The notes beneath the pieces are model-generated. The model ran no database searches. It was given only the letters and a program-made list of their open reading frames with translations, and was not told the origin of the DNA. A program made the position numbers and the translations under genes. DNA of 64,000 bases from Paenibacillus bovis (lineage in GTDB: Bacteria > Bacillota > Bacilli > Paenibacillales > Paenibacillaceae). This document shows positions 1 through 64,000 of this stretch, piece after piece. Every line of letters begins with the position of its first letter. Position 1 is the stretch's first letter. The DNA lies in assembly GCF_001421015.2 (NCBI RefSeq), contig NZ_CP021170.1, positions 98,923-162,922 on the forward strand, in the 5' to 3' direction.

Positions 1-22
1 TTTTACAAGGAGTGACTGCTTA

Positions 23-892
23 ATGAACGGTATCCTTTGGTTTTTACTTTCCGGATCATTAATCGCTCTTCTTGTGTTTCCCGCTCCAAAGCGAACAATA
101 AAAATCGAAAGGATTAAAGAGTTACTCGGTTATAAAATCGTGCAACAACGTGCAGAGAAAATAGGCTTTGAATTCCATGTGAAGCACTATATCATTTTGA
201 TCGTCATAGCTATTGCTATTGGTGGTTTTGTTGCACGCATGACCAACAATCCATTTATTGCTTTGGCAAGTGTAGTTATGGGATATAGTCTTCCTCGGAT
301 TTTTCTTTCGACAATGGAATATAAATATCGTAAAGACATACTCATTAATTTGCCCGTGAATCTTCGCAAAATGGTAGCTCGCCTGGCTGACTGTAAAACG
401 GTCCAGTTATCCATTGAGCGATCCATACCATCTATGCATGGGGTAACCAAAATTATGTTTGCCCAGCTGCTTAGAAAATTGGAGCTTGGTATTGATCTGC
501 AAGCGGCACTTGAACAGATGGCCGATCAAATTAAATTCCAAAAATTTGATGATCTGGTGGGAAAACTGGTCTCCAGTAGTAGAGACGGGTTTCATTTAAA
601 ATCTATTCAAGGGTTGAAAGAAAGTATTGAAGATATGCAAGCTGACGTCAAGCTTTTAAAGCGCCTTGATATTGAAAATAAAGCTAAAATTGCTGCAGTC
701 TATTCTATCATCGGAGGGATCTGGTTCATCGTATTGGCTTTCTCCTATTTTGAAAGTAATACAGGAGGTGGACCAGGTACATTCGATACAGTATTTGGGA
801 AAATCGCATTGGCATTTATGATCGTATGTACTTTTATTGTCTTAATGATGAAGGATAAATACATGCGATTGAATATGAATGATTTACGATAG
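23..892 (+). CDS. TadB-like pilus assembly platform protein
   Basis: This 289-residue inner-membrane protein resembles the TadB type of type II secretion F-domain platform proteins. A hydrophobic segment lies at residues 4-20, a second membrane pair around 60-95, and two C-terminal segments at about 222-243 and 262-280. The central cytoplasmic helical part (residues 110-215) is the F-domain region. Platform proteins of this family sit under the pilus and couple the assembly ATPase to pilin addition. The start has a good AAGGAG site at 7-12. It heads a tight same-strand run with a second platform protein and pilin-like genes; the ATPase (TadA) is not in the window and is presumably upstream. 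Confidence 0.8.
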   Translation: MNGILWFLLSGSLIALLVFPAPKRTIKIERIKELLGYKIVQQRAEKIGFEFHVKHYIILIVIAIAIGGFVARMTNNPFIALASVVMGYSLPRIFLSTMEYKYRKDILINLPVNLRKMVARLADCKTVQLSIERSIPSMHGVTKIMFAQLLRKLELGIDLQAALEQMADQIKFQKFDDLVGKLVSSSRDGFHLKSIQGLKESIEDMQADVKLLKRLDIENKAKIAAVYSIIGGIWFIVLAFSYFESNTGGGPGTFDTVFGKIALAFMIVCTFIVLMMKDKYMRLNMNDLR

Positions 893-922
893 CGCATTTA
901 ATAGCCGGGAGGGAGGTGAAGT

Positions 923-1816
923 ATGATAGGCGGAATTATGATGGGAGTAGGTCTTTTCTTATTGGTGATTGGACTACTGAATGCACTGCTTCCCAATTTT
1001 AAACGGCAAAATCAGCTCAATGCCATCGCAACTTTGATCACGATGAATGAACTCGATCGAGAACGTTCGAAGCAGGGTCATTTGACTCGATATTTAACCA
1101 AACATACTAAAGGCTTGGGAAGCCTGGATTATCTTTTGGGAGAAACGACGCGAAGGATGTATTTGGGTTTAGGTAAGAAAGAGAGCTACGAAGTATATAT
1201 TATTAATCATTTGATTACTTCAATTGCTTTAGGTACCGTACCACTTATGGTTTATACTGTATTCCCACAAAAATTGTTTGTAGCAGCAGCTCCGGTATTA
1301 GCAGGGCTGTTTTTTTATACTTCAATAATGAGTATAAAAAACGAATACAACAAAAGACAAAAACTACTAATTCGTGATCTGCCGAATATGATCAGTAAAA
1401 TGATCATTGCACTGGAAGTTGGGCGCCCTTTAAATAATATTTTCAGGGAAATAAGTGAGCATAAACAAACTAGCCCGCTACTTTCTCAAATGTTAAAACG
1501 GCTCATTACAGATAGCAGAGAAATGTCGTTACAAGATGCCTTAGACAAGTTTGCAAATGAAGTGGATCTGCCGGTCGTATATGATTTCACTTCTGTTGTT
1601 AACGTTGTTATTGTACGTGGATTTGATGAGGCTGAGAAAGATTTAAATGCTGTCAAAGATGATCTGCGTGATCTACGCTATATTTCATTAGGAGAGCAAA
1701 CGCGAAAAGAGCCTGGGAAAATGATCCGAGGCTATTTGTTGTTGGGTTTATCTGCGTTGTTGATTTTAGGAAGTATGATCGCTCATATATTTGGCAGCTT
1801 TGCTTCGATAAATTAA
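923..1816 (+). CDS. TadC-like pilus assembly platform protein
   Basis: This is the second F-domain platform protein, 297 residues, partner of the preceding TadB-like gene as in Tad/Flp pilus loci. Hydrophobic segments lie near residues 2-22, 95-140 and 270-292. The region between about 150 and 255 contains the conserved cytoplasmic helical domain (for example LPNMISKMIIALEVGRPL). The ATG is preceded by GGGAGGGAGGTG with good spacing. The 30-bp gap to the previous gene suggests one transcript. The predicted role is to form the membrane platform with the TadB-like protein. Confidence 0.8.
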   Translation: MIGGIMMGVGLFLLVIGLLNALLPNFKRQNQLNAIATLITMNELDRERSKQGHLTRYLTKHTKGLGSLDYLLGETTRRMYLGLGKKESYEVYIINHLITSIALGTVPLMVYTVFPQKLFVAAAPVLAGLFFYTSIMSIKNEYNKRQKLLIRDLPNMISKMIIALEVGRPLNNIFREISEHKQTSPLLSQMLKRLITDSREMSLQDALDKFANEVDLPVVYDFTSVVNVVIVRGFDEAEKDLNAVKDDLRDLRYISLGEQTRKEPGKMIRGYLLLGLSALLILGSMIAHIFGSFASIN

Positions 1817-1836
1817 AAATTAAAGGAGAATTTAAA

Positions 1837-2058
1837 ATGAAAAATCGTATGGTGAATTGGATGACAAAAGGTTATGTAGTAAGCATTGAAAGAATGCAGC
1901 GTTTTGCTCGGTCTGAACGAGGAGATGCTACACAAAACTGGATCGTTGGTGGGGTCATTACAGTAGCATGTGGTCTGATTCTGTATGCGTTTCTCAAACC
2001 GCAAATTCAGAGCTGGGTGCAAGAGCTGGTTGTAGATCCTCTGAAAAGTATGAAATAA
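1837..2058 (+). CDS. small pilin-like membrane protein
   Basis: A 73-residue protein with a basic N-terminus, the sequence RSERGDATQNW, and then one hydrophobic segment (about residues 37-55). A charged stretch ending in glycine followed by a hydrophobic helix is what prepilin peptidases of the A24 family cut, and such an enzyme is encoded at 7393. By size and position this is the best candidate for the major pilin. It is not a classical Flp pilin because the usual Glu-Tyr after the cut is absent. It has a clear AAAGGAG site. Confidence 0.6.
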   Translation: MKNRMVNWMTKGYVVSIERMQRFARSERGDATQNWIVGGVITVACGLILYAFLKPQIQSWVQELVVDPLKSMK

Positions 2059-2062
2059 GCCA

Positions 2063-2485
2063 ATGTGGAAAAATAACATGCTGAAACGGTTTATCAATGA
2101 TGAGAGTGGAGAGCTGATTACCACTTTCATCATCAGCGTGTTTATTAGCCTAATTTTGTTGGGTTGTGGCGTAACCGGAATGCAGTATTCCATAATTAAG
2201 TCTAACCTCAAAAATGGAGCTAATGAGACGCTGCAAGTGATGAAGTTGGAGAATGGAGCAGATACAAAAACTCACCAAATTTTTAATGATTTTATGAGAT
2301 CATATGGAATGGACCCTACAAAAATCACTTTCACCGCAACTCCAAAAATGGTTCAGCGTGGTGATCGAGTTGAGATTACTGTGTCGACACCATATAAACT
2401 TTGGATATTAAAAGTGCTGGGATATGACCAAGAAGTTACCATTACGGCCCAAGCATCGGGTCTGGCCCATAAATTTATACGATAA
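2063..2485 (+). CDS. TadE-like minor pseudopilin
   Basis: A 140-residue protein with NDESGELITTF near the N-terminus followed by a single hydrophobic helix (about residues 18-42) and a soluble C-terminal domain. The ESG|E junction before the helix is pseudopilin-like. It starts only 4 nt after the previous stop and has no strong ribosome site of its own, so translational coupling is likely; an in-frame ATG at 2078 is an alternative start. It probably acts as a minor subunit or initiator of the pilus. Confidence 0.6.
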   Translation: MWKNNMLKRFINDESGELITTFIISVFISLILLGCGVTGMQYSIIKSNLKNGANETLQVMKLENGADTKTHQIFNDFMRSYGMDPTKITFTATPKMVQRGDRVEITVSTPYKLWILKVLGYDQEVTITAQASGLAHKFIR

Positions 2486-2495
2486 GGAGAGTAAA

Positions 2496-2921
2496 ATGAC
2501 ACTAGTAAAATGGATTTTTATTCTCTTTTTTGGCATTTTGGGTACTGGACTACTTGTAGATTACTTGGCTGTTACAAGTGGCTATGAATCCGTTGGGCGA
2601 TCAATGGAACAATCACTGGATTCAGGAATTATTGCCTCTGAATATATTTCAGATGCAAGTAAAGGGACAGTAAGTTTAGATGTAGAAAAACTCAAAAAAA
2701 CAATACATGATGAATTTCAGCAAAATATGAAGCTGGATGCAAATTTAGAGAACGATTTTTATAAAAATACAACATTTATTGTGGAGTATAAATATGACGC
2801 GAATGGAAAGCCATGGATACAAATGAAGCTGCACACACAAGTTTCATTTATGTTTAAAAATATTATCAGCTATCCGATCAATGCCGAGCGAAATATTGCG
2901 TATGAAGCAGTGTACATGTAG
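2496..2921 (+). CDS. pilus-operon membrane protein, pseudopilin-like
   Basis: A 141-residue protein with one N-terminal membrane helix (residues 4-25) and a soluble domain rich in charged residues. The ATG at 2496 was chosen over an upstream in-frame ATG at 2424 because GATAAGGAGAG lies immediately before it. No family is recognised. Position, size and topology match the third small membrane or pseudopilin gene of Firmicute Tad-like operons. It is followed by the SAF-domain gene 13 bp downstream. Confidence 0.6.
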   Translation: MTLVKWIFILFFGILGTGLLVDYLAVTSGYESVGRSMEQSLDSGIIASEYISDASKGTVSLDVEKLKKTIHDEFQQNMKLDANLENDFYKNTTFIVEYKYDANGKPWIQMKLHTQVSFMFKNIISYPINAERNIAYEAVYM

Positions 2922-2934
2922 GGGAGGATCCAGG

Positions 2935-3627
2935 TTGAAAAAAATTAAAAAATTGTACAATAGAACGACACGAACGATCTTAATCCTAATAGCGGCCCTA
3001 ATTTTTGGTTTTGCCGGATATAAGGTTACCGCGAGTCATGTTGAAGACCAAATCACCACTGCTCCAGTACTTGTTGCAAAAGGAGATATTGGCCCTTTTC
3101 AAGAGCTGACAAAAGATAACACACAAGTTGTACAGAAAGTTATTAGCGAGATCCCGGAAAATGCCATCAAAAATTTCGATGAATTAAAAGTTGGAGATTC
3201 ATTCGCTTCAAGCATTGGCTTTATGGCAGGGGTGCCTATTCAACAAAATTATATCACTACAGCAGCACAGTCAAAACTGGGTACAAGCGTTGGCTTGACT
3301 AAAGGGATGCATGAGATCGGCGTTACTACTGATCTGACAATGTCGGCTGGTGGGGAAATCATGCCGGGAACAAAAGTTAATGTCGTGGGAAGTTATAAAG
3401 ATGGTCGAACCAATGAAACAATCACTTTATCTGATGCTAAATTAACTAATATTAAAGTTGTCAAAGTAAAAAATTCGGAAGGATTGACTATTGATCCTAC
3501 TTCTACAGCAAGCCAAGTTCCAGCAGTTATTGTTTTAGAAGTAAATGAGATGCAAGCTCAGCGAATAGTCGATTATCAAGAAAAAGGGAAAGTATATCTT
3601 ATGCTTACTGGAACCGATCAAAAGTAA
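2935..3627 (+). CDS. CpaB/RcpC-like SAF-domain pilus protein
   Basis: A 230-residue protein beginning at a TTG preceded by GGGGAGG at 2921. It has a basic N-terminus and one membrane helix (about 13-30). A SAF domain follows, with the typical opening in which VLVAKGDIGPFQEL precedes a valine-rich strand, and then a C-terminal beta-rich RcpC/CpaB region. CpaB-type proteins act outside the membrane at the pilus assembly site. It is the last gene of the tight pilus operon; the next gene follows an operator-like intergenic region. Confidence 0.75.
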   Translation: MKKIKKLYNRTTRTILILIAALIFGFAGYKVTASHVEDQITTAPVLVAKGDIGPFQELTKDNTQVVQKVISEIPENAIKNFDELKVGDSFASSIGFMAGVPIQQNYITTAAQSKLGTSVGLTKGMHEIGVTTDLTMSAGGEIMPGTKVNVVGSYKDGRTNETITLSDAKLTNIKVVKVKNSEGLTIDPTSTASQVPAVIVLEVNEMQAQRIVDYQEKGKVYLMLTGTDQK

Positions 3628-3669
3628 AGGTACGATATGAACTCCTAATTCTGGGAATTATCCTATTTA

Positions 3670-3737
3670 CAACCGATAACGGTTGTGTTATATTTCATTC
3701 AACCGATAACGGTTGTAAAATTTACCAATTCGGTTGG
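3670..3737. promoter_or_regulatory. two and a half palindromic operator-like sites
   Basis: CAACCGATAACGGTTG occurs twice, at 3670-3685 and 3700-3715, exactly 30 bp apart. Each copy has six-base arms (CAACCG/CGGTTG) around ATAA. A degenerate third copy with an intact CGGTTG half lies at 3731-3736, 21 bp further. All spacings are near whole helical turns. The sites lie between the pilus operon and a small HTH gene, so they are a probable operator for cooperative binding of that or another regulator. Confidence 0.6.
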
Positions 3738-3753
3738 GAAATAGGGTGATAAC

Positions 3754-4053
3754 TTGCCAGATATGAATAGTGAGCTATATCGCTTTTTTGAAAAAATTTC
3801 ATGGATTGCTCATCCAGATACGACCTTGACTATGAATGAACGAAATAAAATGATACTTCAAATGATCGATATATATAATCCCTTGGATCATATTATGGGC
3901 ACAGAAGATGCTGCCGTACTATCTGGTAATGAGTTAAGTTCGGATCGGATCAAGCGACTCTGCCAGGAGGGTGAATTACGTGCAATCAAAATTGGTAAGC
4001 AATGGATCCTGGATAAAAATCAAGAAATTAAAGCGAAGCGAAAAAGAAAATAG
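3754..4053 (+). CDS. excisionase-type helix-turn-helix protein
   Basis: A 99-residue protein starting at TTG behind AGGGTGAT. Residues about 48-90 resemble the MerR/excisionase-like HTH used by small DNA-binding proteins: an AA pair in the first helix, RIKRLCQEGELRAIKIG, then a basic tail. The N-terminal half is helical and unrecognised. It sits directly behind the tandem CAACCG/CGGTTG palindromes, so autoregulation is a reasonable inference. It may control the pilus operon or the secreted protein that follows 10 bp later. Confidence 0.6.
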   Translation: MPDMNSELYRFFEKISWIAHPDTTLTMNERNKMILQMIDIYNPLDHIMGTEDAAVLSGNELSSDRIKRLCQEGELRAIKIGKQWILDKNQEIKAKRKRK

Positions 4054-4063
4054 GAGCGATATT

Positions 4064-4960
4064 ATGAAAAAGAATAAGCGTGTGATTACAGGGACTTTGG
4101 CCGTTGTAACAGCTGTAAGTATGATTAGCGGAGCTTTATTGCTTTCTGCTCCCAATTCAGTATTTGCAGCAACGGCTATTAAAGTTACAGTTGATTCAGC
4201 AACGGTTAACTTTCCGGATCAGAAACCTGTTTTAGATAACAATCGAGTCTTGATTCCAACACGGTTTGTTGCACAGCAGCTAGGTGGTAAAGTAGGATAC
4301 AATAGCAAAAGCAAGACAGTTACTATCCAACAAGGTGCTAAGACAATTACGCTAAAGATCAATAGTGCCAAAGTGATGGCCGGAGGAAAAACGGTTATGC
4401 TGGATGTTCCAGCTAAAGTAGTACGTGGTCGCACTATGGTTCCTCTGCGATTTGTCTCGGAAGCTATGGGTGCGACAGTTGATTGGAATCAAGCACGTAG
4501 CCTGGTAAGCATTACTACAGGAACTGGAACTGTTCCAAAACCAGTGCCACAACCGCAGTCTACAAGTGGCTTTCAATTCGATCCAGGATTCACAACAATG
4601 GCTAAAAATCTCTTCCTAAACAATATCAAAGAAGAAAATGGTAAGTTGACATTTACTGTGCCTACTGGTGCCACTGCAAGTTTTAATACTACAAAAGGTA
4701 AGCAAACAATATTGACACCTGGAAAAACCTATACCTATTCAGTAGGTAAGGGGGAAGGATTCATTATCTTCAAATATGTTGACCCATCTAAAGTTATTCC
4801 AGGTGCCCAAAAGCAATCTGAATACTATGTTGTTTATTTGGATCCTTCTATCCGAGGCTACTCTGATACTTCTAAAGTAATTGTTGTAACAGATGATGCA
4901 AAACTCAATGAGAAATCCGGCACTTTAGAAGAAGTACAAAAATTAGCAGCTCAGTTATAA
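4064..4960 (+). CDS. secreted stalk-domain (copper amine oxidase N-terminal-like) protein
   Basis: A 298-residue exported protein. A signal peptide runs to about residue 35 (cut after SVFA). Residues 37-135 contain the repeated 'V(L)IPTRFVAQQLG...' and 'MVPLRFVSEAMGATVDW' signatures of the copper amine oxidase N-terminal stalk domain, very common in Paenibacillus exported proteins. A Pro/Gln linker and an unrecognised beta-rich C-terminal domain follow. The ATG at 4064 has TAGGAG upstream; the longer in-frame reading from 3971 overlaps the HTH gene and was rejected. A strong terminator follows. Confidence 0.8.
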   Translation: MKKNKRVITGTLAVVTAVSMISGALLLSAPNSVFAATAIKVTVDSATVNFPDQKPVLDNNRVLIPTRFVAQQLGGKVGYNSKSKTVTIQQGAKTITLKINSAKVMAGGKTVMLDVPAKVVRGRTMVPLRFVSEAMGATVDWNQARSLVSITTGTGTVPKPVPQPQSTSGFQFDPGFTTMAKNLFLNNIKEENGKLTFTVPTGATASFNTTKGKQTILTPGKTYTYSVGKGEGFIIFKYVDPSKVIPGAQKQSEYYVVYLDPSIRGYSDTSKVIVVTDDAKLNEKSGTLEEVQKLAAQL

Positions 4961-4970
4961 TATAACTATT

Positions 4971-5002
4971 AAAAAGAGTCCGTTTTTGCGGACTCTTTTT
5001 TG
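4971..5002 (+). terminator. rho-independent terminator
   Basis: A 12-bp stem (AAAAAGAGTCCG with CGGACTCTTTTT, loop TTTTTG) ends in a T run directly after the stalk-domain gene. Confidence 0.9.
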
Positions 5003-5016
5003 TATGGAGGAAAATA

Positions 5017-7338
5017 ATGTTTAAAAAAATTGGGATCATGCTAGTGACTGTATTTTTTGGGATAACAGCTACGCATTCTTATGCAGCAGAAACCCCTATG
5101 TTGCATAAATATTTTGAAAGAGATTACGATGCTACAGGGGAATTTTTGGCGGGTGTAATCCCAGCTTTGGATGATTCACAGGTTTTAACACGTCCATGGG
5201 AGTTATCAAGATGGACTGGAATTGTTAATTACCCAGATGGAACAAGCAAAAAGATACAAAATTATGATGTGTTTAATGTAAAAAAGGCCGAAGGTGATAC
5301 TAACTTCGATAAAGAGAACGGGTTTGGATTAGTTTATAAAAGTCCAGAAGCCCTTGGTGAGTTGTTTGATGCTTTTATACAAAAACCAGATGGGGTTACT
5401 GCAAAACAAATTGACTATTATCGTACTATGTTCTCAGTAAATGCAAACGATGAAAGCTATAAAAAAGGAAACTCTTTTTATTATGATATTCAACGCTCAT
5501 CACCATTTTTGCGTACTGCAGGTATTATCCAGCGAATGGGCTATAAGTTTGATCAAACCAAAAAGATCAGTGAAGACGAGCGGCAAGCCATTTATGAAGC
5601 TTCGAAATGGCCAGAACTTAAAGTAGTTCAATCTTCTCAAAGCTTTACACTGAATTACGCAGCATACGGGTTTTCTGATCGAAAGATCCGGATCGTTGCC
5701 ACGGCGAAGGGTGCTTTTCCGAACCTGAAGCGTGTTGTTTCTTTGACAGAAGGAAAGCTGATCTCTGCTACCAAAGAAAAGGAAGCCGACAGTATTAAAG
5801 TCACTGATTTTGATGGGCTACGGAAAGAATTTGGAGAAGAGATCGATGTGGTTCTGGAAGATGGATACGGCCGGACAGCGATTCAAACGGTCAAACTGCC
5901 TGCAGTCTCTAATCTCGATTTCATCCCAACGTCGCTCAGCTTGACGAATAGCAATCAGCTGTGGGTGAAATTCAAATACAAAGGCGACGACTTTGTAACT
6001 GCTGACTATGTAAATAAACGCGGAATACCGATGGTTGCAAAAATAACGGTTACGGGTCCCGATGGACAAACTCAGAAGCTTCAAGGCATGTACACAGAAA
6101 GCAGTAAAAACACTGCGAATGGTCAGACTTATGCATTCTATATGGGGAAAGTGAACATTGGAGAGCAGGCCGGTCGGTACAAGATTAAGGCTGAAGTAAC
6201 AATTAATAACCCTAATCATGAAGATCGGGCACTTGAATATCCAGCAATCGCTTATGAAAATAATTCGATTACGGATGAATGGACACGCGATTATACAGAT
6301 CTGATTGCACAATCTGTGAATTCTGATCCAGATCGGCTTTCAGAAGGAAATAAAGCACAAATTACTGCGAAAGTGAAAAATGTCGGTCCAGATACACAGG
6401 GGAGCGTACTGATTCGCTTTACGGACAATGATGAGACAATATATGAAGTTCGAAAAACTCTTCCAGCAAATGAAGTGACAACAGTCGGACCTTTTACCTG
6501 GAAAGGAGAAGGCGAGGGCTATCATAATATTGCGGTTAATGTAGATCCAAAAGAAGAAACAAATGATGTGGATTTTTCTAACAATATCGCTTATGGCAGT
6601 TGTCTCGTGGTTGGTAAAGATGGAACAGCTGGAGCCTGCAGCGGAAACAGTATTTCTAAAAATTGGAGTGTCACCTACCCGACGATCACTGGCTATAAGA
6701 AAAATAGTAAAGGTAAGAGAAAACCGATTTGGAAATATAAAAAGGTGACATACCATGAGTCCCTTAAATTGAATGCAGATGTAAATACAAAACAAGGAAT
6801 TGTAACAGATCCTAATAATCCTAAATCAAGCGATGAGGAGAGCCGCGGTAGTTGGGAGATTATTCCGTGGTCCAAGCAAAATGGAAAGAACCCGAATCAT
6901 GTAACCCGGGCTGGTTACGGTTTTGAGCTCAAAGTTAAAACCGACTACGCGACAGACTGGGAAACAAAAGTTCCTCACGGTTATGAAAATACTGCGAAGC
7001 CAATTGGTGGTAAGTACTATGGACCGGATGAAGTGAAGGCTACGATTTATAACACTCGGGGCCAACTTGTTAAAACAATAAAAATGGAAAAAACAAGTGG
7101 AGATCGTAATAATGCTACATGGGAGTTCCCTAAAACTACGCTTGTAACGGAGTCCGGAAAGGTATATGTTGATCGGAAATTTATGACCGATTATAAGTCT
7201 CCAAATGGAGAATATACTATTAAAATCTTGAGTAGCGAAGCGGGACGAGCAGGATTTTCTGTGTGCGATACTCGAAAAGTAGAAATATACGGCAGTATGT
7301 ACGATGACACTCAAAATTTAAGAACACTTGATAAATAA
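5017..7338 (+). CDS. secreted CARDB-containing surface protein
   Basis: A 773-residue exported protein with a signal peptide ending near residue 23 (HSYAAETP). About residues 430-535 form a CARDB/APHP-like beta-sandwich: 'QITAKVKNVGPDTQGSV', 'IRFTDNDETIYE' and an 'NDVDFSNNIAYG' ending are typical. The remaining parts are beta-rich and unassigned. It has a clear TGGAGG site and starts right after the previous terminator. Its place between pilus genes and prepilin peptidase suggests an extracellular partner of the pilus, perhaps an adhesin; this is inference from context. Confidence 0.7.
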   Translation: MFKKIGIMLVTVFFGITATHSYAAETPMLHKYFERDYDATGEFLAGVIPALDDSQVLTRPWELSRWTGIVNYPDGTSKKIQNYDVFNVKKAEGDTNFDKENGFGLVYKSPEALGELFDAFIQKPDGVTAKQIDYYRTMFSVNANDESYKKGNSFYYDIQRSSPFLRTAGIIQRMGYKFDQTKKISEDERQAIYEASKWPELKVVQSSQSFTLNYAAYGFSDRKIRIVATAKGAFPNLKRVVSLTEGKLISATKEKEADSIKVTDFDGLRKEFGEEIDVVLEDGYGRTAIQTVKLPAVSNLDFIPTSLSLTNSNQLWVKFKYKGDDFVTADYVNKRGIPMVAKITVTGPDGQTQKLQGMYTESSKNTANGQTYAFYMGKVNIGEQAGRYKIKAEVTINNPNHEDRALEYPAIAYENNSITDEWTRDYTDLIAQSVNSDPDRLSEGNKAQITAKVKNVGPDTQGSVLIRFTDNDETIYEVRKTLPANEVTTVGPFTWKGEGEGYHNIAVNVDPKEETNDVDFSNNIAYGSCLVVGKDGTAGACSGNSISKNWSVTYPTITGYKKNSKGKRKPIWKYKKVTYHESLKLNADVNTKQGIVTDPNNPKSSDEESRGSWEIIPWSKQNGKNPNHVTRAGYGFELKVKTDYATDWETKVPHGYENTAKPIGGKYYGPDEVKATIYNTRGQLVKTIKMEKTSGDRNNATWEFPKTTLVTESGKVYVDRKFMTDYKSPNGEYTIKILSSEAGRAGFSVCDTRKVEIYGSMYDDTQNLRTLDK

Positions 7339-7392
7339 GCAGGCAAAATACTGGAAGTAACAGGATGTCTGCTCAGAAAGAAGGCCAATTTA

Positions 7393-7815
7393 TTGATAAA
7401 TGTTATATTAATAAGTCTATGCATTTATTTTTCTGTTACAGACATCCGTTACCGAACGATTCCTAATCGTGTAATTTACCCGTTATTTATAATTTTATTT
7501 CTTTGGCGGCTCTTTACAGAGCCGTCTTTTTTATGGGGATTGATTCCTTCCTTCATTATGTTCATCTCTTTTTTTTGTACTCCAAATTCGATTGGAGCAG
7601 GGGATGTAAAGTTGGTTGCAGTGATTGGACTTTTCTTAGGAATAGAGCAGACCCTGCTCGTGGTTTTTCTGACTTGCTTGAGTTATATAGTGTATGCCGG
7701 TGGATCAAAATTAGTAAAGAAGCGATTGCAAAAACGAACTCCTTTAGCTCCTTTTTTGGCAGCTGGTGTATCACTATTAATTATTTTGCAATTAATAAGA
7801 CCGTTAATTGGATAA
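7393..7815 (+). CDS. A24-family prepilin peptidase
   Basis: A 140-residue polytopic membrane protein, about the size of the short TadV/FppA-type peptidases. The two catalytic aspartates are visible: D17 in SVTDIRYRTIPN and D71 in the GxGD motif (SIGAGDVKL). It starts at TTG with GAAAGAAGG upstream. It most likely processes the pilin and pseudopilins encoded at 1837-2921. It ends 17 bp before the large SLH protein. Confidence 0.85.
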   Translation: MINVILISLCIYFSVTDIRYRTIPNRVIYPLFIILFLWRLFTEPSFLWGLIPSFIMFISFFCTPNSIGAGDVKLVAVIGLFLGIEQTLLVVFLTCLSYIVYAGGSKLVKKRLQKRTPLAPFLAAGVSLLIILQLIRPLIG

Positions 7816-7832
7816 TATAGGAGGAAAAAAAG

Positions 7833-10800
7833 ATGCGTAAATGGATGAATGGGTGCCTGGCGGCTGCAGTGCTGCTGGGCTCTTTGACGTTGCCGATCAG
7901 TGGCAATAGGGTATATGCGGCGGAAGCATCCGCCCAGGATCTTTATTTTGAGCAGGCAAACTATGGAGCTTTAATTGCTTCAGGACTGGTTGAAAATCCC
8001 GTATTAAAAACGGTTGGTCGTGGTGGTGGTCCAACCTACTATGAGTACAGCCGAAGCATTCAGGCGGATGCAGCCATTCCCGCGCCAAACGATATGGGAA
8101 AAGCGGCGTACTATTTGGTGGTAGAAGCGACTACATCGGTATCGACGGACTATGGAAATGCCACCACATCATCGAACAGACAAATTTCGGTGAGCAGCGA
8201 TGGTGAACATTACAATCAGCTTTGGCAGCCGGAAAATAATGGACAAGCTCAAGTTGTAGGCTCTCCAGGAACACGTACAGAGTACTGGGTGATTAAGATC
8301 AATGGGGAAGCGACCTGGCCGCGTGAAGTCAACGCGCAAGGGGATGAAGTGGAATACCGAACGCTCTATACCAATATGCAAAAGGTCCGGATGAATTGGA
8401 CCTGGAATGGTCCGTATTCGGAAAGTATGAAATCGATCAAGTATCGGGTCTACCGGAAAGAGCTCCCGCGGCAAACGGATGCTCCCGGCATTACGGTCAA
8501 TCCATCCGAGGACTACCACAAAGGTCTGAATAATACATTCTCGCTGAGCAAGCCAGGCTACTACGCCAATAGCGGTGAGAAAGACAGCGGCATTTTGCAG
8601 TACCGACTGAACGGCGGATCATGGAACAATTATCAGGAAGGCAGCCAGGTATCGATCACAACAGAAGGCGAAGTGAAGATTGAATCCCGGCTGCTGACAG
8701 GTGGATCCATCGAAAGCTTGTATGGTACAGCGTACAGTCGTCAGGACAATACACCGCCGACTGCGCCGCAGATCATGAATATCGATTCGAACAAATGGTA
8801 TACCAGCGGTGTACCGGTAATCATTCACGCCGGTACCGACGCCGGATCTGGACCAGCCAATATCCGGTACCGCTTCTCCGGCGCCACCGAGCAGCCAGAA
8901 GGCTACTTATCCGGCACTCCGATGATCGCGAATGAAGGGGTCACCCAGATAACTGCTCGTACCGTGGATCATGTTGGGTTGTACAGCGACGAGGCTACCG
9001 CGCAAGTACACATCGATCGCACACCACCTGCTGCCGTATTGACCGCACCGCAGGAATGGGCCAACAGTGTAATGATTTCAGCGTCCGGTACCGATGCGGT
9101 ATCCGGCATGCATAAAATCGTATTACCCAATGGCAGCTCGTACCGCGGAAACAGTGCCAAATTTCAAGCAACAGCCAACGGGACTTATACCTTTGGCTTT
9201 TTTGACGTCGCTGGAAACAGCGTAGAGAAGTCAATTGCTGTCAGCAATATCGATGACGTGAACCCGGTAGTATCCGTGTCTCAAAACGGAGCAGCGTGGA
9301 CTGGTCAAGACGTGCCGGTTCACTTCACTTTTGCCGATGGTCAGTCTGGACTGAACATGAATAAGCTGTACTACAAAGTGACGAATAGCCCGGATACACC
9401 GGATGCATGGAACCCAGCAACTGCGGAAGAAACAATCACGCTGCAGCAGGAAGGCATCTGGTATCTGCACCTGCAGGGAGAAGATCTGGCAGGCAACCCG
9501 GTTCACTTTGTGTCCAAACCTTACCATCTACAAAAACAGCCAGCGACACCGCAGCTGCAGGTCGTTGGTACAGATACCGATGAGATGCTGCTGAAATGGT
9601 CGCTGCCGGCAGGATCGGCGGAGACCGATGGTTATACCTACGAGGTAACCAATGAAAATACCGGTAAGACCTGGAATGTTCCTTATCCAGCTCACGAGCT
9701 GCGAGATTCTTCCTTGCAGCCTGGCGAGAAGTACCGGTATGTGATTGTCGCTAAAAACCATGTTGGCGAAAGTATCGCCAGCCAGGCGGTGACCGGCGTC
9801 ACGCTGCCGGTCGCTCCGCTGCAGGCAAGTGTCTATCCGAAAGACCGGGATTACTCCACAGCGCTGATCAGCGTCGATCCGGTCAAATCGGCTACAGGCT
9901 ACCGGATCGTAGCCACCAACTGGGGGACTCAGCAAGTGGATGCCGATGTTACGGTCACCGGTGATACGTACCAGGACGTTCCTGGACTGCATCCGTATGC
10001 GATGTATGACTTTGCGATCAGCGCGCTGAATGAATCCGGCGAAGGGATCCCGTACCATATCAGTTACCTCTCGCTGCCGAATCAAGTATCCGGCTTTACG
10101 TCGGTGCAGATCAAAGAGGATGCTATTCATTTGAACTGGCATACAGCGACCCGGGATACGTATTCCTGGAGTAGTGTTTCTGAAGATACGTATTACCAGC
10201 TGGAGCGCAATCAGACGCGCATTTTTGAAGGCTTGATCACTGAATATGAAGATACCCATCTGGACCCCGGCAAGTCATACGATTATGCCGTAGCTGCCGG
10301 CAACAGCAGCGGGTTTGGTACCAAAGCAGTGCTGAGTAATATCTGGACGCTGCCAGCTGCCGTGAAACAGCTGCAGCAAAAAGAAGCTTCAGCGGATCGC
10401 TTTACCCTTTCCTGGGTAGCACCTGCAGGCGTAACCGGATACCGGGCCGTGGTTGATGATACGTATGTCATCGATATCCCGGAACGAGTCAACCAGTATA
10501 CATTTGACGGCCTGGCGCCTGGCACCACGCACGCTGTGGTGTTGAGTCCGCGGAACCCATCCGGCTATGGGCAAGCAGTCAGCGCTCTGGGTACCACGCT
10601 GCCGGACATTCCGGTTGCTGGCGCCCTGGAAGTGAAGCATGTCGGGGAAGATCAAGTGACGTTCCTGATTCACGGCGTTCCCGGTGCAGATAAATATCGC
10701 CTGCAGATCAATCATGAAGAATATGTGGTAGGTGCAGGCGAACTGACAGTGAGCGGCCTGCAGGGCGGCACCTGGTATGATTATTCCTTTGCCGGCGGCA

Positions 10801-12311
10801 ATACAGCCGGATACGGCCAGGCCGCTGTAGAGCGTGTCCTGACGCTGCCTGCAGCTGTTACCGGCTATGAAGTCGGCAAGCATACGCCAACCTCTCTGGT
10901 GCTGTCTTGGCAGCCTGTCAAAGGGGCGAAAAGTTACGAGATTTATACACCGGATGAAGAGCTGCTGGCGACAGTAACCCAGGAAACCTACCGCATCACT
11001 TCCCTGCAGCCAGGCAGCAGCAACCGCTGGATGGTACGTGCCGTGAATGAGAGTGGTGCCGGACAAACATCGTCGTTTTCTTGGCGGACGCTTCCTGGCT
11101 TTGAAAACGAGGACGAGTTGGACTGGAGCAGCCTAGTTAAAGTAACGCATACGGGTGTACATGCTGCCGATCTGTCTTGGCCAGCCGTGCCGGGTGCCGA
11201 TCGGTACCGCATTTATGATCAGGATCATCAAGTGGTTGGGGAGTCAGCAGAGCCGCACATTACGCTTTCTGAGCTGGATAGTGCGCAGGCATACAGCAAG
11301 TACATCGTGGTGCCATACAATAGCACCGGTGAAGGTAAACCGATGACGGTACCGACATTTGTAACCAAGCCAAGTCCGGACTATACCGCCACCTATACAA
11401 GTAGCCGCTCGGAGGTCAGCCTGGATCTACAGCACCAATTGGATCATGAAATACTGGTGATTGCTTCCCAGGGGAAAGAACTCTACCGCGGACCGGTCAA
11501 AGACTATCATGCCTACAAACAAGACCGCCTGCAGCCAAGCAGCATCTACACCTTTGAGATTTGGACCGAAAACGAAGCGGGCGACCGCTCACCCGTAGTC
11601 GAGCTTGAAACACGCACCAAAAAAGAGCGTGAGACGGTGATTGAACAGAAGGCGGATACGCCAATTGATATCGAAACACCTGCAGAGCCGGTCGAAGCGG
11701 ATCTCGCTCCCGAAGTGTCGCAGGACAACGATAAAAAAGACCGAAAGAACTTTATCGATATCAACCGTTCTTTTGCTAAAGATTCCATTACACGCCTGGC
11801 CGATATGGGCATTGTGAAGGGAATCAGTGATGATCTGTATGCACCGAAAGCCGGAACGACCCGGGCAGAATTTATGAGTATGCTGACTCGCCTGGCCGTT
11901 CCTGCTGATCAAATTCAGGCTGCTGCAGATGAACAGCTGACCTTTACAGATACACCGGCAGATCGCTGGTACACGCCGGAGCTGAAGGCGGCGATCCGTT
12001 ATGGTATTGCTAAAGGGTTCAGCGCAGAAGATTTCCGTCCAGATCAAGAGATCGACCGGGAGCAGGCTGCCAAAATGCTGTCTGGTGCCTTGTACAGCCT
12101 GGTTGCCGAAACCGACCAGATGAATTATGCCGATGCGTCGGATGTATCGGTCTGGGCACGTCCGGAAGTCAGTGGTCTGACAGCGACTGAAATTGTGGAA
12201 GGCTATCCGGATCAGACGTTCCGTCCGCATGCCAATCTGACGCGTGCGGAAAGTGCAGCCATGATTGATCGTGCGCTGCAGCGCGGTATGATCAACGAGC
12301 CGGTACAATAA
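7833..12311 (+). CDS. giant secreted surface protein with FN3 repeats and three SLH domains
   Basis: A 1,492-residue exported protein. A signal peptide (about 1-29, cut after VYA) leads to a beta-rich head (30-210). Ig-like repeats with 'DNTPPTAP' and 'DRTPPAAV' starts follow (about 210-570), then roughly seven fibronectin type III modules (570-1230) with WSLP/LPAAV boundaries. An acidic linker leads to three SLH domains at the C-terminus (about 1300-1490), which anchor proteins to secondary cell-wall polymers. GC content rises sharply from the preceding pilus genes. It has GGAGG upstream and a strong terminator after it. Probable adhesin or cell-surface scaffold. Confidence 0.85.
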   Translation: MRKWMNGCLAAAVLLGSLTLPISGNRVYAAEASAQDLYFEQANYGALIASGLVENPVLKTVGRGGGPTYYEYSRSIQADAAIPAPNDMGKAAYYLVVEATTSVSTDYGNATTSSNRQISVSSDGEHYNQLWQPENNGQAQVVGSPGTRTEYWVIKINGEATWPREVNAQGDEVEYRTLYTNMQKVRMNWTWNGPYSESMKSIKYRVYRKELPRQTDAPGITVNPSEDYHKGLNNTFSLSKPGYYANSGEKDSGILQYRLNGGSWNNYQEGSQVSITTEGEVKIESRLLTGGSIESLYGTAYSRQDNTPPTAPQIMNIDSNKWYTSGVPVIIHAGTDAGSGPANIRYRFSGATEQPEGYLSGTPMIANEGVTQITARTVDHVGLYSDEATAQVHIDRTPPAAVLTAPQEWANSVMISASGTDAVSGMHKIVLPNGSSYRGNSAKFQATANGTYTFGFFDVAGNSVEKSIAVSNIDDVNPVVSVSQNGAAWTGQDVPVHFTFADGQSGLNMNKLYYKVTNSPDTPDAWNPATAEETITLQQEGIWYLHLQGEDLAGNPVHFVSKPYHLQKQPATPQLQVVGTDTDEMLLKWSLPAGSAETDGYTYEVTNENTGKTWNVPYPAHELRDSSLQPGEKYRYVIVAKNHVGESIASQAVTGVTLPVAPLQASVYPKDRDYSTALISVDPVKSATGYRIVATNWGTQQVDADVTVTGDTYQDVPGLHPYAMYDFAISALNESGEGIPYHISYLSLPNQVSGFTSVQIKEDAIHLNWHTATRDTYSWSSVSEDTYYQLERNQTRIFEGLITEYEDTHLDPGKSYDYAVAAGNSSGFGTKAVLSNIWTLPAAVKQLQQKEASADRFTLSWVAPAGVTGYRAVVDDTYVIDIPERVNQYTFDGLAPGTTHAVVLSPRNPSGYGQAVSALGTTLPDIPVAGALEVKHVGEDQVTFLIHGVPGADKYRLQINHEEYVVGAGELTVSGLQGGTWYDYSFAGGNTAGYGQAAVERVLTLPAAVTGYEVGKHTPTSLVLSWQPVKGAKSYEIYTPDEELLATVTQETYRITSLQPGSSNRWMVRAVNESGAGQTSSFSWRTLPGFENEDELDWSSLVKVTHTGVHAADLSWPAVPGADRYRIYDQDHQVVGESAEPHITLSELDSAQAYSKYIVVPYNSTGEGKPMTVPTFVTKPSPDYTATYTSSRSEVSLDLQHQLDHEILVIASQGKELYRGPVKDYHAYKQDRLQPSSIYTFEIWTENEAGDRSPVVELETRTKKERETVIEQKADTPIDIETPAEPVEADLAPEVSQDNDKKDRKNFIDINRSFAKDSITRLADMGIVKGISDDLYAPKAGTTRAEFMSMLTRLAVPADQIQAAADEQLTFTDTPADRWYTPELKAAIRYGIAKGFSAEDFRPDQEIDREQAAKMLSGALYSLVAETDQMNYADASDVSVWARPEVSGLTATEIVEGYPDQTFRPHANLTRAESAAMIDRALQRGMINEPVQ

Positions 12312-12330
12312 CGTAAATGGAAGACCATAC

Positions 12331-12371
12331 GAGGCGGGAGTAGTGATTATCATTACTCCCGCCTCTTTTTT
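12331..12371 (+). terminator. rho-independent terminator after SLH gene
   Basis: Arms GAGGCGGGAGTA and TACTCCCGCCTC enclose a short loop and are followed by TTTTTTAT. Confidence 0.9.
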
Positions 12372-12413
12372 ATACCTACAAAAACATTTCCCACTTGAAA
12401 AGGAGCCAACCCT

Positions 12414-13499
12414 ATGAGATTCAATATTCATTTTCTATCGTTTTATGTGCTGCAGACCGAAGGGAAAGAAGGACAAACCTATAAGCAATCGAAGCATTAT
12501 CAAACCCTGGATGAGCAAGAATATGAAGAAAGTGAAGTGAAAAAGTTTATTCATGCGGAGTTTGCCCGGATCGCAAAGCGCAAAGTAGAAAAGAATCCGA
12601 CAAATGAAGAAGCCCCTACCAAACTCGGTACCTTTGTCGTTGAGCCAGGCCATGAGCTGAGCACCAATCCGAATTACAATCTGCTGATGCGGCTGCGTAC
12701 CGCGGATCAGAAGGAGGATTTCCAGCAGGAAGCGGATGAGCTGGTGCGCAGCTACTTGGAAACGGCAGCTGTTCGTGGCGGCGCCATGATTATTGCTCAA
12801 GCTGGCATGGATACACATTTTGATGATCCGTTTATTTTTGTCATCAAATGCGACTTTGAACAGCAGATCGCCCGCATTTCGGATGAGAAAAGCCTGATCA
12901 GTGAGGTGGAAATGGCGATCAGTTCCCGGAATATCAAATCGATTCAATATCCGCATATGCCGGAAGAAGGAATGATTGAAGAATGGGAACTCAAAGTCCA
13001 CCAGTCGTCCCATGCTCGCTATTTTGAAGACTTCCTGAAGTTTGTGACCTATGAGCAATCGATTCCTGAAATGGTTACGGCGCGGGTTATGAATGATGTT
13101 CAAAACTACTTAGAAGAAAAATGGCCCGATGAAGATAGTGAAGAGCGGCAGCAGGAGGAGCATGATCTGGAGCTGTGGGCTGCCAGTAGTAAGCGAGATC
13201 TGCAGGAAAAATGGGATCCGCAGCAAGTGATGCATGCTGCAGAGCGGATTGTAGAGATCAAACCTGAAATCGAGATCCGCTTAAAGCTGGGAGATACCGT
13301 TATTAAAGGATTACTCGCCGATTTTGGTCATCGATTGCACATTACCAAGCTGGGAAATCAGTATGCGGTCGTCATCGAAGGGGATGCCTTTACGTTTGAA
13401 AAAGGATTTTTGCCGGTTGAGTTGCTGCAGCCGGACTCTTTTGAAAAGGTCTCCCAGCAGCTGATCGAAAAAGCAATGCAATTGTCCGATACCAACTGA
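12414..13499 (+). CDS. DUF3900-like cytoplasmic protein
   Basis: A 361-residue soluble protein. From memory, its N-terminus (FLSFYVLQTEG...HYQTLDEQEYEESE), the 'GTFVVEPGHEL' stretch and 'QYPHMPEEGMIEEWELK' match the uncharacterised DUF3900 family of Bacilli at about full length. No catalytic motif is evident and no signal peptide or membrane helix is seen. It starts with an ATG behind AAAGGAGCC. Finding a normally chromosomal house protein on accessory DNA is notable but its role is unknown. Confidence 0.6.
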   Translation: MRFNIHFLSFYVLQTEGKEGQTYKQSKHYQTLDEQEYEESEVKKFIHAEFARIAKRKVEKNPTNEEAPTKLGTFVVEPGHELSTNPNYNLLMRLRTADQKEDFQQEADELVRSYLETAAVRGGAMIIAQAGMDTHFDDPFIFVIKCDFEQQIARISDEKSLISEVEMAISSRNIKSIQYPHMPEEGMIEEWELKVHQSSHARYFEDFLKFVTYEQSIPEMVTARVMNDVQNYLEEKWPDEDSEERQQEEHDLELWAASSKRDLQEKWDPQQVMHAAERIVEIKPEIEIRLKLGDTVIKGLLADFGHRLHITKLGNQYAVVIEGDAFTFEKGFLPVELLQPDSFEKVSQQLIEKAMQLSDTN

Positions 13500-13574
13500 T
13501 TAGCAGTTATAACCAGCTGAGCTACATTCGCTATTTGTAGGCTATCGATAAAAGTAAAAATAAGGGGATTTGGC

Positions 13575-14060
13575 ATGATGACAACCACAGAAAAAAACGC
13601 TACCTTTCATCTGCAGATGCCCAAATGGAATAAGCCCAAAAAAGATGCTTTTCCGTTGATGTATCGAGCAGAAGATGAATGGACGCCTTCCGATATTCGT
13701 AAGCGTTTAAATCGCCGGTTAGATAAACATATCGCCCGAACAGTAGGCTACCAGGTGGAGTGGCTGAGCGATCCTGGCTTCTATATCCTGATACGGCCGC
13801 ATAGCATTCCCAGTGTCCCTCAAGGAGGCCTCTATACCGTACATGGGCCTGGACCACAAAAGCAGATCATAAATCCTTTTAGAAGCTGCATAGCCCTTAC
13901 AGAAGAAGAAGCTTGGGATTGGGTACCTTGCTTTTCCACCAATAGGGAGCATTTGCATGCGCTACTGCTGCATATGAAGCATGATAGAGCTTATCGATTT
14001 GAAGATCGTATGGACCAGGAACTCTATCACTTTTTAAAAAAGGTTTGGTCCAAGATGTAA
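13575..14060 (+). CDS. hypothetical protein
   Basis: A 161-residue protein I do not recognise. It is basic in the N-terminal third and contains several Trp and His residues (WDWVPCF near the middle), with no signal peptide or membrane segment. It has a plausible ribosome site (TAAGGGGA) before ATGATG. It stands alone between the DUF3900-like gene and a long leader region. Confidence 0.6.
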   Translation: MMTTTEKNATFHLQMPKWNKPKKDAFPLMYRAEDEWTPSDIRKRLNRRLDKHIARTVGYQVEWLSDPGFYILIRPHSIPSVPQGGLYTVHGPGPQKQIINPFRSCIALTEEEAWDWVPCFSTNREHLHALLLHMKHDRAYRFEDRMDQELYHFLKKVWSKM

Positions 14061-14610
14061 GACGAATCCAAAATTATATAGTAAAAACAAGTCCACTTTG
14101 GACCACCCCATCATGAGAAATAAGGTCGATGATCTGCATAGAATCTTCGACCTTATATCATTCATATACCGCGTCTTTTTAACTTCTTATTCGTTATAGA
14201 AAACCATATCCTCTGCTATTTTCTTTACATTATTCTAATAAATTTAAAAAATGAAACAAAATGAAACGTTTTGAACTTTCGATGAAACAAATCGTTGACT
14301 GTATCCTGATATCTTCATAGTATCGGTCGTGAATTCAAAGACATCGTTATTCGCCGTTTCGACCGACCATACAAGAGAAAGGAGCCGTAAAGCGCAGCGA
14401 TAGTAATAGAATAAATACAAGTGTTTTGCCAAGTTTGATACGGATCAAAAAGATCCCCTAATGCTACATAGCATTTGCCGGACATGTCTAACCATGTCGC
14501 AGGCCCATACTACTACGCCGGTCCGGATCGGATCGGTGAAACGCAGCTGATCGGTTCAGCACCGTTTTACAGTGTCCATCCGGACGGACAGACCGGGAGA
14601 GAAAAATAGA
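14061..14610 (+). promoter_or_regulatory. promoter and long hairpin-rich leader of the methyltransferase gene
   Basis: This 550-bp gap has no gene. A hairpin (arms 14120-14129/14147-14156) follows the previous gene. A promoter-like TTGACT at 14295-14300 and TAGTAT at 14318-14323 are 17 bp apart. Downstream lies a run of small palindromes, including ATGCTACATAGCAT, GACATG...CATGTC and GCTGA...TCAGC, before the methyltransferase RBS at about 14595. Repeated ATGAAAC words lie near 14250-14290. A structured 5' leader is inferred. Confidence 0.4.
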
Positions 14611-15840
14611 ATGACATGTAAACCAATGCGGAAATTAAGTCTTTTTAGCGGTATCGGCGGCCTCGATCTGGCTGCCAAATTAGCAGGAATGGAAACTGTC
14701 GCTTTTTGTGAGCGCGAAGCTTATCCATGCCGGGTTCTGATGAACCGATTCCCCGGCACCCCTATTTATGATGATGTGCGCACCTTAACGGTAGACAAAC
14801 TCAAGGAGGATGGAATCATTGCCGAAAACCAACCGATCGACCTTATCTCTGCCGGATACCCCTGCCAGCCATTCAGCGCTGCCGGGAAGCGAAGAGGCGA
14901 GAAAGATGACCGTCACCTCTGGCCGGAAGTTGCTCGGCTCTTATACGAGATCCGGCCCACTTGGTTTATTGGTGAGAACGTTGCTGGACACGTCAGTTTG
15001 GGGCTCGACACTGTGTTATCTGATCTGGCGGCAATCGGCTACGAAGCAGAACCATTCATTGTTCCGGCTTGTGCCGTCGGTGCGACGAACCGCCGAGATC
15101 GCGTCTTTATTGTCGCCTATACCGATATCCCTGCAGAATGGTCACTCGACGCCGGAAAACCGCGCACCCCACTCCTTGGAGACGGAAAGCCAAAGCTTGA
15201 GCAGCTCTTTACCGAGCAGTTCGGCAACCACATTGGATGGTCCCGCGTTGTTGACGAGTACTGCAGTACCTCGGATGTGGGCTACGCCGCAGAGCCGGGA
15301 TTACCGGACCGGGGACAAGCCGGGTTCCTCCCGGCAGCTGCGCAAGCAAACGCAGGGGTGGAGCAGCAATTTGAACGACCAGGTCAAAATGTGGCCGACG
15401 CCGCTGGCTTCCCAAGTCACAGCCAGAACCTCTATCCAGATCAACGAACGTGGACGCAGAGTGAGCCCGGGGGGACAAACGCGTGGACTGGACTTGCCAA
15501 CGACAGTGCTGCTGCAGACGCCGAAATCCGAACATCTGCCGAAGGGGGCTTCACCACAGCTGAACCCGGAATGGGTCGAATTCTCGATGGGTTTTCCGCC
15601 TGGCTGGACAACTATCCATGGCCAGCAGGAATGGGATCAGCTCAGCACGACTGGGAACCTCCCCGTACAGCCGTAAATGTGCCAGACCGGGTAGCCCGGC
15701 TTAAAGCGCTGGGTAATGCCGTGAATCCGATTCAAGCGTTCCCCTTCTTTTATGTGATCCGGCAGATTCATGATTACATGCATCCGGATCGCCTAGCTGC
15801 TCGCAGCAGTCAGCAGCTGCTGATCCAGGAGGGGGCCTAA
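14611..15840 (+). CDS. C5 DNA cytosine methyltransferase
   Basis: A 409-residue enzyme predicted to transfer a methyl group from S-adenosylmethionine to C5 of cytosine in DNA. Family motifs in order: motif I LSLFSGIGGLDLA at the N-terminus, the catalytic motif IV SAGYPCQPFSAAGKRRG with the nucleophilic Cys, the ENV motif (GENVAGH), a CAVGATNRRDRVFIVA motif VIII, and the C-terminal RLKALGNAVNP motif X. The variable middle (about residues 205-330) is low in recognisable features and is also open in another frame. ATG 14611 follows GGGAGAG; an in-frame GTG at 14572 is less likely. No cognate restriction gene is adjacent. TAATG overlap with the next gene. Confidence 0.9.
   Translation: MTCKPMRKLSLFSGIGGLDLAAKLAGMETVAFCEREAYPCRVLMNRFPGTPIYDDVRTLTVDKLKEDGIIAENQPIDLISAGYPCQPFSAAGKRRGEKDDRHLWPEVARLLYEIRPTWFIGENVAGHVSLGLDTVLSDLAAIGYEAEPFIVPACAVGATNRRDRVFIVAYTDIPAEWSLDAGKPRTPLLGDGKPKLEQLFTEQFGNHIGWSRVVDEYCSTSDVGYAAEPGLPDRGQAGFLPAAAQANAGVEQQFERPGQNVADAAGFPSHSQNLYPDQRTWTQSEPGGTNAWTGLANDSAAADAEIRTSAEGGFTTAEPGMGRILDGFSAWLDNYPWPAGMGSAQHDWEPPRTAVNVPDRVARLKALGNAVNPIQAFPFFYVIRQIHDYMHPDRLAARSSQQLLIQEGA
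14810..15676 (+). CDS. candidate overprinted protein inside the methyltransferase gene
   Basis: A second frame stays open for 288 codons across the last two-thirds of the methyltransferase gene. Its translation is not noise. It carries, in order, LIWRQSATKQNHSLFRLVPS, RMWATPQSRDY, KMWPTPLASQ and LNPEWVEFSMGFPPGWT, the motif order I recall for a phage-associated family found next to C5 methyltransferases. The adjacent gene at 15840 encodes the same C-terminal motifs in its own frame. AAGGAGG touches the ATG at 14810, so the true start may be a later one (for example 14906). It may be expressed, or be a fossil frame; sequence alone cannot decide. Confidence 0.4.
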   Translation: MESLPKTNRSTLSLPDTPASHSALPGSEEARKMTVTSGRKLLGSYTRSGPLGLLVRTLLDTSVWGSTLCYLIWRQSATKQNHSLFRLVPSVRRTAEIASLLSPIPISLQNGHSTPENRAPHSLETESQSLSSSLPSSSATTLDGPALLTSTAVPRMWATPQSRDYRTGDKPGSSRQLRKQTQGWSSNLNDQVKMWPTPLASQVTARTSIQINERGRRVSPGGQTRGLDLPTTVLLQTPKSEHLPKGASPQLNPEWVEFSMGFPPGWTTIHGQQEWDQLSTTGNLPVQP

Positions 15841-16241
15841 TGAATACAGAACTTCAGCAGCATGTGGCATCGATACGCAGCGCTCCCCTGCAGGCGCTGA
15901 GCTTTATTCTTCTTCAAACCAAGTTTAAGTGGTGCAAGGTCGGGTGGGTGTCCTGGGCACTCCGCCAGACGCCCGCTGCGCAGCCGCTTCTCAAGCTACA
16001 GGCCGCTGCCTTACCCAAAGCAGAGCGTGAAGTGGATTACTGGCCTACCCCTATGGCCAGCGGTCATCAGATTGTCGCGCCGCGGCGTGGCAAAGGGCAA
16101 ATAGTCACGCTATCGCAGCAGCTGGCTATTTATGAGCCCGATCATATTGGCGAAGTGATTAATCCCGCCTGGATCGAGTGCATGATGGGTTTTCCGGAAG
16201 GCTGGACGTCTTTAGATCCTCGCCTCTGTATTCAAGAATAA
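15840..16241 (+). CDS. WPTP/GFPxGWT-motif protein, methyltransferase companion
   Basis: A 133-residue protein whose start overlaps the methyltransferase stop (TAATG), implying translational coupling. Residues about 65-125 carry DYWPTPMASGHQ and, further on, VINPAWIECMMGFPEGWT. The same two motifs occur in the alternative frame inside the methyltransferase gene. The N-terminal half is basic and unrecognised. No enzymatic role is known to me; context suggests an accessory to DNA methylation. Confidence 0.7.
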   Translation: MNTELQQHVASIRSAPLQALSFILLQTKFKWCKVGWVSWALRQTPAAQPLLKLQAAALPKAEREVDYWPTPMASGHQIVAPRRGKGQIVTLSQQLAIYEPDHIGEVINPAWIECMMGFPEGWTSLDPRLCIQE

Positions 16242-16262
16242 AAACGATAGCGAAGGGATCAA

Positions 16263-16457
16263 ATGGAAAAGCGAGCGGTGGATCAGCGGTATAACTGCAG
16301 CAACGAAGAATGGGTATACAGAGGACTTACCTGGGTCAATTACATGTGGATGCATCACGTGGAATGGTTGACTGATGAGGAGTCCGAGGCCTACGAGGAA
16401 GATGAATTTAAAGAACTGCTGGGTCGATCCACAAGGATAACAATTTCTGAAGAGTAG
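16263..16457 (+). CDS. small hypothetical protein
   Basis: A 64-residue acidic, Trp- and Tyr-rich soluble protein (WVNYMWMHHVEWL in the middle). CGAAGGGAT precedes the ATG, it lies 21 bp after the methyltransferase companion and it is followed by a good terminator, so it probably closes that operon. No family recognised. Confidence 0.55.
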   Translation: MEKRAVDQRYNCSNEEWVYRGLTWVNYMWMHHVEWLTDEESEAYEEDEFKELLGRSTRITISEE

Positions 16458-16479
16458 CAAGCTACATTTATGTGCGAAG

Positions 16480-16511
16480 AAGTAGGACGCCTGAATCGTC
16501 CTACTTTTTTA
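16480..16511 (+). terminator. rho-independent terminator of the methyltransferase operon
   Basis: Stem AAGTAGGACG/CGTCCTACTT with a 7-nt loop, followed by a T run. Confidence 0.85.
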
Positions 16512-16577
16512 CTTAATACAGGAGGTGTATGGAGTGAGCAAGTATAGCTTCTAATACCGATGAGGAGGGGATGAAAG

Positions 16578-17051
16578 GTGAATAAATGGTGGTTCTTTGC
16601 CTATGTAGCACCGAGTCTTATCAATCTATACGCTATCACTAAAAATATAGTTGAAGTAATAGTATGGAAATCTCAAAAAGCAGCGATTTTGGAGAGTTCC
16701 GCCTTAAATGTCTATGAAAAAGTACAGATTTCAAATGTATCCATCATTCACTACCTGTATATCCTTGTCGGATATGCTGGTTTGCATTTTGCTGCGGCTT
16801 GGCTGTATGAAAACCGTCATTGTTTGGCGTTTAAGCGTTGCGAAGGATTATTGATAGGTTGGAGTATGGCTATACTACCACTTCTATATTTTATGCTTGA
16901 TCGCCTTGGCATCAATTTTGTTCATTTCATCGAAGATCCTGAGTCTACACTTCTTTTGTTCATCGCCAGCCTTATGGGATTTGTTATAGCCGGTCATACT
17001 TTATTGGCATTTGTAAGGCAGAAGGACAAAGAGAGACAGATCAAAATATAA
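16578..17051 (+). CDS. hypothetical four-helix membrane protein
   Basis: A 157-residue protein with four predicted membrane helices (about 5-25, 53-78, 88-108 and 122-145) and a charged C-terminus. It starts at GTG after GATGAGGAGGGG. Not recognised; no neighbour gives a functional clue. Confidence 0.6.
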   Translation: MNKWWFFAYVAPSLINLYAITKNIVEVIVWKSQKAAILESSALNVYEKVQISNVSIIHYLYILVGYAGLHFAAAWLYENRHCLAFKRCEGLLIGWSMAILPLLYFMLDRLGINFVHFIEDPESTLLLFIASLMGFVIAGHTLLAFVRQKDKERQIKI

Positions 17052-17145
17052 ATCTACCAAACAAGAAAAAGAGAGGCTGCGGCAGATGATGCATTATTTG
17101 ATGCTATCAGTATGCGGCTTTACCAGTAAGGAATGAGGTATATAA

Positions 17146-18108
17146 ATGAAAATCATTCATGTATTTGAAAAAATCCCTACTATCCTGGGACCCAGCATTA
17201 TGTTGCTGGGCCCATCTTCATTGGACGAAAAGGTCACGGCTTGGCGGCAAGAAGCGATTCAGCATCTGCAAGCTACAGGGTTTGATGGCACGATTCTGAT
17301 CCCAGAGCCACGTAGTCGTGGATCGCATGTGGATTACCCACTGCACTTGGAATGGGTGCTGCAGGCTTGCCAGCAGGCGGATGTTCTACTCTTTTGGATT
17401 CCACGTCATTTGGTCCATATGCCCGCTCTAAAAACAAACGTGGAAGTGGGTATGTTCATCCGTTCCAACAAGTTTATGCTAGGAGCTCCGCCGGATGCGC
17501 AGAAGATGCATTATATCCGGACGCTGGCGGCCCATTATGGGCACTGCTGCTACGAGACCTTACCCGAACTCCTTCAGGCCGCACAGGTCCGCCTACAGGC
17601 ACTCTGGCAGCAGAGCAGCGTGCGAGGAATCCGCCAGCTGCGCCATGATGATGTTCCGCAGCTGGCCGCACTCTACGGCCAGCAGGAGGAAGGGCAGGTC
17701 TCTGCAGCGGATCTGGAGCAGGCGAGCCGGATGCTGCTTCAAAGCGAAGAGAAAGGAGATAGACTGATCGGTTACTTTCGGCAAGGGGAGCTGATCGGCT
17801 GTTTATCGATGCATTTCATGATGCAAGCCTTACCTGGTCAACCAGCTGAACGAAAAGCATACCTGAGCAGTGTCATCGTAGGGGGCGACTACCAGTTTCA
17901 GGGCATTGGCACCGAGCTGGTACAACATGCGCTGCAGCTGGCTGAACAGGCCGGAGCAACCGGTGTACAGGTCCAGGCAGTAGCTGGTAATCACGCGGTG
18001 CAGCGAATGCTGGATAAGAATGGATTCTTGATGGAGGATTTGAATTTTCATTTCCGTTTTGCTAAAGCAACCTGGCCGGCAAATAAGCCGGAAGTACAGC
18101 TGGTATGA
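17146..18108 (+). CDS. nucleoside deoxyribosyltransferase-like / GNAT acetyltransferase fusion
   Basis: A 320-residue two-domain protein. Residues 1-150 resemble the nucleoside 2-deoxyribosyltransferase-like family (Nuc_deoxyri_tr2): GPSSLDEKVTAWRQEAI, a FDGTILIPEPR strand, DVLLFWIPRHL and the TNVEVGMFI glutamate motif. Residues about 155-315 form a GNAT acetyltransferase with the acetyl-CoA loop YQFQGIGTELV. The first domain would act on a nucleotide or base glycosidic bond, the second would acetylate an unknown amine. The join is in one uninterrupted frame. CTGCAG is frequent here, as in the neighbouring backbone genes. Confidence 0.7.
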   Translation: MKIIHVFEKIPTILGPSIMLLGPSSLDEKVTAWRQEAIQHLQATGFDGTILIPEPRSRGSHVDYPLHLEWVLQACQQADVLLFWIPRHLVHMPALKTNVEVGMFIRSNKFMLGAPPDAQKMHYIRTLAAHYGHCCYETLPELLQAAQVRLQALWQQSSVRGIRQLRHDDVPQLAALYGQQEEGQVSAADLEQASRMLLQSEEKGDRLIGYFRQGELIGCLSMHFMMQALPGQPAERKAYLSSVIVGGDYQFQGIGTELVQHALQLAEQAGATGVQVQAVAGNHAVQRMLDKNGFLMEDLNFHFRFAKATWPANKPEVQLV

Positions 18109-18258
18109 GCAACCCTGACTTCCAAGTGAACTCCTATTTGAAACGAAGTTTCTCGCCTGTGAAGATGGGGAAGTCAGTCCGTACCGAGCCGATCGATTCC
18201 AAATGAAAAACTAAAAAATCTCGTCTGGTCCGGATCTATTAGGTAAGGAGGAAGAAGA

Positions 18259-18627
18259 GTGAGGGGATGGTGGACGCGCAAGTCGGTGTTGGAGCTGCTT
18301 GTTCAATCGATTCAGAAACGGCTGCAGCTGATGCAGCACCAGCTGCAGCGCTACCCGGTCAATGATGAACTGCTACACTACATGCTAGACGAGCTACGAC
18401 AAATGCGGCAAGAGCTGAACGAGTGGGGCGCACAACCATGCTCCCGGCTTCTCCTGCCATCGATTCACCGGTTACAGATACAGATAACCCCCATAGAGCA
18501 AGAGCTGTATGAGCGGCTTTCTGAGAGCCGCACACATGGCTACATAATCGGTAGATATTCTAAACAAGAAGATGTTTCTCATTCGGCGCAGCAGCCTGGC
18601 TCTGTGCCGGTAGCCGGAAGCATGTAA
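18259..18627 (+). CDS. hypothetical helical protein
   Basis: A 122-residue Leu/Gln-rich protein likely to form a coiled coil over residues 10-55 and again near 70-95. It starts at GTG with a strong GTAAGGAGGAAG site. It lies 61 bp before the ABC1 kinase gene and may be co-transcribed with it. Not recognised. Confidence 0.5.
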   Translation: MRGWWTRKSVLELLVQSIQKRLQLMQHQLQRYPVNDELLHYMLDELRQMRQELNEWGAQPCSRLLLPSIHRLQIQITPIEQELYERLSESRTHGYIIGRYSKQEDVSHSAQQPGSVPVAGSM

Positions 18628-18688
18628 TATGATGATCGCACCCAGGGCATCTGGCTTTGGCTGTGAGGATAAAGAGAAGGGGAATACG

Positions 18689-19837
18689 ATGAATATTGTG
18701 GGCATCCTGGAACGATGCGGGGTTGGTGGGATTAAGCTGGGCCAGTTTGCCAGTACTCGGTATGATCTGCTGCCAGCCGGATGGATTGAGCAGTTGTCTC
18801 GGCTGCGGGAACAAAACCGGCCGGTTCATCTGCAGTTGGATGAGAGCCCTTTTCTGTACCTAGATCCGGTACCGATCGCGACGGCTTCTATCGGGCAAGT
18901 TTACCGGGGTGTACTGCAGACCGGGGAAGAGGTAGCGATCAAAGTACAAAAGCCGGGCGCGGAGCGGCAGATCCGCCAGACCATCCGGCTGCTTAAAATG
19001 ATTTTTGCTCTGCCGGCGCTCTGGCATCCACGCAGCCGGGACATGCTGTGGTTGGTTGGTGAGTTTGAGCGTACATTGCGGGATGAAACCAATTACCTGG
19101 TCGAAGCCAGTAACATGGATCGCATGCGGGCGACTGCATCGATCCGTATTCCTAAAGTGTTCTGGGAACACACCACTAAGCGGCAGCTGGTGACCGAGTT
19201 TATCCATGGCGAAACCCTCGGTACCCAGCATGCCGAAAAAGCAAAAGAACTTGTTCATACCCTGATGGAGCAAATGCTGCTGCAGGGTCTTTTCCATGCG
19301 GATCTGCATCCCGGGAACCTCAAGGTCCAGCCAGACGGCCAGCTGGTGATGCTGGACTTTGGTATGGTCGGACGTCTTTCGGGACGCCTGCGGGAAAGTC
19401 TGATCCTGCTGGCTTACGGCTTTTTGATCGACCAGGAGCAGCTGGTGATGGAATCGATGCTGCAGCTATGCACCTATAGCAAACCGCCTAACCCAGACGC
19501 TCTGCTGCAGGAAGTGCGCCGCTTTATGGATCTTTATATCTCCACGCCGCTGAACCGGGTGGACTTCCGGAGCGCCTTGTTTGAGCTCCTGGGCATGCTG
19601 CGCAGCTACGGCATCTTTATAAAGCCGGAAATGGTGTATGTGGTGAAAGCCCTGGTAACGACCGAAGGAGTCGCTGTCGGGCTCGACGGCAGCATTAATA
19701 TCAAAGGGATGATGGCGCCGCTGCAGGAAAAGATGCTGCAGACGGGCATCGATCTTTTGGCAGCTCGTCTGCAGATCGATGCACTGACCGCCCTGCGAAA
19801 CATCGATTTCAAGGAGGTGATTCCGCAAAAACGATAA
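18689..19837 (+). CDS. ABC1/UbiB-type atypical protein kinase
   Basis: A 382-residue member of the ABC1/AarF/UbiB family. Family landmarks: KLGQ in the N-terminal KxGQ region, the Ala/Ser-rich nucleotide loop ATASIGQVYRG, the lysine in VAIKVQKPG, ETNYLVEASN (ExD/NxxxE-type motif), the catalytic HADLHPGN and the metal-binding DFG. All core residues are present, so it should bind ATP. The stretch between the KxGQ region and the Ala-rich loop is some 30-40 residues shorter than usual. The ATG at 18689 has AGAGAAGGGG upstream. These proteins normally support quinone or lipid homeostasis; no such genes are nearby. Confidence 0.8.
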   Translation: MNIVGILERCGVGGIKLGQFASTRYDLLPAGWIEQLSRLREQNRPVHLQLDESPFLYLDPVPIATASIGQVYRGVLQTGEEVAIKVQKPGAERQIRQTIRLLKMIFALPALWHPRSRDMLWLVGEFERTLRDETNYLVEASNMDRMRATASIRIPKVFWEHTTKRQLVTEFIHGETLGTQHAEKAKELVHTLMEQMLLQGLFHADLHPGNLKVQPDGQLVMLDFGMVGRLSGRLRESLILLAYGFLIDQEQLVMESMLQLCTYSKPPNPDALLQEVRRFMDLYISTPLNRVDFRSALFELLGMLRSYGIFIKPEMVYVVKALVTTEGVAVGLDGSINIKGMMAPLQEKMLQTGIDLLAARLQIDALTALRNIDFKEVIPQKR

Positions 19838-19896
19838 ATGTTCAGCTGGATCTGCAATCGATTCATACCGGTAAGCCAATAAAGAAAGGGTGAAGA

Positions 19897-20343
19897 GTGT
19901 TGTATTCAATATGGATGAAGATACTTCAGAGGATCATTTCAATAGGTACCGATGTCGCGGTGATATGGATAGCGTGGGTAGGATTTGTTTTATGTTGGGA
20001 AAGAGAAGGTCTGCAGGCAACCTTATCTCATACGCTCAGCATCGCTTTACTATTTGGAGGAGGAACCGGCTTAATAGCTGCTTTTTTCTGTGTGTGGAAT
20101 GATAAAGGATACCGGAAAGCGGTTCGTCAGGGCATTAGTTCTACCATTGTCATGCCTTTTGTTCTTTTTGGCCTCCTGGCTGATCCGTATGTATTGATAG
20201 GGGTCGTCGTCACTTCTTTTATCGTGGTTCAGCTTATTCGTTGGAGGGATCGGCAGCTGAGACGAAAGGATCTATCCATGGTTGCGAAGCTGCGCCGGGA
20301 TCAAAAAATGAAAGCCATGCGAGACTCCCTATTCATGATGTAG
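19897..20343 (+). CDS. hypothetical membrane protein
   Basis: A 148-residue protein with about four hydrophobic segments (15-35, 45-65, 82-100, 102-120) and a strongly basic C-terminus. It begins at GTG or the adjacent TTG behind AAAGAAAGGGTG, 60 bp after the ABC1 kinase. No family recognised; possible partner of the kinase by proximity only. Confidence 0.55.
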   Translation: MLYSIWMKILQRIISIGTDVAVIWIAWVGFVLCWEREGLQATLSHTLSIALLFGGGTGLIAAFFCVWNDKGYRKAVRQGISSTIVMPFVLFGLLADPYVLIGVVVTSFIVVQLIRWRDRQLRRKDLSMVAKLRRDQKMKAMRDSLFMM

Positions 20344-20391
20344 TAAGGCATAAAAAAAGAAAATTTTATTTTAATCACTGTCTGAAGAGGG

Positions 20392-20484
20392 TATAATAGG
20401 GTTAGGGCGAAGGGTAATTCAATTGCCCTTCAGATGAATCTACTTACGGGTCTTCGAGCGCTTCCGACGCTTGGAGACCTTTTT
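20392..20484 (+). ncRNA. candidate small RNA or attenuated leader
   Basis: A TATAAT at 20392-20397 is followed within 90 nt by a hairpin (GAAGGG/CCCTTC at 20409-20431) and then a 12-bp stem with G-U pairs (20449-20479) running into TTTTT. This is a promoter-hairpin-terminator unit lacking an ORF, 105 bp before the gene at 20590. It could be a free small RNA or a leader whose read-through feeds that gene. No clear -35 box is visible. Confidence 0.4.
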
Positions 20485-20589
20485 CTTTGATATTTTTTAA
20501 AAAGACAGGTTGTAAATACTCCTCCTTTTTTACCTTTACTAATGAGTGCGTATCTGGCCAGAACGCCCATACCAAAGGAGGAATATAAA

Positions 20590-21072
20590 ATGGCAGAATA
20601 TGATGAGTACACTAAAGTGGTTCGACTGAGCCGAGTAGAAATTGGACAAATGTATGATCGTGCGAATATTATCCGGGACGCTTACGAATTCAATCGGGGT
20701 AAAGACTTTATGGTTAGTAAACTGGTACCTTGGGGGAAAGCAGTAGGAACGGGCTCGACGCTCGCTACGATTTTCAAGGCGCCGATCCCGTATCAGATGA
20801 AATTTATCTTGGGTATCGTTTCCCTGGCAGTTACCTTCATTAGTGGCACGAATTACTATTTGAATATGCTCAAAACAGGTGAGCATGAGCTGCTACAAGT
20901 GAAGAAGTGGGCAGAGAGTAACAAAAGCAAATACAAATATTTTGAGTTTGAAATTGCGATTATGGAATACATGACGACAACCGCTGAAGGTCGCGTGCCT
21001 GTGGTGTATGTACAAGGATCTGGTGGCGTCACACGTGCTCAAAAACATGATGGAACCTGGGTGAATGTCTAA
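20590..21072 (+). CDS. hypothetical membrane protein
   Basis: A 160-residue protein with a charged N-terminal region, two adjacent hydrophobic stretches near residues 50-65 and 72-93, and a soluble C-terminal tail. ATG 20590 was chosen over an in-frame ATG at 20542 because AAAGGAGGAAT precedes it exactly. No family recognised. A terminator follows. Confidence 0.6.
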   Translation: MAEYDEYTKVVRLSRVEIGQMYDRANIIRDAYEFNRGKDFMVSKLVPWGKAVGTGSTLATIFKAPIPYQMKFILGIVSLAVTFISGTNYYLNMLKTGEHELLQVKKWAESNKSKYKYFEFEIAIMEYMTTTAEGRVPVVYVQGSGGVTRAQKHDGTWVNV

Positions 21073-21125
21073 TTAAGATTATCCATTCTGCAGTAGCCCT
21101 ATTTACTGTAAATAGTATCAGAAAG

Positions 21126-21162
21126 AAAAAGGTCCGCGCATCGATGCGCGGATCTTTTTTTG
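21126..21162. terminator. bidirectional terminator
   Basis: Stem GATCCGCGCAT-type palindrome centred near 21142 (GGTCCGCGCA...TGCGCGGATC) with A and T runs on both sides, between convergent genes. Confidence 0.85.
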
Positions 21163-21164
21163 TT

Positions 21165-21527
21165 TTACCCAGCTTTTGTTTTCTTGGCAGCTGGTTTCTG
21201 AGGCTGTTTGGTTCTCAGAATGAGATCGATCAGCTGATCGCGGTTGATGAGGCGCACTCTGGTCGATTTGGCCAGTTCATAAGCAGCCGGTGTGAAATCG
21301 CTATTGGTGACTACCCAGGCGCCGCCAGTCGCTTTGTAATGCGCAGCCGCCGCATAAACCTGCTGAACAGCTTCTATAGGTACATTATTTTTATACCTCT
21401 TGGCCTGGACCACAATGGTATGGTCATTTTTCTTCAGAACTACATCCGCTCCAAAATCGCCCGATGCCTGGGTAACTTTACTATCATATCCGAGAGCGCG
21501 GAACAAAACCCCCAAATACTCCTCAAA
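21165..21527 (-). pseudogene. 5'-truncated Mrr-like restriction endonuclease
   Basis: This fragment encodes the C-terminal catalytic domain of an Mrr-cat protein: FEEYLGVLF, then GDFGADVVLKK and VVQAKRYKNN (the D...QxK nuclease core), ending in a Lys-rich tail. It is a close paralogue of the intact gene at 22747-23337 but begins abruptly at FEEY; the membrane helices and natural start are missing. The upstream side is a terminator hairpin, not coding DNA. A TTG at 21515 with GAGGAG before it could start a short product, but truncation by rearrangement is the simpler reading. Confidence 0.75.
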
Positions 21528-21536
21528 CCTATAGTG

Positions 21537-21574
21537 AAAAAAGGCAGCTACGCATAGAGCGTAACTGCCTTTTT
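21537..21574. terminator. bidirectional terminator abutting the truncated gene
   Basis: Near-perfect 16-bp arms (AAAAAGGCAGCTACGC and its complement with one change) with A and T tracts. Confidence 0.8.
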
Positions 21575-21657
21575 AGATTCCGCAGTTACCCTGAAATTTA
21601 AGGGATTACCGGATAGCTGCGGGAGTGTCTGATTCTTCTGGCGATGGTGTTCCCAGT

Positions 21658-21695
21658 GATCAGGAGCAGCTGATGGTGGAATCGATGCTGCAACT
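21658..21695 (+). repeat. 38-bp remnant of a second ABC1 kinase gene
   Basis: These 38 bp match 19430-19467 inside the ABC1 kinase gene at about 34 of 38 positions, and translate as DQEQLMVESMLQ against DQEQLVMESMLQ. Nothing else of that gene is present around it, so it is a rearrangement scar. Confidence 0.7.
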
Positions 21696-21724
21696 CATTT
21701 CATCTTGATACTTAACAAGCATAA

Positions 21725-22639
21725 TTAAATCGCTTCTGAGGCGTGTAGGTTACTCGCCTTCGGTTTTTTGGACAGAACTGCTATAGAACAAAGTCCGTCT
21801 TCAAGAAGGCGAATATCAAACATCTGTAAGATCTCATCATTTAAATTGTCTCTAATTCTACTATAGGTAGATTCTTCGTGATAATAGTACCTGGTTTTTT
21901 TAGAGTTAATCAGTTCAGAAAGTACATTTTTAAAAATATTAAACTTATATGCATCAATCACTATAATTCCATTGTCAGATAGTACACTATAATACTCGGT
22001 TAGCAATGCGGTTAAATCATCAATATTTTGCGCTTGATACCAAATAACACCTTTAATATCCCATATAACATCTATTTTTTTAATGTCATATTGTTTTGTG
22101 TAAGCTGAAATATGAAAAGCGTCATTAGATTGATTTAAATAGATAAAGTTGCCCTCACTGGTTTCATGGTTGCTTAGGAGACTAAAGTCTGTAGCATAAA
22201 ATGTAGTATTTGGATATTTCTTTGATAAGTTTTTTTCATATTTTCCTTTGTTACCAGATGGACTCAATACCACTTCTTTTTCAATTAAATGTATACCACT
22301 TAATTTTAATAATGCGTCTACTCTTTCGGTCCATTTGATTTTTTTATTAAACTCATAATTTAAATCGTACCATGTGCGTTTTGAACCTATCTCTGGGTGA
22401 TAAGGATCCTTTTCATTTTTTTTAAGATAGGTTTCTGTTTTTACATATGTTGTTACCAATATGATGAATATAAATGCAGCTGGTAAATATAATACAAGCG
22501 ATTTTCTGGTATAACCTAATTCATGGGTTATCAATAAAATAAGAGCAACGAAGCAAAGTATCTTGGCTGCATTTGAAAAATGAGAAAATTCATGCAGTCT
22601 AACGATACGCCATAAGTGTTTTCCTTCTTGTTCATCCAT
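21725..22639 (-). CDS. membrane-anchored methyltransferase-like protein, AT-rich
   Basis: A 304-residue protein in an AT-rich block. Two membrane helices lie near residues 23-40 and 46-65. The soluble part suggests a degenerate class I methyltransferase fold: LLKLSGIHL...VVLSPSGNKGKYEKNL in the ligand-binding region, FYATDFSLL, and LLTEYYSVLSDNGIIVIDAYK resembling the strand after the acidic motif. The glycine loop is not canonical, so enzymatic activity is uncertain. It lies between a truncated and an intact copy of an Mrr-like gene, and its base composition differs from both. Probable recent acquisition. Confidence 0.5.
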   Translation of the reverse strand: MDEQEGKHLWRIVRLHEFSHFSNAAKILCFVALILLITHELGYTRKSLVLYLPAAFIFIILVTTYVKTETYLKKNEKDPYHPEIGSKRTWYDLNYEFNKKIKWTERVDALLKLSGIHLIEKEVVLSPSGNKGKYEKNLSKKYPNTTFYATDFSLLSNHETSEGNFIYLNQSNDAFHISAYTKQYDIKKIDVIWDIKGVIWYQAQNIDDLTALLTEYYSVLSDNGIIVIDAYKFNIFKNVLSELINSKKTRYYYHEESTYSRIRDNLNDEILQMFDIRLLEDGLCSIAVLSKKPKASNLHASEAI

Positions 22640-22746
22640 AAAATATTACTCCTTTATTTTAGAAAAATAGTATTTTGTCTTATCGTAAACTCTAGGGATA
22701 TATGGACAGTGTGTGTACATTAGTGATCGTCGGGTAGGGGTAGATT

Positions 22747-23337
22747 TTATTTATTGGTAGCAGATTTTTTAGTCTGTTTGGTTCTCAGAATGAGTTCAAT
22801 CAGCTGCTCACGGTTGATTAGACGTACTTTGGTTGACTTGGCCAACTGATAGGCCGCTGGTGTGTAATCACTGTTTGTCACCACCCAAGCGCCGCCAGTA
22901 GCTTTGTAATGCGCAGCCGCCGCATAAACCTGCTGAACAGCCTCCACGGATACATTGGTCTTATACCGCTTCGCCTGGACCACAATCATATGACCATTTT
23001 TCTTTAATACCACATCCGCTCCGAAATCGCCGGACGCCTGAGTAACTCTACTGTCATAACCGAGCTGCCGGAATAACAGGCCCAGATACTCCTCAAACTG
23101 CGTACCGGTCATTTTATCGATCTGTGCGATGCCGGACATGCGCAGCCTATTTTGCTGAGCCGTTTTCCGCATCACCAGCATGACAATTGCTATCGCAATA
23201 CCTAAGGCAGCGACAATACCGCTGATGGTTGCATCCTCCGTTAACCAATAGGCGCCTATACCGGCACCGATGCCGGATAAACCTAAGACTCCCTCTACAA
23301 ACTCCTCTTCTTGCTTCTTTTTACTTTTACGTGCCAA
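22747..23337 (-). CDS. membrane-anchored Mrr-like restriction endonuclease
   Basis: A roughly 196-residue protein with two N-terminal hydrophobic segments (about 20-60) and a C-terminal Mrr_cat nuclease domain. Catalytic-core residues are visible: the Asp in GDFGADVVL and VVQAKRY as the QxK variant of PD-(D/E)XK. Mrr-family enzymes cut modified or foreign DNA. I place the start at TTG 23337, because GAGGTG lies six bases before it; a GTG at 23346 has no room for a ribosome site. Closely similar to the fragment at 21165. Confidence 0.75.
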   Translation of the reverse strand: MARKSKKKQEEEFVEGVLGLSGIGAGIGAYWLTEDATISGIVAALGIAIAIVMLVMRKTAQQNRLRMSGIAQIDKMTGTQFEEYLGLLFRQLGYDSRVTQASGDFGADVVLKKNGHMIVVQAKRYKTNVSVEAVQQVYAAAAHYKATGGAWVVTNSDYTPAAYQLAKSTKVRLINREQLIELILRTKQTKKSATNK

Positions 23338-23411
23338 AGGGCTCACCTCATTATGTATAATCCATCTGAAAATAGCCTGCGAGATAGTATATCGGCAGGA
23401 AGCTATAAAAA

Positions 23412-23456
23412 GATAAAAGCACGGCTCTGAACGGGTATCAGAGTCGTGCTTTTATC
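23412..23456. terminator. long hairpin, terminator-like
   Basis: Arms of 19 bp (GATAAAAGCACGGCTCTGA and its near-complement, one G-T difference) with a 7-nt loop. It sits in the 300-bp gap between two divergent genes (23338-23648), where nothing else is recognised, so it may terminate an unseen transcript or be a remnant of a lost gene. Confidence 0.55.
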
Positions 23457-23648
23457 GGTATCTTTTCATGGGCTGGGACAAAGTGATGCCCTGACTCCAA
23501 CCATTAGAGCAGAGTACACCTTGTCTATATAGCTTACCATATTCATCGATCCCGAACGGCTATGATCATAGAGATCATCCAAAAAAGAATAGCGACTAAC
23601 CAGGCAGCATGCTATTCTACCGATAACCGATGATCGAGGAGGTAACTC

Positions 23649-24479
23649 ATGATTTATTTTGTCTTACGTTATAAAAGCCAGGAACTGCAGGGAGGACTAC
23701 CTGCGTACCTTTTACTGCAGGAATGGTCAGCTACCGGCGAGGCTATGGCTATTCACGAGCTACCGGCAGAGGAGCAGCTGTCTGCGCTGGAGCGATATTT
23801 GTCTGATCCCCTATACCAAATGATTCGTATCGATGAAAAAGACGAGTGGGCTTGGGAGCGGTATGTACGTGTCCTTCCGGATGGTTTCGGGGAAGAAACG
23901 ACGCTAATGATTAACCAGTGGGCAGAGAAGAGGATTGAAGTCATCGACCGGCAGGCTGAGCAGGAAACGCTGGAGATCCGCACTGCTTTAGAAGCAGATC
24001 CCTTGCCGGCGTATTCGGTGATTCAAGCTCTACGCAACCATGGCGAGCAGATTAACCAGGAAGCTGCCGTGCAGACGGGTATACTACGCCAGTGGCAGCA
24101 GGAGCTGAAGGATTGGTATGAGCAGAACGTCCGGATCAAAGAAGAAACCTGGATCGATATACTTTCTAAAATCACTTATAAATATGCCTACATACGCCCT
24201 ACCGGCATTCTGCATGTGCTTGATGCATCACGTAACCCTGATGGACCTGATTGGGCAGCGAAGATTTCGACCGGAGACTCGGCCAGTGCGCTGATCCGGC
24301 AGCTTCTTCGTGCAGATCTGGAGCAACAGGGTATTAGTAAGGGCGAAGAAAATCACCATATCCAGCTATTTCTGTATGCTGAAAATAGCTCACCGGTATG
24401 GTGGTGGAAAGAACACCCAGAAGAGGCGCTGCCCGAGCAGCTATATATCCGCTATGCCAGACCAGTACTGCAGCCGTAA
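23649..24479 (+). CDS. hypothetical protein, paralogue of 30180-30983
   Basis: A 276-residue cytoplasmic protein of unknown family. Its first 65 residues align with the protein at 30180: YLLLQEW...GEAMAIHEL against YLQLLKW...GRAISLEGL, and DPLYQMIRIDE against HPYYQMVRIDE. The middle (about 100-170) is a helical, Glu/Gln-rich coiled-coil candidate, and both proteins end in a Trp-containing beta-like segment. Clear GAGGAGG site. Gene carries the local CTGCAG-rich composition. Function unknown. Confidence 0.6.
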   Translation: MIYFVLRYKSQELQGGLPAYLLLQEWSATGEAMAIHELPAEEQLSALERYLSDPLYQMIRIDEKDEWAWERYVRVLPDGFGEETTLMINQWAEKRIEVIDRQAEQETLEIRTALEADPLPAYSVIQALRNHGEQINQEAAVQTGILRQWQQELKDWYEQNVRIKEETWIDILSKITYKYAYIRPTGILHVLDASRNPDGPDWAAKISTGDSASALIRQLLRADLEQQGISKGEENHHIQLFLYAENSSPVWWWKEHPEEALPEQLYIRYARPVLQP

Positions 24480-24552
24480 CCTGTTTATGAATTCAACGAT
24501 CCCACAGCTGCTGGTCCTGCCAGCGGCTTTTTTAATGCATCATATGACTGTA

Positions 24553-24759
24553 GTCGTCCGACTGGCTGTTCCCGTCTTAACAAAGCGGAGCTGGCGCGTC
24601 AAGGGCTTCGCAAGTAAGGGGCTGTAAGTCGGCAAAGCCGCCAACATCCCCTAACCCTTGACATCCCAGACCGGGGAGCGGCTGCCACTCCGCTGCGCGG
24701 GCGACACCCACACCCCGGCAACTCCGCTTTGTTGCGCCTACCACAGCCAGTCGGACGAC
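24553..24759 (+). ncRNA. candidate structured RNA upstream of the radC-like gene
   Basis: A 207-nt non-coding, GC-rich stretch with nested pairing. Outer stem 24553-24569/24743-24759 is 17 of 17 bp. The next stem 24579-24590/24722-24733 is 12 of 12. Inside are two branches: 24598-24605/24655-24662 (GTCAAGGG/CCCTTGAC), enclosing GGGG/CCCC and GGC-AAA-GCC pairs, and 24671-24676/24713-24718 (CCGGGG/CCCCGG), enclosing AGCGG/CCGCT. The architecture is that of a branched structured RNA. It ends 29 nt before the radC-like start. A transposable-element origin cannot be excluded. Class not recognised. Confidence 0.55.
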
Positions 24760-24788
24760 AGGCACAATCGAGCGAGGAGCGAATACAT

Positions 24789-25247
24789 ATGACCAAAATA
24801 AGCATCGTACGCGTACAACTGATCACAACAGGAACGGTGGATATCGGCAAGCGGGCAGTACGGCAGCCGTCAGAAGCGGTACGTATAATCCGGACTGTTT
24901 TACTGAAAGAATACCAAGGCGGTATGCCTGACCGGGAGGTAATGGGCGTTTTATTCTTGGATACCAAAAATCAGGTGAATGGGGTAGAAATCGCTTCGAT
25001 TGGAACCCTGAACAGCGCGCCTGTGCATCCCCGGGAGCTGTTCAAAGCAGCTATCCTACACAATGCGGCAGCGGTGCTGATGTTCCACAACCATCCGAGC
25101 GGCAACCCAGAGCCGTCTGAGCCGGATATTAAGGTCACTCAGCTGATGGCAGAAGCCGGCAAGACGCTGGGCATTGAGCTTTTGGATCATCTGATTATTG
25201 GGGAAGGAGAGAGGTATACGAGCCTCAAAGAGCAGGGGTACTTTTAA
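24789..25247 (+). CDS. RadC-like JAB/MPN domain protein
   Basis: A 152-residue protein corresponding to the C-terminal JAB metalloprotease-like domain of RadC. The zinc-binding signature is intact: HNHPSGNPEPSEPD, with the two His, Ser and Asp of the JAMM motif. The N-terminal HhH part of chromosomal RadC is absent, as is usual in mobile-element copies. Start ATG 24789 follows AGCGAGGAGCG; an in-frame upstream extension crosses the stem-loop region and was rejected. It is flanked on both sides by strongly structured non-coding DNA. Confidence 0.8.
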   Translation: MTKISIVRVQLITTGTVDIGKRAVRQPSEAVRIIRTVLLKEYQGGMPDREVMGVLFLDTKNQVNGVEIASIGTLNSAPVHPRELFKAAILHNAAAVLMFHNHPSGNPEPSEPDIKVTQLMAEAGKTLGIELLDHLIIGEGERYTSLKEQGYF

Positions 25248-25261
25248 CCCTGCTTTCCGGC

Positions 25262-25362
25262 GGCACACGCCGAGCCGGACGTTGCCCGGCTCAACGCCTG
25301 CCAGAAGACCGCGGACGGCACCTCGCGCCGTCCACAGCCTTCCAGCAGGCTGCTGGTGTGCC
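25262..25362 (+). ncRNA. structured region downstream of the radC-like gene
   Basis: About 100 nt of nested pairing: outer GGCACAC (25262)/GTGTGCC (25356), hairpin GAGCCGG/CCGGCTC (25272-25292), an imperfect 12-bp stem 25296-25307/25339-25350, inner GGACGGC/GCCGTCC (25313-25333) and CCAGCA/TGCTGG. Could be the 3' part of the radC transcript or a separate RNA. Confidence 0.4.
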
Positions 25363-25365
25363 AAT

Positions 25366-25402
25366 AAAAAACACCGCCAGCTGATTAGCTGCGGTGTTTT
25401 TT
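25366..25402. terminator. bidirectional terminator
   Basis: Arms AAAAAACACCGC and GCGGTGTTTTTT around an inner CAGCT/AGCTG stem, between convergent genes. Confidence 0.9.
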
Positions 25403-25410
25403 ATTGAAAT

Positions 25411-25857
25411 TTAGTTTGTGTAGTACGTATTTCCACCTGTAGCTACAGGGAAAGTGGAGTTGTTTACTGCATGAATTGTATAATAACCACCTGTTACAGT
25501 ATAAGTTTGAGAGGTGTAAGCAGCCTTACCAGTTGCTCCACCCCGATTTCCCGGAACGTCAAAGTGAAAATCATTAGAGGATAACGTATCTTCTTTGTGA
25601 ATGTAATAGGTTACATTAGGCGACTTTGTTGAATCATAATTACCAGCTGCATTTTTTGCATATTGATCAACAGCTACTCTTATTGTGCCACCTGGAGGGA
25701 TATAAGTTGGAGTCCCAGTTAATAAGGTTCTGCCTTGTCTGGAAGACAAGTTGTCATGCCAGCCCTCACCTAAAGCAGCAAAAGCAGATGCAGCCACGAT
25801 CAGAGAAAGAGTGAACATCAAGACGGAAATCGGCAAAAAGCGTTTGATATTTTTCAT
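25411..25857 (-). CDS. small secreted protein
   Basis: A 148-residue exported protein: basic N-terminus, hydrophobic core and a probable signal-peptidase site after SAFA (about residue 27). The mature part is rich in Thr, Tyr, Asn and Gly and beta-like, with no Cys. It resembles the small secreted hypothetical proteins common in Bacillales, but no family is recognised. AAAGGAGAT precedes the start on the minus strand. Confidence 0.6.
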   Translation of the reverse strand: MKNIKRFLPISVLMFTLSLIVAASAFAALGEGWHDNLSSRQGRTLLTGTPTYIPPGGTIRVAVDQYAKNAAGNYDSTKSPNVTYYIHKEDTLSSNDFHFDVPGNRGGATGKAAYTSQTYTVTGGYYTIHAVNNSTFPVATGGNTYYTN

Positions 25858-25985
25858 AGTAATCTCCTTTAATATGTATTTAGCGACTATTCATCACTAA
25901 CGCGATGTTACCATTTAAAGGAATAAATATCAATAATTTAGTATTGATCTAAATGGTGGATTTTAGGTATTTGGTCATTAAACGT

Positions 25986-26024
25986 AAAAATCCTACTACT
26001 CACTAAATGTAAGGGTAGGGATTT
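25986..26024 (-). terminator. terminator of the HNE-repeat gene
   Basis: Read on the minus strand, AAATCCCTAC pairs with GTAGGATTT and is followed by TTTTT. Confidence 0.6.
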
Positions 26025-26041
26025 CACCTAATGCGGAATAT

Positions 26042-26800
26042 TTATGTTTTCTGTAGAACTTCTTGTCTGGAATTCAAGCTCTCTGTTGTATAAAGACCAG
26101 CTGCTTGTAACGCTTCATTCCACCCACCGAATCGATTCCGGATCACAGTCACAGAAGGTCGTTGATATAGTTGGCTAAACTTAGGGGTGGTAAGAGTCCC
26201 ATCCACTTGTTCAGCAGCTGTACGAAGAGTCTTCAGCAGCAGCTCTGTTGTATACGGCGATTTGGAGAGCTTCTGGATCGATGGAGGCTCATTTAATCCG
26301 GCCGCTTGCAGCGCGGCTTTCCAAGAACTAAACCGGTTACAAATTGTAGAAGAAGATGCGTACTGCCCCGTAGTTTGTTTCCGGACAAAACGTCTGTACT
26401 CTGATAGTGTCAGACTGGTACGTTCAGATCCGGCTGCTGCCTGTAAAGCTAAAATAATCATCTCACGACTGAAGTATCTAATTTGTTGCAAGGCGTGGGA
26501 GGTTACAGTCTGCCGGATCATGCTGCAAGGAGGACAGTAACCCTGTTCACTATCTTGCCGGGTATATCGCTTCCCGCAGCGCGTACAGCGTGGTAGTGTC
26601 CGGTGACCAGTATGTAAACCTGCTTTCTCAATGGCTATGCTCCACTTACCCCAGCGCTTTCCTATTGTACTGGCGCTTAATAAGTCTGGGGCGTATTTGC
26701 TTCGGTATGATTTATATTGTCTGCAGGAGAGAGAGTTCGTTTGAAAGTGAGCTGCAGCTTTTTGAAGGCATTCAATAATTTGACGTTCTTTTGTATTCAT
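26042..26800 (-). CDS. three-repeat homing-endonuclease-associated (HNE) DNA-binding protein
   Basis: A 252-residue protein built of three similar units of about 50 residues, each ending in a W-(N/S/K)-x-A-(I/L)-x-x-AGL signature: KWSIAIEKAGL, SWKAALQAAGL and GWNEALQAAGL. This is the repeat found beside homing-endonuclease domains. Between units 1 and 2 is a Cys4 zinc-ribbon candidate (CTRCGKRY...YCPPC). No nuclease domain is present, so it is probably a DNA-binding protein or the remains of a homing endonuclease. Confidence 0.65.
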   Translation of the reverse strand: MNTKERQIIECLQKAAAHFQTNSLSCRQYKSYRSKYAPDLLSASTIGKRWGKWSIAIEKAGLHTGHRTLPRCTRCGKRYTRQDSEQGYCPPCSMIRQTVTSHALQQIRYFSREMIILALQAAAGSERTSLTLSEYRRFVRKQTTGQYASSSTICNRFSSWKAALQAAGLNEPPSIQKLSKSPYTTELLLKTLRTAAEQVDGTLTTPKFSQLYQRPSVTVIRNRFGGWNEALQAAGLYTTESLNSRQEVLQKT

Positions 26801-26968
26801 AAATAGATCTCCAATCTATCGAAAAATAAAATTAGCTATGAATTTTGAATAATAAATTGGTGATATTAACTAAAATTACATAAAGATATAATAATAAGTA
26901 TAGTATTGATAGTACTAATCGTAAGCTAACAAATAAATAAGTAATCATACATTGAAGGAGGCACAGTA

Positions 26969-28729
26969 ATGCTTCAAATTATAACAGGGAAATTTTTCGA
27001 TACAGTTGACCATTATGAAACCCCACGAAAAGCTATTTTATATTCAAATTTTTATTATGATGAGCCTATTCAGACTATTGTTGGTACCTTGGAAAGAGTA
27101 CGGGGAACCGAAGGTGCCTATGAAAATTATCCAGTCATAAATACCTACCTCTTCACCTATACTAACCGAATGCCAAAAGTAGTTAATAATAAACCCGGTT
27201 TACTTATAGCTACAGGAGATGATGAAATTGTTGAAGAATTTTCTTATCTATGTAGCCATGGATTAAGTGCTATATTTTCAAGAGATAAAGAGGTTATAGC
27301 AAAGTATTGTATACAAGGAAGTGAGGATATTTCAAGAAAAGAATATCCAGTTAGCACATACTTTAAAAATCATATTAAAGGAAATATTCAAGTTGTAGAA
27401 GATTTTATTGCCTATGTAGAGCAATTTATTGGACAACCAAACGCCACCTATAAACATACCATGGAATGTTATAAAAATATGTATCATTCGCTTTTGAACT
27501 TAAATGTAAATTTAGACTTAGCTTTTTCTCAATTAGTTTACTGCTTAGAGTCATTATCCCAAAATTATGATGGATTTATACCAGAATGGACTGATTATCC
27601 CGATCAGGCTCGAAACAAATTAGAAAAATGCTTTAACAAATTAGGCAATGTAGAAGTGGAAGAGGAAATAAAAACCATTTTAATAGAGGAATCCCATTTA
27701 AAAAGCCAGCAACGTTTTATAAAATTTGTTTTAACTTTTGTTGATAAACACTTTTTTCGTTTGGAAGCAGAACAAATCAAGTTGCCTGTTAAAAGAATGG
27801 AATTAGAAGTGAGTTTAAAAAATACGTATGACAGACGATCCAAATATGTACATGCTCTACAGTCATTAAAAGGAGAATTGCATCTACATGATAATAATAG
27901 AGAGGTATTTACTTTCGAAAATAGTCCATATTTAACCTATTCCGGGCTAATGAGATTGACCAGGCACGTTATTAGAAATTTTGTCTACAGTAGAGAATTT
28001 TTAGAAACAGAAAGTGTAGATTGGCGTAAGGATCTACCTAATTTAAGAACAATATATTTTAATTCTGAATTATGGTTTTATTCTACAGAAAACTTCTCAA
28101 ATGATCAGATTATTCAAAAAATGATAGGTTTTCTGAACATAATAGATTCTTGTTTACAGTTACGCATTGGGATGTCTGGAGATCCAATCCCTTTGCTGAA
28201 ATTGTATGAAAGCAAATTGAGAAGTGTTAAAGATCAAGATAAATTAAACATGCTTGTAGTCTATAAAATATGCCCTATAGTTTTAGGTCTAAATACTGAA
28301 AATAATAAATATGACAAAGAAGCTGCAAAGTATAATCATTTATTTGATAAATGCTCTATTCAAGGATTAGTTATTTCAGTATTTAAAAAGGAAACTTTTA
28401 GATGGAAAGCGGTAGATGCAGAAAAAGTATTTAGGAATTATAAAAAGAGTAGCTTTAAGCGAACAGATAAATCTCCCTTCTCTATTATTAAACTGCCCTT
28501 TTTAATAGAAATGGGAGTATTTATCCAGATAGCCAATGAATACCTAGAATTAAAAAATACTCAAAAATATAAAGAAATGCTGGAAGAGGCTATTGATGAA
28601 TTTTCTGGCGATCCTCATAAGCAAGGCCTCCTACTTCAATGTATAAATAATTTAGAGATTTTTGATTTAAATCTATTGTATTACAGTAATGAAAATGACA
28701 TTACTGACTCTATAGAATATTTTATTTGA
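26969..28729 (+). CDS. AT-rich protein with an ApeA-like HEPN motif
   Basis: A 586-residue soluble protein, AT-rich and rich in Asn, Lys and Ile, standing alone between backbone genes. Residues about 283-300 read SLKNTYDRRSKYVHAL, an R-x4-H motif in the helix context of ApeA-like HEPN ribonuclease domains. The N-terminal half is unassigned and could be a sensor. HEPN proteins are often RNA-cutting effectors of abortive infection. It has AAGGAGG upstream. The assignment rests on one motif and its surroundings; the defence role is inference. Confidence 0.5.
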   Translation: MLQIITGKFFDTVDHYETPRKAILYSNFYYDEPIQTIVGTLERVRGTEGAYENYPVINTYLFTYTNRMPKVVNNKPGLLIATGDDEIVEEFSYLCSHGLSAIFSRDKEVIAKYCIQGSEDISRKEYPVSTYFKNHIKGNIQVVEDFIAYVEQFIGQPNATYKHTMECYKNMYHSLLNLNVNLDLAFSQLVYCLESLSQNYDGFIPEWTDYPDQARNKLEKCFNKLGNVEVEEEIKTILIEESHLKSQQRFIKFVLTFVDKHFFRLEAEQIKLPVKRMELEVSLKNTYDRRSKYVHALQSLKGELHLHDNNREVFTFENSPYLTYSGLMRLTRHVIRNFVYSREFLETESVDWRKDLPNLRTIYFNSELWFYSTENFSNDQIIQKMIGFLNIIDSCLQLRIGMSGDPIPLLKLYESKLRSVKDQDKLNMLVVYKICPIVLGLNTENNKYDKEAAKYNHLFDKCSIQGLVISVFKKETFRWKAVDAEKVFRNYKKSSFKRTDKSPFSIIKLPFLIEMGVFIQIANEYLELKNTQKYKEMLEEAIDEFSGDPHKQGLLLQCINNLEIFDLNLLYYSNENDITDSIEYFI

Positions 28730-28861
28730 GTAAAATTAAATTATTTTTTTTATCTATCATAGTATCTGAAAATTTTTAAAAAGTTATGTAAAGCTGAGAT
28801 AATCTATCGATTAAGATCACCTGATCACAGTTTTTTTGGGTGAATTGAAGGAGTAAACATT

Positions 28862-29719
28862 GTGAAGAATAAAAAAGTTTGGAAGTTTATTGGGTGGTTG
28901 TTTATTCCCTACATTATGATTTTCTTTCAGTGGAACAAATTATCCGGAGTGAAACGAGGGTTAGGAGTAACCTGGGCAGCGATCTCTTTGATATCCGGTA
29001 TCAGTAATGGTCAGGCAGCGCAGCCGCCTGCAGCCCAACAAGCGGCAGAGTCTTCGCAAACTGTGAAGATCCAACAAGCTAATGAATCGCCGGCCGCTGC
29101 CGTAGAGTCATCTGCCAAAACAGGATATGATGCTACCATCCAGTTCCCGGCAAACCGGTATCCTCAAACAGCCAAACATATCAAAACTGCGATATCCGGC
29201 GGAAAAGAAGCCGTCTGTACGATCGATCGCGCGGGTGCAAAGGAAAACCGCAGCGAGGCATTAGCTGGAATGACCACGAAAGAAGGATATGACCGCGATG
29301 AGTGGCCCATGGCCATGTGCGCAGAAGGCGGCGCTGGAGCAGACGTCGCTTATGTAGAATCGTCTGACAATCGCGGTGCAGGCTCCTGGGTGGGCCACCA
29401 ATTAAGTGAGTATCCGGATGGTACCCGGATGCGCTTTGTGATTGCAAACGTAGAGGTGAAGTCAGCTGCTGCAGAGAAAAAAGAGCCAGCACCTGCAGAG
29501 AAAAAACCAGTTGCACCGAAGACTCCGGCTGCACAACCGGAAGTTAAAAAGCAGCCGGTGAAAGAGGAAACGCCGATTGTAAGAGAAGATCCATCCAGTT
29601 ACGTCTCCTACCAAAATTGTTCAGCAGTAAGAGCAGCTGGAGCCGATCCCCTCTACGAGAGCGATCCAGGCTACAGTACCAAATTGGATCGGGACCGGGA
29701 TGGTGTCGCCTGCGAGTAA
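28862..29719 (+). CDS. membrane-anchored NucA/NucB-type DNase with excalibur domain
   Basis: A 285-residue protein. An N-terminal hydrophobic region (about 8-50) should anchor or export it. Residues 85-200 match the NucA/NucB deoxyribonuclease domain: [44 protein letters not shown] and [12 protein letters not shown] long Lys/Pro/Ala linker leads to a C-terminal excalibur calcium-binding domain ([11 protein letters not shown]...[10 protein letters not shown]). It probably degrades DNA at the cell surface. It starts at GTG behind GAAGGAG. Confidence 0.85.
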
Positions 29720-29843
29720 GGCGTCCGCCGACTGAGTTATAAAATGAAGAATTATTCCTTCAACTCATGGTATAATTAAAGATGGAAAGATAAGTGTCCG
29801 GCGGTACGCGGCACGGCATCGCAGCCCGAAAGGGGGTGGAGCC

Positions 29844-29984
29844 ATGTCGCACCTTGATTTTGTGTTAAGCTTGCTCAATGTAGGGATCAAAGCAGCCCAG
29901 TTTGTACTGGTGATTCTGCAGGTACGTCACTTGATTCAGCAGAGCAAACAAAAGCGCAAAAACAAGAAAAACCGCCGGTCGTAG
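29844..29984 (+). CDS. small hydrophobic peptide, possible type I toxin
   Basis: A 46-codon frame with a strong AAAGGGGGTGG site. It has a hydrophobic helix (about residues 4-31) and a very basic tail ending KNKKNRRS, the layout of holin-like or Fst-like toxins of Firmicutes. A TATAAT lies at 29771. Its 3' end is buried in a terminator stem, as is common when a convergent antisense RNA shares the terminator. No antitoxin RNA promoter was pinned down. Confidence 0.45.
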   Translation: MSHLDFVLSLLNVGIKAAQFVLVILQVRHLIQQSKQKRKNKKNRRS

Positions 29985-30013
29985 AGGTTGCGGAACCTAA
30001 ACCGGCGGTTTTC
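29967..30013. terminator. terminator overlapping the small peptide gene
   Basis: Arms AAAACCGCCGGT and ACCGGCGGTTTT with an inner AGGTT/AACCT pair; A and T tracts on both sides suggest it can work in both directions. Confidence 0.8.
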
Positions 30014-30071
30014 TTGAACTATGCTGTTTGAGCGATCGCCGTGTTGTCCGCCGATCTTATCGATTCCAGCC

Positions 30072-30104
30072 TGCAGTGTTAGCGCACTGCAGGCCTTCTT
30101 TATA
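30072..30104 (+). terminator. second terminator
   Basis: GCCTGCAGTG/CACTGCAGGC stem with a 6-nt loop followed by CTTCTTT. Confidence 0.65.
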
Positions 30105-30179
30105 TTCTAATGATACACCAGAATAATCTAAAATGAAACAGGGGCATGCCCGTTTTTCAGAGATGACGGAGGATTTGAG

Positions 30180-30983
30180 ATGATTTTCTTTATTCACAAA
30201 ATTTGTTTGGAAGACTTACAAAAAGCGCCTGATCCCTATCTGCAGCTTCTGAAATGGACAGAAAATGGAAGAGCGATATCCCTTGAAGGTCTTGATCCGG
30301 AAGAAAAATTAACCCAGTGGGAGCGACTACTTGCTCATCCGTATTATCAGATGGTCCGCATCGATGAACACCTTCCAAATTCTTGGAAGACCTACACGGA
30401 GATCGAATCTGATGGATATTGCCCGTATGCAACGCGAGAATTACTTAACAAGCTGGCCAGCAAACAGAATGAAATCGAGGAGAATTTAGAGCAGCAGGAA
30501 GAAGAAATTCAGTCCACGCTGGATCAAATGGGCAATCAGCTACCGGCATCTTCACGCATCGCCTTACAGGAGCGGCTTGTTGCATTGGAAAATGAGTCAT
30601 GGGAAATACTGGACAAGCTCAAGCAATGGATCGATGAAGAGAAAGATAGAGACCAGTTCCGTAGTCCTCTTCGGTATGCCAATATGTATGGTATTCAGAA
30701 TCCATTTAACTATGCCACAGTGTATGCTGCAGAAATTCGTGCTCTACATGTACAGAGTTTAATGGGTCTTCCCCTGCAGGAGCAGATCCGGACAGCGCAG
30801 CAGGCAGAAGAACTCGTTCAGCTATTGATACCGCATATATTAGAACAAGAAGAAATTCTCTATGGAACTGGTTCTCCTTCAGTTACTTTATATCTCTATT
30901 CTGATCGTTACGAACCGGTGCGCTGGCAGCTAGGACGATGTGAACCTGCGCCTATTGAAGAACAATACCCTCCTAAAGCATAA
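30180..30983 (+). CDS. hypothetical protein, paralogue of 23649-24479
   Basis: A 267-residue cytoplasmic protein. The N-terminal 65 residues align with the gene at 23649 (shared YQM-V/I-RIDE and an acidic (P)EE(K/Q)L core). The middle is an acidic coiled-coil candidate (about 95-150) and the end has an RW/WW-containing beta-like segment in both. GACGGAGGA precedes the ATG. No known family; the two loci look like diverged duplicates of one plasmid gene. Confidence 0.6.
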   Translation: MIFFIHKICLEDLQKAPDPYLQLLKWTENGRAISLEGLDPEEKLTQWERLLAHPYYQMVRIDEHLPNSWKTYTEIESDGYCPYATRELLNKLASKQNEIEENLEQQEEEIQSTLDQMGNQLPASSRIALQERLVALENESWEILDKLKQWIDEEKDRDQFRSPLRYANMYGIQNPFNYATVYAAEIRALHVQSLMGLPLQEQIRTAQQAEELVQLLIPHILEQEEILYGTGSPSVTLYLYSDRYEPVRWQLGRCEPAPIEEQYPPKA

Positions 30984-31021
30984 AACATTGTATAAAGTCT
31001 TATTAAAAAAAAGATTAAGAA

Positions 31022-31058
31022 ATAAAAGAGCAGCCATATTCCGGCTGCTCTTTTATTA
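31022..31058. terminator. bidirectional terminator
   Basis: AAAAGAGCAGCC/GGCTGCTCTTTT stem with A and T tracts, between convergent genes. Confidence 0.9.
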
Positions 31059-32096
31059 TAATCTTCTATCAAAGTGAGGAAGTCTCAACCAATTCAGGGC
31101 TAAATAGATTGTAGTAAAATACCAAATATTAAAAACTTTCATAAAGTTTTCGTCTGAAGGTAATAGGTTATTTTTTTTCCAATCATCAAGTATTTGTGTA
31201 TAGCTAAGATTTGTTTTTGTATTTATGCCATTAATTTTTTGAATTTCATCGGATCCATGACGGGAATAAGGCCCGAGTAAGTCAGCAGCATTAAATATAC
31301 CATAGAAATATTGTCTTTTTGCCTTTGAGACTTCATTTATAAGCAAGTTTACCAGGCGGTTTACCTCAGGACCCTCAGGACTATCAGACAATTGAAGGTA
31401 CTGTTCTTTATTACGTTTGAAATCTTTTTCGATTATTTCTAAAATATTGCTTATTTTTTTAATGAAATCACCTTGTGTATAACTTTGCAAAGATGCCAAT
31501 TCATACAGTACAGCACTAATTTCTTTCTTTACCATCGCTCCTTTAAATAAATAAGAAGAAATGAACATAGATCTTTCTTCAATAATTGGATGGGTAAAGG
31601 CATTTACTTGAAAAGATTGAAGTAATTCAGTTGTATGAGTGGCCCATAGATATTCTTGGAAAGGATTTGGTTCCATGAATTTTTTTTCAGTGCCAGTATA
31701 AATATATTTAGCATATGTTAATGCTCCAGAGTCATGCAAGTCAATTATATGATTATCCAGTTCACCTGCAATTTCATGCATAGTGATATGGTCCGTATTA
31801 TTTTTTATGTTTTCAGGGATTTGATGAGCCCAAAAGTGTCCTAATTTCGTGGATGCTTCGTAATAGCTTAAAAAAACACGTTGGAGAGAAAAGAAATTGC
31901 TCTCACCTATTTTTAAAAGCATTTGTTTAGAATCAATATTTTTGATCCAAAATAAACGTTCTGATTTATGACCATCTCCATCTTCAGCATTGAAAACGTC
32001 ACGATCTTCAAACCCTATATAATGCGAATTAATAGTAGTTAATGTATCTAACGGTGTCGCAACTACAATACCAATGCCGGGAAACGAAGTAGACAA
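31056..32096 (-). CDS. hypothetical AT-rich protein
   Basis: A 346-residue soluble protein, AT-rich and mainly helical in character in its C-terminal two-thirds. It starts at TTG behind AAAAGGAAGGGG on the minus strand. A conspicuous His/Asp cluster (LDNHIIDLHDSG) lies near residue 115. I do not recognise a family. It interrupts the GC-richer backbone and is probably horizontally acquired cargo. Confidence 0.55.
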   Translation of the reverse strand: MSTSFPGIGIVVATPLDTLTTINSHYIGFEDRDVFNAEDGDGHKSERLFWIKNIDSKQMLLKIGESNFFSLQRVFLSYYEASTKLGHFWAHQIPENIKNNTDHITMHEIAGELDNHIIDLHDSGALTYAKYIYTGTEKKFMEPNPFQEYLWATHTTELLQSFQVNAFTHPIIEERSMFISSYLFKGAMVKKEISAVLYELASLQSYTQGDFIKKISNILEIIEKDFKRNKEQYLQLSDSPEGPEVNRLVNLLINEVSKAKRQYFYGIFNAADLLGPYSRHGSDEIQKINGINTKTNLSYTQILDDWKKNNLLPSDENFMKVFNIWYFTTIYLALNWLRLPHFDRRL

Positions 32097-32310
32097 TTTG
32101 TAACCCCTTCCTTTTAACCCATTTTAATTTAACGATATCATAAAATTGATGCAACAGATAGAGAAAAGGAGTGGTTGGATGAATCTGTAGGGTGAGCGAG
32201 CGGATGCAGTATGTACAAACATGTAAGCGATTAATAGAAGAGGAATCACCAGTTTTGGGATTTTTCATGTTTCTTCGGATTATTGCAAATAAAGGGATTC
32301 CACAATTTGT

Positions 32311-32637
32311 GCCGGCAGAAACTGGTCCTGCCAGCTGCGATCGGAGCAGTTTCCCCCTGCAGCTGATCTGCAGCCGATCGAGATATGGTTTTCTGCCGTG
32401 CCCTCTCTGCCCGAATCGCCGATCATAGCTAACCAGCCGGGCGGTCGATGCGCAAGGGTGGCTGCGCCAGCCTCCCGGCAGACCCTTGCCCCTCTCTCTT
32501 CCGGCCGGTTCGTATGCTCTGGCGACTCGGTCATGGATGACACTCTGAAAACCACATCTCTCTTCTCCTGCAGCTCAGGCAGGTGGACACTGCTCCTCTC
32601 TTCAAAGTAGTGATCCGCTCAGGCCGCTCGGGCCGGC
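32311..32637 (+). ncRNA. candidate structured RNA, long nested imperfect stem
   Basis: No gene lies in the 617-bp gap 32097-32713. About 300 nt of it fold as successive nested stems: 32343-32354/32585-32596 (11 of 12), 32355-32373/32568-32586, 32380-32393/32547-32560 (13 of 14), 32411-32420/32521-32530 (9 of 10), 32431-32440/32501-32510 (9 of 10), 32452-32459/32482-32489 (8 of 8, GCAAGGGT/ACCCTTGC), and a terminal GGCTG/CAGCC. GCCGGC at both ends may close it. The region upstream, 32097-32310, shows nothing clear. It precedes a small gene by 77 nt. Confidence 0.5.
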
Positions 32638-32713
32638 GATCTTGCCCTGGATGCCAGGGGGAAGAAGAAGCCGAAAAGCCAGGTGTCAAGACGGAACCGA
32701 AAGGAGGAGGACA

Positions 32714-32938
32714 ATGAAAGTAGTGGTCTTTATTGGCATGTTTCAAGAGGAAATATGGGAAGTCAAAGCCTTTATAGGCGAGGATGCGGAGAACAAAGCG
32801 GAGGCTGCTTTTGAGCAGTATACGGAAGTGTCGTACGCGGAATTTCAGCGACGCTGGGATACCGGCGATGAAGACAGCTATCACATTCTGGGCAGGGAAC
32901 TGGGCGGCACCAGTATCGAGATCCTGGAAGCGGAATAA
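32714..32938 (+). CDS. small acidic protein, first of a tandem pair
   Basis: A 74-residue acidic protein. It aligns along its length with the next gene: KVVVFIGM/EVVVLICM, AEAAFEQYTEVSYAEF/AAAGFEDYTGVSFQEY, then an acidic DE(D) stretch and a closing ILG-EL-GT-IEI / ILGDLIGTQIEI. ATG 32714 follows AAAGGAGGAGG. No family is recognised; it could be a small regulator or inhibitor. Confidence 0.6.
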   Translation: MKVVVFIGMFQEEIWEVKAFIGEDAENKAEAAFEQYTEVSYAEFQRRWDTGDEDSYHILGRELGGTSIEILEAE

Positions 32939-32979
32939 ATGATCGAGAATCTACTATTATAAACGTGAGGATGATGAAC

Positions 32980-33222
32980 ATGAAAAACGAAGTGGTTGTA
33001 TTGATCTGTATGGTGAGTGACCTGGTGCAGTATGTGAAAACCTATCAAGGTCCGGATGCGAGAGAACGAGCTGCAGCTGGCTTTGAAGACTATACCGGTG
33101 TGAGCTTTCAAGAATACTGTGAGGCTTGTGCGGATGATGAAGATCCGGAGGAGATCCTGGGTGACCTCATTGGTACGCAGATTGAAATCGATGAGAATCC
33201 CTGGATTACGCCCTGCTCCTAA
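32980..33222 (+). CDS. small acidic protein, second of a tandem pair
   Basis: An 80-residue acidic paralogue of the preceding gene. Three in-frame ATG codons lie at 32971, 32974 and 32980; the last has the best distance from GTGAGG at 32965. It adds two Cys (YCEAC) absent from the first copy. A strong hairpin follows its stop. Confidence 0.6.
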   Translation: MKNEVVVLICMVSDLVQYVKTYQGPDARERAAAGFEDYTGVSFQEYCEACADDEDPEEILGDLIGTQIEIDENPWITPCS

Positions 33223-33231
33223 CCCAGCTTT

Positions 33232-33257
33232 CCCTGCGGTGCGCTTGCACCGCAGGG
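33232..33257 (+). other. strong hairpin after the tandem small genes
   Basis: CCCTGCGGTGC/GCACCGCAGGG, 11 of 11 bp, loop GCTT, without a T run. The sequence just before it, TAACCCAGCTTTCC, nearly repeats TAACCCTGCTTTCC after the radC-like gene at 25246. Confidence 0.6.
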
Positions 33258-33306
33258 GCTATCATCCGGATGAAGTTGAAATCGCTCATCGATCAGCAGC
33301 GCTTGT

Positions 33307-33408
33307 CTACTTCCGGAGCTGTTGGGCCATAAGGCTACACATGAAGAGATTGACGCAGAGTTCGCTGAAAAGAACAGCGTGATCCAGGATATCAAATAGT
33401 TCATTCAT
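33307..33408 (-). CDS. very small peptide, possibly expressed
   Basis: A 33-codon minus-strand frame with an ideal ribosome site (GAGGTGAAG six bases before ATG). The peptide is hydrophobic in the middle and ends in a basic tail (QQLRK), reminiscent of small membrane toxins. No family match recalled. The supporting evidence is only the ribosome site and composition. Confidence 0.3.
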   Translation of the reverse strand: MNELFDILDHAVLFSELCVNLFMCSLMAQQLRK

Positions 33409-34380
33409 AGTCTTCACCTCCAAGCAGCATATGTTTTGTTTATACACTTATATATACTGACTAATAGAGAGTGATTTTACATAATACCAAAAATTTTATT
33501 CGTTCAATACCAATTCAGAGTGATCATTAGGCAAAAATAGCTTTTTCTCCATCCAAGAAACGTCAGAACCGATCCAATGTGGTCCTGTTTTTACATACAA
33601 AAGGAAAAGTAATCGAATTTGAAGGTCTAAAGAGAGACAGAATAGCAAAAAAGCCTGATGCAGCAAGGGTTTTCGCTGCTCAGACATGGATTTGGATTTA
33701 AATCGATTTTCGCGACCTCCAGTTCACCTGTAAAAATAAAAATCGCTTAGAATCGAAATTATATATTGGTAACCTAAATAGTAAGATTCTAAGGTGAAAT
33801 AATGTCCATTTATTGGAATACTCAGTGATATACATTTATCTGATCATTAAAATAATTTTGAATGAATATAATGCATACATAATAGTAGGGAAGTATTTCC
33901 AAATTACACTCCATCAAACGGGCTGCAAGTGTCATTTTTAAACTCGCATGAGAATATACATTCTCTATCGAGTTTGCGCAAAAAAGAGTTCTTTTTGCAT
34001 ATAAATCTGATACAATAGAGTAAGGAAAACTCGATAGAGAATTATTTATGAGTTTTTTCTACGATAAAAAAAGATTGACAAAGGCTAACTCTGTTGATCT
34101 GAGGATGATGAATCAATTAGTACACCTATTTACCTCATAACCAGAATATTGTTAACAATTTAAAATGATCAAGCGTATTCGATTTAAGTTTGTAGCTAAC
34201 TATCTTGATCATGTGTTATTGTTTCGACAATTTTATGCCGGAGAAATGATGACAAATAGGGTGGAGAAATTTGGTAAAAAAGTGCTGCCTAAATTCTTCC
34301 GAAAATGAGCAAGAAAAAAACGTTGACAAAATGAAATGATGATGTTCTAAGAAAGAGTGATTTTGCGAGGAGGAGGAACG
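33409..34380. other. AT-rich non-coding region before the tyrosine recombinase
   Basis: A stretch of almost 1 kb without a convincing gene; a 63-codon minus-strand frame at 33496-33687 lacks a properly placed ribosome site. Notable structure: a perfect 16-bp inverted repeat at 33960-33975 and 34027-34042 (outer ATTCTCTATCGAGTTT) enclosing a smaller GCAAAAAG/CTTTTTGC hairpin, and a 9-bp inverted repeat (ATGATCAAG/CTTGATCAT) near 34163 and 34203. These may be recombinase-binding or regulatory sites. Confidence 0.5.
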
Positions 34381-35400
34381 ATGGATAATTTAATTTCATT
34401 CCCGGGTACGTCCCCGGGACCGATCGCTGCACCTGCTCATTCGGACGTGCGATCGAGAGAAGAGTGGCTGCAGCGTTTAACCAAGGAAATGGAGCGGCGG
34501 CAGCGCGATTCTAAAACGATTCGAGCTTATATGGGGTTATGGGAGCAGTTCATTGAATTCGTGGAAGCCAAGCCCGGTGGAGAACAAGGCTTTTACCCGC
34601 TGCTGATGACCGAAACGGCGGTACAGGAATATTTTTTATATCTACGAGAAATGAGACGCTCCCCGAGCACAATGAACAAAGCGAAAGCCGCTCTGAAAAT
34701 GGCCTTATCTATCCTGGCTGCTGAGGAGTTTGAAGCTCCCCTGCTCAAAAATCCGCTGCAGTACGTGAAGATTCCGACGCAGCCGGTTAGCAGCCCGCGG
34801 GAATTATCGGATCGGCAGCGCTATATCCTTAAAAGCCTGGTTGAGCGGGAAGGGACGCCGCGTGGTGCCGCGATCTTTGCACTGGGTTATCACGTAGGGG
34901 CGCGGATCAGCGATGTAGCGCACTTACGACTGGATGAAGTCTACAATCGCGTCCGCACGACCGAACTCAACCTGGGCTATAAAAATGAGAAAAAGCGATT
35001 GGTGCCTATTTCATCGCAGGCACGTAATGCCCTGCAGTTTTATATATACCGGCAAGAGCCTGGCTGCCGCTCTCAAAGCAAATTTGCGGAAACGAGTCCC
35101 TTTGTTTTTGTCTCGCAGCGTGCTGAGCAGATGACCGAGGCGGGGATTCATCACTGGTTTACTACCCTGAAACGAAGCGCCCCAGTAGACTGGTACCATG
35201 AAATCGAAGATGTGACTTTTCATGATCTGCGGCATGACTTCGCCCATCGCATGCGTAACGATAAAGGATGGAGCCTGGAGGAACTGGCCTACTATCTGGG
35301 CCATACGACCAAAAGCGGAAACCTATCGATTCAAACGACGGTCCGCTACACCATGCCGACACAGGAAGCTTTCCGGAAGAGAATGGATCAATTGGATTAA
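34381..35400 (+). CDS. tyrosine recombinase
   Basis: A 339-residue phage-integrase-family recombinase. An N-terminal SAM-like core-binding domain (about 20-125) is followed by the catalytic domain with the full set: R in GARISDVAHL, K in YKNEKKR, HDLRHDF (HxxR), LGHTT (His) and the nucleophile Tyr in TTVRYTM. ATG 34381 follows GAGGAGGAA. It could act as a resolvase of plasmid multimers or as an integrase; the palindromes in the long region upstream are possible targets. Confidence 0.85.
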   Translation: MDNLISFPGTSPGPIAAPAHSDVRSREEWLQRLTKEMERRQRDSKTIRAYMGLWEQFIEFVEAKPGGEQGFYPLLMTETAVQEYFLYLREMRRSPSTMNKAKAALKMALSILAAEEFEAPLLKNPLQYVKIPTQPVSSPRELSDRQRYILKSLVEREGTPRGAAIFALGYHVGARISDVAHLRLDEVYNRVRTTELNLGYKNEKKRLVPISSQARNALQFYIYRQEPGCRSQSKFAETSPFVFVSQRAEQMTEAGIHHWFTTLKRSAPVDWYHEIEDVTFHDLRHDFAHRMRNDKGWSLEELAYYLGHTTKSGNLSIQTTVRYTMPTQEAFRKRMDQLD

Positions 35401-35432
35401 TATTAAAATTACGAACAATATGGGAGGACAAC

Positions 35433-36389
35433 ATGCCGGAAGAAGATGTTATTTTAGACAGAATGCATGAAGTGTTTAATGAAGATTTAGGGGAGCATCA
35501 GTTGATCAATGAAAACTTCGATAACTTGTACCACTATACATCTATACAAGGATTGGAAGGTATTGTAACATATGGATGTTTCTGGGTGACACATGTGAAA
35601 TTCATGAATGATTCGTCCGAAAACAGTTATTTTTGGGGTGTATTGAAAGAAGTAATAGATGATTTTGCTAAAATGCATCCTGAAAACTCGGTAAGAAAAG
35701 GGTTTGTTGCAGAATTAAATAAAGTAATGGACATTCATACTAAAGTTATGAATGTTATAAATCACTATGTTTTATCTTTTTCAACTCAATCCGATTCCTT
35801 ATCCATGTGGAATTATTATGGGAAAAATGATGGTTATTGTTTAGGTTTTTCTAAAAATGAAATAATAGAAGTAATGAATAAATTAAACGATGATAAGAAT
35901 GTAGACTTAGTTTTAACAGCGCAAGTTATTTATGATAAAGAGGTTCAAGTTAACATTTTACGTAACGAATTAGAGAATGTGTATAAATGGTTTTTAGAAA
36001 ATAAAGACAATAATCAATGGAAAGATATTAATAATCGAGCTTTTTCCAGAGGAATTGCAAGCTATGCAATAGAACGCTTCGCTACCTATGCTTCATTTTT
36101 TAAGCATCCTGCATTTAGAGACGAAGGTGAATTCCGCGTTTATATTCGTCAAACAATGTTTGATAATCCTGCGAATTACCGTCCATATCAAGGAATCATA
36201 ATTCCTTATATCAAAGTGAATATCAAGAAAAATAATGAAGAAATACCTTTAGAATCGATTAACGTAGGGCCTTTAATCAAACATGACCTTGCAGTAGAAG
36301 GACTTGAGCGGTGGCTCAGTACTCAATCTTTGACAAAGCCTATCGATGAAATTAAGTTGACTCAATCTAATATTCCTATCCGATTTTGA
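35433..36389 (+). CDS. DUF2971-family protein
   Basis: A 318-residue soluble protein with the features of DUF2971: LYHYTSIQGLEGIV near the N-terminus, WVTHVKFMNDSSE, VLSFSTQSDSLSMWNYYG, GYCLGFS and the FFKHPAFRDEGEFRVYI motif. The family occurs widely in defence and accessory islands, and its biochemical role is not settled. It is AT-rich against a GC-richer neighbourhood, with GGGAGGA before the ATG. It begins 32 bp after the recombinase gene. Confidence 0.75.
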   Translation: MPEEDVILDRMHEVFNEDLGEHQLINENFDNLYHYTSIQGLEGIVTYGCFWVTHVKFMNDSSENSYFWGVLKEVIDDFAKMHPENSVRKGFVAELNKVMDIHTKVMNVINHYVLSFSTQSDSLSMWNYYGKNDGYCLGFSKNEIIEVMNKLNDDKNVDLVLTAQVIYDKEVQVNILRNELENVYKWFLENKDNNQWKDINNRAFSRGIASYAIERFATYASFFKHPAFRDEGEFRVYIRQTMFDNPANYRPYQGIIIPYIKVNIKKNNEEIPLESINVGPLIKHDLAVEGLERWLSTQSLTKPIDEIKLTQSNIPIRF

Positions 36390-36573
36390 GTTTCTACAGA
36401 CTGCAGCTAATCTGGATTTGCAGCTGCCTAAAGAGGAGAATAGGGTGAAAAAGCAATCAGAAGGATACCGTTTCAGAAAATCACAGATAAGCTAATCGGC
36501 AAGAAGATGGATCTATCGGATCTGCTCATAACTATCCCTGTGATAGAAATATCAAAAGACAGGAGCCATTACG

Positions 36574-37449
36574 ATGGATTATTTTATTGATTCTGTGCAG
36601 GCGTCTACCCGTATGCTGGGGGGATTCCTGCCATCCATAGTGGATAATGGCCAGAACGTGCGAGAACAGCAAGTGCTGCAGCAGATCTTGAATACGGTGC
36701 GTTTATTTTATGCCTCCGCGCCAGAGCAGCTGCAGATTATAGGCGAACCGGCGATGGATGATCAGGATATGCTGGTCCCCTATGAATGGTGGGTGCGTTC
36801 TGGATCGACGGGTACCTAGATCGGATTTACCGTACAATGCTGCCGGTATTCCGTACATCGGAACCATCCAGAAAAGGAAACCGGCAGACCGCTCATCACC
36901 CGGGAGCGGGTGCTGCAAACGATCCGGATCTCGCGGGAGCGTGGTACGCTGCCGATGATCTCTTTCTTCCAGCCGCCGGATGAGCAGCGAAGAACAGAGG
37001 CTCATAAAACCGATCAGTACTGGACCTTTATACCGGCTGCTGAGCTGCTGCTGTATATGGATACCGAAAAGATCGATACGCTGCAGCATTCGCATCGATT
37101 GGGCGCAGTCACCATGTTTGATCTGGTTTGTCCGTTCTTCCCGGAGACCTGGGACTTGCCCGTTACCGAGATGTTGTACCGGGCGTATACCATTTTTATG
37201 GGCAAGGAAAGTGAACCGGCAATTATGCCTGCTTACGACCTGATTCCGGAGCAACAGATCCGGAGGGAACTTCCCGAGGATATCCAGGAAGCGCGCCAAG
37301 TAGAGAAGTTAAAGTACCCGGCACTTCTTTGGATCAGCGAGGTTCAAGAATACCCTTTATACCGCACAGATAACCGGATCAGTACGATTTTGCGTGAAGA
37401 CTATCATCAGCGTCTGCAGATGAAGGAAAGGGACTCTGAATCGATATAG
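36574..37449 (+). pseudogene. hypothetical gene interrupted by two compensating frameshifts
   Basis: Frame 1 codes from ATG 36574 to a stop at 36819 and again from about 36880 to 37449. In between, frame 3 carries the better protein sequence (GAFWIDGYLDRIYRTMLPVF from about 36792). One missing base near 36786-36793 and one extra base near 36870-36880 would restore a single protein of about 291 residues. Either these are assembly errors or the gene is decaying. Product: unknown soluble protein. AGGAG precedes the start. Confidence 0.55.
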
Positions 37450-37485
37450 TAGCGGTTTGATGCAGAGCACAGAAAGGAGAAACCT

Positions 37486-38463
37486 ATGCCAACATCAAGT
37501 CCGGAAGAACGATTCGCCCGGCTGCTGCAGCTGAAGCAGAAAAGCCAGCAGATGCAGCAGGAACTCCTGCAGGACCCGATTGTCGCCGAATTCATGCAAA
37601 AACATCCTGGTCTACCGAACACGGTCCTGCAAAGCAGCCTGCCGAAGATCCTGGAATACCGGAATAACCGGCGACACTGCGAGCAGTGTCCGGGGCTGGA
37701 CCACTGCCCGCTCGATCTGCCCGGACATTACACACATCTGGAAGTGGTCCACCTGGCCGGAGACACCCGGCTGGAAGACCGGCGGGTACGCTGCAGGCAC
37801 CAGCGTGTCCTGGAACATCAGCAGCAGATCCGCCGGAACATCCTGAGCTACCATGATGACCGGGAGGCAGTAGAGCGGGGATATGATGTGCAGGAAATCG
37901 CTTCCCGCGAGAAAGAGCGGACGCCTGCGGTCCGGCGAGTGCTGCAGTATCTCCAGCAGGTGACCCATACGCAGAAGCTGCCGAAAAAGGGACTGTACCT
38001 GCAGGGCGGCTTCGGCACCGGTAAAACCTATTTGCTGGGCTTCTTGCTGCATGAGCTGGCCAAACTGGGACATACCGGCATCATTGTGTATCTTCCGGAA
38101 TTTGTGGAAGATATGAAGCTGCTCATGAACGACTCAAACAAGCTGCAAACGGCCATGAAGCTGCTGAAAGAAACGGATCTTTTGGTACTGGATGATATCG
38201 GGGCGGAGAACCTGAACCCCTGGGTGCGGGATCATATCCTGGGCACCATCCTGAACGATCGGATGGACAAAAAACCAACCTTTTACACATCCAACTATGC
38301 ACTGGCTGATCTGCAGACACACTTGAGTTTTACGCATAAAGACGGCGACGATCATTTCAAAGCCGAACGGCTGATGAACCGGATTGCTCCCTATATCGAA
38401 GTCATCCACGTGACCGGCGCCAACCAGCGGCCGATGCACTCAATGAAGAATAAAGAGGGATGA
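37486..38463 (+). CDS. dnaI: DnaI-like replicative helicase loader
   Basis: A 325-residue AAA+ helicase loader. The N-terminal domain has the Cys cluster of DnaI (C65, C68, C74 and C103) expected to bind zinc and contact the helicase. Walker A GGFGTGKT lies at 174-181 and Walker B LLVLDDIGAE near 231-240, followed by a sensor-like FYTSNY. Length matches chromosomal DnaI. On this element it probably brings the host DnaB-type helicase to the plasmid origin. Strong AAAGGAG site. Confidence 0.85.
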   Translation: MPTSSPEERFARLLQLKQKSQQMQQELLQDPIVAEFMQKHPGLPNTVLQSSLPKILEYRNNRRHCEQCPGLDHCPLDLPGHYTHLEVVHLAGDTRLEDRRVRCRHQRVLEHQQQIRRNILSYHDDREAVERGYDVQEIASREKERTPAVRRVLQYLQQVTHTQKLPKKGLYLQGGFGTGKTYLLGFLLHELAKLGHTGIIVYLPEFVEDMKLLMNDSNKLQTAMKLLKETDLLVLDDIGAENLNPWVRDHILGTILNDRMDKKPTFYTSNYALADLQTHLSFTHKDGDDHFKAERLMNRIAPYIEVIHVTGANQRPMHSMKNKEG

Positions 38464-38514
38464 TCTGCAGGCAGGTACGCTGCAGATCCGTATCGATCAA
38501 AAAGGAGATGGACC

Positions 38515-38886
38515 ATGCGGAATGTAGAGGAGCAGCTGCAGAAGCTTCAGCAGAAATACCATCAGCTGCAAAGTGATTATGCGAATCTGATGGAAGAAAA
38601 GACCTGGATGGAAGAACGCTATGATCGTTTGTGCCAGAATGAAGAGCATACAAAGCGGCAGATGCTGAACGTTATGAACGAAAATGCTTCTCTTCGTGCA
38701 GAAGTAAGGGGGCTTCGGGAACAGCTGGAAAAACAATGGCCCGCCCGAAGACAGAGAGAGGCGGAAACCGAGTTGATCCGTGCAGCCAAAGCGATTGTCG
38801 CGTTGGCGGAGGAAGCGTCTTCTTCGTCGTTGAAGCGGTCGGCAGCTCCTGTACAGCAGCTGTCGCTGCAGCTTTCCAGCGAGTAA
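38515..38886 (+). CDS. coiled-coil protein
   Basis: A 123-residue protein that is almost entirely a predicted coiled coil from residue 2 to about 85 (EEQLQKLQQKYHQLQ and onward), then a Ser/Ala-rich tail. AAAGGAG precedes it, 51 bp after the dnaI-like gene, so co-expression is plausible. No family can be assigned. Confidence 0.55.
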   Translation: MRNVEEQLQKLQQKYHQLQSDYANLMEEKTWMEERYDRLCQNEEHTKRQMLNVMNENASLRAEVRGLREQLEKQWPARRQREAETELIRAAKAIVALAEEASSSSLKRSAAPVQQLSLQLSSE

Positions 38887-38926
38887 TCGCCGTGGCATCT
38901 ATTTCTACACATAGGGAGAGTGTGGC

Positions 38927-39433
38927 ATGTCTTTTTGGACCACATTAATTGTAGCGGCTATTCTCGTTTGGCTGTTTAATCGATGGGCGACCGGTAAGCA
39001 GAAAAGTGAGAAATATAAAAGCCTGGGATGGGTAGCGATCGTAGTTGTTGTTTTCGGGTACCAAATCCTTGTTGATCAGTTTGGAAATACCCGGATCGGC
39101 AGCTTCATGGAAAAAGCAGAATATATCGCGCCCTATTACGTTCACCTGTATAAAACAAAAGACGGAGCCCGCAGTGTTAAAGTAACTGCAGAAATTCAGG
39201 CGACCCATACGGATGATAGCTGGACGGATAATGACGGCAACGAACACTCCGCTGCTCAGCGGGTATATTATCTGTACAAGGCCACCTTGCCCAGTGGAAA
39301 AGTACTTACTTTTTATGACGCCATCGATTCAGAGGGCAACGATGTGGCGCTGCAGCCGCAACGCCGCATAGAAGTAACCGACGATAATCAGCAGACCTGG
39401 TACGTTGAATTGACGGAGGAACAAGTTGAATAG
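38927..39433 (+). CDS. hypothetical membrane-anchored protein
   Basis: A 168-residue protein with two N-terminal membrane helices (about 5-20 and 34-52) and an extracytoplasmic or cytoplasmic beta-rich domain of some 110 residues. AGGGAGAG lies before the ATG. Not recognised. Confidence 0.55.
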   Translation: MSFWTTLIVAAILVWLFNRWATGKQKSEKYKSLGWVAIVVVVFGYQILVDQFGNTRIGSFMEKAEYIAPYYVHLYKTKDGARSVKVTAEIQATHTDDSWTDNDGNEHSAAQRVYYLYKATLPSGKVLTFYDAIDSEGNDVALQPQRRIEVTDDNQQTWYVELTEEQVE

Positions 39434-39498
39434 CCTGACCATTCTCTGATCGAGCCCGCGTTGGTTGCCGGGCTCCTCTTATAACCAGGAGGTATTCT

Positions 39499-40182
39499 AT
39501 GTGCGGACGATATACATTGATGACCGAGATGAGTCAGCTGGCGGAAGCTTTTAACCTGGCACACCTGCGATATGACCAGTCACCACGTACCAATATTGCT
39601 CCTACCCAGGACGTGCCGGTGATCCGGATGCAGGCAGACGGCCGGGCGCTGGAAGGCTACCGGTGGGGACTCATCCCGTCCTGGGCCAAAGATCCGAAGA
39701 TCGGTTTTAAAATGATTAATGCGCGGGCAGAGACGGTGGCCAGCAAGCCATCTTTCCGGAATCTGCTGCCGCGCCACCGGGTGGCGGTGATTGCTGATGG
39801 ATATTACGAGTGGAAGAAAGAGGGGAAAGAGAAGCAGCCGTTTCGCTTCCAGCTGGAGTCCAAAGCGCCGTTTGCTTTTGCCGGGTTGTATGACGAGTGG
39901 GAATCGCCGGAAGATGGCGAACTGATCCGCAGCTGCACGATTATTACGACAGAGCCGAACCCACTGGCTGCGGAAGTGCATAACCGGATGCCGGTGATCC
40001 TATCTGCAGGTGCCCTGGACACCTGGCTTGATCCGAACGTGACCGATAAGGAGCAGCTGCAGCAGCTTCTGGTTCCTTATCCAGCGGATCAGATGATCAA
40101 GTATCCGGTTTCCAAAGCAGTGGGGAAGGTAACCAACAGCCAGCTAAATCTGATTGAGGAAGTTAATTTAAACTCCAAGTAG
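39499..40182 (+). CDS. SRAP-domain (YedK/HMCES-type) abasic-site crosslinking protein
   Basis: A 227-residue SRAP protein. The second residue is the catalytic Cys of MCGRYTL. Further hallmarks are WGLIPSWAKD, NARAET with the active-site Asn, IADGYYEWKK with the catalytic Glu, and HNRMPVIL with the His. Family members form a covalent link with abasic sites in single-stranded DNA and so protect replication. GGAGG precedes the ATG. Its place on a replicating element beside dnaI is sensible. Confidence 0.9.
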   Translation: MCGRYTLMTEMSQLAEAFNLAHLRYDQSPRTNIAPTQDVPVIRMQADGRALEGYRWGLIPSWAKDPKIGFKMINARAETVASKPSFRNLLPRHRVAVIADGYYEWKKEGKEKQPFRFQLESKAPFAFAGLYDEWESPEDGELIRSCTIITTEPNPLAAEVHNRMPVILSAGALDTWLDPNVTDKEQLQQLLVPYPADQMIKYPVSKAVGKVTNSQLNLIEEVNLNSK

Positions 40183-40247
40183 CTGCCCAAACAGTCCCGT
40201 TTCAAATACTTTTTGAATTATAAGTAATGCTAAAATAAAGTGTAGAG

Positions 40248-40275
40248 AGAAGCGATATTTGTATCGCTTCTTTTT
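40248..40275. terminator. terminator after the SRAP gene
   Basis: AGAAGCGATA/TATCGCTTCT stem, loop of four, then a T run. Confidence 0.85.
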
Positions 40276-40294
40276 GTCGTAACTCAAACAAGTC

Positions 40295-40492
40295 TTATGG
40301 TTTGTTGAATAAAACAAACAAAATAGTGATTAATAGGGAAATTATCACGAATAACAATAAAGGGAGCCAATGGGCTTTTACAAAAGCTATTATTTTAGTG
40401 CCGGCAGAAATGAATGGATTAGGAAAGAAAGCAACAATAATTGAAAAAATAGCTGAAAATATAGCGAGCGAGGTTTGAATTTCTATACTCAT
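40295..40492 (-). CDS. small two-helix membrane protein
   Basis: A 65-residue, very hydrophobic protein with two helices (about 7-26 and 42-62) separated by a short basic loop. GGGAGG precedes the ATG on the minus strand. Function unknown; a toxin or holin-like role is possible but unsupported. Confidence 0.5.
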   Translation of the reverse strand: MSIEIQTSLAIFSAIFSIIVAFFPNPFISAGTKIIAFVKAHWLPLLLFVIISLLITILFVLFNKP

Positions 40493-40754
40493 TTAAGTGT
40501 CCTCCCTTGATTTAAATTTGTAACCCAAGTATAATCTTTCTTATATATATTATAAAAGCATCCAATAAAAGAACGAGAAAAAATCCTGAAAAACCTTGAT
40601 ATATAAGGATTCATCAACTAATTTTTTTAAAAAAAAGTTGAAAAAAATCAATTTTTTTGTTGTTTATTTATCAAAAAAAATGGGTAAAAATTTATATTAT
40701 TTCAACAAATCGGTTAAATGTTGATTATAATTCAACACGGAATTGAGGTATAAT
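40493..40754. promoter_or_regulatory. AT-rich region with TCAAC/GTTGA repeats, candidate origin and rep promoter
   Basis: Very AT-rich DNA with A and T tracts directly before the RepL-like gene. TTCAACA occurs at 40701-40707 and 40731-40737, GTTGA-type inverses at 40637 and 40720, and ATCAAC at 40613. TATAAT boxes lie at 40726 and 40749. It could hold the rep promoter and operator, with an unwinding region; the origin itself may instead lie inside the gene. Confidence 0.4.
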
Positions 40755-41219
40755 ATGCGTAAAAAACGTAATTATTTAGGTGAGCCTTATTGGGGTGCGA
40801 TCGTTTTAGATTTTTTGAGAATTTTGCATTCAGACAATTTGAGTTCAGCCGAATATAAAATTTTCTTTTTTTTAACTGATAAAATGAGTAGAAGTGACAA
40901 CAGAGTTGATATGAAACAGTCTGTTATTTCCACCTATTTGAATATGGATAAAGCAACTGTTTCTAAAGCAATAAAGCGTCTTTGTGAATTACAATGGATT
41001 TTAAAGCTAAGTACGGGTTCGTTTATGGTTAATCCGCATTTGATCTATGTTGGTAATAGAGGTATAGAAAGAGTACGAGATAATTTTGATAGATTTCTTG
41101 AACAGAAAGGGCTTCCTGAGCGCTTTGAAATGAATGACGCAAACAGAGAGCTGATGGTATATTTTAATCATCAACTCGTATCAGAAAAAAAATCCTCTTC
41201 AAAACCTCTTCCCTTCTAA
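40755..41219 (+). CDS. repL: RepL-like plasmid replication initiator
   Basis: A 154-residue winged-helix protein. Residues about 28-98 (LSSAEYKIFFFLTDKM, then TYLNMDKATVSKAIKRLCELQWI and a GSFMVNPHLIYVG ending) follow the RepL family pattern of small Firmicute plasmid initiators. ATG 40755 was preferred to TTG 40743 because GAGG lies six bases before it. AT content and lack of CTGCAG set it apart from the backbone. A terminator follows. A regulatory role alone cannot be ruled out. Confidence 0.65.
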   Translation: MRKKRNYLGEPYWGAIVLDFLRILHSDNLSSAEYKIFFFLTDKMSRSDNRVDMKQSVISTYLNMDKATVSKAIKRLCELQWILKLSTGSFMVNPHLIYVGNRGIERVRDNFDRFLEQKGLPERFEMNDANRELMVYFNHQLVSEKKSSSKPLPF

Positions 41220-41337
41220 ACGCATATAGAAAAGACAATTATAAGGAAATGTATAAAATAGCCTTGAAGGTTTAGGGTGATTTTTATAAGCAATTAAAAT
41301 TAAAAAATAAAGATAAAAATATCTTATAGCAGACAGA

Positions 41338-41379
41338 AAAGCCAGAATCTATTTTTATAGATTCTGGCTTTAGTTTGGA
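41338..41379 (+). terminator. terminator of the rep gene
   Basis: AAAGCCAGAATCTA/TAGATTCTGGCTTT stem with a T-rich loop and tail. Confidence 0.85.
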
Positions 41380-41425
41380 TATAAATAATAATTGCATCAT
41401 ATCAGAAACGAAGGATATAAAATTA

Positions 41426-41800
41426 TTAGGATGTGATTGCAACGACGTCGTCGAGTTTTAGGTGTATGGCTTCATAGTCGCTGTCATATACGACCAGGAC
41501 GCGGGTCTGAACATCGCAGCTATGTAGAATACCGCGCAGTTGCTGTATTCGTTTATCCTGGTAAAAGGAGACGGTGACCGGCCGGTGATCCATCAGGTGG
41601 CGATGCAGCGCGTGATTCAGCTCTTCCAGCTGATCAGCACTCAGAACAGGCCGGGGAACGTCTTCTTGCGCGAATAGCCATTCCTGCAGCCGGTCACGGT
41701 GTTCCGGAAGGAAGAGCCCTCCCCACTTTTGGTGTTTATCAAGACTTATTTTCTTAGATATGTTATAGACAACCAAAGTAATCGTTATGGATATATCCAC
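41426..41800 (-). CDS. YolD-like protein with a disrupted 5' end
   Basis: From about residue 25 the product is a YolD-family protein: GGLFLPEHRDRLQEWL, a DQLEELNHAL helix, and the closing I-x-LDDVVAIT. The family is small, often near Y-family DNA polymerases, and of uncertain function. The first 24 residues are unlike the family, and the apparent ATG at 41800 lies inside the terminator hairpin of the neighbouring arsenic gene. The natural 5' end was probably replaced when the arsenic region joined here. Confidence 0.6.
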   Translation of the reverse strand: MDISITITLVVYNISKKISLDKHQKWGGLFLPEHRDRLQEWLFAQEDVPRPVLSADQLEELNHALHRHLMDHRPVTVSFYQDKRIQQLRGILHSCDVQTRVLVVYDSDYEAIHLKLDDVVAITS

Positions 41801-41812
41801 AACGATTACTTT
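41775..41812 (-). terminator. terminator of the first arsenic methylation operon
   Basis: AAAGTAATCGTT/AACGATTACTTT, 12 of 12 bp, around a GGATATATCC inner palindrome. Confidence 0.75.
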
Positions 41813-41828
41813 ATATTGAAATTTCTTT

Positions 41829-42344
41829 TTACAGAATTTTCTCCATAATCATAACGTCGATAAGTTTTCCATCTAAAACCCCTTGCTTCTCAAAAGTGCC
41901 AACCGTACGATATCCCTGTTTTTGGTACAATCTTTGTCCTGCTACATTAAATGAAAAAGTGAATAAAATAATTTTATAAAATTTATTTATTTCAGCTATA
42001 TGTTCTAAAGCCATAAGTAGCTGGCTTCCTGCACCTTTTCCCCTAAAGTCTCGTGCAATGTAAATCGATAAGTCAGCTACTCCATCATATGCACAACGCT
42101 GTGAATAGGGGTTTAAAGCTGCCCATCCTACCAATTGCCCTTCGTGCTGTATGATAAGTGCTGTATATCTACCTTGATGCTGAGCAAACCAATTTCCCAT
42201 ATAATTGAGATCTTTCGTTTCGGATTCCAAGGTGGCAATTCGATCTTCGATTCCTTGATTATATATCTCTAAAATAGTAAGAAGGTCTTCTTTTTGTGCA
42301 GGTCGAACCGAAAACGATAGCGCAGACGAGTGAGAGGAGGGCAT
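41829..42344 (-). CDS. arsN1: ArsN1-type GNAT N-acetyltransferase, copy 1
   Basis: A 171-residue GNAT enzyme. Residues 18-45 (ILEIYNQGIEDRIATLE) and the acetyl-CoA loop FRGKGAGSQLL place it with the ArsN1 acetyltransferases of arsenic operons, which N-acetylate and inactivate the arsenic antibiotic arsinothricin. It follows arsM 18 bp downstream on the same strand and is the last gene of marR-arsM-arsN1. The second copy is at 60288. Substrate is inferred from family and context. Confidence 0.75.
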   Translation of the reverse strand: MPSSHSSALSFSVRPAQKEDLLTILEIYNQGIEDRIATLESETKDLNYMGNWFAQHQGRYTALIIQHEGQLVGWAALNPYSQRCAYDGVADLSIYIARDFRGKGAGSQLLMALEHIAEINKFYKIILFTFSFNVAGQRLYQKQGYRTVGTFEKQGVLDGKLIDVMIMEKIL

Positions 42345-42362
42345 ATCCTATTTCCACCTTTC

Positions 42363-43163
42363 TTAAGGTTTAACAGCCTGGATCACAGCAGATACAATGT
42401 AATTTTCAATATTAGCCCCCGGGAGCCATTCTTTTAAAAAGTTTTTAGATTCATCTTTAGGTTCAACCCGGATTTGTGTGAATCCACTTTGTTCCATCAT
42501 TGTTGTAAGTTCGACGATAGAAGATGCACCTGAGATACATCCACTATACAAGTCGTGCAAATCGTTTTTTATAACTGGAGGGAGTTCTGCTGTCGTTACA
42601 ATATCGGAGATCGCTAGGCGTCCTCCAGAACGAAGTACACGGTACGCTTCTTGAAAGACTTGATTTTTGTCTGGAGATAAATTAATAACACAATTGGAAA
42701 TAATAACATCGATAGTTTCATCAGCTACTGGTAAGTGTTCAATCTCTCCAAGACGAAAATCAACCACTTTATTTTGTGCTGTTTCGGCGTTTGCACGAGC
42801 TTTGGTAACCATTGCAGGTGTCATATCTACTCCAATCACTTTACCGCTCGTTCCTACCTGACGAGCAGCAAGAAAACAATCGAAACCAGCACCACTGCCT
42901 AAATCCAGCACAGTTTCGCCAGGCTGTAAACTAGCGATAGCTTGAGGATTACCACATCCGAGCCCTAAGTTTGCTCCGGCAGGTACAGCTTGGAGTTCAG
43001 CAGAAGAATATCCTAATTGGGCAGAAACTTGATCGACATCCTTCACTGGATCATAAGAAGAATCGGTTTGACAACAGGTACTGGAGGGTTGTGCTTGAAG
43101 AGCAATTTCCTGGTAGCGTTCTCGAACATTCTGGCGAATTTCATCATGTTTTTGTGTAGTCAA
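42363..43163 (-). CDS. arsM: arsenite S-adenosylmethionine methyltransferase, copy 1
   Basis: A 266-residue class I methyltransferase of the ArsM family. The SAM loop is VLDLGSGAGFDCF and the As-binding cysteines are in place (C70 in LGCGNPQA, C158 in SNCVINLSP and C209 in YSGCISGAS), with a CC pair near residue 30. It methylates As(III) using SAM. The TTG at 43163 is the chosen start because AAGGAGTG precedes it. A TTG-N7-CAA site lies just upstream, between it and the marR gene. Second copy at 59478. Confidence 0.9.
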   Translation of the reverse strand: MTTQKHDEIRQNVRERYQEIALQAQPSSTCCQTDSSYDPVKDVDQVSAQLGYSSAELQAVPAGANLGLGCGNPQAIASLQPGETVLDLGSGAGFDCFLAARQVGTSGKVIGVDMTPAMVTKARANAETAQNKVVDFRLGEIEHLPVADETIDVIISNCVINLSPDKNQVFQEAYRVLRSGGRLAISDIVTTAELPPVIKNDLHDLYSGCISGASSIVELTTMMEQSGFTQIRVEPKDESKNFLKEWLPGANIENYIVSAVIQAVKP

Positions 43164-43199
43164 TAGTATACACTCCTTCAAAATGGATTTTAAAAAAAC

Positions 43200-43212
43200 T
43201 TGCGTTCATCAA
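43200..43212. promoter_or_regulatory. TTG-N7-CAA operator candidate, arsM copy 1
   Basis: TTGCGTTCATCAA between marR and arsM; extended palindrome ACTTG...CAAGT. Same spacing as three other sites in the window. Confidence 0.55.
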
Positions 43213-43222
43213 GTAATTCTAT

Positions 43223-43675
43223 TTATTTGGTACGGATTGGAGAGCAACAACGACTGGATTTAGCCATTGCTTCATTGAACAAATGAATGGAACGAACAAC
43301 AGTCTCTTGCTCAAAAGGAGTGAGATAGGAGAAGACTTCATCTAAATAACTGTTCATTTGTTGATCAATGGTAGTTGCAATGTACTGCCCTGTAGGTGTT
43401 AAGGTCAGCAGCGATACCCGGCGATCATCCGGATTAGCTTCTTTTTGCAACAGCCCCATTTTAATGAGCGTCTGGACTTGACGGCTAAAAGTAGTAAGAT
43501 CTGTTCCTAATAATTCAGCAATCTGCTGAATAGAAGCACGATCACGCTGATTGATCTCGTATAAAATATGGCTTTGAGCAGCAGATATATCATGTCCTCC
43601 AATACTACAACAATCCTTGTTTAGTAAACCAAAACGTCGAGTCATGATCTGAAACAGTTCACGTTTATTTTGCAT
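43223..43675 (-). CDS. MarR-family regulator of arsM, copy 1
   Basis: A 150-residue winged-helix repressor of the MarR family: the recognition region ELLGTDLTTFSRQVQTL and the wing ANPDDRRVSLLTLT are clear. It has a CC pair at about residues 22-23 (NKDCCS) and another near the C-terminus (SRCCSP), both conserved in the second copy at 58919. The pairs make a thiol-based As(III) or methylarsenite sensor likely, by inference. It is divergent from arsR and first in its operon, with a TTG-N7-CAA palindrome in its promoter. Confidence 0.85.
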   Translation of the reverse strand: MQNKRELFQIMTRRFGLLNKDCCSIGGHDISAAQSHILYEINQRDRASIQQIAELLGTDLTTFSRQVQTLIKMGLLQKEANPDDRRVSLLTLTPTGQYIATTIDQQMNSYLDEVFSYLTPFEQETVVRSIHLFNEAMAKSSRCCSPIRTK

Positions 43676-43710
43676 CGATATTCACCTCTCTTACGTTATA
43701 AACGAAATAG

Positions 43711-43723
43711 TTGCAAAATACAA
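43711..43723. promoter_or_regulatory. TTG-N7-CAA operator candidate, marR copy 1
   Basis: TTGCAAAATACAA upstream of marR in the divergent marR-arsR promoter region. Confidence 0.6.
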
Positions 43724-43772
43724 TTTTATTCATAAGAAATTCATCTTGATTGTTAATCGTTTTCTAATTATG

Positions 43773-43790
43773 ATATAAGCATATAGTTAT
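43773..43790. promoter_or_regulatory. ArsR-type operator before arsR, copy 1
   Basis: ATATAAGCATATAGTTAT, nearly repeated before arsB at 44200 and before arsR copy 2 at 63073. It lies 19 bp from the arsR start. Confidence 0.6.
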
Positions 43791-43808
43791 TTTAGAAGGA
43801 GGGATGAA

Positions 43809-44159
43809 ATGGACTTGGTCACAGAAATGTCTGACCATTTTAAATTACTGGGAGATAAAACACGGTTAATCATGATGGCGTTGCTACAAGGACGAGAATG
43901 GTGTGTTTGTGAATTTGTTGAATTATTTAATATTTCTCAGCCAGCAGTGAGCCAGCATATACGTAAACTCAAGGCTGCGCAGCTGGTCAAAGAACAGCGA
44001 AGGGGACAATGGGTATATTACTCTTTAAATACTTCGGACAAACCACATATCGAAGCGATTTTATCATCTGTTCCAAAAAAAGAAGAAATTCTAAAAGGGC
44101 TGAAAAAACAAGAGCCGGTTGCTGTTTGCTATTCAGACTCAACGGATTGTTGCTTGTAA
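43809..44159 (+). CDS. arsR: ArsR-family arsenite-responsive repressor, copy 1
   Basis: A 116-residue ArsR/SmtB winged-helix repressor. The As(III)-binding CVC is present (C32 and C34 in EWCVCEFVEL), with the recognition helix SQPAVSQHIRKLK, and a CC pair near the C-terminus. It should leave its operator when arsenite binds, turning on arsB-arsC. AGAAGGAGGGA precedes the ATG. A hairpin (CTATCTC/GAGATAG) and a second operator separate it from arsB. Confidence 0.9.
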   Translation: MDLVTEMSDHFKLLGDKTRLIMMALLQGREWCVCEFVELFNISQPAVSQHIRKLKAAQLVKEQRRGQWVYYSLNTSDKPHIEAILSSVPKKEEILKGLKKQEPVAVCYSDSTDCCL

Positions 44160-44199
44160 GGTTCATACCACTATCTCAAAAGAGATAGCTGTATTTAAC

Positions 44200-44217
44200 A
44201 TATAAGTATATGCTTAT
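44200..44217. promoter_or_regulatory. second ArsR-type operator, before arsB copy 1
   Basis: ATATAAGTATATGCTTAT, 13 or more positions shared with the site at 43773; suggests arsB has its own ArsR-controlled promoter or attenuation point. Confidence 0.55.
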
Positions 44218-44274
44218 TTATTAATGAAAGCGAAGGAGAGAAAAGTTCACTATTATTTTAATGGAGGTTTCGTT

Positions 44275-45570
44275 GTGTTATCTGTCGTACTCGCTTGCTT
44301 GATCTTTCTCATTACCCTTACTTTGGTTATCTGGCAGCCTAAAAAGTTATCTATCGGCTGGTCTGCCTGTGCAGGTGCCATTTTAGCTTTATTAGTAGAG
44401 GTTGTTGATTTTCAAGACGTATGGGATGTTACCCAGATCGTTTGGAATGCTACCCTTGCTTTTGTAGCTATTATTCTTATTTCACTGGTTTTAGATCGCA
44501 TTGGCTTTTTTGAATGGGCAGCGCTTCATATGGCTCGTGCAGCGCGTGGAAACGGAATACGCATGTTTATTTACGTCAGTATCCTGGGTGCTGTTGTAGC
44601 CGCCTTTTTCGCCAATGATGGGGCAGCATTGATTCTTACGCCCATTGTGCTTGCTATGGTACGAGCTCTTCACTTGGATGAAAAACAGATATTTCCCTTT
44701 ATCATTGCCAGTGGATTTATCGCCGATACGACCTCACTTCCTTTGATCGTTAGCAATCTAGTGAATATTGTATCAGCTGACTTTTTTGGGATTACATTTA
44801 TAGAGTATGCCGGTCATATGATTGTACCTAACTTATTTTCACTGATTGCTAGTATCATTGTGCTGTACTTTTTCTTTCGGAAAAGTATACCCGCACACTT
44901 TGACTCAAACCACTTGAAGGAACCTGCTGATGCCATTCAAGATCAGCGAATGTTTGTTTTGTCCTGGTGGGTGCTTGCGTTACTACTCATTGGCTACTTT
45001 ATTAGCGAGTTCTTTGCTATTCCTGTATCACTGGTAGCGGGTGTGATTGCTATATTATTTTTGATAATGGCTAGTCGAAGTCCAGTGGTATCGGTTCCAG
45101 ATGTAGTGAAGGGCGCACCATGGGCTATTGTATTCTTCTCCGTTGGTATGTATGTTGTCATTTATGGATTACGAAACGTTGGGCTTACCGATTTGTTAGC
45201 TGTAGTTATTCAAAGTTTTGTTGACCAGGGAATGTTTGCAGCTACCATGGGAATGGGGTTCTTAGCCGCTATCATTTCGTCTCTTATGAATAATATGCCT
45301 ACCGTACTGATAGATGCGCTGGCGATTGATGCGACTCATGCCACTGGACACATTAAGGAAGCTTTGATTTATGCGAATATTATTGGTTCGGATCTTGGTC
45401 CTAAAATTACACCGATCGGCTCGCTCGCCACACTGCTTTGGCTTCATGTTTTGAGTACAAAAGGAATTAAAATCCCTTGGGGAACTTACTTTAAAACGGG
45501 GATTATCCTTACGATCCCAACATTATTTATTACACTGCTCGGTCTTTACTTATGGCTACAAGTTTATTAA
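44275..45570 (+). CDS. arsB: ArsB arsenite efflux membrane protein, copy 1
   Basis: A 431-residue, about 12-helix ArsB exporter. The family-typical [16 protein letters not shown] lies near the N-terminus and [14 protein letters not shown] and [14 protein letters not shown] mark the two re-entrant regions. It expels arsenite, driven by the proton gradient or an ATPase. The GTG at 44275 behind GGAGG gives exactly the length of copy 2; a longer in-frame ATG at 44224 adds 17 poorly conserved residues. Confidence 0.9.
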
Positions 45571-45600
45571 CGAAAAAGATATTTAAAGGAGAGAATATAC

Positions 45601-46020
45601 ATGTCTAAAAAAACACTTTATTTTTTATGTACGGGTAATTCCTGTCGAAGTCAAATGGCTGAAGGTTGGGGGAAGAAATATTTGAATGAAGAATGGAATG
45701 TATACAGTGCAGGGATTGAAGCACATGGATTGAATCCGAATGCAGTCAAAGCCATGAACGAAGTAGGAATTGACATTTCGAATCAAACTTCTGATATTAT
45801 TGATCCTCAGATCTTGAACAATGCGGATTTCGTTGTTACGTTATGTGGGGATGCTGCAGACAAATGTCCGATGACACCACCTCATGTTCGTCGTGAACAC
45901 TGGGGGTTTGAAGATCCAGCAAAAGCACAAGGTACAGAAGAAGAAAAATGGGCTTTCTTCCAGCGTGTACGTGATGAGATTAAAGATCGTATCCAATATT
46001 TTGCTGAAACCGGTCAATAA
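45601..46020 (+). CDS. arsC: ArsC thioredoxin-linked arsenate reductase, copy 1
   Basis: A 139-residue low-molecular-weight-phosphatase-type arsenate reductase. The P-loop CTGNSCR places cysteines at 10 and 15, and redox cysteines at 82 and 89, the same numbering as the classical Staphylococcus pI258 enzyme. It reduces arsenate to arsenite for ArsB, using thioredoxin. AAAGGAGAG precedes the ATG; the transposon end lies 6 bp after its stop. Confidence 0.95.
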
Positions 46021-46026
46021 AAATAG

Positions 46027-46064
46027 GGGTAGTACCAGCGTCGCTGACACCACCCGCAAACGTA
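46027..46064 (+). repeat. Tn3-type terminal inverted repeat, left
   Basis: 38 bp starting GGGGTAGTACCAGC and ending CCACCCGCAAACGT; it begins 6 bp after the arsC stop. Confidence 0.8.
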
Positions 46065-46068
46065 TGGG

Positions 46069-46776
46069 TTAAACTGGGAATTTATTAATAACTTGATTAT
46101 ATTCAAGCTGCGCATCGGTGATCGCCAGCTTTGAATATACTTCCAGTGATTTTCGACTTTCATGGCCGGAATATGGCTGAATCAGCGCATCGTCGATTCC
46201 TTGCTTTTTCAGCCAAGTTAGTAGAAAGTGACGGAGCTTGTGCGGTGATAAATTCTGAGTCAGCCCGGCTTCCTCGGAATACTTGGCCAAAATCTTTCGG
46301 ATTCCCCGATCCGAGTATTTTTTCTTCCAGGAGGACTCAAATAAATACACAGCCTGCTTCTTTTTCATCGAATCTACATGCATGGCCAGCAGTTCTTTAA
46401 AGGACTGAGGGAAAGGAACAATCCGATCTTTGCTCCCTTTCCCTTTGTTGATCCGGATCTGGCAGTAATTAAAATCGATATCCGTCAGTTTTATATGGAT
46501 TAATTCACTGACGCGGATGCCGGTATACATCAGGGTTTTCAAAATCACCATATCCTGAAAATTCTTTGCTTTCCAGACTACCTCATAGTATCGTTTTAAC
46601 TCTTCTTCGGTCGGGACATAGGGCAATTTTTTTAAAGCTTTCGGCACTTCGATTTCAAGCTCATCTCTAAGGTGCTGAAACACTCTTTTAAGATAAGCAT
46701 AGTCAGGCCGTTCTGCCCGCAGGTATTTTGCCAATTCGCGGGCTTTTCTTTTTGCAGATACACGTTTTTCGATCAT
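46069..46776 (-). CDS. transposon-borne tyrosine recombinase (TnpI-like)
   Basis: A 235-residue tyrosine recombinase. Catalytic residues are visible: R in TGIRVSEL, K in [17 protein letters not shown] (HxxR), [12 protein letters not shown] with the His and the nucleophile Tyr. It overlaps tnpA by 4 bp (ATGA), so the two are translationally coupled. It should resolve cointegrates as TnpI does in Tn4430-type elements, replacing the usual serine resolvase. The N-terminal core-binding domain looks short. Confidence 0.85.
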
Positions 46777-49742
46777 GCCAATTCACCTTCTAACGGAATT
46801 CGTTCCTTCATGTCCAGACGGAATGTGCCATAAGGATTCACATGGGTATAAATTAACGGAGTTAAAGCTCGTAAATCTTCTGGAGTCATCAGGTCAAACC
46901 ATTTTTTCTCCGATAACACATTTTGAAACATGATGGTGTTGATATACACCAGGCAGTTTTGTAACAAATGCAGGGATAAAACGGCCATTTCCTGATCTTC
47001 CATGCGATTTGTGGCAATTTCTCCACCTTTACCGTAGAAAATAAAACTGTTAGCCGAGTTCCAATTCTCTACGACATTTAATCCCTCGTTGATTTCGCGG
47101 CGCAGCTCCTCGGAATTTAAATAGTTACACAGGAAAATGGTTTTTACTGCCTTTCCCAGCTCGCCTAAAGCTTGATACGTAGGATGCTTCAGGTTATTCC
47201 GTGTGAATCGTTTCAGGATGGCTTCGGTTTCTGCGGTACCCAAGCGTAGAGCCGTCGCATATTTCATCATTTGGTCATACTGCTGCCGGATCAGCTCCCA
47301 GTTGATCGGACGAGTCAGCACCGGTTGTAGATGAGGGTAAGCATCTGTCATTCCTGCCTCCGGACGATACAGCTTTTGGGAGTGGATCGCTTTTAATCGC
47401 GGCATAAGCTGAAAGCCCAACAGATGGCAAAAAGCAAAAGCGACTTCACTTTGGCCGTGAGAATCCACATAGTTTTTCTCTACTTCCATATCGGTACAAT
47501 GTCGAAGCAGCCCTTCGATCATAGCTGCAATCTCGGAAGAAGAACATGATTTGAGCTGGGAGTATATGCAAGTAGAGTTTTTCTCCACATGCCAGTAAAT
47601 CATCACGCCGCGGCCACGGTACCGAATATGCCACTCTGTCATCAGATTCTGATCCCAGGCCCCGAATTTCTTGGAGTCGGAAGCGCAGGAAGTTGTTCCT
47701 TCTCCCCAGATTTCCTGCATCCGTACCCGAAAGATCGCATTGACCACTTCAGCAATGGCATTGTGCAGGTTGTCTTTGTGAATGAACTTGCGCCGCACAT
47801 AAAGCAGATCCTTATAGCTCTCACCATGATCACCGGCACTGACCCGTTTTAAACCGGTATTGGTTCCTAAACCGTAAAGAGAAAGAATCAAGCGCTTCTG
47901 CAGCGTCTCCCGATCCAAAATCTCGCGGTTGGCTACCGTCTTGAAATGTTCCGTAAATGAAGTACGCAAGTCCGTCTCCTTCAATATGTCCAGCAGGCTG
48001 GTCATCGGCCAGCGACGTGCAATTTCAACTTTTACTCGTGATAAATGGGTCGGTTCTGGCTGCGGCTCCAAAGGGGAAACAGAGATCCAGCCGTTTCCCT
48101 TTTCCGTAATTCGCACTTTGGGGTTCTTGGGCATGCCTGCATTCAGCTTTTCGAGTCCTTGAATCATCTCTTGTTTCAGTGTTGCAATAAACGAATCCGC
48201 AGCTAAGGGCTGATTCAATGCCTTGTAGTTTTTTTCCCGACGTTCTTCGAAATCGGACGGAAGATCTTCATCCGGATTCCGATACCGATTAGCTCCAGGT
48301 ACCCAGATTTCTTTACAACGCAATTTATCCCGCAGCATCTGTAAAGCGCTGATCTCGTAATTGATTCGGTTAATCCGTTCCTGTCCTTTGTCGTCTTTTT
48401 CGATAAGAATATCTTTGTATGCGGTACGGATGACACCATCGATCGGAATGTCATGAGATAAAGGGAAATAATGCAGACCAGTGTCTGCGTACTTTTTGAT
48501 CAACTCCAATGCACGTATCACGGGTTGGTGAACCTCGTTATTGGAACGAAAATTAAGAATGCCAAGAATTTCCGGAACCATCCGACGGTAATGGCTGCCA
48601 TAGGAGGCCCGGATGACGGTGTGGATTTTTTCGCGGTAAGCCGGACCGGTATGTTTAAATTCTTTCACCAGATCCTTTAAAGTTTGCTCGTTGACGACCG
48701 GGTACAACACGTCTTTGATGATGCCATCCGGATGGCTGATCGCGGTTTGCGCCAGATTAAACAAGATCCCGTACTTGTTACTTACTCTTCGTAAATCCTT
48801 CAGGATTTCCTTTTCTACCTTGCGTTCTGCACGAACCCCGATGCGATGAATGATCTGAATAAGGAGATCGACCAGGTTGTCCGATATTTCCATGCTGCGG
48901 AGCCAAAAGAAAGCCGCCAGTAGCGTGTATCGAATCGGCGCAGGATGACGGCGCAACTCCCGAATATCCTCAGTGGACACACGCTGCCGATATTTCTTCA
49001 GCACTTTAGGAGGGATATCTTTAAACAGATCGACCGGAAGTTCTAAATTTCGAATCGTGCGAAGTTTATTGATTTCTTTTAACACACTCTCAAGTCCTGC
49101 TCGTCCAGGATCAGCCTTCAATTCATGAAACGATAACTGTCCATGCTCTTCTCCGGAAGCATCTTCGTCATCGGTTTCCAAATAAGCGATGCGATCAATC
49201 AAAGAGTCTAACTTGGTCAAGGTTGAGGAAGGCAGTTTTTGATAGGTCGTTTGGAAGAAACTTTCTTCGTAGGTGTGAATGGCGGATCGAATGAGCCGTT
49301 CGATGCGGTCTGGGGTGGGAGGTACGATTTTCAGCTCACGAAATCGACTGTAGACATGTTCCTTTAGGTGTTCAACATCATGATCATGATACAGGACATG
49401 TTGGCCTAACCATGTTGTCATTTCCTGTACGTCCTCTATCGTATCCTCGCGGAAGCCAAAGAACATACGGATCTGTGTCCGATGGTACGTGATAGAGCGT
49501 CCTGTCCAATCATACTTGGCATACAGTTCCGGATCGGAAAAAATCTGTTTGGCAATGTAGGCAATCACAGCTTTAGGGACCTCGAACTTGTGCGTCGGAA
49601 AGCGGGCTTCATTTTGAAAAAACTTCAATAACACAGCAAATCCAATCCTGGTGTCCCCCGTTTTATTTTCTATCAACTTCATTTCGTTCGGGAGTATGGT
49701 GAAATGCTCAATCAACTCATCCAGTTCCCAATTTCGCTTCAT
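46773..49742 (-). CDS. tnpA: Tn3-family transposase
   Basis: A 989-residue transposase of full Tn3-family length. It opens with the DUF4158-like N-terminal domain ([17 protein letters not shown]) and carries the C-terminal DDE domain with [36 protein letters not shown] and [16 protein letters not shown]. It cuts the 38-bp ends and joins them in replicative transposition. It is transcribed toward the recombinase and the left end. Confidence 0.95.
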
Positions 49743-49760
49743 GATATCCCCTCCGGATAA

Positions 49761-49881
49761 AGTTCCTATAATGGTCAGTATCGGAACTATTGTATCAGAG
49801 TTTGCGTATCTCGCCTTCTACAATTAGGAAATTATCTATTGATTTCAGTGAAGTTCCGATGCCAAAAAAATTTTCGGAACT
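49761..49881. repeat. paired AGTTCC...GGAACT palindromes, probable recombination site
   Basis: Two inverted repeats lie upstream of tnpA: 49761-49788 (AGTTCCTA...TCGGAACT) and 49852-49881 (AGTTCCGA...TCGGAACT). Spaced palindromes beside tnpA are where tyrosine recombinases of this transposon type bind, so this is the likely resolution site, which may also control tnpA. Confidence 0.5.
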
Positions 49882-49922
49882 TGAATATGTTAGACACTCC
49901 TGTGAAATAATCAAATTAGTGT

Positions 49923-49974
49923 TTGAATAATCAAAAGCCCTGTTGTATGATGATAATCAAATGAATATTTGATT
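49923..49974 (+). promoter_or_regulatory. cad promoter and CadC operator
   Basis: TTGAAT (49923) and TATGAT (49946) are 17 bp apart. Just downstream, AATCAAAT-GAAT-ATTTGATT at 49955-49974 is a perfect palindrome whose core TCAAAT...ATTTGA is that of the CadC operator of plasmid pI258. Confidence 0.8.
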
Positions 49975-49988
49975 GTTGGGGTGAGGAT

Positions 49989-50366
49989 ATGAGCGAGAAA
50001 GAAAAGGACTTATGTGAAATTTATTGTTATGACGAACCTAAAGTCAGAAAATTACAAAATGCGCTCGAAGGACAAAACATTCAGGGCATGATAAAAACGT
50101 TCAAGGTTTTGGCTGACGAAACAAGAATGAAAATCGCATTCGCCCTATGTGAAGAAGATGAATTATGTGTTTGTGATGTAGCCAACATCATCGGATCTTC
50201 GATGGCAACGGCCTCCCATCATCTTCGCACCTTGAAACAGCTTGGTCTAGCCAAATACCGCAAGGAGGGTAAATTAGTTTTTTACTCACTGGAAGACGAG
50301 CATGTTCGTCAACTGGTACAGCTTGCTTCTACTCATTCAGGGGAGTTGGTCATCAATGGACAATAA
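49989..50366 (+). CDS. cadC: CadC metal-responsive ArsR/SmtB repressor
   Basis: A 125-residue repressor that releases the cad promoter upon binding Cd(II), Pb(II) or Zn(II). The metal ligands C9, C13, C60 and C62 keep the same spacing as C7, C11, C58 and C60 of pI258 CadC; recognition helix [14 protein letters not shown]. It begins 15 bp after its own operator and overlaps cadA by 11 bp. Confidence 0.9.
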
Positions 50367-52485
50367 AGTTGAAAACACTGAAGATAAAAACGTCTACAGG
50401 GTTCAAGGCTTTACCTGTACGAATTGCGCGGGCATATTCGAGAAAAATGTAAAAAGTTTGCCTGGCGTCAAAGATGCACAAGTCAATTTCGGAGCATCTA
50501 AAATCACGGTATATGGAAGTACTACCGTTGAAGAATTAGAAAAGGCTGGCTCATTTGAAAGCCTGAAAGTCACACCTGAAAAACAACGGATTATCGAAAA
50601 GAAAAAGCCTTTCTGGCAAGAACATTGGAATGTGCTACTTTCGGCCATCTTGCTTGCGTTGGGTTACTTTTTGGGTCAGCAGTACGGTGAAGAAAGTGTA
50701 TGGTCCGCAGCCACTTATGTGGCTTCTATTATCATCGGCGGTTATGAATTATTCAAAAAAGGAATCAAGAACCTTTTCCGGCTCCAGTTCGATATGAACA
50801 CTCTCATGACGGTCGCCATCATCGGCGCTGCGGCGATCGGAGAATGGGGCGAGGGAGCGACGGTTGTTATTTTGTTTGCCATCAGTGAAGCTTTGGAACG
50901 TTACTCCATGGAAAAAGCTCGTCAATCCATTCGTTCCCTGATGGATATTGCACCGAAGGAGGCTCTGATCCGGCGTGGCTCTGAAGAAATTACGGTAAGC
51001 GTGGATGATATACGGGTTGGCGATATCATGATTGTAAAGCCAGGTCAAAAACTAGCCATGGATGGCATCGTGATTAAAGGGACATCCACCATTAACCAGG
51101 CAGCGATTACTGGCGAATCGGTTCCCGTAACGAAAACGATTGACGATGAAGTTTTCGCCGGCACGTTAAACGAAGAAGGATTGCTTGAAGTCAAAGTAAC
51201 GAAGCATGTCGAGGATACCACGATTTCCAAAATTATTCACCTTGTGGAAGAAGCGCAAGCTGAACGCGCGCCATCGCAAGCGTTTGTTGATCGGTTTGCG
51301 AAATATTACACGCCTGCAATTATGATTTTGGCGTTAGGGATCGCGGTGGTCCCTCCGGTACTCGCAGGAGCTGATTGGGGAGAGTGGATTTATAGAGGAT
51401 TGGCACTACTGGTTGTAGGGTGTCCTTGTGCGTTAGTGATTTCGACTCCGGTTTCGATTGTTACAGCGATCGGCAATGCGGCCAAGAATGGCGTTCTGAT
51501 CAAAGGTGGCATTCATCTTGAGGAAGCCGGTCGCCTGGCCGCCATCGCATTTGATAAAACAGGCACTTTAACGAAGGGGTTCCCGGAAGTAACCGACGTC
51601 GAAACCTTCGGTAACCATGACGAGAAGGAATTGCTCGCTATCGCGGCAGTGATCGAAAAAGGCTCACAGCACCCGCTTGCTTCCGCGATCGTTCGCAAAG
51701 CTGAAGATCTTGAAGCCGACTTATCCTTAGCCGTTGAGGATTTTCAATCCATAACCGGGAAAGGCGTTAAAGCCAAAGTGAACGGAGAATTGTATTACGT
51801 GGGAAGTCCTAAACTTTTCGTGGAGATTCATTCCAGTATGAAAGCTGAAATGAATCAGCGTATCGAGAGCTTACAAAAACAAGGAAAAACAGTGATGGTC
51901 TTGGGGACGGAACAACAAGTCCTTGCCCTCATTGCCGTGGCCGACGAAGTACGTGATTCCAGCAAAGACGTTATTGGGCAATTGCATGATATTGGTATTA
52001 AGAAAACGATTATGCTTACGGGGGATAATCAAGCAACCGCAGAAGCTATCGGCCACCGGCTGAGTGTTACAGACGTGAAAGCCGACCTCATGCCGCAAGA
52101 TAAATTAGAGTACATCAAGAAACTTCGTAAAGACTATGGCAATGTCGCTATGATTGGGGACGGTGTGAATGACGCGCCCGCGCTCGCGGCTTCAACGGTT
52201 GGGATCGCCATGGGTGGCGCGGGTACGGATACTGCGCTTGAAACGGCTGACATCGCGCTTATGGCGGACGATTTGGGCAAGCTTCCATATACGATTCGAT
52301 TAAGCCGTAAAACCCTTGCGATCATAAAGCAAAACATTACGTTTTCCCTCGGGATTAAGCTTGTAGCATTGGCTTTTATTGTCCCTGGATGGTTGACGTT
52401 ATGGTTGGCCATTTTCGCAGATATGGGAGCCACGCTTATTGTTACGTTGAATAGTCTTCGTCTATTAAGAGTCAAAGGAAGGTAG
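50356..52485 (+). CDS. cadA: CadA cadmium/zinc/lead P1B-type ATPase
   Basis: A 709-residue heavy-metal exporter. One N-terminal metal-binding domain (CTNC, C21 and C24), eight membrane helices, the TGES actuator motif, the CPC metal site in [10 protein letters not shown], the phosphorylation motif DKTGTLTKG, a HPLAS motif (ligand of ATP) and [13 protein letters not shown] 50356 overlaps the end of cadC, with AGGGGAG upstream. It pumps Cd(II), Zn(II) or Pb(II) out of the cell. Confidence 0.95.
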
Positions 52486-52491
52486 TCGGGT

Positions 52492-53130
52492 ATGAATAAC
52501 CATTGGAATAAAGTGATCTATCGGTTCTGGGCACCCTTCTATGATTACCTTTTTAATTCCGGGCCTTTTTTAAAGGCTCGGAAAACCATTTTTGAGAACC
52601 TCGAAATTAAACCTAAAAGCAAAGTTCTTTTTGTGGGTGTCGGTACGGGAGCAGACTTGAGGTTTATTATAGGCAAGGACGTTGCAGTAACTGCAATCGA
52701 CCTGTCGCCCGACATGCTTGATCGCGCCAAGAATAAATATGACTCTCCAAACGTGAAGTTCATGGAAATGGATGCGCAAGATTTGACCTTTACACCTGAA
52801 TCATTCGATATGGTCATCGCGAATCTGATCTTATCCGTCGTCCCCGATCCGAACCAATGCTTTCAAGAAATGATTCGGGTTACGCGAACAGAGGGACGTA
52901 TCATCATTTTCAATAAATTTGCCCCATCATCTGAAGATTTGCCTTTAATTAAGAAGATCATTCGCCCTGTCGTAGCCATGATGGGTACGGATATCGGCCG
53001 TCATTTTGAACCAATTATCGTACCATACGAAAATTATATTCAAGTGGAGGAAGATGCTTCAGCCCTGTTTAACGGCATGTATCGAAAGATTATGCTGCGT
53101 AAAACAGAAAAAGAAGATGTGATTATTTAA
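52492..53130 (+). CDS. class I SAM-dependent methyltransferase of the cad operon
   Basis: A 212-residue methyltransferase: SAM loop VLFVGVGTGADL, acidic strand end AIDLSPDMLDRAK, and NLILSVVPDPNQCFQEMIRV. It starts 6 bp after cadA and so is co-transcribed. From memory, such genes accompany cadA in other Firmicutes, sometimes annotated as phospholipid methyltransferases. The substrate is unknown. It ends 4 bp before the inner transposon end. Confidence 0.75.
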   Translation: MNNHWNKVIYRFWAPFYDYLFNSGPFLKARKTIFENLEIKPKSKVLFVGVGTGADLRFIIGKDVAVTAIDLSPDMLDRAKNKYDSPNVKFMEMDAQDLTFTPESFDMVIANLILSVVPDPNQCFQEMIRVTRTEGRIIIFNKFAPSSEDLPLIKKIIRPVVAMMGTDIGRHFEPIIVPYENYIQVEEDASALFNGMYRKIMLRKTEKEDVII

Positions 53131-53134
53131 CATT

Positions 53135-53172
53135 TACTTTGCGGGTGGTATCAGCTTCGCTGGCACTCCCCC
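53135..53172 (-). repeat. Tn3-type terminal inverted repeat, inner right
   Basis: Read on the minus strand it starts GGGGGAGTGCCAGCG and ends CCACCCGCAAAGTA; diverged from the left end at several positions. Confidence 0.7.
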
Positions 53173-53214
53173 TATTTGGCAGCCATTGACCTATAAGAGG
53201 AGATGAGGGAGAAA

Positions 53215-54198
53215 ATGAGTTCAAGAGAACAATTAGAAAAGAATCAAGTATGGCTCTATGCTTTAGCACTAATCATCGCTGCTGGAGTAGGCTTGATATG
53301 GCCAAAGTCCAGCGCAAGTTTAAATCATATTATTTCATTCGTACTTGCCGTTCTAATGTATGGGATGTTTGCACAAATACCGTTTTTTCGCTTAAAAGAA
53401 GCACTAGCGAATCGGCAGTTCATTTACGCTCTGCTTATTACGAATTACATAGCCGTTCCGATCATTGTTTGGGGGTTAACCCGGTTTCTTCCAACCGATC
53501 CGGCCTTAATATTAGGAGTATTTCTAGTTTTGCTTACTCCGTGCATTGATTACGTTATTGTTTTTACTCATCTTGGTCGTGGGAACGAGAAACTGGTTTT
53601 AGTTTCAACACCATTACTCTTTGTTACCCAAATGTTTTTACTACCAATATATTTATGGCTTTTTATGGGGACACAAACAGCAGAAATTATGAGTGTCGGA
53701 CCGTTTCTTGAAGCATTTTTTGGCCTTATTGTAATTCCTCTGGTACTTGCTCTACTTACTCAATGGTGGGCGAAACGACAACCACGCGGAGTTCGTTTTC
53801 TTGATGCTACAGCTTGGCTACCGGTACCTTTTATGGCATTAACTCTTTTTGTTGTCGTTGCATCACAAATCACTAAACTGTATACATCGTTTGATTTCAT
53901 CAGCCAAGTGATCCCTGTTTACGTAGCGTATATGATTATTGTACCGATTGCTGCGCGTATAGTTTCCCGTATATTCCATTTAGATACCGGAGCGGGCCGG
54001 GCTCTAATTTTTAGTGCTGGAACCCGTAACTCTCTTGTCGTTCTTCCTTTTGCGCTTGCTCTACCAGAACCTCTTAACGGGCTGGTGTCTGCTGTAATCG
54101 TAACTCAAACAATCGTAGAACTTATTGGGGAACTAATTTATATTCGCCTTATTCCAAAAGTTCTGATAAGAGAAACGGATAAAACTTTGAATAACTAA
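53215..54198 (+). CDS. BASS/ACR3-type arsenite exporter
   Basis: A 327-residue, about 10-helix protein of the bile acid:sodium symporter superfamily, annotated as arsenic resistance protein in relatives. The Cys in LLTPCIDYVIVFTHLGRG corresponds to the functional TM4 cysteine of ACR3 exporters, and GTRNSLVVLPFAL marks the crossover helix. ATG 53215 has AGAGGAGATGAGGG upstream. It lies exactly between two transposon ends and is probably a separately acquired passenger. A third arsenite exporter on this fragment. Confidence 0.8.
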   Translation: MSSREQLEKNQVWLYALALIIAAGVGLIWPKSSASLNHIISFVLAVLMYGMFAQIPFFRLKEALANRQFIYALLITNYIAVPIIVWGLTRFLPTDPALILGVFLVLLTPCIDYVIVFTHLGRGNEKLVLVSTPLLFVTQMFLLPIYLWLFMGTQTAEIMSVGPFLEAFFGLIVIPLVLALLTQWWAKRQPRGVRFLDATAWLPVPFMALTLFVVVASQITKLYTSFDFISQVIPVYVAYMIIVPIAARIVSRIFHLDTGAGRALIFSAGTRNSLVVLPFALALPEPLNGLVSAVIVTQTIVELIGELIYIRLIPKVLIRETDKTLNN

Positions 54199-54214
54199 AG
54201 TGAATAGTTCAATA

Positions 54215-54254
54215 AAAAGCCGGCATCCCTAGAGTGGGGAATAACCGGCTTTTG
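54215..54254 (+). terminator. terminator of the exporter gene
   Basis: AAAAAGCCGG/CCGGCTTTTG stem enclosing a smaller CCC/GGG pair. Confidence 0.8.
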
Positions 54255-54301
54255 TCGGCTTAAAGTACCAAGATGAACGTTTTAATCCCAGTTGTTTACA
54301 T

Positions 54302-54339
54302 ATGTTTGCGGGTGGTGACAGCTATGCTGGTGCTACCCC
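54302..54339 (-). repeat. Tn3-type terminal inverted repeat, outer right
   Basis: Read on the minus strand: GGGGTAGCACCAGC... to CCACCCGCAAACAT, about 32 of 38 positions shared with the left end. Confidence 0.75.
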
Positions 54340-54404
54340 AAATTATAGGGAACTCCAACCGAACCCAATCAGCTAACCTCGTAGGCTTTGGAGGGAATAT
54401 TGTT

Positions 54405-54869
54405 TTGAAAAAAATTTCTTTGGTTTTAGCGGGAGCGATTTTACTTTCTTCTTTTTCTGCGTCTTCGGTTTCTGCAAGTGAATCGTTAAGCGAAAGTGTT
54501 AATGAATATATCGGTGTTCCTTACAAATGGGGAGGTACAACCAAAAGCGGTATGGACTGCTCCGGTTTTATCCTTGCGGTAATCGATCATTTTAATATTA
54601 ATCTACCCCGTGTTTCCAGAGACCAAGCGAAAGCGGGTACTCCGGTTTCCAGAGAAAACTTGCGTCCGGGGGATTTAGTGTTTTTCAATACATTCGGTAA
54701 AGGCATTTCGCATGCCGGAATCTATGTAGGCAATGGCGAATTTGCTCATTCCTCTAGTAGTAAAGGTGTGAGAATTAGTCCGATGAATCAAGGATATTTC
54801 AAAAATAAATATGTAACAGCAAGAAGAGTAACAAGCACCAGCACTTATCAGCATATGGTCAAATCATAA
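54405..54869 (+). CDS. secreted NlpC/P60 cell-wall hydrolase
   Basis: A 154-residue exported peptidase with a signal peptide (about 1-25, cut after SVSA) and one NlpC/P60 domain: catalytic Cys in MDCSGF, His in ISHAGIYVG, third residue in FAHSSS. It should cut the gamma-D-Glu-diamino acid bond of cell-wall peptides. It starts at TTG 54405 behind TTGGAGGGA; the transposon end lies 65 bp upstream and may have brought its promoter. Confidence 0.85.
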   Translation: MKKISLVLAGAILLSSFSASSVSASESLSESVNEYIGVPYKWGGTTKSGMDCSGFILAVIDHFNINLPRVSRDQAKAGTPVSRENLRPGDLVFFNTFGKGISHAGIYVGNGEFAHSSSSKGVRISPMNQGYFKNKYVTARRVTSTSTYQHMVKS

Positions 54870-54931
54870 AAACAAAGAGCAGATAATAGGATGTCCGTGC
54901 GCTTTCAAAGAATTTTGATTTGTTCAACATT

Positions 54932-54988
54932 ATTTCAATCAAAGAAAGAGACCGTTTTAAGTCGACGGTCTCTTTCTTTGATTGAAAT
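54932..54988. terminator. long perfect hairpin between convergent genes
   Basis: Two 23-bp arms, 54932-54954 and 54966-54988, pair perfectly around an 11-nt loop. Confidence 0.8.
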
Positions 54989-54994
54989 AAGCGG

Positions 54995-55324
54995 TTATGC
55001 AGACATCTGCCGGCAGATGTCTGCACATTTAAAGCAGGCTTCGGCACATTTTTGACAATGCTCCATATCGTGCTTTTTGCACTCATTGCCGCATTCTTCG
55101 CAAATAGAAGCGCACAGTTCGCAAATTTGTTTGGCATACTCGCTACCACGTGCCATCATGGAAGCAGCGAGTTGACAAATGTCCGCACAGTCACGATCAA
55201 GTTGAATGCATCGACTCATGTGACCTGCATGGCCTTCTGAAAGACAAGCTTTGTAGCACTGATTACAAATGACCATGCATTTCAAGCATTCCTCAATACA
55301 ATTTTGAAGTTGTTCGTTCGACAT
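54995..55324 (-). CDS. Cys-rich four-helix copper-binding protein (DUF326/Csp type)
   Basis: A 109-residue protein with about 20 cysteines in CxxxC and CxxC spacing along four helices (CIEECLKCMVICNQCYKAC opens it). This is the pattern of DUF326 proteins and of the cytosolic copper-storage proteins Csp, which hold many Cu(I) ions. No signal peptide after the chosen ATG at 55324, which has AAGGAGGA upstream. It is convergent with the P60 gene and divergent from a two-component system that may respond to the same metal. Confidence 0.85.
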   Translation of the reverse strand: MSNEQLQNCIEECLKCMVICNQCYKACLSEGHAGHMSRCIQLDRDCADICQLAASMMARGSEYAKQICELCASICEECGNECKKHDMEHCQKCAEACFKCADICRQMSA

Positions 55325-55451
55325 CGCAATTCCTCCTTTTTTTTCAGTCGTATGAAGATTAAACTGTCTATAATCTTGTGAAACGAAGCGATAAATGAGA
55401 TTCTTCACATCTTCTTCACAATTTTAGTAGACGATTAGGAGGCTTAATAGA

Positions 55452-56141
55452 ATGAAACATATACTTGTTGTAGACGACGAAGATAAGATCCGAGATGTAG
55501 TGTCGAGTTATTTAAGCAAAGATGGTTTTCGAATTGAAGAAGCTATTACAGGAGAAGAGGCTTTAAGCAAAGTTCGTCAAACAGCCTTCGATTTAATTGT
55601 TTTGGATTTGATGCTTCCAGATATGGCCGGAGAAAAAGTGTGTCAAACTATTCGTTCATTTAGTTCTCTTCCGATACTAATGTTATCTGCTAAAGCTTCA
55701 GATAATCATCGAATCCGTGGCTTATCGATAGGTGCGGATGATTACCTAATCAAACCTTTTGATCCTAGAGAAGTCGTTGCCCGTGTGCGCGCGATTCTTC
55801 GGCGTGCTAATGAAAACCATATTTTAGCAGACAAAGTGACTTATGATAACGGAAGACTGATTATTAATGCCGTGCAACAAAAAGTGATTTGCGAAGGGCA
55901 AGTCGTTAATTTAACGCCCAATGAATTTAAAATCCTTATGCTACTCGCTCGGCAACCCAATCGCCTCTTTACAAGGGATGACTTGGTTGATCGAGTACTT
56001 GGTTATGATTTTGGAGGCAGTACCCGTACGATTGATCAGCATGTAAAAAACCTTCGCTCTAAGATAGAAAAAGACCCTAGAAATCCATATATGATTCAAA
56101 CTGTTTATGGAGCAGGCTATCGATTTCAAGGGGATCTATAA
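55452..56141 (+). CDS. OmpR-family response regulator
   Basis: A 229-residue regulator. Receiver domain (1-115) with D8, D9 and the phosphorylated D52 in VLDLMLPD, Lys in YLIKPFD; C-terminal winged helix (130-228) with LTPNEFKILMLLARQPN and the DQHVKNLRSKI recognition helix. It overlaps the kinase gene by one base (TAATG). It probably controls the neighbouring copper genes. Confidence 0.9.
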   Translation: MKHILVVDDEDKIRDVVSSYLSKDGFRIEEAITGEEALSKVRQTAFDLIVLDLMLPDMAGEKVCQTIRSFSSLPILMLSAKASDNHRIRGLSIGADDYLIKPFDPREVVARVRAILRRANENHILADKVTYDNGRLIINAVQQKVICEGQVVNLTPNEFKILMLLARQPNRLFTRDDLVDRVLGYDFGGSTRTIDQHVKNLRSKIEKDPRNPYMIQTVYGAGYRFQGDL

Positions 56142-57214
56142 TGAAAAAAACCTTATATACGAAATTGGTTTTTTTGTTTGTTTTCATGGGCATATTATTA
56201 TTGACACTGACAATGTTAACTTTACTTATCAGTATTCATTATCATATGAGTCTTTATGTCCAACAAGCAGGAACCATTCCCTCTAATATTATTAAGTTAA
56301 ATCATCATTTAGAGGAAGCGTTACTGCAAACTACATTATGGACGTTTATCATTTCTGTTTTTTTAGCGATTTTTCTCGGCTTGCGTATTGCTAAGCAGAT
56401 TTCCCGGCCACTTATTCAAATGAAAGAATCAGCCGAGTTAATGCGAAGGGGCTCATGGGATATACGGATTCAAACAAATACCGACGATGAATTAAATGAT
56501 TTGGCTTCTTCTTTAAATCATCTTGCGGCGCAGCTACAAATACAAGAAGGCCTACGCTCTACTTTGTCGGAAGATATTGCTCATGAGCTTCGCACGCCCT
56601 TAACTACGTTGAAAAGTCATATGCAAGCTTTCCAAGATGGCATATGGGAGCCAACACCTAAACGAATCTATTCCTGTTACGAAGAAGTAGAACGACTGAT
56701 TAAATTGGTGGCAGATTTGGAGAAACTGAATGAAATGGATTCGCCCGAATTTTCCTTGAATTTAAAGAAAGAAAAATTAAATGAAGTGATAGTGAAAAGT
56801 ATGGAAGTGATGGGCGCTGCATTTGTTGAAAAACAAGTGAATTTAAAATTTAAAGCAGCCGAACAAATTGTGGTCAATGTGGATCGGGATCGTATGTTAC
56901 AGGTGATGATCAACGTTTTAAGTAACGCGCTCCATTACACACCCACGGGTGGTTCAGTATGTATTGAAGTTTTTAGGGAAAAAGAAAATGTCAGGATACA
57001 GGTGCAGGATTCAGGAATTGGAATTTCTGAACAAGATTTACTTTACATTTTTGAACGATTTTATCGAGGAGATCAATCAAGGAATCGAAAAACAGGCGGT
57101 AGTGGAATTGGGCTTGCAATCTGCAGAAAATTGGTTGTGGCTCATAATGGAGAGATATGGGCTACAAGTAAACAGGGAGCAGAAATTTATATTCGACTCC
57201 CGGTATCTTCATAA
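56141..57214 (+). CDS. sensor histidine kinase
   Basis: A 357-residue membrane kinase: helices at about 9-31 and 64-84 enclosing a very short sensor loop (32 residues), a HAMP domain, the phospho-acceptor H148 in SEDIAHELRTPL, then N, G1 and G2 boxes (NVLSNALHYTPTGG, DSGIGISEQDL, GGSGIGLAIC). The small periplasmic loop contains two His and no Cys (HYHMS); a metal such as Cu is a plausible input. Confidence 0.9.
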   Translation: MKKTLYTKLVFLFVFMGILLLTLTMLTLLISIHYHMSLYVQQAGTIPSNIIKLNHHLEEALLQTTLWTFIISVFLAIFLGLRIAKQISRPLIQMKESAELMRRGSWDIRIQTNTDDELNDLASSLNHLAAQLQIQEGLRSTLSEDIAHELRTPLTTLKSHMQAFQDGIWEPTPKRIYSCYEEVERLIKLVADLEKLNEMDSPEFSLNLKKEKLNEVIVKSMEVMGAAFVEKQVNLKFKAAEQIVVNVDRDRMLQVMINVLSNALHYTPTGGSVCIEVFREKENVRIQVQDSGIGISEQDLLYIFERFYRGDQSRNRKTGGSGIGLAICRKLVVAHNGEIWATSKQGAEIYIRLPVSS

Positions 57215-57301
57215 CTTCTTCACATTTTTCGTTTAATCTAAATGAACAAGATACTAGGGTGAAAGGAAGTCTATATTAGAGATAGAAAGGGAGTCTTTAA
57301 C

Positions 57302-57862
57302 ATGAAAAAAGGATTAATAGGGCTTGGGATTTTTTTAATAGTACTGCTTAGCGCTTGTAGTAATAGCAGTACAGAAAATAATAACCAAGCAGATACGGGA
57401 ACTGAAGCGACTATGGAACACGGAAACATGGAGCATTCTGGCTCAGAAGAACTTCCAGAGGGTCTTAAAGAAGCGGCTAATCCTACATTTAGTTTAGAAA
57501 GCCAAGCGGTAATTAATGCCGATCATATGCCCGGAATGAAGGGTGCGACCGCTACAATTGTCGGAGCTTATGATACCACTGTATACGCAGTATCCTATAC
57601 GCCAACTACCGGAGGAGAACCCGTGAAAAATCATAAGTGGGTTATTCAAGAGGATCTAGAGAATGCAGGGGATACTCCTTTTAAGCAAGGGGAAACTGTA
57701 GTTTTGGCAGCAGATCATATGCCTGGAATGAAGGGTGCTACAGCAACCATTGATTTTGCTCAATCCACTACTATTTATATGGTAGATTATGTTCCAACAA
57801 CAGGAGGAGATCCGGTTAAAAATCACAAATGGGTAACAGCGGATGAACTAACCGCTCCTTAA
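57302..57862 (+). CDS. lipoprotein with two DUF1541 (YdhK-like) repeats
   Basis: A 186-residue lipoprotein: lipobox LLSAC near residue 19, a His/Met-rich linker (EHGNMEHSGSEE), then two DUF1541 units of about 60 residues, each with ADHMPGMKGATATI, a Y-(T/P)TTGG(E/D)PVKNHKWV close. The Met and His content fits binding of Cu or Ag ions outside the cell. Located 87 bp after the histidine kinase. Confidence 0.85.
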   Translation: MKKGLIGLGIFLIVLLSACSNSSTENNNQADTGTEATMEHGNMEHSGSEELPEGLKEAANPTFSLESQAVINADHMPGMKGATATIVGAYDTTVYAVSYTPTTGGEPVKNHKWVIQEDLENAGDTPFKQGETVVLAADHMPGMKGATATIDFAQSTTIYMVDYVPTTGGDPVKNHKWVTADELTAP

Positions 57863-57900
57863 GAATATAGAAAAGAATTCAGGTGTCATTTTTCCAATAA

Positions 57901-57945
57901 AAATACGCTAAGCCCTAACGAATATAGGGCTTAGCGTATTTTTAA
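57901..57945 (+). terminator. terminator of the copper module
   Basis: AAATACGCTAAGCCCTA pairs over 17 bp with 57925-57941, followed by T residues. Confidence 0.9.
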
Positions 57946-58086
57946 TTTATTGGAACTAAGAGGTTGAACTTTTATCCTCTTTCCTCTTAATGCTTTTGAA
58001 AAAGTAAAATGATAAGAAAGAAGATAGACGAGTCAAGTCTCTTTTGGATATTTAAGCGTTGGACGAATATTGATGAAATAGATAAT

Positions 58087-58850
58087 TTAAAGTTTCTCGG
58101 TCTGAACGACAAGGCAACTCAAATTGATTTTCATAATTTTCATGTCCTTTACCCGTAATCGCAATACAGTCTCCTTGCCGGGCTTGATCCATGCCCATTC
58201 AATTGCTTTGGTCCGATCTTCAATGAAGTAAAGGCAACCCTTAGAGCGCTGCTCTATCATCGATTTCATCTCTTTAATAAGATCAGTTGCATTGACGCCT
58301 TTGGTATCATCCAACGTTAAGATAACAATGCCGCTGATTCCGGTTGTAATATTTAACATGCTTTCTCGCTTGGAGGGATCACTATTCCCTCTAAAACCAA
58401 ACAGATGTATTAATCGACCCATTTTGCGTGTCTGTAACGTTTTCAAAAAATGATTGAAACCATCAGGAATATGAGCGTAGTCAACAATACATTCTGCCCC
58501 AGCAGGATGAGCATAGACTTCAAATCGACCAGGAATGCCAGGAAACGTACGGAAAGCTTGTATAATGGATTTAGCATCACTCCCCTACGTCGTGCTGTAG
58601 TCCAAGCTGCGAGGGCATTATGAGCATTATATAAGCCTGATAAAGGCAGTTTCACCCTGTAGAAATTATGCTGATCTTCACAGATCTCAAATTCTAAATG
58701 TGATTCTGAAACTATTTGGCTGATTCTTATAGCTAGCCTTTTTATGTGAAGAAAGGAAGTCGAGCGCGGAATGACCGAGGTCCGGCTCCTATGTAGACTA
58801 TCTTTAAATGCATGTTTTAATTTACGATTTAATCTTGTTAAAGCATACAA
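58087..58850 (-). pseudogene. remnant of a MurE-type Mur ligase
   Basis: Two overlapping minus-strand frames contain parts of the same Mur ligase: one has RVKLPLSGLYNAHNALAAW, and the other NSDPSKRESMLNITTGISG, LTLDDTKGV and a WAWIKPGKE end. A third frame between them (around 58450-58590) reads RTFPGIPGRFEVY and ECIVDYAHIPDG, typical family motifs. At least two frameshifts are needed and the N-terminal ATP-binding part is missing, so the gene is dead. Confidence 0.8.
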
Positions 58851-58868
58851 GTTGATCTATAAAATTAT

Positions 58869-58881
58869 TTGCATTTTGCAA
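58869..58881. promoter_or_regulatory. TTG-N7-CAA operator candidate, marR copy 2
   Basis: TTGCATTTTGCAA at the centre of an 11-bp-arm perfect palindrome (58863-58887), 38 bp before the marR start. Confidence 0.65.
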
Positions 58882-58918
58882 ATAATTGTTGTATAAATAA
58901 GTTATGGGGTGAATTGTT

Positions 58919-59368
58919 ATGGAAAATACTCGTGAACTCTTTCAGATTATGACTCGCCGTTTTGGTTTTCTAAACAAAAACTGTTGTTCCACTGGAGGAT
59001 TCGACATCTCTTTAGTACAAAGCCATATTCTTTATGAGATTGATAAGCAACATGAACCGTCTATTCAGCAAGTTGCCGAAGCATTAGGAACGGATATTAC
59101 CACCTTTAGTCGGCAAATTCAGAACTTGATCAAAATGAACTTAGTGAAGAAGAGTCCACATCCTGACGATCGAAGAGTGTATGTCCTCTCTTTGACGGTA
59201 GAAGGAAAATTTGTCGCAACTACGATTGATCAGCAGATGAATGATTACTTGAATGAAGTTTTCTCTCATCTGAATGAGCAAGAAAAAGAAGCTGTCATTC
59301 GTTCAATTACGCTTCTGAATGAAGCTATGCTTAAATCGAGTCTTTGTTGTTCTACCCCTATCGGGTGA
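58919..59368 (+). CDS. MarR-family regulator of arsM, copy 2
   Basis: A 149-residue MarR regulator, diverged copy of that at 43223 (RELFQIMTRRFGFLNK and GTDITTFSRQIQNLIKM nearly identical). It keeps both CC pairs (NKNCCS; SLCCST). It is first in the marR-arsM-arsN1 operon and has its own palindrome upstream. The start is ATG 58919 after TGGGGTGA. Confidence 0.85.
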   Translation: MENTRELFQIMTRRFGFLNKNCCSTGGFDISLVQSHILYEIDKQHEPSIQQVAEALGTDITTFSRQIQNLIKMNLVKKSPHPDDRRVYVLSLTVEGKFVATTIDQQMNDYLNEVFSHLNEQEKEAVIRSITLLNEAMLKSSLCCSTPIG

Positions 59369-59386
59369 TTTCTTTTCCGTCAATAC

Positions 59387-59399
59387 TTGCAATTTGCAA
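59387..59399. promoter_or_regulatory. TTG-N7-CAA operator candidate, arsM copy 2
   Basis: TTGCAATTTGCAA between marR and arsM copy 2, in the same position as the site at 43200 in copy 1. Confidence 0.6.
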
Positions 59400-59477
59400 A
59401 TTTATTGCGGAACTTTCTTAGGCTCATGCGATGTTGGCAAGCTATTGATTGTACAAAACACAAAGGAGTGATGGATT

Positions 59478-60272
59478 ATGACCCAAGTGAACAACGATCA
59501 AATTCGTCAAAATGTTCGAATCCGATATGAAGAAGTTGCTTTACAGAATGAACAAACAACGTCTTGTTGTTCGCCAAATAAACTTGGCAGCGAGTCCCCC
59601 GCTGCTATTTCAGCTAAAATGGGGTATTCGTCCGAAGAATTAAACGCGGTGCCAGATGGAGCGAATCTGGGACTTGGCTGCGGAAATCCGCAGGCGATCG
59701 CTGGTTTGCAGCCGGGTGAAACGGTATTGGATTTAGGCAGCGGAGGCGGGTTCGACTGCTTCTTGGCTGCGCGTCAGGTAGGAACGACAGGAAAAGTTAT
59801 CGGCGTCGATATGACGCCTGCCATGATCTCGAAAGCCAGACAGAATGCAGAAAACGCAAGCGTGTCCAATGTCGAGTTTCGCTTAGGTGAAATTGAACAT
59901 TTACCGGTAGCGGATCAGACCGTCGATGTTATCATTTCGAATTGTGTGATCAATCTTTCGCCCAATAAAGTACAAGTCTTTCATGATGCTTTTCGGGTGC
60001 TTCGAAGCAGCGGACGATTAGCGATTTCAGATATTGTGACTACAGCAGAGCTGCCGGAGCCGATTAAGAACGACTTAAAGGATTTGTACACGGGATGCAT
60101 TTCAGGGGCTTCTTCTATTAGCGAGTTGACTCAAATGTTGGAGCAGAACGGTTTTGTCGACATCCAGATCGAACCAAAAGAAGAATCGAAAAGTTTTATT
60201 CGGGACTGGGTGCCCGGCGGAAACATTGACGATTATATCGTATCGGCCGTGATTCAAGCGGTTAAACCTTAA
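59478..60272 (+). CDS. arsM: arsenite S-adenosylmethionine methyltransferase, copy 2
   Basis: A 264-residue ArsM. SAM loop VLDLGSGGGFDCF and the three As-binding Cys positions (GLGCGNPQA, SNCVINLSP and YTGCISGAS) are kept, as is a CC pair near residue 30. Close to the copy at 42363 but clearly diverged at the N-terminus. AAAGGAGTGATGG precedes the start. It is followed 15 bp later by arsN1. Confidence 0.9.
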   Translation: MTQVNNDQIRQNVRIRYEEVALQNEQTTSCCSPNKLGSESPAAISAKMGYSSEELNAVPDGANLGLGCGNPQAIAGLQPGETVLDLGSGGGFDCFLAARQVGTTGKVIGVDMTPAMISKARQNAENASVSNVEFRLGEIEHLPVADQTVDVIISNCVINLSPNKVQVFHDAFRVLRSSGRLAISDIVTTAELPEPIKNDLKDLYTGCISGASSISELTQMLEQNGFVDIQIEPKEESKSFIRDWVPGGNIDDYIVSAVIQAVKP

Positions 60273-60287
60273 GCTGGAGGAGAAACT

Positions 60288-60812
60288 ATGTCGATGATGA
60301 ATAGGAATTCCGATTTTGATCATTTCTTCGTCCGTTCGGCCAATCCTCAAGACTTGGAAGCCGTTTTGCGTATTTACAATGAAGGGATAGCTGATCGGAT
60401 TGCGACACTGGAAACAGAAATTAAAGATCTTTTTTACATGCAGCGTTGGTTCGAGGACCATAAGGGCCGGTATGGCGTGTTAATCGCGGAACATGAAAAC
60501 GAAATCGTAGGGTGGGCTTCGTTAAATCGTTATTCGCAGCGGTGCGCTTATGACGGAGTTGCCGAATTGTCCGTATATGTGTCTCGCGATTATCGCGGAA
60601 AAGGAGTAGGTAGTTTTTTGTTGTCGGCTCTTGAACAGTTAGCGAGAAAAGAGGATTTTTATAAGATTGTTTTATTCACTTTTCCCTTTAATACAGCAGG
60701 AAGAAGGCTGTATCAAAAATTTGGTTATCGAGAAGTAGGCACTTTTGAAAAACAAGGCATTCTGGATGGTAAACCTATTGATGTGACAATCATGGAGAAA
60801 TTATTAAGTTGA
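60288..60812 (+). CDS. arsN1: ArsN1-type GNAT N-acetyltransferase, copy 2
   Basis: A 174-residue GNAT with the signatures of copy 1: RIYNEGIADRIATLE, RCAYDGVAELSVYV, RGKGVGSFLLSA and KQGILDGKPIDVTIMEK. It is last in its operon and convergent with arsC copy 2, sharing a terminator. Predicted substrate: an arsenic-containing amino acid such as arsinothricin, by family. Confidence 0.75.
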   Translation: MSMMNRNSDFDHFFVRSANPQDLEAVLRIYNEGIADRIATLETEIKDLFYMQRWFEDHKGRYGVLIAEHENEIVGWASLNRYSQRCAYDGVAELSVYVSRDYRGKGVGSFLLSALEQLARKEDFYKIVLFTFPFNTAGRRLYQKFGYREVGTFEKQGILDGKPIDVTIMEKLLS

Positions 60813-60834
60813 GTCTTCATTTTATAAAATGATA

Positions 60835-60876
60835 AAGGCGATCCATCCTGCTTAAATGCAGAATAGATCGCCTTTT
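60835..60876. terminator. bidirectional terminator between ars modules
   Basis: AAAGGCGATC/GATCGCCTTT stem, with an inner CTGC/GCAG pair and T tract. Confidence 0.85.
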
Positions 60877-60900
60877 GATTTTGTGATTTGAAATAGTTTT

Positions 60901-61326
60901 CTATTTTCCGGTTTCAGCAAAGGTCCGGATGCGTTCTTGAATCTGATTGCGTACCCGCTGGAACGTTGCCCATTTTTCTTCATCGGTTCCTTGTGCCTTA
61001 GCCGGATCATCAAATCCCCAATGTTCTCGGCGCACGTGAGGCGGAGTAACCGGGCATTTGTCCGCAGCATCTCCACAGAGAGTAACAACGAAGTCGGCGT
61101 TGTTCAAAATTTCCGGATCGATGATGTCAGACGTTTGGTCGGAAATATCGATTCCTGCTTCATTCATGGCTTGAACCGCTTTAGGATTCAAACCGTGAGC
61201 CTCGATTCCGGCACTCAGTACCGTCCATTCATCGCTCAGATACTTTTTCCCCCAGCCTTCAGCCATTTGACTGCGGCAAGAATTCCCCGTGCACAGAAAA
61301 TACAGTGTCTTCTTCGTCATAATCAT
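60901..61326 (-). CDS. arsC: ArsC thioredoxin-linked arsenate reductase, copy 2
   Basis: A 141-residue ArsC, highly similar to copy 1, with P-loop CTGNSCR and redox Cys in [13 protein letters not shown] 61326 lies five bases after AAGGAG; an ATG two codons later gives the classical numbering. It follows arsB on the minus strand. Confidence 0.95.
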
Positions 61327-61364
61327 TCAAGCTCCTTTTCGTTTGGAAGATGAGGTCGAAGTTC

Positions 61365-62660
61365 TTATAGAAACATTAAGGTTAGGTATAAACCTAACAG
61401 CGTAATGAACAAGGTAGGGACTGTTAGAATCAATCCGGTTTTAAAATAAGTCCCCCACGGGATTTTGATGCCTTTCGTACTTAACACGTGAAGCCAAAGG
61501 AGCGTCGCCAACGATCCGATCGGCGTAATTTTAGGGCCAAGATCTGATCCGATCACATTCGCATATATCAAAGCTTCTTTAATCAAACCCGTTGTATGGG
61601 TAGCGTCGATCGCTAAAGCATCGATCAACACCGTAGGCATATTGTTCATGACGGAAGACAGAACAGCGGCCAGGAAGCCCATACCTAATGTAGCGGCAAA
61701 CAGTCCTTGATCAGCGATATTTTCAATTAAGATAGCCAACCAATGAGTTAAACCGGCATTTCGCAGACCGTAGATAACGACATACATACCGATCGAGAAG
61801 AAAACAACAGCCCACGGCGCGCTGCGAACGACTTTCGGAATGTGTACGGCTTGACTTCGAGCGCTCATCACCAAAAAGAGAATAGCTATGACGCCAGCTA
61901 CGATCGAAACCGGAATCGACAAGAACTCGCTGACAAGGTAGCCGATCAACAATAAGGCCAGCACGATCCAAGAGAGCTTGAACAGACGCGGATCGCGAAT
62001 GGCTGATTGAGGACTTTTCAGCTGGTTTTCGTTAAATGATCGGGGAATGCTTTTTCGATAGTAGAGGTACAAGATCAGCATACTAGCAGCCAAAGAGAAG
62101 AGGTTGGGTACGATCATGCGACTTGCATATTCGATAAAACCAATTCCGAAAAAGTCGGCCGAAACAATGTTAACCAAGTTGCTTACGACCAAAGGTAGCG
62201 AAGTGGTATCCGCAATAAATCCGCTGGCGATGATAAAAGGAAAGATTCGCTTTTCGTCGAGATTCAAAGCGCGTACCATCGCCAATACGATCGGCGTCAA
62301 AATGAGTGCAGCACCGTCATTGGCAAAAAAGGCGGCGACTAAGGCACCGAGTAAAATAATTAGGACAAAGAGGCGCACTCCGTTTCCTTTAGCCGAACGT
62401 GCCATATGTAAAGCTGCCCATTCGAAAAATCCGATTTCGTCCAAGATCAATGAAATAAGGATGATCGCGACGAACGCCAAGGTCGCATTCCATACAATCA
62501 AGGTGACGTCCCATACGTCTTGTAAGCTGACAACGCCAAGCAGCAGAGCAAGAACTGCACCGCTACAAGCGGACCAACCGATTGAGAGCTTCTTCGGCTG
62601 CCAAATGACGAAGATCAATGTCACAACAAAAATCAAAACGGCTAATATAGTGACAATCAA
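61365..62660 (-). CDS. arsB: ArsB arsenite efflux membrane protein, copy 2
   Basis: A 431-residue ArsB, same length as copy 1 and with the same landmarks ([30 protein letters not shown] and [15 protein letters not shown]). It starts 15 bp after arsR; unlike in copy 1 there is no intervening operator or hairpin. Confidence 0.9.
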
Positions 62661-62675
62661 AACTAATCTCCTCCG

Positions 62676-63020
62676 TTACTGACAAGAAATACGAAGCCCT
62701 TGTCTTTCTAATTCCTCCAGCTCATATCGTTGAGAAGGAATCAACGTAAGCAGTTCTCGAACCATCGGGTACTGTGAGCTTTCTATGTTGATCGAATAGA
62801 AAATCCATTTCCCTTTTCGGTTTTCTTTGACCAAACCGGCATCTTTAAGTTTTCGTAAATGTTGACTAATGGAAGGTTGGCTGGCTTTGAAAATATCAGC
62901 TAACTCGCAAACGCAACATTCTTGTTCTTCCAAAAGTCCTAGAATGCGAAGTCGTGTTTTATCGCCAAGTAACTTCATCGTCTGCGTAATTTGATCCAAA
63001 TCAAGGCTGTTCACCTTCAT
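62676..63020 (-). CDS. arsR: ArsR-family arsenite-responsive repressor, copy 2
   Basis: A 114-residue ArsR repressor with the metal-binding CCVC (C35, C36 and C38 in EQECCVCELADI) and recognition helix SQPSISQHLRKLK. It is first in an arsR-arsB-arsC operon that points away from the serine resolvase. AAGGAGG lies before the ATG and an ArsR-like operator at 63073-63090. Confidence 0.9.
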   Translation of the reverse strand: MKVNSLDLDQITQTMKLLGDKTRLRILGLLEEQECCVCELADIFKASQPSISQHLRKLKDAGLVKENRKGKWIFYSINIESSQYPMVRELLTLIPSQRYELEELERQGLRISCQ

Positions 63021-63072
63021 TTGTTATGACCTCCTTTTTGTATAATTAAGGACATTATATAATTGAATCATT

Positions 63073-63090
63073 ATATAAGCAATTGATTAT
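63073..63090. promoter_or_regulatory. ArsR-type operator before arsR copy 2
   Basis: ATATAAGCAATTGATTAT shares 14 of 18 bases with the operator at 43773. A 9-bp direct repeat ATTATATAA lies at 63054 and 63070. Confidence 0.5.
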
Positions 63091-63218
63091 ACATTTAATT
63101 TTAATTTTGGTTCGTGTAGTTATTCGACGAAGTGCGAATTCAAGAAAATCAATACTTGAAAAGATTTATGAAAGTGTATTTAAAAGCATGGGTTAGGGAA
63201 CACTGCTAAATAGGCTGT

Positions 63219-63287
63219 TTTTACGTTCGTAAAAGTGGTATAATTAGTTTATGAACGTTCACAAACTTTTTAGATATTTTACGAACG
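63219..63287 (+). promoter_or_regulatory. res-like site and promoter of the serine resolvase
   Basis: Three related sites within 70 bp: palindrome TTTTACGTTCGTAAAA (63219-63234), GTTTATGAACGTTCACAAAC (63247-63266) and a half-site TTTTACGAACGG (63277). All share ACG(T)TCG/GAACGT cores. A TATAAT lies at 63239 between sites one and two, so the resolvase should repress itself. Confidence 0.6.
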
Positions 63288-63300
63288 GAAGTGAGACATT

Positions 63301-63909
63301 TTGGAATTAGGATATGCAAGAGTGTCCGCCAAAGACCAATCCCCGGAGCGGCAGCTGCTGAAATTCAAACAGCTGGGGATTAATGATCGATTTATTTTTA
63401 TCGATAAAGTGAGCGGCAAAGATTTTAACCGACCTGCTTACATATCGATGCGGAACATGATCCGGGAAAACGATCTGATCTATCTGGATTCACTGGATCG
63501 ATTAGGACGCGACTATAACGGGATCATTCAGGAATGGAAATACATTACGAGGGATCTGCAAGCCGATATCGTCTGCCTGGATAACGCGGAATTGTTCGAC
63601 AGCCGAAAATTCCGGAGTATGGGCGATATCGGTAAGCTGCTGGAAGACCAGATGCTCAGTCTGCTGGCGTATGTCGCAGACGTTGAACGCAAAAAGAATC
63701 TGTCCCGGCAAAAAGAAGGGATCGCCGTTGCCAAAGCTTCCGGCGTAAAGTTCGGTCGTCCGGCTGTCGAAGTGGGAGCCGATTTTATCAAACAGTATGA
63801 GCGTTGGAAAAAGGAAGAGATAACGGCTACCGCTGCATATACTTTATTGGGAATATCCAAGACGACGTTTTATAAAAAAGTAAAAGAGTATGAAGGAATC
63901 AATGTGTAG
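63301..63909 (+). CDS. serine resolvase/invertase
   Basis: A 202-residue serine recombinase: GYARVSAKDQSPERQ with the catalytic Ser9, RLGRDYNGI, the long E-helix region, and a C-terminal HTH (ATAAYTLLGISKTTFYKKV). Its start is TTG 63301, after GGAAGTGAG. As in other Tn3-family elements, it resolves cointegrates at the res site directly upstream. The transposase is not in the window. Confidence 0.9.
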   Translation: MELGYARVSAKDQSPERQLLKFKQLGINDRFIFIDKVSGKDFNRPAYISMRNMIRENDLIYLDSLDRLGRDYNGIIQEWKYITRDLQADIVCLDNAELFDSRKFRSMGDIGKLLEDQMLSLLAYVADVERKKNLSRQKEGIAVAKASGVKFGRPAVEVGADFIKQYERWKKEEITATAAYTLLGISKTTFYKKVKEYEGINV

Positions 63910-63956
63910 AATAACAGAGTGGCCGCTTCAGGGTGAAGCAGAAAGGAAAATGTACA

Positions 63957-64000
63957 GTGAACGATTCAGAACGGAAGCTTGTCCGGATTTTGTATAATCA
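63957..64000 (+). CDS. start of a further gene, cut by the window end
   Basis: GTG 63957 follows GAAAGGAAAA and opens a frame (NDSERKLVRILYN) running to the edge. Too short to identify; by position it may belong to the transposon of the preceding resolvase. Confidence 0.4.
   Translation, partial: MNDSERKLVRILYN

Follow-up and report, generated by a model that had tools for sequence, protein, structure and literature searches.

Lee, Kam and Shaw are said to have found in 1995 that the small-subunit gene of the methyltransferase M.EcoHK31I lies inside the large one, in another frame. In the multispecific C5 methyltransferases of Bacillus phages (SPR, phi3T type), several short recognition modules stand in the single frame of one protein. 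PMC3404938 places motifs I-VIII and motif X of M.EcoHK31I (YGGCCR) in the large subunit and motif IX in the small subunit, and assigns the predicted TRD to the large subunit, not to the one with motif IX. The same source describes M.AquI (CYCGRG) as a two-subunit C5 methyltransferase whose smaller subunit holds both IX and X.

Here we describe a locus in Paenibacillus bovis, within a stretch of 64,000 nucleotides (the window), in which a C5 cytosine methyltransferase gene (alpha) contains a second open frame (beta1) and is followed by a free-standing relative of that frame (beta2). Likened by the described division of motifs, the alpha-beta1 pair divides them identically to M.EcoHK31I, with I-VIII and X in one protein and IX in the other, and to that extent the division has a precedent. 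The two differ in that the TRD is predicted in the large subunit of M.EcoHK31I, whereas the region between VIII and X of the window's alpha is modelled with low confidence and read as disordered, and in that the window has an additional free beta. M.AquI resembles six other loci of the family, whose beta includes both IX and X and whose alpha is cut short; the window, in contrast, keeps X in alpha and has beta1 wholly inside alpha. Like the SPR/phi3T-type enzymes, the locus has several short modules, but these belong to the overprinted subunit and have a putative role in specificity. Alpha and beta1 match phrog_363 and phrog_1008, respectively, by profile, although PHROGs holds these as separate families.

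We consider it probable (about 0.8) that the locus encodes a C5 methyltransferase split by dual coding into a catalytic alpha and a recognition subunit, beta1, with beta2 as a further, free recognition subunit. At the level of sequence, the family combines two frames that both appear to be under purifying selection, a motif IX in beta and not in alpha, a motif X in either frame, and shuffled modules. In the open-licence literature, to the extent that its text was available, we found no report of dual coding in phage methyltransferases, its breadth, reciprocal selection, motif X exchange or module shuffling; earlier reports may exist.

A methyltransferase gene with a second gene in its +1 frame

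Alpha lies on the forward strand, as do all features below, at 14611..15840 and comprises 409 aa from the ATG at 14611, a likelier start than the GTG at 14572 where the open frame begins. PF00145 matched it at 2.1e-35 over profile positions 1-162 of 324, which correspond to motifs I-VIII (14626..15123; residues 19-184 of P0001), with PCQ and ENV present and pLDDT mostly about 95. Motif IX is absent from alpha's own frame. A linker at 15154..15678, mostly of low confidence, overlies the recognition region and motif IX of beta1, and motif X (RLKALGNAVNP and the helix after it) follows at 15688..15780, with a pLDDT of about 95 at residues 371-390.

The second frame is in +1 phase to alpha and at its longest extends from an ATG at 14810 to 15676, or 288 codons (288 aa). 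Since this ATG abuts a perfect internal Shine-Dalgarno (SD) sequence, AAGGAGG (14803..14809), the TTG at 14819, 9 nt past it, is probably the start, giving a beta1 of 285 aa (14819..15676). Its N-terminal domain (VTSGRK..W.ST..YL.W..SAT...SLFRLVPS; 14912..15124; 82 bits with the beta HMM) is overprinted on motifs IV-VIII of alpha, where synonymous variation in alpha is reduced. Two modules follow, both delimited by module clustering: WATPQSRDY... (15278..15391), which belongs to the largest module cluster, and WPTPLASQV... (15392..15511). Motif IX, LNPEWVEFSMGFPPGWT, occupies 15560..15610, where the alpha frame reads EPGMGRILDGFSAWLD; the family profile of this stretch matches canonical motif IX.

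Beta2 (15840..16241; 133 aa) begins at an ATG that overlaps the alpha stop (TAATG) and is preceded at a distance of 7 nt by the SD sequence AGGAGG (15827..15832). It consists of one WPTP module (16041) and a motif IX (16158-16208), and contains WPTPMASGH and NPAWIECMMGFPEGWT. An earlier note on this DNA had reported both the second frame of 288 codons with its protein-like motifs and the downstream gene at 15840 with its own, and we recovered both (the latter as an open frame of 133 codons).

The genome has two contigs, and the window belongs to the second, of 162,922 bases. Between 34357 and 57214 it encodes an integrase, a Tn3-family transposase, ArsB, a heavy-metal P-type ATPase and a histidine kinase, as would suit a plasmid-like accessory replicon. 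Upstream of alpha, a DUF3900/DUF3898 gene (12414-13499) had no PHROG match; contig C1 has a second copy, 77% identical, and each of the 16 genomes of the genus that were searched had a match. Downstream, the protein encoded at 17146-18108 joins a nucleoside 2-deoxyribosyltransferase-like domain to a GNAT acetyltransferase and also matches phrog_1249. Judged by domain and PHROG matches, neither of these neighbours points to a structural or replication region of a phage.

Beta-like frames overlap a methyltransferase gene across the family

Searched separately, as the earlier note had suggested, alpha matched phrog_363 in addition to PF00145, and beta1 matched phrog_1008 (2.3e-34, residues 1-274; 1.7e-9 for beta2) and 832 proteins at E<=1e-3. 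Both PHROGs are labelled 'DNA methyltransferase'. Loci were collected from four sources: 29 viral contigs matched by P0002, the best 80 of 348 viral matches to alignment A1, the best 80 of 330 matches in reference genomes, and at least 120 stretches found by a DNA pattern for motif IX alone. Record titles among the best 80 of the 330 reference matches name Bacillota, Alphaproteobacteria, Desulfobacteraceae, Acidobacteria, Chlorobiota and Rufibacter. A methyltransferase match was present in 310 loci, yielding 288 alpha entries, 253 of them distinct; 33 of these were dropped for want of a recognisable +1 motif IX (contig ends, early-ending alphas, divergent motifs), and the remaining 220 loci were reduced to 188 non-redundant ones at <85% nucleotide identity. 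Identical filtering of the 120 pattern stretches left 70 pattern-only loci.

A six-frame search of all loci with the beta profile returned 320 beta-like ORFs (281 distinct once duplicates were removed), 313 of which overlap a methyltransferase ORF in another frame. In an earlier, smaller set of the loci, beta was in +1 phase to the methyltransferase wherever matches to both frames were present. The other seven comprise five cut by contig ends, one in a locus with a frame change (L265) and beta2, which is the only clear free ORF among the 320. The picture was similar for the 80 pattern stretches that were classed: 71 have a +1 overlap with alpha open past IX, six are cut by contig ends, and one each has an overlap with alpha ending before IX, has the frame change (L265) or was classed as 'elsewhere' (L240). 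An early classification found both frames open in only 120/198 loci because its N-terminal pattern was too narrow. The earlier note had taken the motifs of beta for those of a phage protein family found next to such methyltransferases; with 313/320 overlapping, we reject a free-standing family of this kind, and beta looks instead like a missing part of the same enzyme. The note had also named two findings that would speak against its proposal: a lack of homologues outside methyltransferase loci, which is nearly what these counts show, and free substitution and stops in the second frame among relatives, which the shuffling and fourfold-site analyses below contradict.

The family is patchy: phrog_1008 was matched in 4/299 genomes of the phylum and a beta1 relative was found in 19/295 genomes of the family Paenibacillaceae, the window's own genome being counted in both cases, and plasmid records matched beta1 in three instances and alpha in 230. 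Annotation varies among phages, with Paenibacillus phage Leyra (gp61, gp62), Escherichia phage K1ind2 and Escherichia phage fTaEco03 having entries for both frames, and mycobacteriophages Rhynn and SG4 for alpha alone, over an open beta.

Several individual records deserve mention. One Roseovarius MAG chromosome (OX638333.1) has five sites with equal match scores (L140-L144), perhaps a repeated prophage. A viral contig shared by L117 and L238 has two motif IX sites about 1 kb apart (827 and 1869), possibly from tandem beta-type genes. In L265 (8842-9805) alpha changes frame: its motif I part shares the frame of beta and the remainder is in another, through either a natural frameshift or an assembly error. 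Finally, phrog_26627 (71 residues, unknown function) matches beta's motif IX and may hold other free or cut beta pieces.

Both frames bear signs of purifying selection

Codon shuffling was used to ask how often each frame would stay open given the protein of the other. In the window, the beta stretch remained open in 0.5% of 200 alpha-synonymous shuffles. Beta was scored as open if it had no stop between motif IX and a point at least 75 codons upstream of where motif VIII ends. By this measure it was open in 187/188 non-redundant loci (alpha-synonymous shuffling predicts 7.5 among those 187) and in 70/70 pattern-only loci (4.87 expected); the third frame over this stretch was open in 0/188. 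The reciprocal held for alpha, which had no stop between motif VIII and the point where motif IX of beta ends in 185/188 loci (21.6 expected under beta-synonymous shuffling), with the third frame across that span open in 1/188.

Synonymous constraint over homologous loci, also proposed in the earlier note, pointed the same way. At fourfold sites of alpha, the third-base match between loci rose from 0.278 upstream of beta to 0.46 inside it, the constraint beginning at beta's start, whereas canonical methyltransferases gave 0.270 and 0.271, without extra constraint (n=27 of 30 fetched, all from the window's phylum; 26 were used in the tree below). Because many loci were fetched by beta similarity, this signal is inflated: the match inside beta was 0.58 to 0.65 among such loci, and part of the 0.46 is ascertainment. 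In the pattern-only loci the signal was weaker but present (0.299 vs 0.376 inside beta; 0/5000 column permutations reached it). Among non-sharing related pairs, with closeness judged outside beta, 81/103 had a difference of the same sign in all loci, but 23/34 in pattern-only loci; a variant that judged identity over both regions (76/84) was superseded by this one.

Column entropy traced which frame dominates along the gene. At alpha codon positions 1/2/3 it was 1.0/0.82/1.75 before beta and 0.99/0.77/1.45 over motifs IV-VIII, then 1.73/1.16/1.20 over the WPTP motifs and 1.11/0.41/0.45 over motif IX (beta-frame anchors), and 0.69/0.34/1.43 over the alpha-dominated motif X (alpha-frame anchor), so that the dominant frame passes from alpha to beta and back to alpha. 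Locating WPTP and IX by beta-frame patterns favours beta, and X was located by an alpha-frame pattern; we repeated the measurement with alpha-frame anchors, using only codons outside the pattern. This gave 0.96/0.39/0.69 for IX (n=143), 1.67/1.43/1.47 for WPTP (n=137) and 1.05/0.69/1.86 for X (n=188). A stretch set by its distance upstream of X showed no beta lead (1.01/0.80/1.16, n=188), the spacing to IX being variable. The frame switch thus holds for motif IX, with a smaller contrast under alpha-frame anchors.

Start signals were also enriched. An SD sequence of at least 4 bases with an open beta start at the expected place was found in 98/188 loci (null 7.6%) and in 30/70 pattern-only loci (null 8.5%); 90/188 loci had no SD of at least 4 bases for beta.

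With reservations about the entropy and about ascertainment, these comparisons argue that both frames of the overprinted pair are under purifying selection. Were the beta frame untranslated, its openness and apparent conservation would stem solely from conservation of the alpha protein. The N-terminal half of beta does lie over the most conserved part of alpha, so that likeness there is partly forced, and the synonymous signal is modest once beta-selected loci are removed; but such an origin would have to accommodate 187/188 and 70/70 open frames, 27 controls free of extra constraint, a motif IX stretch that is better conserved in the beta frame even with an alpha-frame anchor, and a free beta-like sequence at 15840. 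We regard an untranslated beta as very improbable. Chance, or a mere reflection of alpha conservation, is rejected by the shuffling, the controls and the pattern-only fourfold signal.

Motif IX lies in beta and motif X in either frame

Alpha has the motifs I-VIII and X and the M.HhaI-like fold (in the model) of a C5 methyltransferase. It lacks what a single-chain enzyme has, motif IX and a recognition domain in the same chain, and its Pfam match stops at residue 184. The missing motif is found in beta: the 25 columns around LNPxWVEWLMGFPxGWT align best with canonical methyltransferases exactly at motif IX (E 2.1e-4), with a score attained by 0/100 column permutations. In six loci alpha stops before IX, and both IX and X are encoded in the beta frame; this IX-X piece matches canonical IX-X co-linearly (E 2e-6; 0/60 permutations as high).

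Motif X thus occurs in either frame. Of the 281 distinct beta ORFs, 252 have both a motif IX and an alpha partner, 21 have no recognised IX and eight have no alpha. Among the 252 pairs, X is in alpha in 240 and in beta, with alpha ending before IX, in the six; in three alpha ends before IX without X in beta, and in three no X was found. The alpha tail of the window is 57% identical to the beta tail of one of these loci (L061) over 58 aa, so the same peptide stands in alpha in the window and in beta in L061. In the alpha tree, a split with support 0.987 sets the 194 beta-type alphas apart from 26 controls, and nearest neighbours put the six loci in apparently four places. These results suggest that alpha stays open across beta chiefly in order to include X.

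A single fused chain, made by ribosomes that shift +1 after motif VIII into beta and back again before X, would also yield the canonical order of VIII, recognition region, IX and X, and IX and X do share a frame in the six loci. Beta, however, frequently starts well before VIII behind an SD of its own and has a conserved N-terminal half, and alpha remains open across all of beta, which double shifting does not need; we hold a fused product to be most unlikely.

The structure model of alpha agrees with a read-through that serves to reach X. Its M.HhaI-like catalytic domain and the helix of motif X are modelled confidently, most of 182-356 is not (pLDDT <50 at 182-194, 205-321 and 351-356), and the linker between VIII and X is predicted to be disordered. 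Alpha and beta would correspond to the large (catalytic) and the small domain of the enzyme. An AF2 model of a beta homologue alone was poor (pLDDT 60, pTM 0.24), and Foldseek gave no credible structural match for it. The whole-beta profile matched canonical enzymes weakly (E 0.018, probability 2.5%); Pfam had no match for beta, Pfam and NCBIfam had no useful one for the beta proteins with IX and X, and PDB sequence searches with beta gave no lead. Nor did the label 'Mte8'.

Beta could be a real protein with another function, for example a regulator, a DNA mimic or an anti-restriction protein whose gene overlaps that of the enzyme. Most of beta has no recognised fold and its modules are shuffled, both of which would suit such a role; against it, alpha has neither a motif IX nor a confidently folded recognition domain, and the conserved end of beta aligns with canonical motif IX and is joined by X in six loci. 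We consider another function very unlikely, and beta looks from its sequence like the missing part of the enzyme, comprising motif IX and a recognition region.

The earlier note had proposed that the beta family arose by overprinting the methyltransferase gene. A selected, overprinted family is what we find, although only the N-terminal half of beta would have been overprinted on ancestral methyltransferase sequence. Because the enzyme's own motif IX lies in the C-terminal half of beta, alpha looks like the newcomer there.

WPTP modules are shared among dissimilar enzymes

Downstream of motif VIII, beta is built of units that start with WPTP or a similar sequence and have a median length of 38 residues. 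We counted 336 units in the 188 loci, 14 of which have no recognised module. (Clusters 1 and 5 of a first module clustering look like N-domain pieces, and all counts are from a later analysis.) Eighteen unit clusters recur in four or more loci and account for 186 units; 13 of these clusters are followed by at least three different neighbours, and nine are found at three or more positions. The 188 loci show 142 different unit orders. Unit pairs at least 75% identical between loci number 218, of which 57 come from alphas of <60% identity and 15 from alphas of <50%. Since similar units occur in dissimilar alphas and next to varied neighbours, the units move between enzymes, and they are probably specificity cassettes.

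Beta2 is a free relative of the C-terminal half of beta

In the six-frame search beta2 matched the beta HMM at E 6.8e-15, at residues 42-127; residues 1-66 had no significant match to the beta profile (0.3 bits). Its other frame held no alpha remnant, 24% of 300 shuffles scoring as high, and a duplication of the whole dual gene is rejected on these two grounds. A homologue search with beta2 (P0003) returned only itself, and it was absent from 15 other congeners. By its sequence, beta2 is a stand-alone piece made up of a recognition part and IX, and its start signal is strong. The earlier idea that the locus holds both an overprinted and a free copy is borne out in that beta2 is a free relative, but it matches the family's C-terminal half only and free copies are exceptional (one clear case in 320).

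Discussion

From these patterns we infer that both proteins are translated, that alpha and beta form a complex and that the modules set its specificity. Alpha would be the large catalytic domain, with motifs I-VIII, a disordered tether and motif X. Beta1 would be initiated internally in the +1 frame from its own ribosome-binding site and would serve as the small domain, with an N-terminal part that possibly docks on alpha, a variable WPTP recognition region and motif IX. Together the two would form an active enzyme, with beta determining its target, and beta2, translationally coupled to the alpha stop, would give the same alpha another target.

As to how such an arrangement arose, we tentatively propose, at somewhat less than even odds, that a large clade of C5 methyltransferases in phages and bacteria began with a frame exchange, in which the recognition half of an ancestral single-chain enzyme became a separate subunit in the +1 frame and each protein came to overprint the other's territory. 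The result would be a combinatorial array of specificity cassettes of about 38 residues that has to remain open in both frames, and the liberated single-cassette beta of the window could retarget alpha.

Long dual coding on the same strand is considered rare among bacteria and phages. In this family an entire clade seems to have it as a rule, both frames being selected and the labour clearly divided, and the family offers hundreds of natural replicates for measuring the co-evolution of two proteins on one DNA. The arrangement also accounts for the fact that in some phage records two overlapping ORFs are called 'DNA methyltransferase' while others list one. Phages may swap modules in the overprinted subunit to change their DNA targets and so escape restriction, and a prediction of such enzymes that considers only alpha would overlook the subunit by which the target is probably chosen.
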